A DNA stretch of 64,000 bases from Ascidia mentula. Its lineage: Eukaryota > Chordata > Ascidiacea > Phlebobranchia > Ascidiidae. The stretch covers positions 13,468,001 through 13,532,000 of the forward strand of contig OX387201.1 in the NCBI GenBank assembly GCA_947561715.1, read 5' to 3'. Shown here piece by piece: positions 1 to 64,000 of this stretch. The first letter of the stretch is position 1. Every line of letters starts with the position of its first letter. A model generated the notes under the pieces. That model was not told the origin of the DNA. It did no database searches and saw nothing but the letters and a program-made list of their open reading frames with translations. The position numbers and the translations under genes were made by a program.

Positions 1-1257
1 AAACAATGCCAATACCAGTGTGTGCACATCGCCATACCTTGGACGACAGTTACGTCATACCACAAGAGTAACTTTCCTAGATTTAATTTGTGGCCATGTG
101 CTGCCCTGCATTTTAACACCGAAACAAATCCGTAAAGCAATGTGTTGGCTTGAACAAACCAAAGAATTTCTATGTAAAAAAGCTGTTCAAATGCCATCAG
201 AAGAACCCAAATCGGGCTTGTGAAGATGGTAGGCAACAGTCCAACACGGTATTCCTGAAAATAACGAAAATATTCAAAATCTATATTATTTTTCATGTTT
301 ATGATAAGAAACTAAACGAACATATCTGGATTAAATTCAAGTTAAAAAGTTGTTTTCTCACCATAGGAAATAAATCTTTCATTTTGTCTCCGTGCCAAAT
401 GTAAAGGCCATACCCTCCGACCAAAGTTGTTGCTGTCATGCACAACCACATAAATTTCATCTACAGTGAATGTAAGTAAACTTTTGTTACCGCAAAGAAC
501 AGAAAGAGGATTCTGATCGGCTTAATGTGCGTTGTATGATTATGTTAGACACCTATCGGGAATTGAATTTCGTGTGTTTCCAAGGACAGCATAAAATTTC
601 GTTAAAAGTTAAATAACGGACAAAATAATTGTCAAAAAGTTGTTCAATTACAAAACTTCGCTGTTGCCGAAATTGTGCTCACCATCGGTGCGTAAACAAA
701 TGGAACCACGAGGAATCTATTTCCAAAACCGTCCACTGGTATTGCTTCTGAAAAAGATAATTCCTCATTGCAAACTCACTTAAATGTCTATTAAATAAAT
801 GTACACGAGAAAAAGGTTTTAAACAAAAGAAATGTGTAATGCGTAAACAGTGACCATATAGGTAGATGTTTTATTTAGAAAAATATATTTCCACGTTAAG
901 GCGTCATCACTTATATTTCTGAACGAAAAAAGCCTCCAACTTATGTCACCAGACTTATTCGAAAAATTGCAAGTAGGTCGTTTAAATCTGTTGACATAAA
1001 TTAAAGGATGTTAGCTTCAAAACACAAACTTATTGCAGTTATTTGATGTCGCGGAGAGATATGTGGTACTAAAGCGTAACGATTTATATTTTGAAAGGAA
1101 TACTGTTTCCAAATGCATTTACAGTTGTATATATTTGCGCCACGAATTGAAACTTACCTGGATACCAAACTTGCAAAGCGCTTAAAAATCTCATCATCAC
1201 GATGGTCAGACATATGATCGTAACGACCAGAGCCTTTTCAAAGCTTGCAAAGTTCAT
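1..1257 (-). CDS. multi-pass membrane protein, array copy A (5' four exons, runs off left edge)
   Basis: First of four related genes in the left 16 kb. Exons on the minus strand: 1257-1158, 747-683, 460-362 and 254-<1. All junctions are GT-AG and the phases match complete copies B and C. The start is MNFASFEKALVV, followed by a hydrophobic segment (about residues 9-30), then a second around the exon 2/3 join with MWLCMTATTLVGGYGLYIW. Exon 4 holds two or three more segments and the family block CRAAHGHKLNLGKLLLWYD. The reading frame stays open to the window edge, where exon 4 is cut; exons 5 and 6 should lie to the left. I do not recognise the family: no enzyme or channel motif stands out. Its upstream flank is an inverted copy of the flank of copy C, so this gene arose by inverted segmental duplication. 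Function unknown; gene model confidence is high. Confidence 0.8.
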
Positions 1258-4200
1258 TTTGTTCTTTCTGTACAATGTCCAACAAAAAGACTCCTGGAAT
1301 TTAGATTCCAACCAAATGGAAATTTCAAAGTCTAACAAACTAACCAATTTTTGAAGAGAAACACTGTAAAGCTGACTTGCAAATTAATGTATCAGAAACC
1401 TGTAATGATTCGTACAATATCTGCGATGACCCTCATAAAAACCTGTAAAGACTCTTATGACTCTTACCATGCAGGAAGTATTAAAAGTTCCGTTAAGAAC
1501 GAGCTTTAAAATAAGTTGATACAAATCGTGACAGAAAAAGTGTTGCAACCACAAGCATATGGTAAATGCCTGGACGGTAACGCTTATAAGAACACGGAAG
1601 TTGGTATAATGATTCTTTAAACACGAGCAAAGAATGTTTAACTAAATGTAATCACTGTGAACATTAATGAATCACCAAAAACTGCCTGTAGTTGCTGCAA
1701 CGTATGCAATGCAAAAATCTGACGAAAAAACTTCTGTGTACAAAGATGATATCATTTTAAATGAAATTAGTTTTTTTATGTTTGCTTCTTTTGTCCCAAT
1801 ACCATAGGGAATCTCTGTTTTCTTCCAATCGACATATATGTTGATGTAATTTTCGTAATTTTGAACGCTCTAAACCAAAAAGTATGTGAAATACGAACTC
1901 ACGTAAACGTGACAAAAAACACATTACAAACGTCTTCACTAATTGACTCAATATCTATGTGAACAATAATTCTACGTCGAGCTTTGAGAAGTAGTCATCC
2001 ACTTATTTAAGCATGTATCGATTTAACCAACGATTATGTATCTCCGCATTTTAACTTTATGAAAGGTAATGTAGTTAGAAATATATTTCAGTTGTATCAG
2101 CCATGATTGGAAGTTTATAAGTTTCTTTCTCAACGACTTTGGTAGTATTTACCAGGTCTTTCTTTTTTGGTTTAAAGTTAAGGCGAATACGAAGCTTTGC
2201 TTTTTCTTTAATTTTGTCCCCTGTTCTTTTCTATGTTTTTTTTTTCTGGTAGGTTACGAAATAAGGTACAGTCACATAAAATCTACTTTACGCACAACCG
2301 TAGGGGTTTGTGAGGATGTAATTTGTCAGTTTACTATCGTTTCTTTACAAGTATAAAATACCCAAGTCTGCATAACAGAAAAAAACATCTAAAAAGAAAC
2401 AAAAAAATAACAAGGGACAAAATTAAAGAAGATGTGTAGCGTTTAAGAAATTTTTCTGAAAAGTCAGCATCACTATATTTGTAAAGATGAAAGGAAAACA
2501 TAAGATTAAAATCACCAGGTACATGAATGCAAACCTTCCAATACCCTTACAAAGACGCAATAAGTGTCCTCTGAAACGATGACATGTTAATTAGCATTAG
2601 CATTTGAACGTAACACATCTTACCCACGCATCGTTGTGAGACCAAATTTGCGTCGGGTTCTAAATCTTTCGTTGTAACAAAGATTGAGAATTCCGTGACT
2701 TTTGGCATACTGCTGATAAACTGCAATCTTGCATGGACCAGAAAAGTCATCTTTTCCTTTTACAAGAGTCTGAGTAAAACAAGCGTGTTTTTTTACAACG
2801 GTGTTGGCAAGAACAAAAGAATGGATACAGTACAAAAATACTTCGCAGATATGTGAGACAAAAAATAGGTACCCATATATTTTGCCCCAGAAAATTTTGC
2901 TGATATACTGTAATCATTTATGGAATAACGCGGAAGTATTATAATGCTTTCGCATAGCAAGACAGGATCGCCCTACTGCGTTTGCACTTTACAAGTGTGG
3001 CATCCAGATAAGTTTCAATTCGTGGCGCAAAATGTTTATTTAAAAACGAAAGATATTTTTCAATATAAAACATCTACCAATGATCACTGTCTAAACAGTT
3101 GATGATATGAAAACCATGAGAGGTAAGGATAACATGCCAAAATACCTATGTAATGGTGGGAAACAAAATTGAAATTTCGTAAACGAATTTTGTAACAACA
3201 AAATTTCTCAGCTGATAATTAGGCACCAGGTGGAGGTAGAGAGTTATACGTAAAGTTAGTACCACGATTACCCGCTGGGCTACGAAAGTACCATTACAAG
3301 TCATTAGGACATTTTAAATACTTCAACATGGAATGACTTAATTAAAAAATTAACAATTTAGATGAAAGCAAAGGGTTAAGGGGTGAAAGGTCGAGACAAA
3401 ATTCCAACGGATTTGGAATTCGTTTACAACGACTACTCTATACAGAATATCTATTTTAAATTTATACTGATCAATCACCAATCGTTGCTCTATTTGTTTC
3501 CTCACTATCAATGCATTAGTATATTTTAATATACAGATATGAGTGACGCTTGTTTGATGCTATGGTGGCTGTATTAGGTTCGGCGAAATTAACTTGGGAA
3601 TGCCCGCCTGCAATACAAACATTTTTGAATTTAGCGACTTGAAATTTTACAAACCAACACTAGATGACAGTACAAAACGAGCAGTGAAACCAAAATGTCC
3701 TATGTCGTTTAGTTTTTTATTCGTGAACTAAAACGCATGTTTAAATCCATGGTGGCTAAGGTTCCGCGGAATTAATTGAATTTGAAAGTTGTCCACCTGT
3801 GATTTGAATATTTTAATATCAAGCGACTTGGAATTTTGCACACAAATACTAAATGCCACTACAAAACGAGCAGTGAAAACCAAAATGTCGTATGTCGTTT
3901 AGTTTTTTATTCGTGAACGAAAACGCATGTTTGAAACTATGGTGGCCAAGGTTCGGCGTAATTGACTAATTTTAAAAGTTGCCCGCCTGTGATTTAAACA
4001 TTTTGGAATCAGGCGACTTGAAATTTTGCACACAAATATTAAATGCCACTACAAAACGAGCAATGAACTTCCATGTTCTTATAATCGCTTCCGTCTATGT
4101 ATTTCCTATGTGCTTGTAGTTGCAACACTCTGTTTTCTGTCACGATTTGTATAAATTTATTTCACAGCTCGTGATTATCGGGACTTCCTGCAATACATCC

Positions 4201-4405
4201 TGCAATTGTAAGAGTCATTACACTTTTTTGTAAGAGTCAGGTTTCTGACGGTTGTTATGTATGTTTACGTTACTTGAAGCTTCTTTAAGAGTTGTTTAGT
4301 GTTTCAACTTTCCATTTCCAGTAATAAGCTGCTACAACTGGTTTAAATTCATGGAACCTCTTTTGTTGGACATTTAAACTGAAAAGGATTTCTTCGTTTG
4401 AAAAT
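1258..4405. other. intergenic region between divergent copies A and B
   Basis: No gene is recognised. From about 1430 to 2130 the sequence is the inverted counterpart of 8745-9470 (upstream flank of copy C), so it is the duplicated 5' flank of copy A. A short minus-strand open stretch at 2620-2800 with protein-like composition (contains KGKDDFSGPCKIAVYQQYA) ends at a good donor (gtaaga, about 2620); it may be a stray exon but I could not find partners. A three-unit tandem repeat lies at 3538-4075. From about 4076 the sequence matches the 5' flank of copy C (from about 9258), so the proximal promoter of B is probably in 4076-4405. Confidence 0.5.
3538..4075. repeat. tandem repeat, three units of about 190 bp
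   Basis: Three head-to-tail units begin near 3538, 3726 and 3916. Each carries the landmarks atggtggc..aaggttc, a gcccgcctg-like stretch, a gcgacttg-aatttt stretch, and the close acaaaacgagcagtgaa. The first unit is the most divergent; units two and three are about 90 percent alike by eye. The array ends just where the duplicated 5' flank of copy B begins. No similar units were seen upstream of copy C, so it is private to B. Confidence 0.75.
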
Positions 4406-6604
4406 ATGAACTTTGCAAGTTGTGAAAAAACTCTGGTCGTTACGTTTATATTACTGACCGCCCTGATTATGAGGTTTTTAGGCTCGTTACAAAAGTGGTA
4501 TCCAGGTAAGTCTCAATCCGTGGCGCAAAATGTAAATGTATTTGAAAACAGTATTCATATGAAGAGAAAAAACGGTAAAAAACGGTAAGAGAATCTGTCC
4601 CTCGGTTAGGCATTGCCTGTTTATCTGCGACATCAAATTACTATAATAGGTTTGTGTTTTGAAGCAACAAGGCAACTAATATATGTCAGCAGATATAAAC
4701 GACTTGCTTGCAATTTCGATTTAGTTAGTCTAACTTTCCCAGAAACTTTATGAGGACATCTTAATGAGGTAGCAATGGGGTTAATTGGACTTTATCGTTT
4801 TCAGAATCAATACCAATGGACGGTTTTGGACAAAGATTCATCGTGGTTCCATATATTTACCCACCGATGGTAAGCACATTTTCGGCAACAGCGAAGTTTT
4901 GTAATTGAACAACTTTAGTCGCCCGCTGTTCAATATTAAACGAAATTTTATGTTGTCTTGAGAAACACACGAAATTCAATTCCGGATAGGTGTCTAACAC
5001 AATCATATAACGTACTTCAGAATATACTTTCCATTCATTGCGTCAAAAAAAGTTTAATTTCTTCCCTTGTAGATAAAATTTATGTGGTTGTGCATGACAG
5101 CAACAACTTTGGTCGGAGGGTATGGTCTTTACATTTGGCACGGGAGCAAAATGAAAGATTTATTTCCCATGGTGAGACAAAAACTTTTTAACTTGAATTT
5201 AATCTATATATGTTCGTATAGTTTCTTATCATAAACACAAAAAATAATAGTTACTTCGAATATTTTCTTAAATGCAAGGAATACCGCGTCGGACTGTTGC
5301 CTACAATCTTCACAAGTCCGGTATGGTTTCTTCTGATGGCATTTGAACAGCTTTTTTACATAGAAATTCTTTGGTTTGTTCAAGCAACCACATTGCTTTA
5401 CGGGTTTGTTTCGGTGTTAAAATGCAGGGCAGCACATGGCCACAAATCAAATCTAGGAAAGTTACTCTTGTGGTATGACCTAACTGTCGTCCAAGGTATG
5501 GCGATATGCACACACTGGTATTTGCATTCTTTTGTGTCCTTTGGTACCATTTCCATTGCATTTAAGGATGGTCCATCAGATGTGGCAATACCGAGAGGTA
5601 AATAACAATTACTGAACATTACATTTCTTGTAAAACTTGAGTTAAGTTTTTATAAACGGCTGCAAAAGCTTCTATGATTTGGAAAGTGTTTAATTTAGTT
5701 TTAGGCATTTTGCTTGTTTCTAATATAATCTCGTTCTTATAAATTACGTGCTATCGCTCGTACACGTGAGTATGACATATATGTCATTTTAAAAATCCAT
5801 TTTATAAAATGGATAATTTTATTCCTTGTTGAATACATATAACGACGCTATACACAAATTAAATACATTTTCTTTTGTTTGTATTACACCCGAGTTTCTG
5901 CAAAGAACTATGGTGTATCTTAAAATTTCTTCAACGTTAATAAAACAAGGTAATTGTAGTCAATAACAATTGCACATGCGTGCAACCTGTCCCTTACCAT
6001 TAGCTTTGGGTTAAGATTTTCCTTGGCTTGTCTTGTACCATTACTGACCAAAACATCTATGTTTCAATCGTCTTTTTGCAGGTTATTGCGACCCCACAGA
6101 TGGTTGTGGCTATTTTCTGTTGCCTGTTTATGTACTTTTCGTATTGGGATGGATTCTTTCTGACTATGTTTGGTGGCCTCAGATTACCAACCGTGTAAAA
6201 TTGATGTATCCGGCTATATGCTACGTTTGTATTGCTGTATTGATAAACACACCAAGCTTTCAAAAAACTGGAGGTTTGACCGAAATTGTGACAGGTAATT
6301 GCATAAAGATTTTGTCATTTTTAAGATTTAAAAAATCATTGCAAGCATTGCAACTAAATGCGTCCAAGGCCACGTTGAACGCAAACAATTCGTAGACAAC
6401 GATATCGTTGGGTCATTAAACATGTTAAAAATGTTTATTATAATATGTGTAATTGAAACAACGTTACCAGTACCTCATTATCCTATTGCAGGACCTGGTT
6501 TACTTGTACACAAGACGTATGTGGTTTTGACTCTTGTGAGTTTTACGGCATGGATGTTTAGAGGCCGAATGTGCAACACTACAGAAGTGAAGAAAGAGCA
6601 ATAG
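4406..6604 (+). CDS. multi-pass membrane protein, array copy B (complete)
   Basis: Six exons: 4406-4505, 4805-4869, 5073-5171, 5279-5597, 6082-6294 and 6492-6604, giving 302 residues. Junctions are GT-AG; exon 4 uses a weak acceptor (aatgcaag) where copy C has ttatcag. The start MNFASCEKTLVV is conserved in A and C. I count seven to nine hydrophobic segments (roughly residues 9-29, 56-78, 97-118, 119-135, 145-167, 174-190, 205-228, 234-252, 270-290). Short polar links include CRAAHGHKSNLGKLLLWYD and CDPTDGCGY, and the tail is cytosolic-looking and Lys-rich (TEVKKEQ). An AATAAA signal lies at 6632-6637. No known domain is recognised; it could be a tunicate-restricted transporter, receptor or membrane enzyme. 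Copy C is about 90 percent identical. Confidence 0.85.
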
Positions 6605-6863
6605 ATAAAATGTAAATCGTGCAAATATTCAAATAAAGGATTTCCAAGAATAAAGAGACTGGTCCATACTATTGTTCACGTTATAATGTTTTATTCTCAG
6701 AGTGATTAGCAAATCAGTAAATAGTGTTCCAAAGGATTTCCACATTTAGTTATTGTAGAACATTCAAGGTCTTTGTCATTATGTAAAGAAAAAGGATAAC
6801 ATATGTGACAATAATTATATTGTTGTTGATGAAAATAATTGTAATTGGATTCTTACATAAATG

Positions 6864-7161
6864 GTTGACAGGCTTGGCAGCGTATAGGCATTGCAGTCTA
6901 GCTGGATCAGCCACTTTTTGCTGAAAAGTCGGAGCAAGATTTGAAAAATCAAGCTTCCGGTGAGGTTTGAACTCGCACGACCCTGGGCTAACCAGGCCCA
7001 ACGCTCTACCAACTGAGCTACAGGAGCTCAATGGTTTACGGGTATATTGTGGCCAAGGTACACCGGTGCGCAAGCGCACAACTTACCAGGCAACTTTCAC
7101 ATATACTTATATAAATGGGTTTGCTTTTTGGGTGTTATTGTTCCAATCTGATGTGCATTCA
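6864..7161 (-). mobile_element. short insertion with an internal tRNA-like region (SINE-like)
   Basis: The insertion is defined by comparison with the flank of copy C. C reads from a cttaat-ataaat stretch almost straight into ttgcagtattttatc, while B has 298 extra bases bracketed by ataaatg at 6857-6863 and 7162-7168, a likely 7-bp target-site duplication. Inside, on the minus strand, is a degenerate tRNA (6953-7027). Unlike a simple SINE, about 130 bp precede the tRNA-like part on that strand, so it may be a composite element or two nested insertions. Confidence 0.6.
6953..7027 (-). tRNA. degenerate tRNA-like sequence, anticodon position reads GGT (Thr-like), probably not functional
   Basis: On the minus strand the sequence starts GCTCCTGTAGCTCAGTTGG, an intact D-arm and A-box. 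The anticodon stem TGGGC/GCCCA encloses loop CTGGTTA (anticodon GGT), and a T-loop TTCAAAC follows. The acceptor stem has one C:A mismatch, the T-stem (GCGAG/CTCAC) has one mismatch, and the variable loop is two bases long. Position inside a repeat-bounded insertion plus these defects point to a tRNA-derived element rather than a working gene. Confidence 0.55.
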
Positions 7162-9608
7162 ATAAATGTTGCAGTATTTTATCGTATGCCATTTGCAGAG
7201 AAATAGATACTTGGAAAAGAAACTTTGGCTGGCTGTTCCAAGTAATAGCAAAACTTTACAAGTAATTACCAAATAGCATTTTGATTGCATTTCTTGCTTT
7301 CACAGTTCAGGAATAGTAAACGAATTTTCTGGTGTTTTTTATAAACTTACAGTCGAAATTGTATTAAATTATTGTGGTTTCGGCGATCGAAATGATTGAA
7401 CTGTCAGCAGCACAGGGTAATAATGATTTAAGATTGCGTTTCCGACACACCGAAATATTAGTGGGAAAAGTGTTGTTCAACATAAACATACTGGGGCGTT
7501 CGTCGCTTGGCGCCAAATTTCGATGCCAAATTTACAATGACATTAAAACTGAGTCGATGACAAATTTTTTCTTACAGATTTTACAGTGTACGTGCCACTT
7601 AGTAGTTACATGCACATCACGATACTTGCGCTGTTTTTGTTACATCCAATAGCTGTGGGAGTCATTGCAGACTTCTGTTGTTGGTATGGATAGAAGTTGC
7701 ATTTCGTGTTTGGAAAACTTTAGGTTAAAGAAACGAAAGGTTTGTTTGTGATATAGTCATAATAGAAACCAATGCGTCCAACATAATAGCTTTTTTTATT
7801 TAGTTCGTTTTATGATAATAGTTTGGCTTCGAATGTTTTGATGTAATAAACTCAACTATAAATAAAAAAGGAAAAGTATCTTCCGCATTTTCTGTTGCCT
7901 CTTCATGTGATTTTGACCAGGCGACTCATGGAGAACGCGACGAAGCGCAGAGCAAGCCAGCAGCGTTCGACAGAATCTTTACCTTAATCAGACAACGCAG
8001 AAGTTTGTTGATAGGAAGTTTGCTGTAATCATTTATTGAATATGTACAAATTTTTTGTAAGTCAACCATCAGTAAACCGATTGTAGACAACCATGTTGGA
8101 GAAAATTGGTTTGAAAAAATGTTTTGCGCCTGCATAGTCCATCAAGTGCTTCTCTAATCTCATGTAACTGAACTCATCCATTGCATTGCACTTAAAGCAA
8201 GGTTGGTGTCGTGCAGACGTGTAAGTGCCGAAAAGTCAAGATTTTACATCATGTCGGACTTGGTAAAACGATTTGTGGTTTTGTCGTTCAGTTTTCTGCT
8301 ATGCTTAGTTTGCAGGACCTTGCAGCCTCTTACCTAAAGCTGCGGCGAGTCATTTTGCTGCTTTTATTTTTCAGATTACTCATAAATACTATAGTTTAAT
8401 TGAAAGCCTAAATGCGTGCAGATATATAAGAAGCTTATTTTTTTCCAACTCACAAATTTAACTGAATCATTTTTAAATAACTGCGAGTAAACGTGATGTG
8501 GATTTTCTACACAAATTTTTTATAGAATATCACCACAAGACAGCTGTTTTGACAAATAAAATGCTGCCGGGCGAAAACGTTAGTGATTATATTATTACAA
8601 GAAAAGCCATCTTGTAGTGATACATGCCAGGCAGCATCAGTAATAAACTGACACAGAATATACTTTAAACATTTTCATCAACCAAATTGTTTGAAGATAA
8701 GGAAAGAAAAAACTGGTAAATTCTACCGAGTCGTTAAGAAAGAAACTCATAAACTTCCAATCATGGCTGATACAACTGAAATATATTTCTAACCACATTA
8801 CCTTTCATAAAGTTGAAATGCGGAGATACATAATTGTTGGTTGTAGCGATACATGCTTAAATAAGTGGATGCCTACTTCTCAAAGCTCGACGTAGAATTA
8901 TTGTTCACACAGATACTGAGTCTATTTGTGAACACGTTTGTAACGTGTTTTTATATCACGTTTACGTGAGTGCGTATTTCACATACTTTTTAGTTTGGAG
9001 CGTTCAAAATTACAAAAGTTACATCAACATATATGTCGATTGAAAAAGAATAAAGATTCCGTGTGGTATTGGGCCAAAAGAAGCAAACTAATTTCATTTA
9101 AAATAAGTATCATCTTTGTGCAAAGAAGTTTTTTTTTTAGATTTTTTCATTGCATTAGTTGCAGCAACTACAGGCAGTTTTTGGTAATTCATTGATATTC
9201 ACGGTGATTTCAGTTAGTCAAAAACATTCCTTATTTGTGGTAAAAGTAATAATTATTGGACCATAACTTCCATGTACTTCTAAACCTTTTCGTCTATGTA
9301 TTTTCCATATGCTTGAAGTTGCAACACACTGTTTTCTGTCATGATTTGTATCAACTTATCTCATAGCTCGATCTTATCGGGACTTTTATTACATCCTGCA
9401 ATTGCAGGAGTCATCACAGGTTTTCGTGAACGTCATTGCAGATGTTTGTAAGGGTCACTGCAGGTTTCTCCCGCATCAATTTACTGTTGTGTGTTGATGT
9501 GATTTAAAGTATCTTCAAGAGTTGTTTAGTGTGTTGGATTTTTAACTTTCCATTTTCAGTAATAAGCTGCTACTACTGGTTTAAATTCCAGAAACCTCGT
9601 TTGAAAAT

Positions 9609-11463
9609 ATGAACTTTGCAAGTTGTGAAAAAGCTCTGGTCGTTACGGCTATATTACTGACCGCCCTGATTATGAGGTTTTTAAGCACTTTACAAGTGTG
9701 GTATCCAGGTAAGTCTCAATTCGTGGTGCAAAATGTGTATTTATAAACGAAACGTATTGCCTTTCAATAATATATTTATAAGCGAGGAGCAATTTGTTTC
9801 AGAATCAATACCAATGAACGGTTTTGGAAAAAGATTCCTCGTGGTTCCATTTGTTTACGCACCGATGGTAAGCACATTTTTGTCAACAGCGAAGTTTTGT
9901 AATTGAACAACTTTAGTTTTGACTATTATTTTTGCCCGTTACTTAATTTTTGACGAAATTTTATGCTCTCTTCAGAAACACACGAAATTCAATTCCCGAT
10001 AGGTGTCTAACACAATCATACAACGTACTTTAAGCCGATCAGAATCGACTTTCTGTTCTTTGCAGTAACAAAAGTTTAATTACTTCACTGTAGATGAAAA
10101 TTATGTGGTTGTGCATGACAGCAACAATTTTGGTCGGAGGGTATGGTCTTTACATTTGGCACGGAAGCAAAATGAAAGATTTATTTCCCATGGTGAGACA
10201 ACAACTGTTTAACTTGAATTTAATCTACATATGTTCGTACAGTTTCTTATCATAAACATGAAAAATAATATAGATTTTGAATATTTTCGTTATTATCAGG
10301 AATACCGCGTCGGAATGTTGCCTACGATCTTCACAAGCCCGATGTGGGTTCTTCTGATGGCATTTGAACAGCTTATTTACATAGAAATTCTTTGGTTTGT
10401 TCAAGCCACCACATTGCTTTACGGATTTGTTTCGGTGTTAAAATGCAGGGCAGCACATGGCGACAAATTAAATCTAGGAAAGTTACTCTTGTGGTATGAC
10501 GTAACTGTCGTCCAAGGTATGGCGATATGCACACACTGGTATTTGCATTGTTTTGTGTCCTTTGGTACCATTTCCATTGCATATAAGGATGGACCATCAG
10601 ATTTGGCAATACCGAGAGGTAAATAACAGTTATTGAAGATTCTCGAAACACTGGAGTTAAGTTTTTACTAACGGTTGCAACCAAGCTGTTTTAAGATTTG
10701 GAAACTGTTAGTTTAGTTTTGGGCATTTTGCTTGTTTCTAATAAAATCTGGTGATTGTAAGCTACCTGATATCGTATATTTCACAAAGATCTACAAAGAT
10801 ACCGAAAATTTGTTATGTATGCCCCATCAGTTTAAAATCAAGAAACAAATTATTTGACACCACGTGCGTAACCTTCACTAGATTCAGATATTCCTTGGCT
10901 TGTTTTATATCATTACTAACCTAATACCAAAATGTTCTTTTTGCAGGGCATTGCGACCCCACAGATGGTTGTGGCTATTTTCTGTTGCCGGTTTATGTAA
11001 TTTTCGTATTGGGATGGATTCTTTCTGACTATGTTTGGTGGCCTCAGATTACCAACCGTGTAAAATTGATGTATCCGGCTATATGCTTTGTTTGTATTGG
11101 CGTATTGATAAACACACCAAGCTTTCAAAAAACTGGAGGATTGAGCGAAATTATGACAGGTAATCGCATAAAGAGCATGTCGTTTTTAAGATTAAAAAAA
11201 TCAAGCTTCATAACCAAATGTTCCCAAGACGACATTAAAAGTTAATAGTTTGTAAACATCGATATGGTTTGGCCATTGAACATGTTAAAAATGTTTGTTA
11301 TAATATGTGTAATTGAAACAACGTTACCAGTACCTCATAATCTTTTGCAGGACCTGGTTTACTTGTACACAAGACGTATGTGGCTTTGACTCTTGTGAGT
11401 TTTACGGCATGGATGTTTAGAGGCCTGGTGTGCAAAACTCAAGAAGTGAAGAAAGAACAATAG
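9609..11463 (+). CDS. multi-pass membrane protein, array copy C (complete)
   Basis: Six exons: 9609-9708, 9803-9867, 10094-10192, 10300-10618, 10947-11159 and 11351-11463, giving 302 residues. Exon lengths (100, 65, 99, 319, 213, 113) equal those of copy B exactly and every junction is GT-AG. The start MNFASCEKALVVTAILL is followed by the same set of hydrophobic segments as copy B. Conserved markers are MWLCMTATILVGGYGLYIW in exon 3, the CRAAHG block in exon 4, CDPTDGCGYFLLP in exon 5 and a Lys-rich C-terminus. A polyadenylation signal AATAAA is at 11491-11496. B and C are the youngest pair in the array: introns and both flanks still align. Function unknown; a membrane protein with no motif I can name. 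Confidence 0.87.
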
Positions 11464-12159
11464 ATAAAATGTAAATTGTGTAAATATTCAAATAAAACGA
11501 TTTCCACATTTGGTTTTTGTTTCAAGGTCATTGTTGTTATGCAAATGAATATGATATCAAATGTGACAAAATTTATTTTGTTGTTGATGAAAAATGATTG
11601 TAACTGTATTCTTAATATAAATCGATTTGTTGCAGTATTTTATCACATGCCATTTGGTTGGCTGTTCCAAGTAATAGCAAAATGTTACAAGTATTTTGAT
11701 TTCCAAACAGCATTTTGATTGGATTTCTTGCTTATACGATTAGGAAAAGTAGGCGGATTTTCCAATGTTTTTATAATCTTGCAACCAAAGTTACATTAAA
11801 TTATTGTGGTTTCGTCGATCAAAATGATTAAACTGTAGCTCAAGACAATGAAATAAGAGCGCGTTTGTAACACACCGAAATATAAGTACTTTTGACCAGG
11901 CGACTTATGGAGAACTCGACGAAGCGCAGAGCAACCCAGTGCGCGACAGAATCTCCACCTCAATCAGACTACGCAGATGTGTTTCATGCTGCATGATAGC
12001 CCCACTGCGCTGGTCTTAACTTGGCGATCAGAGCTACATCAAGATCATTAGGTTCTCTGACATGGCAGCCAAGGCATTGCAGCCAAGCTTGTAGAATATT
12101 AACGTAATAATTTCCTACGACCAACTATTTCACTGAAATTGTTTCCTATTTGATCAGTT

Positions 12160-12543
12160 TTGCACATTTCTCAAGTTTTAATCAGGACGCCAATTTTTCC
12201 AAATTTCTCTTGGGCAATGTTAGACATGAATTCAGAAAAAGAAATTGTTTGTAAGGAAAAGGCAGTCTTTATCTTTTTACATACGTGTGCGGCTTTGGTT
12301 TTAGTTGTCTTTAGTTTTGGTTTCATCATACATTGTACCTTCTTTATCGCTGCAGGTTTCTGCTATGAGCAATTCAGTGATTACAATAGCCCTGCAAAAG
12401 CTCTTCCTCCGTCTACAAAGTATGTGTTTAAAGAAATAATCAGATGTGTTATTGCGTGTTATGTCATCAACATTAGACTTGTTGACATCAATATATATTT
12501 TGCCTGGAATGCTGCCTTCCACATTTTCGCGTTTGGTTGTTAA
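12160..12543 (+). CDS. unassigned open reading frame with hydrophobic segments
   Basis: A 127-codon open frame that I do not recognise. Starting from the internal Met at MLDMNSEKEIVCKEK, it has a hydrophilic beginning followed by a strong hydrophobic stretch (AALVLVVFSFGFIIHCTFFI), then a Pro/Ser-rich part and a second mildly hydrophobic end. A usable donor (aaagtatgtg, near 12419) lies after the Pro/Ser part, so it might be the first exon of a small membrane protein gene, but no second exon was found before copy D. It could equally be chance in AT-rich DNA. Low confidence. Confidence 0.22.
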   Translation: MHISQVLIRTPIFPNFSWAMLDMNSEKEIVCKEKAVFIFLHTCAALVLVVFSFGFIIHCTFFIAAGFCYEQFSDYNSPAKALPPSTKYVFKEIIRCVIACYVINIRLVDINIYFAWNAAFHIFAFGC

Positions 12544-12633
12544 CTCATTGGTCAACAGTACATCATTTCTTTCCTGTTTTTTACCAGGGTCTGTAAACGT
12601 CTTCTAATTTCACATACTCTTGTCAGGGCTCTG

Positions 12634-13292
12634 CACACCAGACGCGGTTGACGGTTGCGGCTGGCGATGCGTAGCCGTCGCGGATTTTCCCCCTCTTTTT
12701 GAAGCGGGAAGGGGATTCACACCTGCAGTGCGGTTGGCAGCAACGCGATAAAACATTTTAATATCTAAAATACCTTGAGCGTTTGTGTCGTAAAAATGTT
12801 GATGGGAAACTTCATTTAGTGTTATTATAAGACAACTAACTTAATAATCTATATAATGTTCATGTACGGAGCGTTTACTCACGACTTATATATTACTTGG
12901 TTCGCTTTTACTGTGAGGGCATCAAATGACTATGTAAGTGAAACTGATCTACAATATTTAGTTAAAGAAAAGTTTTTACAAAGTCCAAAAAATGAATTAC
13001 CCCAAATCCATTAATTATTGTAATCCATTAATTAATTTCTGATATTTTATCACCAAACTCTTCATATACAAATAGAATTACCTAAAACTACCTAAAATTA
13101 ATCGTAACAACCCAAAAACCCTGCAAAAACAAACTTCAGATGAACGCGGCTGACGGAAAAGTTAAACCAGATTTAACTCCGCCGTCAGACGCTTCGAGAG
13201 AGAAAATCACGCCGTCACTGCATGACGCCAGCTGGTGTGAATGCCCCGCCGCTTCGAAACCGCGTCGCCAGCCGTCAACAGCGTCTGGTGTG
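12634..13292. mobile_element. TIR-bounded non-autonomous DNA transposon, about 660 bp
   Basis: Left end cacaccagacgcggttgacg and right end cgtcaacagcgtctggtgtg are imperfect inverted repeats. The similarity extends about 40 bp inward (cggctggcgatgcg against the complement of cgcgtcgccagccg). Subterminal copies of the ggtgtgaat motif occur on both sides. No transposase frame is visible inside. The outer sequence (cagggctctg and aatcccggta) may extend the termini by ten bases, so the exact ends and target duplication are uncertain. Confidence 0.65.
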
Positions 13293-13662
13293 AATCCCGG
13301 TACATTTAGTGTTAAATATAACAAATATTGGGTATTTTTTTCCAAAACCAGAAGATCGGCCGTGAAATCGCGTCTGATATTAAAATCTATCCCCCAATTA
13401 ATTGATGATGGCTCCTTATTGTCCACAATTTATTTTTGACAAAGGTGCGGTAGCAGAATTAAATGTGCAACATTCAACGTTTTTTATCCATTCAGTGGTC
13501 ACTACATTTTTTAAGTCCATTTACTTCTTTACATGTTTTATAATCACGACTTAAGAAATACATTACTTCACACAGTTTTATGTCCAGTAAATGCTTGCGA
13601 AAGGAATTCATGGAAGGGGAATCAGTTTCATTTAACTATTTGCACTAAGATTTACATCATAT

Positions 13663-15981
13663 CTATTGTTCTTTCTTCACTTCTGGAGTTTTGCACATCA
13701 GGCCTCTAAACATCCATGCCGTAAAACTCACAAGAGTCAAAACTACATACGTCTTGTGTACAAGTAAACCAGGGCCTGCATAACAAATTATCGGTTTGTT
13801 TTCTATTTAAAAATCAAAAACTTTGTAGCTTACAAAGATGCATGCGAAAAAATAGTACTGACGAAAGCTTGTTACCAAAATGCTCACACAATTACCTGTC
13901 ACGATTTCGCTCAATCCTCCAGTTTTTTGAAAGCTTGGTGTGTACGTAGCATATAGCCGGATACATCAATTTTACACGGTTGGTAATCTGAGGCCACCAA
14001 ACATAGTCAGAAAGAATCCATCCCAATACGAAAATTACATAAACCGGCAACAGAAAATAGCCACAACTTTCTGTGGGGTCGCAATAACCTGCAAAAAGAC
14101 GATTATGAAACATAGATGTTAGTTCAATAATCGGAAATTGCCAAATGAAATATCGAGGAACAAATGTAAAACAAAATAATAAAAGTGTGGCGTCGCAATG
14201 CCTTTTTTACTTTGCTTTTAATAGTTATATGGTTTTGTTTAAACTTAATGTGCAAGTATTGATCATTCAATTCGTAATTCATCAGATTAATCTCTTAGAT
14301 CAATATTTATCAAGTATTCGTTTACGTTTTCTTTATTTCGTGAAATCAAAACAGAAATAGAGATATTTCATTTTCGTATAGTGTTGCTTTAGCATGATCT
14401 ATTAATTAGATGCTCTTTTGTTGGACCGCGTGCAATGCACAAACATAATTTTGTTGTGCGTTCTTTCAGTTTCTGATATGTAAAGTTTTGTACGAACTGA
14501 AGATACAAAAATTTACCTCTATAACTGGTGATTTAAAAGATTATTTCAATTTTGACGCTCAGGATTATAAAAAAAATGTGTTTCTTCAAATTTGGCATTG
14601 TTACAAGCAAAAGGCTATGAGCAAACGCGCAAAATACAAACTCGTATTCCCCAAATCTTCGGACGCAACCATTTGTATGTGAACATAGTGGAACTGATTT
14701 AATTTTCATGAAAAAAGGTTAGTGTTTAGTTAATTGTTATCTACCTCTCAACATTGCCTCACTTCCTGGACCATCTTTATATGCAATGGAAATGGTGCCA
14801 AAGGATACAATACAATGCCAATACCAGTTTGTGCATATCGCCAGACCTTCGACGACTGTTAGGTCATACCACAAGAGTAACTTTCCTAGATTTGATTTGT
14901 GGCCATGTGCTGCCCTGCATTTCAACACTGAAACAAACCCAAACAGGAAAAAACATGCTGAACCAATCATAAATAATTCCATATACACATGTTGTTCCAA
15001 GCCCAACAAAAAAAGCCAGGGAGTTGTTGTGTAGATGGTTGGCAATACGCCGATTAGGTAACCCTGCAAAATTTCAAAGATATTAAATCAGTTTGCTTTT
15101 TATATAACTTAAAACCAAATAAAAATAAACATGATACAATGTCTGAGTTTAAACAACGATATCATACCATAGGAAATAGGTCTTCCATTTTGCTTCCGTA
15201 GCAAATGTACAGACTGTATCCTCCTAGCATTGCTGTGACCATACAGAACCACATGAGTTTCATCTGCAAAAAATGTTTCATTGCCCTTGACTCTTAAAAC
15301 CGCTGCTTTGAAAATAATCTTATCTTTTTTTTCAGGAAAAACATTTGTTCAAGTACTGCATGAAGTTGTTAGTTGCAACAACAAAAAATCAACGAATAAA
15401 TACTACCGAAATAGAATGTAATACAGCTACCGTATCACACAAAAGCATGCAAATATACAAGTAAGCAATATTGCTGAGAAGATTTGCTATTTCAGCAGAT
15501 AATCATTATTGATAAAAATTAGTCCAATCCCGAACGTGACCAAATAAATAATTACCATCGGCACAAGCACAAGTGTAACCACGGTGAATCTTTGCGCAAA
15601 ACCTTGTAAAGGTTTTAGATCTGTAAAACGTGAATTTCAGTTTAAAAACATATTGCCACCCACAGCAGATACACTAAAAAAATTCATTTAAATCTCTGCA
15701 TTTCTGAATAAGACTGATTCATTAATTGTGGCAGAATCTAGCGCTCGGTTGGCACCAACGACACCAATTTATTAACATTAATAACGAAATCTATTTTTCA
15801 ATAATTGCAATATAATTTATCAGACTTGTACACCATTTTGTTTTAAATAGTAATATTCCTAAATACACAAAGAGAAGTTACCTGGATATAGCGCTTGCAA
15901 TGTTCCATAATACCTTAAACTTATGCCGCATATTATGATAAACAAAACAGTCATACACTTTCCACAGCTCAGAGTGTTCAT
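13663..15981 (-). pseudogene. multi-pass membrane protein, divergent array copy D, frame broken in exon 5
   Basis: Six exons on the minus strand: 15981-15882, 15620-15556, 15263-15168, 15063-14745, 14088-13896 and 13775-13663. All splice sites are intact and exons 1, 2, 4 and 6 match the lengths of B and C. Exon 3 is one codon shorter. Exon 5 lacks 20 bp relative to B (between tgctacgt and acacacc, near 13938), which shifts the frame; translation would end early in exon 6 with a changed tail. Residues 1-120 are clearly divergent (start MNTLSCGKCMTVLFIIICG), but from the CRAAHGHKSNLGK block onward the DNA is nearly identical to B and C, suggesting gene conversion. It may be a recent pseudogene, a polymorphic null allele, or a gene with an altered C-terminus. 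Confidence 0.7.
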
Positions 15982-16226
15982 TGTTTTTAGCGAAAGGGTT
16001 TCTAACATTTGTTTACATCAAGTTATAAAATTTTATAGAAGCAAGTAAAGTTCGTGCTGCGGATGTTACGCGTTTTATGACAGCATCGTCACTGCGCGCC
16101 AGGCAAAAACTATCGCTATGGTTAAGTCTTGTTTATACATTCCAGTGTGTCATCCAGGGTTGGCCAAGATTTACCAAGGAAGGTAAACAAAGATCGATTA
16201 TTTCGTTTCTAAACCAGTCAACTTAA

Positions 16227-17148
16227 AGTGCATATGACACGGAAAAATAAAACATGTTAATAATCAAACTAAGAGATGTTCATAACTTTAGAACATTTTT
16301 GGCGAAAAAAGTAGATTGATACGACGACTGGTTTCTGAGATACAGCTGATCAGAGTCGCACTTTTGCCGCTGCGAACGAAATCGTGCGAAAGCGAGATTT
16401 TGTTGCGTGACGTCATAGAAGGCGCTTCGGTCGTGCGCGAGTGCTGGCAGCAAGCCTTACGCGTAGGAATGGAAAACATTGTAAAACCGGTTTAAGCATA
16501 ATATTGCATTAAACAGGGGACAAAAAGGAAACAAGTGAAATAAACGGATTTTGATGTTAATTTAAGCTGAAGACAGATGGCCGCTGTTCGACCTATTATG
16601 TCCTATTTAGTTGTGTAATAATAAAACAGTTACAGGAACAGGGTGTTCTTGTTGTTACAGCATTTATGATCGCCAACGTGATACATTAACTTTTGAAAAC
16701 ACGACAGAGACAAACCGTTAGTTTAGCATTGTCGTTTTGTCCACTCACAGTTATGTCGTTTCTGCTATACCCTATGGTCTTCCGCTAATTAGAGACAAAT
16801 AAGCCTTTGATTCGTGACGTCACAATGACAAATTTTTGTGTGATGCAAAACCCTGTCCTCACCTTTACCGTAACGTAATCTGTGGATTCTCCCATGTTTG
16901 AAACTATTCGATATCTGCAAAAAAAGGCGCCTTCTCCTATCTAAACAATGCATTTTTTCGACGCGAGTGCCTTATGTGATGTCATTTTCTCCTTAGCGCA
17001 AAAGGTTTACGATTTTTGGTCGCCGTTACTTTTCGTGCAGTTTTTTACATTTTTTAGTTGACGTAGAACCATGAAACTTTGGATATATGTTTGTTGTAGA
17101 TGTACCTTTAGTTTTACGCAAAGTTGTCATGGCTGTGTCATATGCACT
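16227..17148. mobile_element. non-autonomous DNA transposon in a duplicated TTAA (piggyBac-type target)
   Basis: Terminal inverted repeats are agtgcatatgacacgg at 16227-16242 and its complement ending at 17148, with one difference. The element is flanked on both sides by TTAA (16223-16226 and 17149-17152), the target duplication typical of piggyBac-superfamily transposons. No coding frame of any length is present, so it would be mobilised in trans. A second, truncated copy in opposite orientation sits at 53869-54178 in the dehydrogenase cluster. Confidence 0.75.
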
Positions 17149-17492
17149 TTAACAGTTATTTAAGTTAATTGCCCAAATTGTATTTCCTTTATTTAGTAAG
17201 AGTGACTTCACAATAAAAACTCGTTAGCAACTAAGATTGTATCTGATTATAATTTACTTCCTCATGAGTGGTATGTACCGTTGGATGTCGTTAGCCTGTT
17301 TATGTCCTTTCCGGCAGATGCTGCGCTCAGAATTTAATTCTACGGTTTTTACATAACAAAAGTGTTGTATTCTTCAGTCACAAACAGTTCAGTTGTGGAT
17401 ACAACTGGTTGTACAGGCACACAAAATACGAAAATAACGCCAGGAGCGCAAAAAAAACACAAGAAAAAGGGAATCGATAACAATGGCATCGC

Positions 17493-17826
17493 TTGTATCG
17501 TGACGTGACCAGGTGTCTAACGGGGCGTAACAATTACAACAAGTTGTTGTAAACAGCAGGAAAATACCGTAGGATGGTCCAACACCCTATCGAAAAGGGT
17601 ACGACCCAAACCAAAGCGTTGTGTATTATACTCCGTGTGAGGACTGCGATGGAGCATATATAGGTGAAACTGGAAGAGCGTTACAGACTCGGTTAAACGA
17701 GCATCGCCGCGACGTTGCAGCGAAGAATGAAAAGACAGCACTGGCAAAACACGCTGCCACACTCGGCCACCGAGTTAACTTTGACGAGGTCCAACTATTG
17801 CGTTAATGATCTGGTCACGTGACGAT
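17493..17826 (+). mobile_element. Penelope-like retroelement fragment encoding a GIY-YIG endonuclease domain
   Basis: An open frame at 17573-17806 encodes about 77 residues, including YYTPCEDCDGAYIGETGRAL and then TRLNEHRRDV. This is the GIY-YIG nuclease core as found at the C-terminus of Penelope-like element proteins: the Tyr pair, Gly, the following Arg in TRLNEH, and a downstream conserved His in KHAATLGH. No reverse transcriptase domain is recognisable just upstream, so this is a 3' fragment of an old copy. It is flanked by inverted repeats of about 20 bp (gtatcgtgacgtgacc near 17493 and ggtcacgtgacgatac near 17812). A ctgagga..gaaac motif follows at 17901-17933. Confidence 0.65.
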
Positions 17827-19887
17827 ACACGCGGTTTTCTTACGTTTTTATTGCGTTTTTCGTGTTTATGCGCTTGATGCATTATCGTTGCGACATAACC
17901 CTGAGGAAGTCTCGCCGGATGGTGGATGAAACGTTGGTTTCAATAAGCACTGAAGTGCCCGAAGAGCAATTCCCTATTAATTCAAAGTTAATGATTGTGG
18001 AGTAGGAAAGTTACCTGGGCACTGCACACACGAATATACCATCGAAAAACACCGGCTTTTTGGTCGTAAAAATCCAGAAACACTTCATGAAACCAAAACA
18101 AGTGGGCTACTCATTGGGCCAAAAAAATGATTTGCATTCTGAACGCTAGGTCAACGCAAAATGTTTGAACAAGATCTACGAAAGAGTGTGGCTGCATATA
18201 GGACTGTATTTGTGCAAATCATGGAATTATGGAGGTCATAATGCACTATGACCACAATGTGCCGATCGGCAATTTTCTGAATGCCGGGTTTGGAGTGCTA
18301 AAATACTGTTATTCCATTAATGATTTGAAATAGTTGGTCCTCTCGGGAGACAACGACTGTATTGGCCTACAGATGATGCGCCTTCGGCGACACTCGCAGG
18401 ATATTTAGGAGACTGGCTTCCAAATCAATTTGCACGATCGTGGGGCCATGCCACTGTCTCTTTATTTTTAAATTTTGGTTGACAAGTGCTGGCTAATACC
18501 AAAATGATTTAGTGGGCGATCCTACCTTACAATGCAATAGTAAGATACATTTCCTCGAAGATACGGAATAAACATGAACGATTCAACTTCGGTGTCTCAT
18601 GGGGCCTGGCTTACTCACACATCTGGGTTTTATTGCATTTCGCTGTGGCTGCGTTGCTATTGTAACATACAAAAAGATCTATGCATTTGTAATTTGTGTT
18701 GGTTTGGACATTGGATTACTAACCATGTTGTTGTTTGAATATAAAAGCTGTACTTTTGCCAACTGCGTACTCTCGCCTTCCTGGAATGGCTCATTACCAG
18801 CATTAATGCGTGAAGACGTGCGAGCTTTTTCCCCATCACGCGGATACGCGTTGTATTAAAACCAAACTTCCTTGTTTTTACATTAAGATGATGCAGCAGT
18901 TAACAAAATAAATAGGCAGTTGTTTGCTATACACATCCAGAATTTTAACTTTCAACAACCGCAAGATAAGATCAACCAGTTCGACTATTCTCTGTTACGT
19001 CACAATAAAAAATCGTGCAATGATGGGGTTCGTCATACTTGCGCTTATAAGACGGAAGTACAGTTTAGAACCCCAGTTGCAGAGATATCCTAATACGGTG
19101 TATTAATGGTTTAAGATTAACCGTTTCAGAACATTTTGGCAGTGTATTACAGCTTGCCGACTTATTCCATTTCAATTATTATTAACTTAATTACCTTTTA
19201 GGTTGCAGACAGCTTGTGTTTTGGTGGCAGCGATACATAGCAACCAGCAGGAAGTCATCGGCGCAACAACACAAGGCAAGAACTAGTCATTTTGGCTCAG
19301 TGTTTGGGGCGTTTCGTGTCGACAGGACATTTGCCAGCGTCGTGTAAACACAAGTCAATCGCACGCACTTTCAGAGCAGTGACGTTGTTTCCGGCATGAC
19401 GTCACACAGCGACGCGTGTATTTGCATCGGAAACAATGACTGTTTCCAATGTTGCCGATGGATGTATGCTGTCGGGCTGTTCAGCAGCATAGGCGGGACT
19501 GATATCGTCTGAAACGTGGGCGATAATCACACGTACGCGGTTCATTCGGTTACGCAGGAGATGCCCACTCGCAACAGAAGCTGATACGTAGCAAAGACAG
19601 CAAGATAATAATAGGCAAATATATTTGATATAAGATGTGGGCAGTACCTGTTTAAAGCAGGTTCAGTGCAGCATTTCGTTCTGCTTCCAACGTTTTAAAG
19701 CTTGCTTGAAGAAGCAAAAGAAATGGCTTAAAAAATAAAAAATAAATAGATATGCATAAATGTAAAGATGTTTCTGTTGTGTTTCAGTTTGAACTGCTGT
19801 AGGTTTATGAGAGTATGAAATGCTCTAGTTACATTCAGTCCATGGTTGTTTGGTCTCTTTGTTTCTAAGATTGTTTTTACTGACATC

Positions 19888-20403
19888 ATGGGAAATTTAT
19901 GCTCTGGTCGCAAGGAAATACGTATGGTGCTGATCGGCCTTGACCTTGCTGGTAAAACTTCTGTGCTGAATTCGCTCAAACATGGTGAGGCTGGTACGAC
20001 AACGCCTACTGTGGGGTTCAACTTTGAAACTGTGACCTTCAAAAACATGGATTTCAACATATGGGACACAGGTGGTCAAGACAAGATCCGCGATTTATGG
20101 AAGCATTACTACGAGCAAGTGGACGGAATTCTCTTCGTTGTGGATTCAACTGACGAGGCAAGATTGGATGAGGCTAAAGATGCACTTCATAAAGCACTGC
20201 GTGATATGAACCTTCAAAATGCTTTTGTGTGTGTTCTGGCCAACAAGAGGGACTTGGAAACCTGCATGCCTATTGACACCATTCAATCCGGTTTACAATT
20301 GAACAACTTGCCCGAAAGCAGAAGATGGACATTAAAGGAAGTTAGTGCAGTGAAGGGTACGGGCTTGGACGAGGTCCTTACATGGACCGCGAAACAGAAA
20401 TGA
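19888..20403 (+). CDS. Arf-family small GTPase, intronless
   Basis: 171 residues. The start is placed at MGNLCSG (19888) rather than at an in-frame Met 14 codons earlier, because Gly2 would be the N-myristoylation site of Arf proteins. Guanine-nucleotide motifs are intact: P-loop GLDLAGKT (17-24), switch I with TTPTVGFNFET (38-48), switch II WDTGGQDKIRDLW with the catalytic Gln64, NKRD (119-122) and SAVKG. Arf proteins regulate vesicle coat recruitment and membrane traffic through a GTP-dependent myristoyl/amphipathic N-terminus. This one is about ten residues shorter than usual Arfs and divergent (Leu20 and Thr61 where Arf1 has Ala and Val). Every other conserved gene in the window has introns, so this is probably a retrocopy that has kept an open frame. 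An AATAAA lies at 21138-21143. The exact subfamily is not assignable by eye. Confidence 0.85.
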   Translation: MGNLCSGRKEIRMVLIGLDLAGKTSVLNSLKHGEAGTTTPTVGFNFETVTFKNMDFNIWDTGGQDKIRDLWKHYYEQVDGILFVVDSTDEARLDEAKDALHKALRDMNLQNAFVCVLANKRDLETCMPIDTIQSGLQLNNLPESRRWTLKEVSAVKGTGLDEVLTWTAKQK

Positions 20404-22370
20404 TTCTTGACACTACACCAAGATATCCCAGCCCTGGAAACTTGAAATACTCATAACTTGGTTTCTAATTTTGGTTTGCCCTTGAAAATGGTGGTATCTG
20501 TGTGGGTAGAGATAACATTCTTCTATCCAAAGCATTATTTGTCATTCAAAAATGTTTATGTACATAATTCGTAAAGATACAGTTACGTGGTGGGTAGTCA
20601 AAGTAACTAAACCTTGAAGGTAGCACTCAAAGACAATATAATATACTTGATCAAGGTATGTTGGCTCATTTTAGCGTAGGTTTCAACTCTTTAAATATAC
20701 TCAGTAAGTTACGGTGACACTGAGTAAATACACCCAACATTGCTAGTCGCGGCAAACCACCGGTTATGTCATCATCATGTAGGCAGCCTTGTTTTGAGTA
20801 AACGCTCATTGGTTTTAAAGCTTGTACGACATGTCGAGACATCCATGTAAATGGAATGTAGAAACCTTAGAATTTAGCCCACGCTGCTTTCTCTAACTGT
20901 CGAGAAGGTAGACGACCATATGTTGGATCCAATTCGTTGCTTGAACTTCCATAGTCAACAACACATGTTGTTAAAATATTTAAAACACTTTTGAACACTA
21001 TGGGATACATTTTGAACAAATGTTTACTTATTTCTTTGAACTACTAAAAGTCGTGACCCCGGAATGTGTTTTTGTTCTGAAGATTTTTCATTATTGCCAG
21101 GTAGTATTTCAGTGCATTTTTAGAATATCTAAAATTAAATAAATCGTATGTTTCAATAAATTTTGAGCTGCAGACAGTGTACGTTGTTTCGAGCTATTAA
21201 TTACCACCAGTGCAGCTGAATTTACGGTGCGCCACCAGTATTTGCAAAATTTTACCAGCTTGTCCTGTAGTAAAAAGAGGAGTCCAGGAAGTTATATGTT
21301 CATGGGCCCATTGTTACTATTCATTCCCCCCCAACTCGGTATGGGAACTGGTGCGGCGCCGGGCTGCATCCTCCCCCACGTGGGTCATGTTTTTGACTCT
21401 TGCAATGAATAAAGACTGCTAACAACGTAGCAATATTTCATGCAACAGCAGAACAAGCAGGATCTCTGGCTTGACGATCACAGCTATCGTATCGAGATCA
21501 CAAGGTTTACTGACCTCCAAGCCAAGTTGAAACGGTCAATTTTTGCTAACAATTACCTAAATACACGACACAAATCATTCTGCAATGCAATCTATATTTT
21601 GCGTTCTTCGCAAACATCGGGCGGCGACGGAGCCGAACACAAACTGACAAATATCAGTTTCATTTGTTTTGACAAGGAGCAACACCACAACGGATAGCGA
21701 TATATTGAAACAGGGGGACCTACTTTGTACAGCGAACATCGAATCACGTGTCACCACTTGTTCCGACTCGCTAGATAGAATTTTATTGCACAGAGATGGG
21801 TATGGGTGTAGGAGGCCGCTCCGCCTATTATGTACAGGCACGTGTGTAGGAGAAAAGCAACGGGGACACGCTTATATATAAGAGAGATGGGGCATGTTCA
21901 AATGTTATGTATATATAGGTATAATATGGCACTTGGATGCTACTTGACTCTTGGTTTATCTTTGGTCTTGGATGAAGGTAATTCAAATGCGAAAAGTACA
22001 CACAATTGGGGGCGCAAAATAGAATACAAAGCAACGTTTACTTACTTTAGTTGGATTGCCACCCACTAGCACCAATAGCAATGCGATCTAAGGCAAACTA
22101 AGCGATATTTGTTTCCATTTTGGGGTTGGCAATCGATGTTTTAAAAATCTCAACCCGCTTTACGAGGCAGTATACAGTGTTACATGTTTTACGACGTCAT
22201 TTAATTTGTGACACAACCGCAATAAATTATTCGTTACGACGTAAAAAGTAGGGGACAACATAATGAAAGATCTTGATCGCATTTCAAAGGTGGACCAATT
22301 TTTTGTGTTTTCTGTATTTTTGTTAGGGTTTAAGGCACCTCCGGCTTCCACATAAGGCTGCGAGCATCGC
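20404..22370. other. intergenic region between the convergent Arf and vigilin genes
   Basis: Holds the 3' untranslated regions of both genes. The Arf signal AATAAA is at 21138-21143; a minus-strand AATAAA (tttatt at 21782-21787) is the nearest canonical signal for vigilin, about 585 bp beyond its stop. The stretch 21200-21420 includes GC-rich patches (ggtgcggcgccgggctgc) unlike the surroundings but has no recognisable coding sense. No other gene was seen. Confidence 0.45.
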
Positions 22371-25300
22371 CTACTTGCGGCGCCCCCATGCAGGTGTGGG
22401 AGCTGCGTTTGCTCCGCCACTAGGGGCGCCACCGAGGCTCGGAAATTCTTCCATGTTGTTGGTATCGACCTACAAGCAAAAAAAACAAACATGAAGCACT
22501 TGGTCGTCATTTACATATAGAGTACAAAGAAAGCCTTGTAAGTAAGGCAGTAACTTACAGGTTGGTGCCATGGTGCGTTGCGTACGGCAAAGGCTGGCTG
22601 CTGGTTGTGATTAGACTGCTGCTGGGCCTTTCTGCCATGGAAACTGTATTTCTTCGTTTCCTCCTGTTCGTTAATGTCTTGCATCTACACAAGTACGTGC
22701 GAAGGTTATACTTTGTGTATTACACTTTGAAAAGTTAGTCACAATTTGAATATACCGGTAAAGAATAGGAATTCCTCATTTATTTGTTTAGGACAAAAGT
22801 GTTCAAACTATCCACACTAAATATCAACAACTTACAAATTCCTCTTCCAAATTAAGGATGTGTTCAATGCACTCTTCCACTTTTTCTTGTGTGCCCGTCA
22901 CAGTCACGATGTCCTCATCTTTAGGGAAACTGATGTTGACACCAAAGTCATCCATGATCTTGCGGATGGAGCGACCTTTTGCGCCGATAAGACGAGGATG
23001 GACTTTGCGATCTATGTGAACATCCTGGCTGATGTGAGAGTCGAGGTCATCTGTGATGGAGAGGATTTCCTGTTTCGCCGCTTCTGCATTTCTCTCGTAT
23101 CCAATGATCTTAATCTCATTCTGTACAAACATGTGTTGTGTTAAGGTCGTGTTAAAAGCTAGTTTCAAACAACATCACACATAAGTCACACAATTGAGGG
23201 AGTAACATAAAAATCATATTTTATGACGTCATCAGATATAGGGTCACCTTGTTTTCAGTTTCCTTGACAGGGAACTGTATGTTGACCTTGTGCTTAGTTC
23301 GGATTTCTGTCACTTTGGCTCCTCGCCTTCCGATGATTTGCGGATGATATTGTGCCGGAACTTCGATCGAAAGCGTAAAATTGCGAAGTACCTGCAGTGA
23401 ATATTCACAATAAGCATGTTGTGTGTCAACTTCCACCAATCGCATCACCACAACTTATGTGCATTTGTGTTAAATTTTCAATAAAAAGTGGTAAGTTGAA
23501 TAAAAATCGAGAGACGAACCCGGTCTTCTTCGTCAGCTTCTATTTCCTTCACTCTTCGGTCCAATCCTTCCTTGGCCTTTTCCATTTTGTCAGCGGATCC
23601 AGTCAACTATAATAAGAAGCAAGAAGTTTTAGTCGCATGTAAAACCCATCCTTTTTCATACAATACACATTGTACAGCTTTTTAAGTCGTTCATATATTT
23701 CCACTATATATATATATATATATTATCTCGTGCAAAATTCATACAGCCCAAAAGTTTATGGAAAGTCGATTACTTACTGTGATCGAGTCGCGTTGTTCCT
23801 CTGCGTTCGGAATACTGATGCTGACGTCATAGGTGTCCATCAAGTTTTTGATACCGCTTCCCTTTTGACCGATGATGTATCGGTGGAATTTGAAAGGAAC
23901 TTCGTATTCCTCGGAAACCGGAACCAAAGCCTGATGAATTAATAGTTTAGCTAAAATACTAACGTGGCCTGTTTTAATTTCTAATTCCAAGGGGTTATTT
24001 ATACGCCCTGTGTATAGATCCAATCAAATGCCTTTTCTTTTCTTTAAGTTAGCACAAAAAAGTCACACATACTTTTATCACATAACCGTCAAACGTGCAA
24101 CGTTGTAAAATTAATATTCTTAAATCCTGAACTCACAATCAATGCATCTTTGGCCTCCTGACAGCGATCTTTGTGCCCGGTAATAAGAATCACTTTAGGA
24201 TTTGCAACTCCATTTTCAACTGGAGGAGTTCCGCCGTTTTGAGGACCTGCGTTTAGAAAAAGGTTGTTGTCTTGTCACACGTACGCTACTTGTAAAGTAA
24301 GAAACCAAAGTTCTCTAATAAAACTAATCTCCCTTTCTCAAATTTTGCAGTGCTTATTACAAGCAATCTATCACATTCCTCTCTGTTACCACAAACGCTC
24401 ACTAACCATCACCATCAGTTAAATGAAAACTCCGAAGTCTCGCTAACGTTGATCTGAAGTAACCTGTGTATGAATGAATGCAATAATATCAACAATCTTT
24501 TGAGCTCAAAATCTGTTTGCTGTCACTACTTTTTGCTGCATCTACCTTGTTTCAAATAAGTTTGCTGTAAACTTTCTGCTGCAACTGTGGTAACGGAAAC
24601 TGCGTGTTGGCTGGTGCAGCCACATACAAATAATATAGCATTAGAGAAAACGTCGTACCGTTGCCTCGGTCTGGAAACTTGATCTGAACGTTGTATTGTG
24701 ATGTAACAGCTTGTACGTTTTTCCCCTTCTGACCAATCACAGTGCGGTGGTACTTCTCATCAATGTCGCATTCGATTGTCACCTGATTTTCCTGCAATAC
24801 AACAAACATGGCGTTTTACGACCAGGCCTAATTTCTTATGAATGTCGATAAATTGAGGTGAAACATTGAATCATTTATCTTCTTTTCAGTTTGGAAGTCT
24901 ATATATGAAATATATATGCAATAAAGATATACAAGAAACATATATGTGTGTAGCAATTATGACAATAGTCCTTGTTCTGTTGTAACTTCACCATCGTAGG
25001 CAAAAATATGTAGTATGTAGGTTACACTTTCTCCCAGCATAATAAAGATCCAAAACAGCGGTTATTGCTTTGGGCAGGTTTATCGTATCAAGAAGTGTTA
25101 GATAAGTTAATGTATCAATGCAGTTTACCATGTCATCAACCATTTCCATCAGCTTCTTCTTTGCTCCCTGAACACATTCCGACGGTCCCTTTATCTTTAC
25201 AACCTCAGAATCCTGATCAACTCGTGGAAAGGAGATTGCTACACCGCCAAACTCGTCGCTGACGTCACGAAGTAACATTCCTCTCCTAGCAACGAAGTTT

Positions 25301-28300
25301 TTGTGCAACTTCTGGTCGATGTTCATCTCAATTTCAGTGATGTTTTCCTGTGAGGTAGAGCAATGTAAATGACTGCAAAATATTTAGACTTAGGATTTTT
25401 TTTCACTTTAGAAAATAATACTGTTTGCCCTTGGCCACTAAACGACGCCAAATGACTCGTTTACCTTAAAAAAACTTACCAAACTCTTGATTCGTTCCTT
25501 CAAGATTTTTTGAGCCTTTTCAGCCTCTTCCTTTTTGCCAATGAGGACGATCGTCTCCTTCTCCTCATCACCTGCAGCTGGGAAGATGATGCGAGCTCCA
25601 GTTTCGTCACGAACCTAAACACGATTTAATATAAATGTTGAAGCAGCTTATTGTACGAGGGATGATAAACACACACCGTTTTAATGTTACTGCCTCCGCG
25701 TCCGATGAGGAAACGGTGAAGTTCAGGTTTGCATTTCACCTCCAAGGTGAAGCTTGCTAATTCCTGTTAAAATTAAAAGCCGAGTTTACTTTACAAATAT
25801 TTTTCAAAGTGAATTTCTAAACGCAAAACTATACATGGATTAAACAGGAACATCACAAAAACAACATAGGGGGCCCTATATTAAGATTACAATCAGTTAA
25901 ATTACCAAACCGTGACATATTCACAATAATACACAGTTTCTCAAGCAACTGCCTTTTTATGAGCGTTCTACTAACCTTCTGCTTCGCCATATTCATCAAT
26001 TGACTCTTTGCTTTCTCAACATCAGCGGCAAGACCTCTGATTGTAACTTTGTCGCTTCCAGAATCTTCAGTGGGAAAGTGGATTTGAACACCGTTGCATT
26101 CATCCATTATGGAACGAACAAGGCGACCTTTGGCTCCGATCAACGAGTTGTGAAGTTTTGAGCTGATTGCGACGTTATCTTCCACAATATTAGCCTGAAA
26201 AAAGAAGAACAGAAATATATTGTGCTGTATTTGTAATAACTTTTCTGCTGAGACAAAAGTGATAAAAAAGATTTTGGAACGCCTGACTATTGGATGGAAC
26301 CATTTTATGTCAATGAAAGCAACACACAAGTGGCACATATCATACCTGTTCCTTTTCAATAGCCCTGATAAGTTTTCTAGCTTGTTCACAATTTGCTTTC
26401 CGTCCAACAATGGTGATCACTTCGTTTTGTGAGTTTTCAGTTGGGAGGTCGATCTGCATAAAATATCTGTTAGTTTACTTTAGAAAGACGAAAAAACAAT
26501 TAAAACGGTTGTTTCGTCTTTTGCACTAAATTTTCTCAAAACGAAACAGGGCCAGAAACAAAGATATAAACAAGAACGTCTGTTTACAGGTTAGGCGGCA
26601 AGTTGATTTAAACGAGAACATGAAGGCTTGGCGCTCAGTCGCATCATACCTGTGTGTCGGTTTCTTCCCGAATCTTGCGAATATTTGAACCTCCCTTTCC
26701 AATCACATTCTTGTGATATTGCTTGAAAATCGGGACTTCAATTCTGTAATTCTTTTCCACCTTCACGTAAAAAAAATACTTTATAAACGTTTTCCCACAA
26801 TCGTCTTAACACCCAAACACCACGGCCACGAAAAAATGAGTTTAAAGCCTAACTAAAAAAAACTAAAAAAATGCCAAGCTTCAGGCCAAACGTTGTTGTA
26901 CAGTTCTGTGTTACGCTATAAAACACAGTGAGACATACCATGTCGTCATGCATTTGTTTCAAGTACTTGTAGCATTTCTCAACTTCGTTCTTTGGTCCAC
27001 GGAGAGTCACAACGTCACTCTTCAAACTGGCTTCAGGGAATGTGATATTCACCTAGTATATAAACAACGGATGAATGCAAATTCCTTTATCAAAGGGGGG
27101 TCTCCCTACAGTGCTGGACTGTGCGATCCAGCCGTGATATATTGGTGATATGAGTGTGCTTTAGTTATCATTGATACAGTGAAAGTCTTACATCAGGAAA
27201 AACATCACGGATTTCTCGGATCTTTTCACCTCCCTGTCCGATGATGGTTTTGTGAAAGCGATGCTCAATAATGATGTCTTTGGACCTTTCGTTTTCCTGT
27301 GATTGGACACAAGTTATTACACTGATATTAAACCCCCACCCCTAGTGTATTTTCAACCTTAACAGTTTCTGCAAATAAAACGCTCTTGTAAACCAATGAG
27401 CAAAGAAAAACTGTTTCACAGAATACTTAAAACTAAACATTAATATACGTAACAACCATGTGCTATGGTGGTATGTACCAGTTACAAAGTGCTTTGTGAA
27501 AGAAAAGTTTGTCAGTTTTAGCTCTACTAGCTGAAGTTTGGGATACATACCATTCTTTCTCCCATGATGGAAAGTTGTCGTTTTGCTTCTTTTACACCAT
27601 CAGGATCTCCCTCAATCCGAATAAGGGAACTCTTCTCAGTGTCAGAAGGAATACGAATATTCACCTGTCCACAACAAACAATGTGATCTTATTGAACAAT
27701 AGAAACCTATTTTTAATAAAAGACAATGGTATTATGAAAAGACTATTTAATTATTAAACAACATCGCATATGAACAAGTTGTGTGATTTATAAGCCAACC
27801 AACATTGCTTTTCAATGTAATCAACGAAACATTTGTTTTTACCTTGTATTGATCACGCAGTTTGTTGATTGACTGACCACCTTTTCCAATGACATTGCGG
27901 TGATATTTTGGGTCAATGTGTACTTCGTCAAAAGCCATTCGACTTTTCTAAACGAAATGGTTTAAATATTTCAAGCTCACCAGAAAAACATATTGGAAAA
28001 TAGCACTTTTTGTTTACTAACCAAATCAGTAATTTGTGCTGTCAAGAGCTGTTCAGCTTTATCAACTTCAGCAGGTGGACCCTCAATGATGATTTTGTTT
28101 GCCTCGGCTTGGAACTCCACATTTGCCTGTTTGCCAAGTTCATATGTTACTACTAATCCAATTTTGAGCGTGCCAAAGACAAAGTGTATGTTACATTGGA
28201 ATGTTATAAACGTACCTTTGGCAAATCAGCTGTCAAGTTTTTGATGTTTGCACCTTTCTTGCCAATAATAAACCTGTGCAACCAGGCCTCTGCAGGAACT

Positions 28301-31300
28301 TCTCTGATCACAACACTGTTTGCCTGCACATGATACAATTTCAATGTAATACATTATAATATCACTGCATGTTAATTATAATTTATGGACTTTTGTATCC
28401 TTATCTAGCTTGATATACACACAGTAACACCAACCTTGGCATAGACGGTAGTCAGAGCTTGTCCAAGTTTATCTGGCTCACCACGCAACACAACAGTCTC
28501 AGACAGGGAATCAGGTGGTGGCAACTCAATAGAAACTTCAGTTTCAGCCAAAATGTCCTAAACATGGATAACACATTTAGGAATTAACCGAAAAAGGTAA
28601 GTTTATCATATGCACATAAAGTCTATGGTTTTCACCACACACCATGTGGCCAAGGTGCCAATATATATCAATGCACTAACATAACCCAGGTACAAAATTC
28701 TCTGCAAACATTAGCTGCTGAGGTTTACTTTAGTAAATATTTGCACGGAACCTCAAGCAATATGATCTATTCAATGGGTGGTTAGTATTATGTAACCTAG
28801 TTAAAGCTGTGAACGGCAAGCCAGAACTTACATGCAGGGTTTGTCCTTTATATCCAAGAATGTATTTATGCTGAGTTTTGGTAATTTCGACGCTGATTGT
28901 TGTACAGCGTGCTTTCTGCATGGATAAAAATGTTAAAATAATCAATCCTTTCAATCTCTCCAGTTCATGCACTTTAACAGCACAAGATACCTTTTGGACT
29001 TTATCAAGTGGATTAATTATGGTAAAGGTGCAAAAACAATTAAAAAAACTTTGTTTTACCTTTCTTTGATATACAGCCATTACTTTGGTAACTGCTGCAC
29101 CAACACCATCTTTTTCACCAGCAACAACTATTTCATCCTTCATAACACTAGGTGGGGGAATATGTATTCGCACAGAATGATCCTAAAATATATTTATGCA
29201 ATTGTAACATGAGAAAACAAACGCAAAGTAGGATACCAAATATACAAACTGCAGTAACAGCTTAACCAAAACCTTTTTTTATCATAGTAATGAGATGTGT
29301 TTCTGCCATAATTATAATCTCACAGACATTCAAATCACGTTTTGGCCAACAGAGCTACGGGGGTGATAAAACGTTGGGTAGTTGCCACTATGATGTAGTT
29401 CAAAAGTGTACAATACATTCCATTCCACACAGGCGGGCAACACAAGGTTTATTCATTCTTTTTGAGGATGGAATGGAATCACCCAAATACTAAAGACTTA
29501 GTGAAGCCTAATGGCTAGATGATGATTTTAGCTATCTAACAATCATATATTTGTGGCATGAGATTTATGTGCAGTCAAATGTTTCTGCAACAGTTTGATA
29601 AATGCTTTGATGAGTAAATTACATAAAATAGTTCATTATAAAGTTTCCACTTAATACCTTCATAATCTGGTTGGCCAGTTCGTTCTTCGGTCCACAGATA
29701 AAGGGATGGTACATTTTTTCTATTTGTAGTCTTTCCATGGCCAGTTTTGCCTGAAGTGATTATGGTTTATCTTGCAGGCTTACATTGATTCAGTTTGCAA
29801 CATGTCAACAAAATATTCGACTTGTATGTACAACAACAAAGTTTCAAAATGCAGGGTGTGAAAATTAAAACTTTGTGTAAACCTCGCTTTGTGTCAATCA
29901 CAAAGTTAAGTTAATTAATTCCTAAACATTTCGAGAAATGTATATGTACCTGCTCGTCCGATACAAGTTGGATTTCATGTTTGGCTTTATGGATTCCTTC
30001 TTGAGTTCCACTGATGGTGATGGTGTTGCTTTGTTCCTCAGTGCGAGGAATCATTATCTTGGTTGCCGTGTCGAGTTCCAGTTTCTGAAGGTTTTTGCCT
30101 CCCTTGCCAAGAATTATGCGGTGATGTTCCTTAGGGATGTTTATGGTAATGCGTGCCTGAGAAGAGGAAAGAAAAATATGCAGTCAAACAAACATAATTG
30201 AAAACATTTCTTTTGTTTTTATGTTTTTTTGTGAAGGAAAGAAAATTTTGTAGAGACAATAAATTCTGATCCTAAGAAAGCTATTGTCTAGTGACTATTG
30301 TATTTATAATTAATAGGACTATCATTTGCTGTCTGCAGACAAAGCACAATCTCAAAAAAAAACACTGACAGTAATTTTTACAATATAAACGAATTATGTT
30401 AAAACTTGTGAAATAACTCTTTTAGTATGTTTACAGTAAAAAGTAAATTTTACAGGTGTCTAACCTAAACATGTCAGAAACTACAGTAATCAGTAAACCT
30501 GTCCAACTAACCTTGTAATATATTTAGTCATCAAGGACTGTTTTGGTAGTTAATTGCTGAAGCATATTTTCAGAATATCAAAAAACCTGGTGATATGTAT
30601 ATAATGTAGACGCAAGAATAAACTGTATAATTACCTGAGTTTGCAACTTATTGTAAATCTCTCTTCTTGCTTGCATCACATGGTCCGTCCTTCCAGACAC
30701 CAGCAGTGACAGAGAGCCATCACGACAGGTAGAAACCTCAATGGAGGTGTTGGTTTGCTTCATTATATCCAAACACACCTTATTCTGGTCATTTTGGGAT
30801 TGGCCAAATTGGGACTGCTTGAAAGCCCGCTCCTCCATTGGAATATGGAAAATCTATTCAACATTCAAAAGGTATTCATATTAGTTGCGTGCCGAAGGTA
30901 TATATCATATTTATAAATTATATACAGTATAAAACTTGCATAGAAGATAAAATCACTTAGATGAAGGAGTGGATAATATTTGCATAAATTGCAGGAAAAA
31001 TCAACATGGTCAGGTTGGTGTTCTTTACCTGGGTAACCACTGCAGACTTAAGTTTCTGAATTTTCGGGTTCAACCATTCATTGTCAGCTGAAGAGGTTGT
31101 CATGACAGACTTTTTGTCACTGGACAAAGGGGGAAATGCCTCGGAATAAGTGGGCACCACCTCACCCACATCATTTCCTATACAGTCAAAAGTACTTGTT
31201 AGTTTAATTTGTGTTTTACACACGAAGCATATTGACATTTACTTGTTTGAAATGAGAGTCTAAATGCAACATAACTAAGTTATTTTCAAATTATTCAGTT

Positions 31301-31490
31301 TGTTGCGAAAACTTTACAACACCAAAGCCATACATGTGAAACAACATTAAATGACCAAGACCTTTGAAGTAATTTTGCTTTTATCAACAGACAAATTGTC
31401 AAATGTGATAAACCAGGCACACCAGCACACATTGAGAAAAAAACTCAAGATGTTCTCACCACTAGAATGGGGTAACTCGGTAGAATTCAT
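22371..31490 (-). CDS. HDLBP: vigilin, multi-KH RNA-binding protein, complete 28-exon coding region
   Basis: Exons: 31490-31460, 31177-31029, 30853-30635, 30156-29950, 29750-29658, 29182-29060, 28915-28832, 28557-28435, 28323-28216, 28126-28022, 27947-27843, 27664-27551, 27296-27192, 27052-26939, 26760-26650, 26453-26346, 26194-25976, 25763-25677, 25614-25480, 25347-25129, 24791-24659, 24246-24137, 23930-23778, 23606-23520, 23391-23248, 23120-22836, 22684-22559, 22469-22371. Total 1231 residues (human about 1268). It reads as a degenerate first KH (61-133) followed by fourteen KH domains with GxxG loops such as IIGKKGAN and LIGAKGRL. The C-terminus AVRNAPWHQP..MEEFPSLGG..PAWGRRK matches vigilin tails. 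Vigilin binds mRNA and tRNA at ribosomes and the ER and affects translation and secretory/lipoprotein output. An acceptor (gattcag, before 31524) precedes the start codon, so a non-coding 5' exon or spliced leader is likely. PASK lies immediately upstream. Confidence 0.96.
23705..23724. repeat. TA dinucleotide run
   Basis: About ten TA units in the vigilin intron between the coding exons at 23930-23778 and 23606-23520. A simple microsatellite with no evident role. Confidence 0.9.
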
Positions 31491-32799
31491 GGTCGATATT
31501 CGTTCCGTCCTGCACAGTTGTATCCTGAATCATACAAAAAAAATGTTAAGGTTGTAATAGCACAGCCAACATGTAGTGGCATAAAATGGCATCGTTAGTG
31601 ATGCCCTTAAAAAAAATCAATGACTTTTGCCATCAAGTGGTGCTTATACCGGCGTTTGATTCAAAACTTTAAACCTCTTGTCTGGTTTTCTGCTAGGTTC
31701 CCGCTCAACATTGTAAACAATTTAATGCTTTTCAGCGATTGTTGAAAAAATTATATTCAAGTGAAAATAAAACAATATATTTTATAGTTTTAATTACACA
31801 ACCTAACCAGCTATTCACTTACCAGAAAGGTACAAAAGTGCTTTCCTAAAGTCTGTCCGGTAAAAGAACTGTTTGGGAATACAGCTTGACCAAGGTCAAA
31901 AGTACTATTTGACTATAAAAAACACAATTGTTCACAAAAAATATTTAAAAAAATTTCAAATGTTCGTCTAGTATTTATTTTCGGCTTACTAATAAAAGTC
32001 TACAAACAATCTGCCTTTGACCGAAAAAGTGACATCAGTCTTTAAAAGCAAAACCATCAAACACTTAGGTCAAAATGCAGTCCACTAGTACTTTTGGAAA
32101 TTATTATTTGCGTGAATGGATACCACATCTTCGCTTTTAAAGCGACACTAAATTTACGAAAAATTTCTTTCCAAGCTTCACGGTCTTTTCTGCAACTGCG
32201 ATACGCGCTTCTGGATAGAGATAGTCACGGCTGGTCACAACGTCAGCAAAGTGACGTCACGTGTCGGTCACGCGCTGCTGGATTCAATGCCTCGTTGAAC
32301 TTTCTAAAACCTCTTGAGGCGAGACAAACGTTTGATGTTCTTCCGCGCTGACCAAAATCGACGTTATAGCAAATATTCTTCAATCTTCCAATAGGTATTT
32401 CATTATATTTGTTTTCCGAAATAACAGTTTACAAGAAAATCGGCTTTTTAAAGTATTGAGCTCTCAAATCTATGTTTTATTGTCTATTATTACAGCGCAT
32501 GAATACTAAACTTTGTCAAACGCTCTTGCAACGTGTTGCCGGAAGTGACGCCAGAATTGTGCGAAGCAACTGGCTAACCTTTACATTTATTTGTACAAAA
32601 TTACGATTGTAACACGACAGGGCAGTGAAAAAGCATCGATAAAATGCGAATCACAGTATTTGTAAACTTTTCTCGCAAAGTTGCGCAAAGGCTTTTCGCT
32701 TTGAAGAAGGAAAATTCTTTGGTTAGAAAAACATATAAAACCAATTTGACGATATGAACACAACCAAAATAAAGCACCAAATTTCATAACAGGCGTGCA
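31491..32799. promoter_or_regulatory. vigilin 5' region and PASK 3' end
   Basis: The 1.3 kb between the vigilin start and the PASK stop. A likely vigilin 5'-untranslated acceptor is at 31524. At 32252-32263 a palindromic CRE (tgacgtca) overlaps an E-box (cacgtg), and ccggaagtgacg near 32540 combines an ETS site with a half CRE. Both are typical of housekeeping promoters, so vigilin transcription probably starts in 32200-32560. The PASK polyadenylation signal (tttatt on the plus strand, 32586-32591) is within 60 bp of the ETS site, so the two same-strand genes are packed tightly. Promoter assignment is inference from motifs. Confidence 0.4.
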
Positions 32800-41028
<8,229 letters not shown>

Positions 41029-42347
41029 CTAAGCTTGGCATAACCTCTACAATTAAAAAGATCCTAAAAAAATTATGATCATATAAAAACAGCTTTTTAG
41101 TGGAAGTCTTTGCTTGGCCGTTTGGTCAGCAAAGTTGTCTGATAGTCACACCAGCTGCACCGATGAGACCTTTTAGGTAGAAACAGTGGCCATCTGTCTG
41201 CAGCTTATACAGCTTTTAACTGTTTATAAACTAAAGCATTCACATACACACACCAGTGCTTTTATTATAAACCTTCAGTTTTGTTCACCCTATACCTATA
41301 CCAGTTCAGCTACAACACATAAGAATACATTTCATTTATCCAAATGCAGAAACAACATGGCAGTACTATCCCAACTAATTCATATTTTATGGTGCTGACT
41401 TCACGCCAAAAGTGAATCTGACGTCACAATGCTGCAGGTAAAGATTGATTGAATATAAATTGGTTAAGATAGGAGTTAATTACTAAACGTGTGTAGCGTA
41501 GCCCGAAATCCCTTTGTGGGAAAATTGTGCGTTTAAGCAAAGCAGAAATTGTCGAAGATGTATTATGTACCAAGTATCAAAACAAAACAAAAATTCCAAC
41601 AAAATGATTTACCGCTGTGCTACACGCGTTTGTTGAAGAACTCCCATCTAAGAAACACTCAGATACACTACATAAAAGCTTTGGTAATTTTGCAAAAGTA
41701 AATTGAAAACACTGAAAAAACAAAAGGCCCGCCGAAAGTAAAACAAAATAACGTACAACATTGGAGTTCCAAGGCTGAATTTGTGTTTTTTTTTATTATT
41801 TTATTTTATTTTTTTAAATAATCTTCATTCATTAAACTTGGAAAAGTAAAATTTTAAATATATTATCCCAATGTACTTGTAAAATAAAAAGTTTTCAACG
41901 GATTACGTTAATTAAGCTTTTCCGGGATGCTGTTCAAAGGATATATGCAGTTATCGCTTGTTTTGATAATATGTTTGAACCTTTTTGAAATTTGTAGAGA
42001 AGATAATACTAGAGTTTTGGTCTTTAAGGTGCAGCTGGTAGGTATAGACTTAATGAAAGCGGTCGTAATAATTGCGTTGCAGCGCAATTAATCAATTGTT
42101 CATAAAAGTGCAAAACTGCAAATCAACATGAAAGGGTGGAAGCCCTACGTGTATCATGCGTTTAACATATCTTAATATGCTGACTGTGGTATTTTAGTCG
42201 ACAAAAGAACGTCACGGTTAGTTGCATGCAAGTGTTACGTTTGCGCGATTTTGCAAGAGAAAAACATTTTATGAAATTCGGATGTTTCTTCAGGCTAGCA
42301 CAATCAGTGTCAATTATTTCAATTATTATTATTTCAAAATACACTGA
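41029..42347. other. intergenic region between divergent PASK and the dehydrogenase cluster
   Basis: The two genes are transcribed away from each other. The stretch 41080-41215 has weak similarity (gtggccatctgtctgcagctt) to part of the TTAA element family and may be a decayed fragment. From about 41640 on, the DNA matches 47585-48640 (promoter and first exons of gene B of the cluster), so it is a duplicated 5' module. Confidence 0.5.
42208..42293 (+). promoter_or_regulatory. conserved promoter-proximal block of the dehydrogenase genes (four copies)
   Basis: A block of about 80 bp beginning aacgtcacgg, running through a gcaagcgctacgtt-like core and gcgattttgcaag to aaattcggatgttt. It recurs shortly before the first exon of each module: 42208-42293, 43044-43126, 48203-48289 and 51894-51973. 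An upstream companion (taggcttaatgaaagc .. caattaatcaattgtt) occurs near 42045, 48040 and 51770. Position and conservation beyond neighbouring intronic DNA suggest a core promoter. The second copy has a doubled cgtcacggtt. Confidence 0.5.
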
Positions 42348-42620
42348 ATGATGTCCGACTCAGGTATGTGTGCTGACAAAAATTCAAAAAATAAAAGAAA
42401 ATATTAAAAATTGTTTCAACTTATTTGTGCTTGTCCAAATGAGAAAAAAAAGAATAACTTGGACGAATCCATAAAATAAATCAAATTGAGCATTGATTTA
42501 AATATGTTATATCCAAGAATTTTTGATTCAGAAATAAACCAAAAAGTGGCGATCATTACTAGTGGACCAAAAGGAATAGGGAGGTCGCTGGCTGTGCATC
42601 TGGCTAAAGCTGGTTTTAAG
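42348..42620 (+). pseudogene. orphan dehydrogenase exons 1 and 2 (relic, or alternative 5' module for gene A)
   Basis: Exon 1 at 42348-42363 (MMSDS plus one base) and exon 2 at 42532-42620 are flanked by intact splice sites and preceded by the shared promoter block. Exon 2 encodes EINQKVAIITSGPKGIGRSL, so the first Gly of the cofactor motif TGGSKGIG is Ser here. No exons 3-6 follow before the complete gene A starts at 43193. The donor (aaggttttat) resembles that of gene B. Because its phase equals that of exon 2 of gene A, it could splice onto exon 3 of A at 43912. Otherwise it is a leftover of a partial duplication. Confidence 0.6.
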
Positions 42621-43192
42621 GTTTTATATCGTTCAATATACTGTACAACCTTAGTTGTATTGAAAGAACCTCAAGTGTGACTCTTTTTGAGCGAACGGAC
42701 AAAAAACATAACAGATTAAAATACCACATGGTTCTACGATCAGAGAGTTAACATTAAGTGGAGTGTGCACTGTCTGCATTTTACTGAGCCGTAAAATCAA
42801 CAACGCGGATAAGGCAATGTTTTTGAATTTTAAACATACAATAGATATTACATTAATTACAGAGGTGATGGGACTTTTTAAAATTCTAAAGTATATAGAA
42901 TAAGACTTTTGGTCAAGGCGTGCAACTGGCAGGTGTAGGCTTAATGAAAGCAGACGTGTAAAAGGGCAAAAACCCTATTTGGGTTATGCGTTACACATAA
43001 TGCTGCCCGTGGCAGTTTAGTCAAAAAAAAACGTCACGGTTTTGAACGTCACGGTTAAGTGCACGCAAGCGCTACGTTAGCGCGATTTTGCAAGAGAAAA
43101 CATTTTACGAAATTCGGATGTTTCTTGAAAGCGTTTCTTCAGGCCAGCACAATCTGTGTAAAATATTTCAAAATTGCTTTAAAATATTCTAA

Positions 43193-45809
43193 ATGATGTC
43201 TGACTCAGGTATGTGTGCTGACAGATATTTAAGTATTGAAAATTGTTTCAAATTACCTTTATTTGACCGAATGAGAAAAAACTTGACGAAGACATAAAAT
43301 ATTTGTAATTAAGCATCGAATAAATTAATGTTAAGTTTCTGCTCCAGATATAAACAAACGAGTGGCGATTGTTACTGGTGGATCAAAAGGAATAGGGAGG
43401 TCAGTGGCGGTACATCTTGCTAAAGCTGGTTTCAAGGTAATGATCGAAAAACATGAGCGAGTAATTGTTTTGTGATTATAAATGTCATTAACCCGACCGA
43501 AGTAAATAGCCTTAGGCGACTTAGAGCGGCAATTCATGACATTAGTTTCCACGTGCCATTTTATCTCGGAAGCATAGTTTGTTACGCTTGATTACCCACA
43601 TTACACAGTTTTACTTTTATTTGACATGAATCCATTTTCCAGAATTTTTGGTTCTCTTTGACTTGGATATTATAGCATTTACTCAAAAAAATCCATTCAT
43701 CTAATCTTTTTGACACAAGGTTGTTCAAGGTTTTTCACGCTTCACTAGGCTTAAAGCACAATTGCGCAACACCCAAAATGTTCGGTAAAAAATCGTCGTC
43801 ACGGTGCAGGCGTAATGGCGGTCTTTTTGGAAGTGCTCATATCCTGACAAATAATTGATAAGTGACAAGAGACTGATGCGGATTGCATTTACATGAACAA
43901 AACATTTTTAGGTGTGTATAGCAGCAAGAAATGAAAACCAATTACAGGAGGCCGAAACTGTGCTCAAGGAAATTCATTCTGACGTAACAATGTTTCAGTG
44001 TGACGTCAAAAGCATCGAACAGGTTGGAAAGTGTAATTTGCAAGTACAGGGTTAACATCGTAATAGCTTACAAATTTGAATATAGAAATAATTTGTTCAT
44101 TTTTTACCATTTTGGACAATCCGGATGATTTTATCCGAATCATTGCCAAAGCTCACGTTTCCAGATTTTGTAATATAGCCTATAGTATTTCTACAAGACT
44201 CGTACGGCAAAAACAGTTGTAAGTGTCAATGTTTCGGTTGCTACGCTGCAGTCTTCATCAGGATGTAACGAAATCTTGTTACATAGATTTGTGTGGTTAT
44301 TCGCTTGGAGTTATCGCGTATTTGATCAGGTTCATGCTGGGCTTGTTTCGCTTTATTCGCCCACCGTAACGCCATAGTCTCTCTACCACTGAACTAAAAC
44401 GTGAAATTCAAAGTGGCATTTTTGTTACAGTTCAATAATCTTGTAAGACACACCGAGGCAACTCTTGGCCCCGTTGATGTTCTTGTCAACAACGCTGGAG
44501 TTGCACACTGCACGCTGATCACCAACTTTATGGTGGAGAACTGGCATGAGATGATTGACATTAACTGCAAGGGTTTGGTAAACGGAGTAGCTGCAGCATT
44601 GCCGGGAATGTTGGAAAGAAAGAAGGGCCATATTGTAAACATGTCGTCACTTTTTGGACAGAGTGTAAGAATTAAAAGTTTCCCAAACACAAGTAATGTC
44701 ACCAAAATTAATTATTTAAAAACAAGGCCCTTAGGCTTGATTATTGCATAATGTTGTGTTACAGAACTTAAATTTTCCAAATTTGCTTTTAATATACATG
44801 TGATTGCAATCTGCTATTGTTGTACCTTGTGCAGCGTAGATTACGTCAAACAAGTGTCAATTTATAATACACTCAATTGCCGCCATACATCATCGTATGC
44901 AACAGTGGCGCTAATATTCCTGGAAATTTTTGATGAATGCACGTAAAAATTACTTTGACCCATTGTGTATAGCTGAGCCATATTTTTACTGATTATTTAA
45001 AAAGCAAATTTTCATTATTAGATGTAAGTGTACAATTTTGGGTGGCTGGAAATTTTTGAAATTTATATCTTCGCAGACACCTCCATGCTTTGCTGTTTAC
45101 TCCGCAACCAAATGTTTCATGGAAGGATTTACCCTGTCTTTGAGAAAAGAAATTGCATCTACCGGCATTAAACTAACTTCTATTCAACCTGGGTCAGTTA
45201 ACACAAGTATCATTACTGGAAACCACGACCCTGAGGTTTGTGCATGATTTGAATTACTCTTTAAATGGTTCAAAATAATTACATCTACACACCCGGAGCC
45301 TAAAGGTTTTAGATGTCAATCAAACGCTGTTTTAAATAATATTTGTTATAGACAATAGCGCTTCCCAGTATGTAAATTTTTTCCATTACCTCAGTCATCC
45401 CGCCATACACGCATTGTGACCTAACAACCTCCCAATAATCTCCTTGTGCCATGTTGTGGTGTAAAGCGAGCAATTGTCGCAATTTGTTATTTGCCAGTGA
45501 AATATGTGGATAGTTGTTGTAGTTACAGCAAGACATGTGCTGCATGCAGTTGCAATAGAACCGTAATCGGCGAAATGGCGAATTGGCAATGGGCAATACT
45601 ATGCTATTACAACAACACACCTAAATTTGTTCCTGTGTTCAAACACTTAATCCATTTGTTTTCAGGCAGTGAAAAGATTTTCGGCCCAATTTGAGTTTAA
45701 AGCGATCGAACCGGATGACGTCGCCAGAGCTGTGGTGTTTGCTGTGACGCAACCCGGTCACGTGTCTGTACATGAGATGTGCTTAAACCATAATGAAAGT
45801 GTTCTGTAG
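43193..45809 (+). CDS. classical short-chain dehydrogenase/reductase, cluster gene A
   Basis: Six exons: 43193-43208, 43348-43436, 43912-44022, 44431-44664, 45077-45235 and 45666-45809, giving 250 residues, the normal length for a classical SDR. The tiny first exon encodes only MMSDS. The Rossmann cofactor motif TGGSKGIG is at 15-22, NNAG at 92-95, and the catalytic set Ser145, Tyr158 and Lys162 is in NMSSLFG and YSATK. The Arg after the glycine motif and IAARNE suggest NADP(H) preference. The C-terminal pattern PDDVARAVVFAVTQPGHV resembles DHRS11/YdfG-type SDRs, which reduce or oxidise small carbonyl or hydroxy compounds; the substrate cannot be told. Gene C is nearly identical, introns included; gene B is more divergent. 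A SINE-like repeat sits in intron 3. Confidence 0.88.
44215..44400 (-). mobile_element. tRNA-derived SINE-like repeat in intron 3 of gene A
   Basis: Read on the minus strand it begins gttttagttcagtggtagag, an A-box matching the tRNA consensus (44381-44400), and continues through a tRNA-unrelated body. A good B-box is not seen. A closely related stretch lies at the same place in gene C (about 52780-52960), so insertion predates the A/C duplication. It contains ctgatga..gaaac at 44231-44261. Confidence 0.45.
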
Positions 45810-45926
45810 ATTATCATGTCACAATTTGGCTATGCTAAATTAACTGTCTTACCCTTAGATTGCTTCGTGGTGTAAAATTTAACTAATTGGTGTAAGGCAA
45901 GGGTTCTTGATTCTGCTCAACACGAG

Positions 45927-47107
45927 AGGCGGGTTCGCAACCAAAAGGTGGCAGCAACATGACACCCATGGCACTTATTTTGGGGCCACATGGCACGAAT
46001 ATGGCCCACGTGGCACCAGCATGGCACGCATGGGACCAATGTGACACCGTATATTTGTGGATAATGTTAATAATGTAGTTGTTATTTGCTAAAGTTTAGT
46101 GATAAAGAGAGCAGTTATGCAGCACTAAACAGATAGATGCAGTAATAAGTTGTGTATTTAATGATAAATACACTTGCAACTGTGGCAAGAAGCATCTGCA
46201 ATACCTTAAAAGAATCTATAGCATGACACCGCATTTCGCTCAACTGTTATGTTAAAAAAGAGTAGTTATGCAGCACCAAACATAGGTAGACAAAAAAATA
46301 TGTTTATGTTAAAAATATAATTAAAAATGTTTGTTTGAAAGCCTGAAAGTGAAAGAAATCGTAGCACCATAGAAATCGTAGTACCAACATGAAACCGTGT
46401 GTGAGTAAAACCTTGGTGTTAACCAATCTATTATGTAAGAAAAGGGCAGTTAAGCACCTCCTTAATATAGTTATAAATTGCTTTCAGAAATTTACAGAAG
46501 TTATTGTGAGAAGAGGACGGGCGCTTGCAGAATCCCCAAATAAGGCCGGGTCCACACTCACGCTTTGCGCCGGCGGATTCTTTGTTTGTTTCATTATACG
46601 CCGGCGTGCGGGCGTACGCTCGGGACATTGAAACAAACAAAGATTCCGCCGGCGCAAAGCGTGAGTGTGGACCCGCCTAAGGGCATGGTACCATAGAAAT
46701 CATAGCAAGGCACCAACATGGAACGAGGAGAGAACACAGTGTAATATGATTATGAAATACGAACCTAAACGTAAATATTGGTTCACCTATGTCCTAGGAA
46801 CTATGCCCAGACTAAACGCTACCTACTGCGGCATACGTTGAAAAAAACGCACCTTGCAACCCTAGCTTAAAGTTATTGTTATCTTATTTTGGTTGAAACA
46901 AACACGCTGATGAAAGGCCCTCACGTTAGTGCAAATGACAACTGCAGACTATATTACCGATTTAGCATAAATGGATTCAAAAAGTAACTAAAAAACGCAC
47001 CAAGGGGCTATGCTGGTGACATGTTGGTGCCACGTGCCCCAAATTTGGTGACATGCGTTTCAAGTTGGTGCCACATGGCCTGTGCCACTTTTCGGTTACA
47101 CCCCTGT
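45927..47107. mobile_element. 1.18-kb insertion with inverted ends and internal short repeats
   Basis: Bounded by comparison with gene C: there ctccacacgaa runs directly into gcaaaacttgtaaaatcac (near 54560), whereas here 1.18 kb separates the two parts. The ends are inverted: gcaaccaaaaggtggca near the left and tgccacttttcggttac near the right, the right end reading caggggtg on the complement as in many hAT elements. The interior has degenerate repeats of atggcac (left) and of a ccatagaaatc..agca..accaacatg unit. No transposase is visible. Confidence 0.6.
46544..46677. mobile_element. 134-bp near-palindromic MITE with TAA target duplication (Harbinger-like)
   Basis: Inverted repeats of about 50 bp begin ggccgggtccacactcacgc and end with the complement, with only one or two differences, around a short GC-rich core. 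Both sides carry TAA (46541-46543 and 46678-46680), fitting the TWA target of PIF/Harbinger elements. It sits inside the 1.18-kb insertion, so it is the younger event. The near-perfect arms suggest recent activity. Confidence 0.75.
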
Positions 47108-48337
47108 TGCAAAACGAAGGATAGAAAAATTGTAAAATCACATCGTGATCGTGCAAGATGTGTGAAGTCTTAGTGCGTATACAACCAAGTTAGGAAAATT
47201 TCATGAATTTAACATCTTTTGCAGAACTTTTTAAAGTGACCAAGAGAATTAGGAGAACATGTTTATGATTAGATTTTTTAGTCTTTTGTTTCATATGCTG
47301 CGATTTTACTCAATAATGAGACAGTAAACACATAAGCAATGCAGCTGCTATATGCAGATAATTTAAGATTTTTTTTACGCCTAAACGAAATTTGTTTTAG
47401 GTGTTTGCTACATATATTCTTCGACAACTTGTGCTTTGCAAACAAGAGTAAAAAATCCAACAAAATTGATATACGGGTAATGTGTGTTGGAATTAATTTA
47501 TAAATTTATGCGTACACAATACAAATTCTAACCTATCTTCGTTCACCCTTTTAAAAATATACCTTTACCCTAGGGTAAACCATTCACCAGTTGAAGAAAC
47601 ACTCAGATACAGTACAAACAAGCTTATCTAATTTTGCAAAAGTTAACTTATAAAGGAAAACGCCCGCCGAAAATAAAACAAAATAACGTAGCACACAGGA
47701 GTTTCAAGGCTGATTTTTTTGTTTCATATTTTATCACAGAATACTGAAACAGTATTCTAGTGTTCTATGATTATATTGCTGATTATTTTTTAAAATAATG
47801 TTAAGTAATTAAACTTTATAAAAAGCAAAATCGTATAAAATATTATCGCAATGTACTTGTAACACAAACAGTTTTCAACCTTTAAAATTTTGCCGGAATA
47901 CGGTATGCTTATCCGGGATGCTGTTCAAAGGATGTGCAGTTCATCGCATGTTTTGATAATTTGTTTGAACCTTTTAAAATTTTAAAATTTGTAGAGAAGA
48001 TACAATAAGAGTTTTGGTCTTTAAGTGCAGCTTGCAGGTATAGACATAATGAAAACGGTCGTGATAACTGCGTTGCAGCACAATTAATCAATTGTTTATA
48101 AAAGTGCAAAACTGCAAATCGACATGAAAGGGCAGAAACCCTACGTTTGTCATGCATTTCTCATATCTTGTAATGCTGACTGTGGTATTTTAGTTGACAA
48201 AAGAACGTCACGGTAAAGTGCATGCAAGCGCTACGTTTGAGCGATTTGGGAAGAGAAAACATTTTACGAAATTCGAATGTTTCTTCAGGATAGCACAATC
48301 ATGTCAATTATTTCAAAATTGCTTTAAAATACACTGA

Positions 48338-50982
48338 ATGATGTCCGACTCAGGTATGTGTGCTGACAGATATTTATAGGAAATTAGAGAATATAGAAAA
48401 TTGTTTCAACTTATTTTAGCTTGTCCATAAAATAAATCAAAATGAGCATTGATTTAAATAATAATAATGTTCGATTCAGATATAAACAAACGAGTGGCGA
48501 TTGTTACTGGTGGATCGAAAGGAATAGGAAGATCGGTGGCTGTGCATCTTGCTAAAGCTGGTTTTAAGGTTTTAAATCGTTCAATATACTGTATAACCTT
48601 AGTTGTATTCAAAGATTGTATTCAAACTCAAGTGTGACTGCTCCTTTTTAAGCGAACGGACAAAAAACATCACATATTAAAATATCACTTGGTTCTACGA
48701 CAGGAAAGTTGGCATTTAGTGTAATTTCTATGAGCCGATATGAATGTCCTCAGTCACCTACCTGCACAGATGACATCTGGTGAGCCAAACAGTGTGCACT
48801 GTCTGAATCTTACTGAGCCGTCAAATCAACATCGCGGACAAGGCAATCTTTTGGGATTTTAAACAAAGAAATTGCATTAAGTAGCTACGTTACAAAATTT
48901 CGTTCCAGAACAAACTTTCAGTTTTATCTCTGTGTCTTTTTAGGTGTGTATATCGTCGAGACACAAAAATCTGTTGAAGGAAGCTGAAGCTTCTCTCAAA
49001 GAAATTCATTCTGACGTAACAATGTTTCAGTGTGACATCACAAAAATCGAACAGGTAAAAGAGTACGTGTTTTGCGCAATTGTGAAAGACATCGAATTTC
49101 CGACACTGCGTCCAGGCGTTAAATAACTCGATGAGTTGTTATGCACGCTTGACTGCCTTTAACATGACGTCGCAATAGCTTAACATCAAACTAAGATCTC
49201 TTTTTGATCCACGACCGTTTGGAATAGAAAGGATTGCGTTCAACACTGTAACGATTAAGTTTTGGGATTACTACAAAATTGCCTTTGCTAAGTAAATGCT
49301 GTCTACTTCTCTTGAAGTACGGCCTGAGAAAATGCGGGATGAAAAAACAAGAAAAAACGAAATTTAAAGGTTTGACGATTTTCTTGTTTTTTATGGTAAA
49401 CGGCGTACTTGTGCTGACGGTTAGGTCAAATCGATTAAATGTGCCATGGACCGATTTGAGCGCTTGTATGTCTTTCGGTTAATGCAACGTAAGTTGTAAT
49501 AGGGGGACTGGGCTTGCATGGTCATCACTGCCTGTAATTTCTTCTTTTTCTATAAGCAGGAAACGATGTTGGATAATCTTAATTTCTTAGTATTTTTAAT
49601 AACAGTTCAAGAATCTTGTCAGCCACACCGAGGCAACTCTTGGCCCCGTTGATGTTCTTGTCAACAACGCTGGAGTTGCACACTGCACGCTAATCTCCAA
49701 CTTTATGGTGGAGAACTGGCATGAGATGATTGACATTAACTGCAAGGGTTTGGTTAACGGAGTAGCTGCAGCATTGCCGGGAATGCTGGAGAGAAAGAAG
49801 GGCCATATTGTGAACATGTCGTCACTTTTTGGACACCGTGTAAGAATATCTCACGAAAAGTAACAATGTATTTTGCTTAGTTGGTTTCACGGCATTGCCG
49901 CCAAGGCACTTGTTTCCGACAAGTAGGGGCGAGACATAAAATATCAAACCCATCAAGGCACAAACACTGGTTATGCGTGATGTGCATTGATATTAAAGTA
50001 GATGTACAGAGGAGCATTTAAAGTTATATTACGTACTTTTATACGGAATAGTAAATTTAACGGAATAGAAAAGCCAAAGTCAATATGCTGATCATTATAG
50101 GTAAACTTTTTGAACAATGTGGTGCTCATAATCAGTGATGTGAACTTTTAAATTGAAATTTTGTACTGGTAAAGAAGCAATACACAAGCCCTACTTTGTG
50201 CACACAAAGGCACATACACACAGGTATACAAATAGAGGAATGTATTATCTGCTCCAGGGCTTTTCAAACTTTTTAGCTCGCTACCCCTTACTTCAAATGA
50301 TTAAAATATCTTCTGAACTCCGCGGTTACGAATTGCTTTCTTTCATTCGGCAAATCATTTTGTTGCAGCCTCATCCATATTTTGCGGTATTGTCGGCAAC
50401 CAAATGCTTTGTGGGAGGCTTTACCTTGTCTTTGCGAAAGGAAGTTGCATCTACCGGCATTAGAGTAACATCTATTCAACCTGGGGCGGTCAACACCACT
50501 TTACTTGCTAAAAATCAAGACCATGAGGTTTGTACTTGATCTAAATATAATCCATATTAATTAGACTATAAATACTTCATCCTGTAACAATGTCTATTAC
50601 AATGACTTTTTTAAACGCTGTTGAACACGAGGTTAATAAAATTCGCCTCCCGACTCTTTCAAGCGACATAACTTTGCTCGTCAGCGAAACGATTATTATT
50701 TCAATAAATCTTGTTGCCCCCTCGATAGCTCACTGTGGATCCCTGATCCAAACTGAATTGTTTCTGCATTACGTTAAAAATTTCTTTAGCTTTTTTTTTA
50801 TTAAAAGCAGTCCGTCCAGATTGATCTTGTTTTTACAGGGATTGAAAAGATTTGCGTCCCAGTTTGATTGCCCACCGATCGAATCGGATGACGTCGCAAA
50901 AGCTGTGGTTTTTGCTGTGACACAAACTGGTCACGTGGCTGTAAATGAATTGGCCTTAAACCACTTCGAATCTTCAGTTTAA
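48338..50982 (+). CDS. short-chain dehydrogenase/reductase, cluster gene B, catalytic Tyr replaced by Leu
   Basis: Six exons: 48338-48353, 48480-48568, 48944-49054, 49606-49839, 50369-50527 and 50839-50982; 250 residues, with exon sizes equal to gene A. TGGSKGIG (15-22), NNAG (92-95), Ser145 and Lys162 are present, but the catalytic YxxxK reads LSATK, that is Leu158. A Tyr sits four residues earlier (PYFAVLSATK), which is not the catalytic position. The frame is open, all splice sites are good and purifying features remain, so the gene may encode a pseudo-enzyme or cofactor-binding protein rather than being dead. Exons 2 and 4 are about 95 percent identical to A and C, while exons 3, 5 and 6 are much more divergent, which points to gene conversion. 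It has its own copy of the shared promoter block at 48203-48289. Confidence 0.85.
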
Positions 50983-51978
50983 AACCACATGTTGCAATTA
51001 TTGGTGCCGTATTTTTCTATATTTACAAACAACAAAGTATATTTGGGCAATGCAGGAATGTTTTAAAGGATGACTTGACTTTCTGAGTAAATATAATGTA
51101 AGTCAATGAGACATGTTGATTGTTTACGTTGATTTTTAGACAGGATTTAACATTTACTCGAGATCGCCAGTGCTGGTTCTTAACTTTTTTAAATACCGTT
51201 ACCCCTGAGAAGACCCTGGTGGATTACAGTTACCCTCTTCAAAAAATAACACAAGTCACAGCTGACAATCATTTAGGAATAGGCTACACAAAAATAACGA
51301 TATAATTTACATTCAAACGTGGATCGGGGCTAATATCTTAGTTTAAATTAAAATTACGTCATAACATATTCTGCACAAGTTTGTGCACAGAAGCTCTTGC
51401 TTTGATTTTACCAGATTTCTGAAAGTTGACTATGCGTTTCATGTTTTTTGTTAAGTTTAATGTTACCTCATACAAACGTTAATGTTAAACAGTTTTATTA
51501 CGTCTTATATTAACGATACAGAAACGTTTATATTAGTACGTATGTTCAATAACATCACTAACATGTTGTGTTTAAACCACACAAAAAGGTTTTTTCCAAG
51601 TCGTGTTTAACTGACTGTCGCAATATCATTTGAGTTACGTTAAAGGCGAAAGTTATATCATGCAACCTTTATGCATCATTCAGTTTGACAACAAAAACGA
51701 TCTGAAACCACTGGACAACTTTTAAATAACGTTACGAAAGTTAATATAACGTTTTGTGTTATCTGGGTATAGGCTTAATGAAAGCGTGCGTGATGATTGC
51801 GTTGCAGCACAATTAATCAATTGTTTCGTGAAAGTGCAAGTCGTGCGTCGTACGTTTTACATAATGCTGCCCGTAACATTTTAGTCGAAAACAGAACGTC
51901 ACGGTTAAGTGCACGCAAGCTCTACATTAGCGCGATTTTGCAAAAGTAAACATTTTACGAGATTCGGATGTTTGAACA
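50983..51978. other. intergenic region between dehydrogenase genes B and C
   Basis: No gene is seen. The promoter companion motif (taggcttaatgaaagc) is near 51770 and the promoter block at 51894-51973 directly precedes exon 1 of gene C. The stretch 51000-51700 shows nothing I can name. Confidence 0.5.
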
Positions 51979-54455
51979 ATGTCCGACTCAGGTATGTGTC
52001 CAGATATATCTAAGTATTTCAACGTAGTTTTGTTTGTCCGAATGAGAAAAAACTGGACGACAACTTGGACGAAGACATAAAATATTTGTAATTAAGCATC
52101 GAATAAATATAATGTTAAGTTTCTGCTCCAGATATAAACAAACGAGTGGCGATTGTTACTGGTGGATCAAAAGGAATAGGGAGGTCAGTGGCGGTACATC
52201 TTGCTAAAGCTGGTTTCAAGGTAATGATCGGAAAACATGTGTAGAGTAATTGTTTTGTGATTATGAATGTCATTAACCCGACCGAAGTAAATAGCCTTAG
52301 GCGACTTAGAGCGGCAATTCATGACATTGCCATAGTTTCCACGTGTCATTTTATTTCGAAAGTATAGTTTTTTACGCTTGATTACCCACATTACACAGTT
52401 TTACTTTTATTTGACATGAGTCCGTATGCAGCCTCACGGTGCAGGCGTAATGGCGGTCTTTTTTAAAGTGCTAACATCCTGACAAATCATTGATAAGTGA
52501 CCAGAAACTGATTCGGATTGCACTCATATAAATAAAACATTTTTAGGTGTGTATAGCTGCAAGAAATGAAAATCAATTACACGAGGCCGAAACTGTGCTC
52601 AAGGAAATTCATTCTGACGTAACAATATTTCAGTGTGACGTCAAAAGCATCGAACAGGTTGTAATGTGTATTTTACGAATGATTTGTAAATTTTTTTTTT
52701 GCCTTTCGGATCATTTAATTGAATCATTGCCAAGGCCACCGTTTCCATTACGTAATATAACCTATTATTACTACAAGACGGCTCATACGGCAAAATAGTT
52801 GTAAGTGTCAAAGTTTAGGCCTTCATCAGGATGCAACGAAATCTTGTTACGCAGTTTTTTTTGCTTGGATGAATTACAACTCGCGTCTTTGTTTTTGATC
52901 AGGTTTCGTGCTGGACTTATTCGCCCACCGCAACGCCAACCTCTCTACCACTAAACTAAAACGTGAAATTCAAATTGGCATTTTTGTTACAGTTCAAGAA
53001 TCTTGTCAGCCACACCGAGGCAACTCTTGGACCTGTTGATGTTCTTGTCAACAACGCTGGAGTTGCACACTGCACGCTGATCGCCAACTTTATGGTGGAG
53101 AACTGGCATGAGATGATTGACATTAACTGCAAGGGTTTGGTAAACGGAGTAGCTGCAGCATTGCCGGGAATGTTGGAAAGAAAGAAGGGCCACATTGTAA
53201 ACATGTCGTCACATTTTGGACTGCATGTAAGAATTAATAAGTTACAAAAACACAAGTAAAGTCACCAAAATTTGAAATTATTCGAAAACAGGGCCCATAT
53301 GGACTTGATTATGTGGTAAGATATTTGTAACTTAGTATAGTTAACTTTCACAGTCTTTTGTTTTCGTGCATTAGCAGTTTTGTCAATTAATAATACACTT
53401 TTAAGTAATTGCCGCAATACAACATCATATACAACAGTGTCCTGAAAATTTTTGATGAATGCACGTAAAAATTACTTTGACCCATTGTGTGTAGCTGAGC
53501 CTTATTTTTAACTGATTACTTAAACTAAATTTTTATTATTTGATGTATTTGTATAATTTTGGGTCACTGACAATTTTTGAAATTTATATCTTTTTAGCCA
53601 ACCCCATGCTTTGCTGTTTACTCCGCAACCAAATGTTTCATGGAAGGCTTTACCCTGTCTTTGAGAAAGGAAATTGCATCTACCGGCATTAAATTAACTT
53701 CTATTCAACCTGGGACAGTTAACACAAGTATTATTACTGGAAACCACGACCCTGAGGTTTGCGCATGATTTAAATTGCGATTTAATAACTACAAAATTGC
53801 CTCAAGACTAGTACATGTACATACACACAGCCTAGAGGTTTTAAGATGTCAATCAAATGCTATTTTAAAGTGCATGTGACACGGTCGCAACTAAATAAGA
53901 CTTAATAGGTCGAAACGGCGGCCATTTGTCTGCAGCTCAAATTAACATCAACATCCGTTTGTTGCACTAGTTCACTTGTTGTGCCCTGCTTAATGCAAAA
54001 CTATACTAAACCGCAGTTTTACAATGTTTTCCATTCCAACGCATAAGGCTTGATGCCAGCACACGCACCAATAAAGTGACTTCTATGACGTCGCGCAACA
54101 ACAATCTCGCTTTCGCACGATTTCGTTTGCAACAGTTTAAACGTAACTTTGATCAGCTGTATTTCAAAAACCAGTCGCCGCCAGTTGCAATAGAAAATCA
54201 GTTGCAATAAAACCGTAATGAGTGAATTGGCAATGGGCAATACTATGCTATTACAACAAAATACCTAAATTTGTTCCTGGTTGTTCAAACACTTAATCCA
54301 TTTGTTTTCAGGCAGTGAAAAGATTTTCGGCCCAATTTGAGTTTAAAGCGATCGAACCGGATGACGTCGCCAGAGCTGTGGTGTTTGCTGTGACGCAACC
54401 TGGTCACGTGTCTGTACATGAGATGTGCTTAAACCATGATGAAAGTCCTCTGTAG
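51979..54455 (+). CDS. classical short-chain dehydrogenase/reductase, cluster gene C
   Basis: Six exons: 51979-51991, 52132-52220, 52547-52657, 52993-53226, 53598-53756 and 54312-54455; 249 residues, one Met fewer than A because exon 1 has a single ATG. Cofactor motif TGGSKGIG, NNAG, the Ser of NMSSHFG, and YSATK are all intact, so it should be an active NADP(H)-type SDR of unknown substrate. It differs from gene A at only a handful of residues (for example Ala for Thr in CTLIANFM, HFGLHPTP for LFGQSTPP), and introns 2-4 align almost base for base, so A and C are a recent duplicate pair. Intron 5 carries a truncated TTAA-family element absent from A. AATAAA at 54681-54686 is a likely polyadenylation signal. 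Confidence 0.88.
52780..52960 (-). mobile_element. SINE-like repeat in intron 3 of gene C
   Basis: Counterpart of the repeat at 44215-44400 in the same intron of gene A, with the same A-box-like stretch read on the minus strand (near 52935-52957) but internally shortened. Shared position means it was present before the genes duplicated. Confidence 0.45.
53869..54178 (-). mobile_element. truncated copy of the TTAA transposon in intron 5 of gene C
   Basis: Begins at TTAA (53865-53868) with agtgcatgtgacacgg, then runs as the reverse complement of about 16300-16640 (shared landmarks: gcggccatttgtctgcagct, ttttacaatgttttccattcc, ctgtatttcaaaaaccagtcg). The second terminal repeat is missing, so the copy is truncated or deleted at its right side. 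Gene A lacks it at the corresponding site, where tttaaataatatttg follows. Confidence 0.7.
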
Positions 54456-56435
54456 ATTATCATGTCACAATTTTGCATTTTTACACATAGATTGCTGCGT
54501 ACGTAAAGTTTAACGAATTAGTGTAAGGCAGGGGTTCTTATTCAGCTCCACACGAAGCAAAACTTGTAAAATCACATCGTGGTCGTGCAAGCAATTCGTG
54601 TCGAGTCATGGGCAATTGTTGCGCAACATTCGCACAATGGTTATATTATTCCGATCTTTGCATTGCGCACATTTCAATTTAATAAATCAACGTTAATTAA
54701 AAGTTGTCATTTTGCTGGTATCTGTAAGGCAAGTTCTGCGTAACCTAAAGGTTATAAGCTCCCCGCCGATGTTTTTTTCGCTAAATGGAGTCTGACTGCA
54801 ATTCCCCAAGTGTGTTTCCTAATTTTCCAATTGTAACTGCAAATCCTAAAGGTCCAGCACAGGGCAGGAGGGCCTACTGTGGCCAGCGACTTGTTTGAAA
54901 ATGACACGCGAGCTATTTTTGACACAACGACTTGTTTTCTTATGTGACATAAATGTCATCTACACCTCACAGACACAACTTGTTTCGTCCGTTACTACAA
55001 CTATGAACTGTAAGTAAAGCGACATTGTAACTTTAGCAAATAGAAGCTTTTATGTACGCATGGAAGGAGTAATTTTGCCATAAACTAAAGCTTTAAAATG
55101 ATTAAAAAGAAAAACGGCGAAACTCGTAAATTTTAAGACCAATGGACAACATATTATTTATTTGTAGAAAACGAAAACAGAAGTCACTGTGCCTTGTTTG
55201 TGTAGACCGTTCACTGATGAAAAAATTGTAAATGGGTGTATGTAGAATGTAGTAAAATCAATAGTTCCCAAACCAAGCATAAAAAATCAGTCTATCAAGC
55301 ACATATCTTTGCTTGAGTATCATGATCGCGGTTTTAAATCACGAATATTCGGATTTTATCACATATACCTCGGTGCAATTATTTGGATTTGAATTCGAGT
55401 AATTTTGTTTTCGCGACACCTGCACCAACTTGATGTTAACTAAGTCGCTGTCCGTAATTAAATCAGTCGGAATCGTTGTATTTTTAGCGACCCCGGCTGC
55501 GAATTTACCCCAAAACCTTCGACTCCAACCCCGACTCCGCAACTATGGTTTCAAAGACTATTTTTGCCAAGAGAAACTGGAAAAAATAAAAGTAGTTCTG
55601 AGCAAGTACAACTTCAAGAAAATGCATTCGAATCCCTTTTTTTTGCTTTCAATTAAAGCACCGATGTAATTGACATGATTGATACTGCAAACTACAAATT
55701 TCCATACGGGCCAACAAATGTTTCTGTAGCAAAATATCTTTTCGTTCATAAGGACTATATTGGGCTTATACCTCTGATTTGCACAACAAGTGACATTGAT
55801 ATTAACGACGCTGATCTAAATGTGAAATTCTAACAAAAGGATGAAAACATGGGCAATATTGATGGAGATAATTGCGCAATTCAAAGACTATGGGTGTATC
55901 ATTCTCAGGTTCTCTGGTTTATTCGTGGAAAAGTTTTGGAACGTTTGCTCGGTCTCATCGAGAAAATGAAAATGTTTTTGCAGGAAACAAATTCTTTAAA
56001 AATCATAAGCGGTCATCTCACCCATCATCTTGACAAAATATAAACTTCATTGCAATGGTGTAACCAGCTACTACAGGATTTAAGAAATCCTGTTAAATCT
56101 CTTTAAAATAAACTTAAACTCATTCAGGCGTGATCTATGTTTGCGCTTGTAACATTAACAAAACCTGATCTCGTTTCTGACTTTAAAAAAATGTGGCAAC
56201 CTTTACGAAAATGTTTCAAAGCGATTTCTTATAATGGCCGGGGAACCCACAAGACCTTTTAGTGTTAAATTCGAAAATGTCGATGGCGCTTGCGCTCAGT
56301 TAGAACCTTTGGACTTGACATCGATAAGTTTTGCATGATATCTGCACACTTAAATGTGGTGTCGCTAAAGAGCTTGCTAACATTTCTTAATCAAACGGTG
56401 ATAATCTCCTTCATCATCACAGTTGAATTCGAACA
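54456..56435. other. intergenic region between the dehydrogenase cluster and the claudin locus
   Basis: The first 150 bp is the 3' flank shared with gene A. From 54700 to 55660 nothing is recognisable apart from a short CT/GA-rich stretch (ttcgactccaaccccgactc, near 55516). A decayed hAT transposase lies at about 55849-56340. The claudin promoter for the first variable exon should be in the last few hundred bases. Confidence 0.45.
55849..56340 (+). pseudogene. decayed hAT-type transposase (GTF2IRD2/ZBED-like)
   Basis: An open frame at 55849-56043 contains YHSQVLWFIRGKVLERLLGL followed by FLQETN and LTHHLDKI. This matches the hAT transposase region seen in GTF2IRD2 and ZBED-type proteins (pattern YHTEVRWLSRGKVLxRFFEL .. 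FLxxK .. FLxDxxxHLNxLN). Further weak similarity continues in other frames to about 56340 (contains LVSDFKKMWQ and ACAQLEPLDL). The copy is broken by stops and is an old plain DNA transposon remnant, not a host gene. It abuts the claudin locus. Confidence 0.6.
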
Positions 56436-56706
56436 ATGGAAACAGGTAGATCTGAACTTAGATTCATCTACGTGGCAGCCGGGATTTTTACTTTTCTTGC
56501 TGTAACGTTTGTATTTGTTGCCCCATTTTGGAGGGAGTCGTCCAATCAGGCTTCAGATCAGATTTACAACACTATACAAGCCTTTGAGGGATTATGGATG
56601 TCGTGTTTGTTCGCAGGAAGAAACATTCAGTGCGTTCAGATGGGAATGACTGGCACTAGCTACACTTCGTACAATAGTTCTGGATATTACTATAATCAAA
56701 TTTATG
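56436..56706 (+). CDS. claudin variable first exon 1a
   Basis: Encodes 90 residues plus one base (donor gtaagg). TM1 is at about residues 10-31, and the claudin signature W32..GLW(52-54)..C57..C66 is complete. The rest of the loop is Tyr/Ser/Gly-rich (SYTSYNSSGYYYNQIYG) with few charges. Closest in signature to 1d (both have IQAFEGLW). Start is the first ATG after stops in frame. Confidence 0.85.
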
Positions 56707-59700
56707 GTAAGGGTTTGATTAATTAGTCTTATAAAACATTTCGCTGTTAAAATTCGTAGTAAGGCCAACACACTCTAAAAACATTTAGGTCGTTGAAGGC
56801 GTTTGAGTTTGGAAAAACAACCGTTTAATAAAGTTACTATTTCTTAATTTCTGAAAGGAATATTTTCTAAAAATCTGCCTGGCCAAGAAGTTACTGAATC
56901 ATATGAGCATATACCCATATTTGTCCAGCTGCTTAACGACAAAGCGATACAGAACTATAGAGCATGGTGAAATTTCAGGCTGGGATTGACTTATTGCGAA
57001 TATATACGCGATATTTACATCGAGGGTTAACGGCCTGAAGGTTTCATCATAAGATCGAACAAATAAATCGGTTGCTGGGAAATGCATATCCACGTGTTGC
57101 TACGGGTGTGTTGTGGATGCGATATTTATTGAATGACGTATGTCCTCTTGTACGGGGATGGCAAGGCACAGTCGAAATAAATGCGTTTTATGTTAGCCAA
57201 GTAATAAGTCGTCCATTCAGCAGGCTTAGCATTGTGGTGACGTCATTTGTATTGTTAACGATTATCTGTTATGTCTCAACGTAAGTTAGGCAGCTGTAGA
57301 GAGTTATAAATTTTAAGTATTATACAATTTTGTTTGACGCGTTTAAGCACTTTTTAATGATACACCCTTACATTTTTATGGTATCGTTTAGAAGGAGGTT
57401 ATGTATTGTGGTGTTATCATGAAACCACCAGTAGGCAAAAACGGTAAATATTTTTTGAATTTTATTTTCTTAGTTGGTGAACTGAAACAGGTTTGTAATG
57501 TCTGAGAAAGTTTCTCCTCTTTCACCCCTTCTACGGCGTGTATTGCTTGTGACTGCCATTATATCGTTTCTATTAATCACGTTCGTTCTGGCTGGGCCAT
57601 GGTGGCGTGTGACGTCATCTTGGGGCAGCGCATCGGCCATGTCCACCATTTACACGTACGAGGGAGTATTTCTCACTTGTGTGCAAAGCTCTGGTTATCA
57701 AGGCAACAACCAATGTTTCCAGCTACCAATGTATTCCACCTACAACACTGGTGGATGGTATGGATCGGGCAGCGCTATGCGGATGGGTATCTATTGTAAG
57801 TAAACACCAACTAATGAGAATTTTATTACGATTGACGATCGTTGCTGGGAAACGCTGCGAACCAATGATCTCCAAGCTTAGTATAGTTTATGTGGGCGGT
57901 TGCGGTATTGCGACGTACATTCTCGTTTGTATCACGCGATCATTCTGAAACGTCAGTTGAGTTTCGGCGGGCTAAGTGTAAGCTGGTTAGTCTGTTTTAG
58001 GGCAAAGCAGAGCGAAACTTATGTTTCTGGCGTCTATTCGTAACTTGAAAATATTTTTTTTCAAACGGTTTTATAATAACGCTAGAGATTTACGAAATTA
58101 GTTGTTTTTTTAACTCACTTTGTTAAAAATTTTTTATTCAAATAGCTCTGGCAAACGTTCAGCAAAGCGTAAAAAAACGTTTTTACTCTGTTTTGGTTTT
58201 TCATCAATTTTTTCGTATGTCTTGTCGTTTTACCATATTCTTTTGATATATATTCGTAGCAGTAGAAACTTTCTTGTAAAACAAACTATCAAACTATCTT
58301 GTAAAATGCCGCCATCATCGAAGACACGCAACGCAGCTTTTATCCTTGCTCTGTTCGCTTTTCTTATGAAAACATTTATACTTGCTGCTCCATATTGGCG
58401 AACCACTTACCAATGGAGCAGTGCGGCTGTGATGACAAATATATGGATGTTTGAGGGCCTGTTTCTATCTTGCGTTCAAGAAGGTCAACAATACTCGCAA
58501 TGCTTTCAACTGCAAATATTTATGGGCAGTTCTGGCGGGTACAACTCCGGTTATACAGGCTACATTTACAGTAAGTAGACTAATATGTAACAAAAAAAGA
58601 AGAGTTATGCAATCAAAGGCACGGTTTGATGCACATATTTTGCTGAGAGAATGTCACATGACTAACAAAACAGACAGGTCGCAGAGAAGCTCTTCCAAGG
58701 TGCTTGCCTCGTGTGGTTTACGTAAATTTCTTTAAATGGAATCATAGTGGTCTCATGTGGAGCTAGAGAGCAATTTGTTGACGTTCAAAATATTGCTTTA
58801 TCGCGACAAAGAAACACAGTGGATCAGGGGCAAAAGATACTTATATTTTGTACTTAAAGCACTTTTTTAAATTTTAGTTGATAAATAATATACTAAAAAT
58901 TAATAATATATAAAAATAATACAAACCCTTTAATTTTGTCGGTATTTTCAAAAAAATTTTGATTCGTAACAGAAAATTTTACATAAACCTTTCAATTTTG
59001 TGTTATTGCAATGTTACCAACTATCAAGTTTTGAAACCAATTTAATGGCATTGTTTAAACCAATAAAAACTTGAGACAAAATGACTAAACTATCTTTATG
59101 GCGTTGGTACTGGTGCAACGACGTTTGCGTTATGTTAATAATTAAGCGCACACTCCAAGCCAGTGTGCCATCATACAACCTTCAGCAAACAGCTAAATAG
59201 GCTTAGTTGCGTTTCACTGGGTGAGACAAATATTACAGTTTGGCGGGCAAAGGAAAGTGCCTTGTTGCTGGTTTAGTTCTGTGCAGATGTTAGAATGGAT
59301 TCTAGCGAAACAAAGATTGCAGCCAGTGTTGGTTTGGGTTTAATTTCTTTTGTTATGCAACTTATTGTATTGGTCTTACCACAATGGCGGGTCAGCTCAC
59401 GAGTGGCTTCTGAAATGAACATGAACATGATTCAAGCGTTTGAAGGCTTGTGGATTCGTTGCACCAGTTATGGATATTCGTATTGGAATTGCGATAATTA
59501 TGATACAGCCTTGATTGGTCTCCCTGGTAAGCAGGAAAATGTTTATTTTGGAAACAAAGTAACAAGATTTGGTTTTGACTCGGTGATACAATCATGTTTA
59601 CCATGTAAAATATCGTTGGAATATGATGACAGGAGATAAATCAGAAAAGTTAAAGGCTCATTGTGGTGTAACAAACTAGATAAAATCGAAGTTACTTGCT

Positions 59701-62438
59701 GATGCACAACAACATATTCGATGTAAATTGTTTAAAAAATAGTATGATGGTAACTGGCTGTTAAAATGCTTTGTCATCAAAAGTGTGTCACTAAACACAG
59801 TGGTGCTGGGACAACCAGTTGCTTTAGAAATTGGAATGTCTGCAAAATTTATAGGAACTTCTTGAATTACGCTAGTTCGGTGCTTCTTGGCACAAGAAAT
59901 ATAGAAAATCTGTTCCATTTTCCATTTGTTTAGTTAATTTTAATTGATTTGCCTGTAGTCACTTGATATTGCTGCACTTTGCAGCTTATCGCTATTATGG
60001 TGCTGAATGACAATAACAAACGTATTTATACATTACAGTCCGTCAGTTGTGCCATAAGATATCAACGAAAAAGTGTTTAAGTTTGTAATTGTGTCTGGAG
60101 ATATGAATTATCAGTATGTTAGTGATTGTGACATGGACAAAATATTGATCTGCAGTTTTTTTAAAACAAATTTTCTTCGAATCATGTATAGCAATAAAAT
60201 ATTATTGTTACATCAATAAACACAACTTTCATTTCCTTAATGTTTGCCAAGAAGGAAGAAATGATTGACGAACGAAACGTATACAATGTTTGAATTGCGA
60301 CTTCATATCAATAATGCGTGGGCACCAGATTACGTCATCGCCATTTGTCGCATGTTTGCTGAGAAATACCTTATGCCGGATACTTTTCAATGTATCAATG
60401 ATTGCGCAACATCCACCTGGTTAAATAACCTGCGTATCACCTAGATAAAAACTGCTTTAAACTGTTTTTTCTTATCTGACTGCTTCTTTGAGAAGTCAGT
60501 TGTCTTATTTCAACCTCTTTGTTTGTGCAGCTTACTTAAACGCTTTTCGAGCGTTGATGATCATCGCGTTCATAGCTTCGATGGTGGGAGTTGTGTGTTC
60601 CATTCTGGGAATGAAATGTGCCAGCATTATCGAGGAAGATGGCACTGCCAAACGATGGGTTCTGATCATTGGCGGGATATGCCACCTTTGTGCAGGTACA
60701 ATTTCATCAGCCGACACTAAAAATAAAAATCTACATTTAAAAATTCAATTCTCAACTCTTTGAGGTTGAAATTTAAATGAGATTTATTTCCATTATCCGT
60801 TTTAAAGATTTTTTGTTTAAATTTTCCAGCAGAACGGTCACAAATGCTGTTTTGCACTCCCCCCATAAACACACACACACACACACAAACACACAAACAC
60901 ACACCTTGTGTTATTGCATTAGTGATTTAATATTGTCAAATGCAAGTCATGTGTTGTTCACTGGGTTCTGCCACATAAATGCCAGCATATAAATCGTTTA
61001 ACAACATAAGCGTCGATTTTTTAACGTTTTGTAAAATATTAAGGGTGACGTTTCCAGGTTTTGGAAACACGCAAAAAAACATTTCGTCAGTCGTATCGCC
61101 CTAAACATAGGTAAACGACGCAAATTCCGTTTCGTGTCACTTTGTTTTTGCACCGAACCATAATATCATACCACTAAGTTTTAAACACTTTAATTCCGAA
61201 CCCCCTTACTGAAAGAAGGACATTTTTGTTTCACTCGGTCTATTGCAGATTCAGCTAATTATGAAATAGCATACAAATCTGTTACGCAACAATGCCGCTT
61301 CTTACCATTATGCCACAACAACTGCTGCGCTGCGTAACAATCCACGAGACATTTGTGTTTGTCCTGATTGGGGCGGTGATAATTAAGGTCATTTCAAACT
61401 AGCCTAACGCACAGTATAATGTATGTGGTTTTTCTGAGAATAGTTTTTAATTTAAACCAAATCCAGGGGTGATAATACATACCTTGTCACCCCTGTTTGC
61501 TTGTGAGGGGTGACATGTCACCCCAGTCACCCCTAAATCGACGCCTATGTTTAACAACATACTTGAGATATGGTGAAATCCATTACATAAAGAGCATGCA
61601 GTTCTCTTATTTATTAAAATATTTGTTTTCAGGTGTTCTTACCGGTGTTTGCGTGTCGTGGTACGCTGCCGAAGTTGTGAACGAGTATTACAACCCAATG
61701 TATCAAGCTCAAAAGTTAAAATACACCCTGGGCGCATGTTTGTATGTTGGTTGGATAGCCATGTTGTTTTCTTTGGTCACTGGATGTATGATGTCTTGCT
61801 GTACATGTTTCAACAAGCCTGTTGATGACCAGACATACAAATATGCACCAAACAAGAAACAGCAATACGCCTACACCCCCCCTGCTGGTATGTGTATTTT
61901 TCGTTTCATGAGGTTGTTGGCACCAGCAATGTAACAAAAAGCAACAGATTATGCTTTAAAACACGTCGTTGTCAAATTTTATAACCCCAATTAAAACACA
62001 CAATAAAATGCAACTAATATTATTACCAAATGAAAACTAGAAAGCATTTCGGTTTTGCACCTAATGCGATGTACACACACTTATAACAAGTCATACAAAA
62101 TGCAAGTACATTTTGCTTTAGCAGCGTACAAATTAAGCAAATGTTTACATATAGAGCCAGTGGCATACAGTAAAGAGCCAGTTTATGAGCAACGGCACAC
62201 GATGCAATACGATAGAAGATCTGATTACTATGGAAAGAGTTCCTCTCGACGAAACGACAGAGCTTCATCGCACCATTCATCTCGTGATCGCGACCGTGAC
62301 CGTGATCGTGCGTCTTCACGTCGTCGTGATTCAGTTTCGTCATCAGAAGAGAGTCACAGCACTAACGGTCGGGCCAAGTCTGGGCATGGCGGCAGCAGGC
62401 ACGACAGCGACCTCATGCGGGCAAGCGGATTTGTCTGA
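56436..62438 (+). CDS. claudin locus with four alternative first exons and three shared exons
   Basis: Four first exons (56436-56706, 57498-57795, 58306-58570, 59295-59526) each start with ATG, encode TM1 plus most of extracellular loop 1, and end in phase 1 with a gtaag donor. A single set of exons follows: 60531-60695, 61633-61887 and 62155-62438. Any first exon joins in frame, giving 324, 333, 322 or 311 residues. Claudins are four-TM tight-junction proteins whose first loop sets paracellular charge and size selectivity. No copy of exons 2-4 lies between the first exons, so separate tandem genes are unlikely. Vertebrate CLDN10 and CLDN18 use two alternative first exons in the same way; four is an expansion. 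The alternative-exon reading is inferred from phase and layout. Confidence 0.85.
57498..57795 (+). CDS. claudin variable first exon 1b
   Basis: Encodes 99 residues plus one base (donor gtaagt). A longer N-terminus (MSEKVSPLSPLLRR) precedes TM1 (15-33). Signature: W36, then GVF (56-58) where claudins have GLW, C61 and C73; the usual third Trp is Phe. The loop is Tyr/Gly-rich with one late Arg. The TCVQ..QCFQL pattern is shared with 1c, so these two are sister exons. Confidence 0.85.
58306..58570 (+). CDS. claudin variable first exon 1c
   Basis: Encodes 88 residues plus one base (donor gtaagt). An in-frame open stretch extends upstream of this ATG but is not claudin-like, so MPPSSKTRN is taken as the start. 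TM1 is at 10-29; signature W31, GLF (51-53), C56 and C66, with Phe for the third Trp as in 1b. The loop ends in a Gly/Tyr-rich run (GGYNSGYTGYIY). Confidence 0.83.
59295..59526 (+). CDS. claudin variable first exon 1d
   Basis: Encodes 77 residues plus one base (donor gtaagc). TM1 is at 8-29; signature W31, GLW (51-53), C56 and C66 complete. It is the shortest loop and the most claudin-like at its end (ALIGLP joined to AYLNAFRALM, compare ALxAxLQAARALM of vertebrate claudins), with two Asp after the second Cys. It is the first exon nearest the shared exons and may be the ancestral one. Confidence 0.85.
60531..62438 (+). CDS. claudin shared exons 2-4 (TM2-TM4 and tail)
   Basis: Exon 2 (60531-60695): AYLNAFRALMIIAFIASMVG, TM2, then GMKCASII and the start of TM3. 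Exon 3 (61633-61887): the end of TM3, extracellular loop 2 with the claudin motif EYYNPMYQAQKLKYTLGA, TM4 (YVGWIAMLFSLVTGCMMS) and juxtamembrane CCTC, a probable palmitoylation site. Exon 4 (62155-62438): an unusually charged tail with alternating Arg-Asp (SSRDRDRDRDRASSRRRDS) and a C-terminal SGFV, a plausible PDZ-binding end comparable to YV of other claudins. All three internal junctions are phase 1. The acceptor of exon 4 (acatatag) is weak in pyrimidines. AATAAA lies at 62884-62889. Confidence 0.88.
60869..60904. repeat. CA-rich microsatellite
   Basis: A run of acacacac interrupted by single aaac variants, in the claudin intron between shared exons 2 and 3. Confidence 0.9.
61005..61549. 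mobile_element. hAT-type non-autonomous element, copy 2 (claudin intron)
   Basis: 545 bp, ends cataagcgtcgattt and aaatcgacgcctatg, with a perfect 8-bp target duplication tttaacaa (60997-61004 and 61550-61557). It aligns along its length with 35903-36375 but has about 70 extra bases near the left end (including gtttccaggttttggaaac). Inside near the right end is a short palindrome-like ggggtgacatgtcacccc. It lies in the intron between shared claudin exons 2 and 3. Confidence 0.85.
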
Positions 62439-63637
62439 CTCGCATGTATTTCGACAATCCACTAAGTTTTTATTGTCGGCACGCGTAATTGGCCTCAAAC
62501 GTCACTTTGGTAACAGCCGTTGTTGACTGTAAGTTAAAACCCAGGTTCATAAGTTATAGATCTTGAATTTGTAAAAGGATTTCCATTTACGTAATATTTA
62601 ATTATTACATACAACAATTATCAAAATAATAGCCGATGGCACGTTCACTTCATGTAATTGGAGTATTGTTTCGTTCACATTTTGTACATAGGTTTTTATA
62701 CCGTTTTGTATGTCGTTGTGTTATGCATTGACTGCTCATTTGTGTTTTGTAAAAGTAATTTGTGTGCAATTACGAAGAAAAGAAATTAGGCTATGTATTT
62801 AGATAATCAGGTGATCTAATAATCGACATTTTATATTGGCTGCCACGCTGTACGTGACGATGTAAATTTATTTTACAAATATTAATAAAATGTATATTTG
62901 TCACATAGTATTTTGTTTTATCAACAGTTATATTTTGCGATTTTATGCTTAGCATTACACTTGTTTTTAATTTTTAAAATGTGCTTGATGCATTTGCAAC
63001 GAAGGACATAAATCAATTTTGGATAAACGCGAAACTTAACTTTGACAAGAAATTTTCTATTTCGTGATTTATTGAGATTTAAATTGCATTTCTGGTAACG
63101 CGTATTGCAACGCACGCAAATGCCCTCGTGCAGTAAAATCGAGGTATTAAAGCGACAGCCGACAAGCTTAGGATTTGCGCCCCTCTTTTGCCACGCGAAT
63201 GGCAAGACAATGCATGGGGGAGAGATAATTGAGTATAACAACCCAGTAAACTTGATTGTGTTGCAAGGTTTCCGATTGGCCTGCCCTTAGCCGGCAATAA
63301 ACGCTCGTAACATTGCAGTTCACTTTCGCAGAAGTTGTCAGCAGAAGTGTATATACAGAGCCTCAAGGTGAGACTCGGGTAATACTAGCTGGAAGTCTAG
63401 CACTGGTAAGGCCGCGTTTTTTTCCTGCAGTTTTGTTTGCGTTAATTTTTAAACCAGCAGAGAAAATGTGTCATTGTGAACGCCTGTACTGTCTATGCTA
63501 ACAACATATCGTAAACGTGAAATAGAGAAGAATCAAACTTTTTTTGTTTGAGATTTAATTTGAAAATAAACAATCGTGTTTTTAAAGTTTTGCAGTTAAT
63601 TCTGTTCCAACTGATGTCGAACACATAAAGATAGAAC
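62439..63637. other. intergenic region between the claudin and the Cys-rich protein gene
   Basis: Contains the claudin 3' untranslated region up to the AATAAA at 62884-62889. From 62900 to 63637 no gene is recognised. The 5' region of the next gene should be in the last 300 bp. Confidence 0.5.
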
Positions 63638-64000
63638 ATGAATGTTTTGTTATTTCTTTGTCTTACCTCTATATCTGTGCTGTGGAAACAGACAACAGGT
63701 TGGTTCTATTTTCCCAGTTGCGTAACAATGGTAATTGTTTTAACCTTGTATTACAGCACTCAGCTGCATCACATGTACTGGTGAATCTTTGCAAGAATGT
63801 TATGCGACTGGAAAAGTAAAGCAATGTTGGCAACGGCAACAGGTAATATTTCTACTTTGATTGTTATTTGTGATAGTGCAGATTAAAAGTTAAAACAACA
63901 TCTGTTGTTTTTTAATCATCGATAAAACGAAACAAAACCCCCAATTATATATTGCAGGTATGTTACACAGAAGTGCGTTACGAACAACCTCACCAAATCA
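63638..64000 (+). CDS. secreted or surface Cys-rich protein, N-terminal part (runs off right edge)
   Basis: Exon 1 at 63638-63698 encodes a signal peptide (MNVLLFLCLTSISVLWKQTT). Exon 2 at 63757-63842 continues ALSCITCTGESLQECYATGK, then QCWQRQQ. Exon 3 begins at 63958 with VCYTEVRYEQPHQI and is cut by the window end. Junctions are GT-AG with phases 1 and 0. Cys spacing (CxxC, then three further Cys at intervals of about 8-10, and a CYTEVR-like strand) resembles the start of a Ly6/uPAR three-finger domain, but only five Cys are visible, so other small Cys-rich folds are possible. Confidence 0.6.

What the first reader, a model, noticed from the sequence alone, without database searches (positions are those of the whole stretch)
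56436..62438. Claudin gene with an array of four interchangeable first exons
Four ATG-started exons, each carrying TM1 and the W..GLW/F..C..C loop of claudins, lie in a row about 0.8-1.1 kb apart. All end in phase 1 with gtaag donors, and a single set of exons 2-4 follows, opening in the matching phase. Known vertebrate precedents (CLDN10, CLDN18) have two such exons. Here one constant body could be joined to four different pore-forming loops, a UGT1-like or protocadherin-like layout for paracellular selectivity.
Basis: partly seen in the sequence, partly recalled or inferred. Interest (0 to 1): 0.85.

Follow-up and report, generated by a model that had tools for sequence, protein, structure and literature searches.

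The report
Claudin gene with four first exons
A sea-squirt gene for a claudin, the protein that seals and gates the gap between epithelial cells, carries four different starting exons in front of one shared remainder, so one gene could make four differently shaped gates; two other claudin genes in the same genome appear to carry spare copies of the middle exons as well.

Summary
Four ATG-led claudin first exons (56436-56706, 57498-57795, 58306-58570, 59295-59526) precede one set of exons 2-4 (60531-62438). All four have GTAAG donors and end in phase 1, matching exon 2. HMMs built only from other loci find all four (E 3e-19 to 4e-9; reversed control 0.68), and all four spliced products pass PF00822 (57-75 bits). 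Scans found no further claudin exon in the window or the next 10 kb. Alternative first-exon splicing is the best reading; no transcript data were available.

The finding widens. Two other claudin loci have tandem first, second and third exons in the order 1-1-1-2-2-3-3-4. Splice phases match, and 12 of 12 combinations at each locus translate into complete claudin-like proteins ending TEYV. In one, the two third exons are 43 nt apart and including both breaks the frame. A fourth locus has two first exons. Ten searches of an open-access library showed no report of this. Exons 1a-1c also sit, without a body, on another chromosome; the two copies differ under constraint (pN/pS 0.31), but which copy is constrained is unresolved. 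A new variant of the CLDN10/CLDN18 design.

The parts
56436..56706 (+). Alternative first exon 1a: ATG, TM1 and most of ECL1 (GLW..C..C), 90 codons + 1 nt, donor GTAAGG
   Evidence: leave-locus-out HMM E 4.2e-9
57498..57795 (+). Alternative first exon 1b (GVF..C..C), 99 codons + 1 nt, donor GTAAGT
   Evidence: leave-locus-out HMM E 1.5e-9
58306..58570 (+). Alternative first exon 1c (GLF..C..C), 88 codons + 1 nt, donor GTAAGT
   Evidence: leave-locus-out HMM E 3.8e-9
59295..59526 (+). Alternative first exon 1d, the one most like vertebrate claudins (GLW..C..CDNYDTALIGLP), 77 codons + 1 nt, donor GTAAGC
   Evidence: leave-locus-out HMM E 3.3e-19; best Pfam score of the four
60531..60695 (+). Constant exon 2: TM2, intracellular loop, TM3; phase 1-1, 165 nt
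   Evidence: leave-locus-out HMM E 8e-16
61633..61887 (+). Constant exon 3: ECL2 (YYNPMY) and TM4; phase 1-1, 255 nt
   Evidence: leave-locus-out HMM E 7e-20
62125..62438 (+). Constant exon 4: C-terminal cytoplasmic tail ending GFV, stop TGA (tandem acceptor, may start at 62122)
62884..62889 (+). Candidate polyadenylation signal AATAAA, the first AATAAA/ATTAAA after exon 4
   Evidence: weak, since other AATAAA/ATTAAA words also occur between the exons (14 listed in 56-63.4 kb)
56273..59336 (+). Segment (exons 1a-1c plus the first 42 nt of 1d) also present in three pieces, 94-97% identical, on another chromosome at C72:3913963-3917737 (-), with no claudin exon 2 or 3 found in the 20 kb read

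Best explanation
This is one claudin gene with four alternative first exons. Each first exon supplies the start codon, TM1 and nearly all of the first extracellular loop, the part that lines and tunes the paracellular pore in known claudins (recalled). A transcript carries one of them, and its phase-1 GTAAG donor is spliced to the single acceptor at 60531, giving one of four claudins with the same TM2-TM4, second loop and cytoplasmic tail. Shown: the exons, donors, acceptor, phases, no private bodies found, claudin identity of all four products by Pfam, and purifying selection acting on 1a-1c in at least one of two genomic copies. Inferred: that each first exon has its own promoter rather than being chosen from one long transcript, that transcription from an upstream exon skips the later first exons because they lack a strong 3' splice site, and that the four loops give different permeability. 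The layout fits a wider habit in this genome of multiplying single claudin exons besides whole genes.
For: Exon anatomy, phases and donors. All four spliced products match PF00822 at 66, 61, 57 and 75 bits against a cut-off of 26.7; the two that were compared with solved structures (1d, and 1b without its tail) match claudins, CLDN4 best at E 4e-31 and 5e-24. HMMs trained on other loci find four first exons, one exon 2 and one exon 3 (the scan with all exons, agrees). Acceptor-like signals within 120 nt upstream are no better than at random positions for 9 of 10 first exons in three loci (p 0.16 to 0.81), with 1d at p 0.048, unremarkable among ten; first exons need none. Other claudin loci repeat the principle with the same phase-1 exon 1/2 junction. 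Between the C72 copy and the window there are 12 nonsynonymous changes per 645 sites against 11 synonymous per 186 (pN/pS 0.31, p 0.006 against neutrality of both), and nonsynonymous sites diverge less than the surrounding non-coding DNA (p 0.002).
Against: No RNA evidence was available for any junction. The C72 segment shows that first exons of this gene can be copied without a body, so loose first exons do exist; and the substitution test cannot tell which of the two copies is constrained (p 0.18 against one copy being neutral). Taken alone none of the four first exons reaches Pfam's cut-off, and 1b and 1c get no claudin row at all; both carry Phe for the motif Trp. 1a-1c have 22-26 residues after the second Cys against 9-11 in the other 11 first exons compared (four of those 11 rows had been typed one residue short), so their fold in that stretch is untested. 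The best acceptor-like site of the ten lies upstream of 1d, so cis-splicing of an upstream exon onto 1d is not excluded.
Confidence: 0.85

Rival explanations
1. Exons 1a-1c are relics: tandem claudin genes lost their bodies and only 1d-2-3-4 is a working gene.
For: 1d is the most canonical first exon and the nearest to the body; the C72 segment is a first-exon cassette without a body.
Against: No stops in 1a-1c despite 35-43% mutual protein identity; all three keep GTAAG donors in the right phase; no trace of lost exons 2 or 3 between the first exons; substitution pattern against neutrality of both copies, p 0.006.
Confidence: 0.08
2. One long transcript is made and the first exon is chosen by spliced-leader trans-splicing to acceptors just upstream of each ATG, rather than by four promoters.
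For: The genome holds 1,672 exact matches (841+831) to the Ciona spliced leader plus donor and 0 to the reversed control; most transcript models with precisely mapped 5' ends in PMC2760879 are trans-spliced, 11,797 of 12,615 (passage). An acceptor-like site 102 nt upstream of 1d scores p 0.048.
Against: The other 9 of 10 first exons in three loci show nothing beyond chance (p 0.16 to 0.81). The matrix was trained on only 13 cis acceptors, so the test is weak.
Confidence: 0.15
3. Assembly artefact: haplotype copies collapsed or misjoined, giving a false array.
For: A 94-97% identical segment sits elsewhere in the assembly.
Against: The four exons differ by 57-68% at protein level, far beyond alleles; arrays of the same kind occur at three other places.
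Confidence: 0.02

Closest known systems
CLDN10 (claudin-10a/10b) of vertebrates
   Same: Variants that differ in their first exon and in function as anion or cation channels (PMC7642450, passages)
   Different: Two main variants against four first exons here; no duplicated internal exons known to me (recalled)
CLDN18 (18.1/18.2)
   Same: Splice variants of one claudin gene; the two first exons are recalled, one search showed only the title and start of the abstract of PMC11178514
   Different: Two first exons; one body (recalled)
Clustered protocadherins and UGT1 (recalled)
   Same: Row of variable first exons joined to one constant set
   Different: Those have many more variable exons with known promoters; promoters were not established here
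Dscam (recalled) and muscle myosin heavy chain mutually exclusive exon clusters (titles and abstract starts)
   Same: Tandem phase-matched copies of internal exons, as in the sister claudin loci L058 and L059
   Different: The window gene has only first-exon copies; no splicing regulation was shown
Ordinary claudin genes of the same genome (C67:6226924 and its tandem neighbour, C1:11829231)
   Same: Same exon 1/2 phase and exon boundaries
   Different: One exon of each kind was found; they multiply as whole genes

Membership tests
Claudin (PMP22/EMP/MP20/claudin family) | Match to PF00822 over the curated cut-off | tested here: met
   4 of 4 spliced isoforms, 57-75 bits against 26.7
Claudin (PMP22/EMP/MP20/claudin family) | W-GLW-C-C signature in the first extracellular loop (recalled motif) | tested here: inconclusive
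   Cysteines and first Trp in 4 of 4; GLW in 1a and 1d, GVF in 1b, GLF in 1c
Claudin (PMP22/EMP/MP20/claudin family) | Sequence homology across TM1-TM4 to claudins of solved structure | tested here: met
   1d isoform: CLDN4 residues 10-197, E 4e-31; 1b isoform without tail: CLDN4, E 5e-24; 1a and 1c isoforms not run
Claudin (PMP22/EMP/MP20/claudin family) | Localises to tight junctions and seals or conducts | not testable with these tools
   needs expression and electrophysiology
Alternative-first-exon claudin gene (CLDN10/CLDN18 type) | Several coding first exons with TM1+ECL1, phase-matched to one exon 2, no private bodies | tested here: met
Alternative-first-exon claudin gene (CLDN10/CLDN18 type) | Each first exon found in mRNA joined to the common exon 2 | not testable with these tools
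   no RNA data held
Alternative-first-exon claudin gene (CLDN10/CLDN18 type) | Own promoter for each first exon | not tested
   promoters not scanned; only upstream 3' splice signals were scored
Mutually exclusive exon array (Dscam-like) | Tandem homologous internal exons of equal phase | tested here: not met
   window: one exon 2 and one exon 3 only. Met at sister loci L058 and L059
Mutually exclusive exon array (Dscam-like) | Only one copy used per transcript | not testable with these tools
   For L059 exon 3, the frame break and the 43-nt gap predict it; for exon 2 of both loci and exon 3 of L058 double inclusion stays open in the cases tried; no RNA

The most novel reading that the evidence does not exclude
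This tunicate diversifies tight junctions by exon arrays. Four claudin loci (4x1x1, 3x2x2, 3x2x2 and 2x1x1) could encode 30 claudins. In two of them both extracellular loops can be exchanged independently (exon 1 carries the first loop, exon 3 the second), a Dscam-like combinatorial code for paracellular pores and cell-cell contacts in an invertebrate chordate.
Probability: 0.5. Interest if true: 0.85.

Novelty: new variant of a known kind. Interest (0 to 1): 0.74.

Why it matters
If the isoforms are made, a chordate outside the vertebrates varies its epithelial gates by swapping exons besides multiplying genes. The swapped units coincide with functional modules: exon 1 is pore loop 1, exon 3 is the second loop, and the tail with its PDZ-type end stays constant. 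That gives natural chimeras for asking which loop sets selectivity and which sets partner choice. It also bears on whether CLDN10/CLDN18-type alternative first exons are an old chordate trait or arose repeatedly.

Tried and rejected
Spliced-leader choice of first exon: 9 of 10 first exons show no upstream acceptor signal beyond random window positions, and 1d is borderline at p 0.048; kept as a rival only. The first exons of the C69 locus were not in that test.

Exon trees: I hoped to learn whether the 3x2x2 layout was inherited by the two loci from one ancestor. Starred branches were w1a+w1b+w1c (99/98), B1i+B1ii (98/98), C1+D1+E1+F1 and C1+D1+E1 for exon 1, none for exon 2, and C3+Cb3+D3+E3 against the rest for exon 3. 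The eight AU tests that were run gave p 0.10 to 0.37, so no grouping was rejected; the exons are too short and too diverged.

Haplotype-copy artefact for the C72 segment: it sits inside a 19.7 Mb contig and no body was found, so I read it as a dispersed duplication; a mis-assembly is not excluded. How it was copied was not examined.

Orthologues in other tunicates: the collections offered are bacterial, archaeal, viral, phage, plasmid or metagenomic and were not searched, so conservation is untested.

Other claudin-like clusters (C2:1.41-1.43 Mb, C73:6.36 Mb, C2:18.14 Mb) seem to have an intron inside the first loop and were read only in part; I claim nothing about arrays there. In one search, 24 of the 59 loci then held were scanned (the rest overlap these or the window, apart from ends of up to about 750 bases), and rows with E of 0.5 or more were not printed. 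A regular-expression scan found first exons in 6 of 19 loci and no second or third exon; it was too strict and was replaced by the HMM scan. The genome searches state that only the best candidates are scored, so locus counts are lower bounds.
Full report
WHAT IS THERE. Four exons at 56436-56706, 57498-57795, 58306-58570 and 59295-59526 each begin with ATG, encode TM1 and the first extracellular loop of a claudin, have a length of 1 mod 3 and are followed by GTAAG. A single body follows: exon 2 at 60531-60695, exon 3 at 61633-61887 and exon 4 at 62125-62438 with a TGA stop. The four spliced products are 334, 343, 332 and 321 residues long. Each passes the PF00822 cut-off of 26.7 bits with 66, 61, 57 and 75 bits. 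The two isoforms compared with solved structures (1d, and 1b without its tail) match claudins, best CLDN4 at E 4e-31 and 5e-24. Taken alone, first exons 1b and 1c get no claudin row in Pfam, and 1a and 1d only weak ones below the cut-off, so I built a stricter test.

IS IT MORE THAN CHANCE. HMMs for exon 1, exon 2 and exon 3 were trained on claudin exons of other loci in the same genome only (10, 9 and 9 rows). In the window they find the four first exons at E 3.3e-19, 1.5e-9, 3.8e-9 and 4.2e-9, exon 2 at 8e-16 and exon 3 at 7e-20. The next best window hits are 0.53, 0.85 and 0.71; the reversed-sequence controls are at best 0.68, 0.77 and 0.11. A scan of the 64 kb window and the next 10 kb gives no credible fifth first exon and no second body exon. 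354 codons without a stop have a probability near 2e-11 under local composition.

SELECTION. A segment of the window, 56273-59336, holding 1a, 1b, 1c and the first 42 nt of 1d, is present in three pieces, 94-97% identical, on another chromosome, C72:3913963-3917737, minus strand; the copy carries extra sequence at two points. No exon 2 or 3 was found in the 20 kb read around it. Between the two copies exons 1a-1c show 12 nonsynonymous differences per 645 sites and 11 synonymous per 186, pN/pS 0.31. Neutral evolution of both copies is rejected (p 0.006), and nonsynonymous sites differ less than the non-coding remainder (p 0.002). The data do not reject one copy being free and one constrained (p 0.18). 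At least one copy of 1a-1c has therefore been kept as coding sequence. This also shows that first exons can travel without a body.

THE REST OF THE GENOME. The window lies in a 195.8 Mb assembly that holds 841 forward and 831 reverse exact matches to the Ciona spliced-leader exon with its donor and none to the reversed control (the leader sequence is recalled). That supports a Ciona-type tunicate; I cannot name the species. Whole-genome searches with two window proteins and two Pfam models brought in other claudin loci. Two of them are the real surprise.

Locus A (L059, C67:6794601-6800524, minus strand) reads exon 1, 1, 1, exon 2, 2, exon 3, 3, exon 4. Locus B (L058 with L006, C1, minus strand, 19031277 down to 19022624) reads 1, 1, 1, 2, 2, 3, 3, 4, 5 (the 4/5 junction of B was chosen by me among several open ones). 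Every one of these first exons ends in phase 1. The second exons are phase 1-1 (159-165 nt). The third exons are 131 nt, phase 1-0, in A and 138 nt, phase 1-1, in B, in each case matching the following exon. All 12 of 12 combinations in A give a stop-free protein of 212-216 residues ending NRTEYV (its printed lengths of 213-217 count the stop). All 12 of 12 in B give 224-235 residues ending RTEYV (printed lengths likewise count the stop). Two of the 12 combinations from each locus, chosen by me, pass PF00822 at 68-91 bits, and the one A isoform compared with solved structures matches CLDN19 at E 1e-35. Leave-locus-out HMMs find every array exon: A exon 1 at 6e-21, 2e-18, 3e-8, exon 2 at 3e-8, 1e-6, exon 3 at 1e-21, 7e-16; B exon 1 at 7e-20, 2e-11, 3e-10, exon 2 at 2e-16, 1e-14, exon 3 at 2e-18, 3e-15; next best hits in these loci are 0.95 or worse and reversed controls 4.7 or worse where there is any hit. 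In A the two third exons are 43 nt apart, below the small-intron peak of 58-59 bp reported for two Ciona species (PMC10573349, passages), and joining both breaks the frame. That is the classical anatomy of mutually exclusive exons, though no RNA was seen. For exon 3 of B, and for exon 2 of both loci, double inclusion stays open in the cases tried, so exclusion there would need regulation.

A fourth locus (C69, minus strand) has two first exons, at 14517598 and 14512539, both ending in phase 1, before one exon 2 and one exon 3. The stretch 14509357-14519068 is covered by L024, L023, L062 and L046, and no further body exon was found in it. By contrast C67:6226924 and its neighbour at 6230239, and C1:11829231, look like ordinary one-of-each genes. 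So this genome enlarges claudins both by whole genes and by single exons.

HOW IT PROBABLY WORKS. In the alignment to CLDN4, exon 1 covers TM1 and the first loop, exon 2 TM2 to TM3, exon 3 the second loop with its YYNPMY stretch and TM4, and the last exon the tail. From established claudin biology (recalled), the first loop sets pore charge and size and the second takes part in adhesion between cells. In the window gene only the first loop is exchanged. 1d is canonical. 1a-1c form a supported group (99/98) with 22-26 residues between the second Cys and the exon end, against 9-11 in the 11 other first exons compared (four of those rows were typed one residue short), rich in Gly, Ser and Tyr. 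They are thus not just charge variants but have a longer stretch before TM2. Choice is most simply by separate promoters. Nine of ten first exons tested lack an upstream 3' splice signal beyond chance (p 0.16-0.81), and 1d has a borderline one (p 0.048) 102 nt upstream; weak upstream acceptors would also explain how a transcript from 1a skips 1b and 1c. This step is inference, and promoters were not scanned.

LITERATURE. Ten searches of the open-access library showed no paper that describes alternative-exon arrays in a tunicate claudin. Three of these lists were cut (20 of 35, 15 of 528, 10 of 16), so the statement covers what was listed. I judged most entries by search listings and read passages of PMC11203038, PMC7642450, PMC2937028, PMC10573349, PMC2760879 and PMC6836712. 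PMC11203038 reports three tunicate orthologues of human claudins; PMC2937028 included Ciona claudins in a tree.

VERDICT. As a single gene it extends the CLDN10/CLDN18 design from two to four. Together with loci A and B it suggests exon-array diversification of tight junctions, which would be new if transcripts confirm it.

Noticed in passing
L059 (C67:6793501-6802000): Claudin locus with exon order 1-1-1-2-2-3-3-4; 12 of 12 combinations are open and end NRTEYV; third exons only 43 nt apart.
   Followed up: yes
L058 (C1:19022501-19032500) with L006: Second claudin locus with the 3x2x2 layout plus two constant last exons; 12 of 12 combinations are open and end RTEYV.
   Followed up: yes
L046, L062, L023, L024 (C69:14509357-14519068): Two phase-1 claudin first exons about 5 kb apart before one body.
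   Followed up: partly
L028+L029 (C72:3913963-3917737): Dispersed copy of the first-exon cassette 1a-1c without exons 2-4, 94-97% identical, reading frames and GTAAG donors intact, with two insertions relative to the window; how it was copied is unknown.
   Followed up: partly
C1:15239661-15330939: Tandem spliced-leader matches, mostly at 718-720 nt spacing in the part listed, among 1,672 exact matches in the genome; the unit seems longer than the one I recall for Ciona intestinalis.
   Followed up: no
window 52547-53259: Exons of a short-chain dehydrogenase upstream (two exon pieces joined match PF00106, 94 bits); further pieces seem to run to about 54455.
   Followed up: no
window 63758-64000: Start of a u-PAR/Ly-6 (three-finger) domain gene just downstream (PF00021, 24.1 bits, slightly under its cut-off of 24.8).
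   Followed up: no
window 62125-62438: Constant tail rich in Arg, Asp and Ser (RDRDRDRDRASSRRRDSVSSSEES), much longer than in the two sister loci.
   Followed up: no
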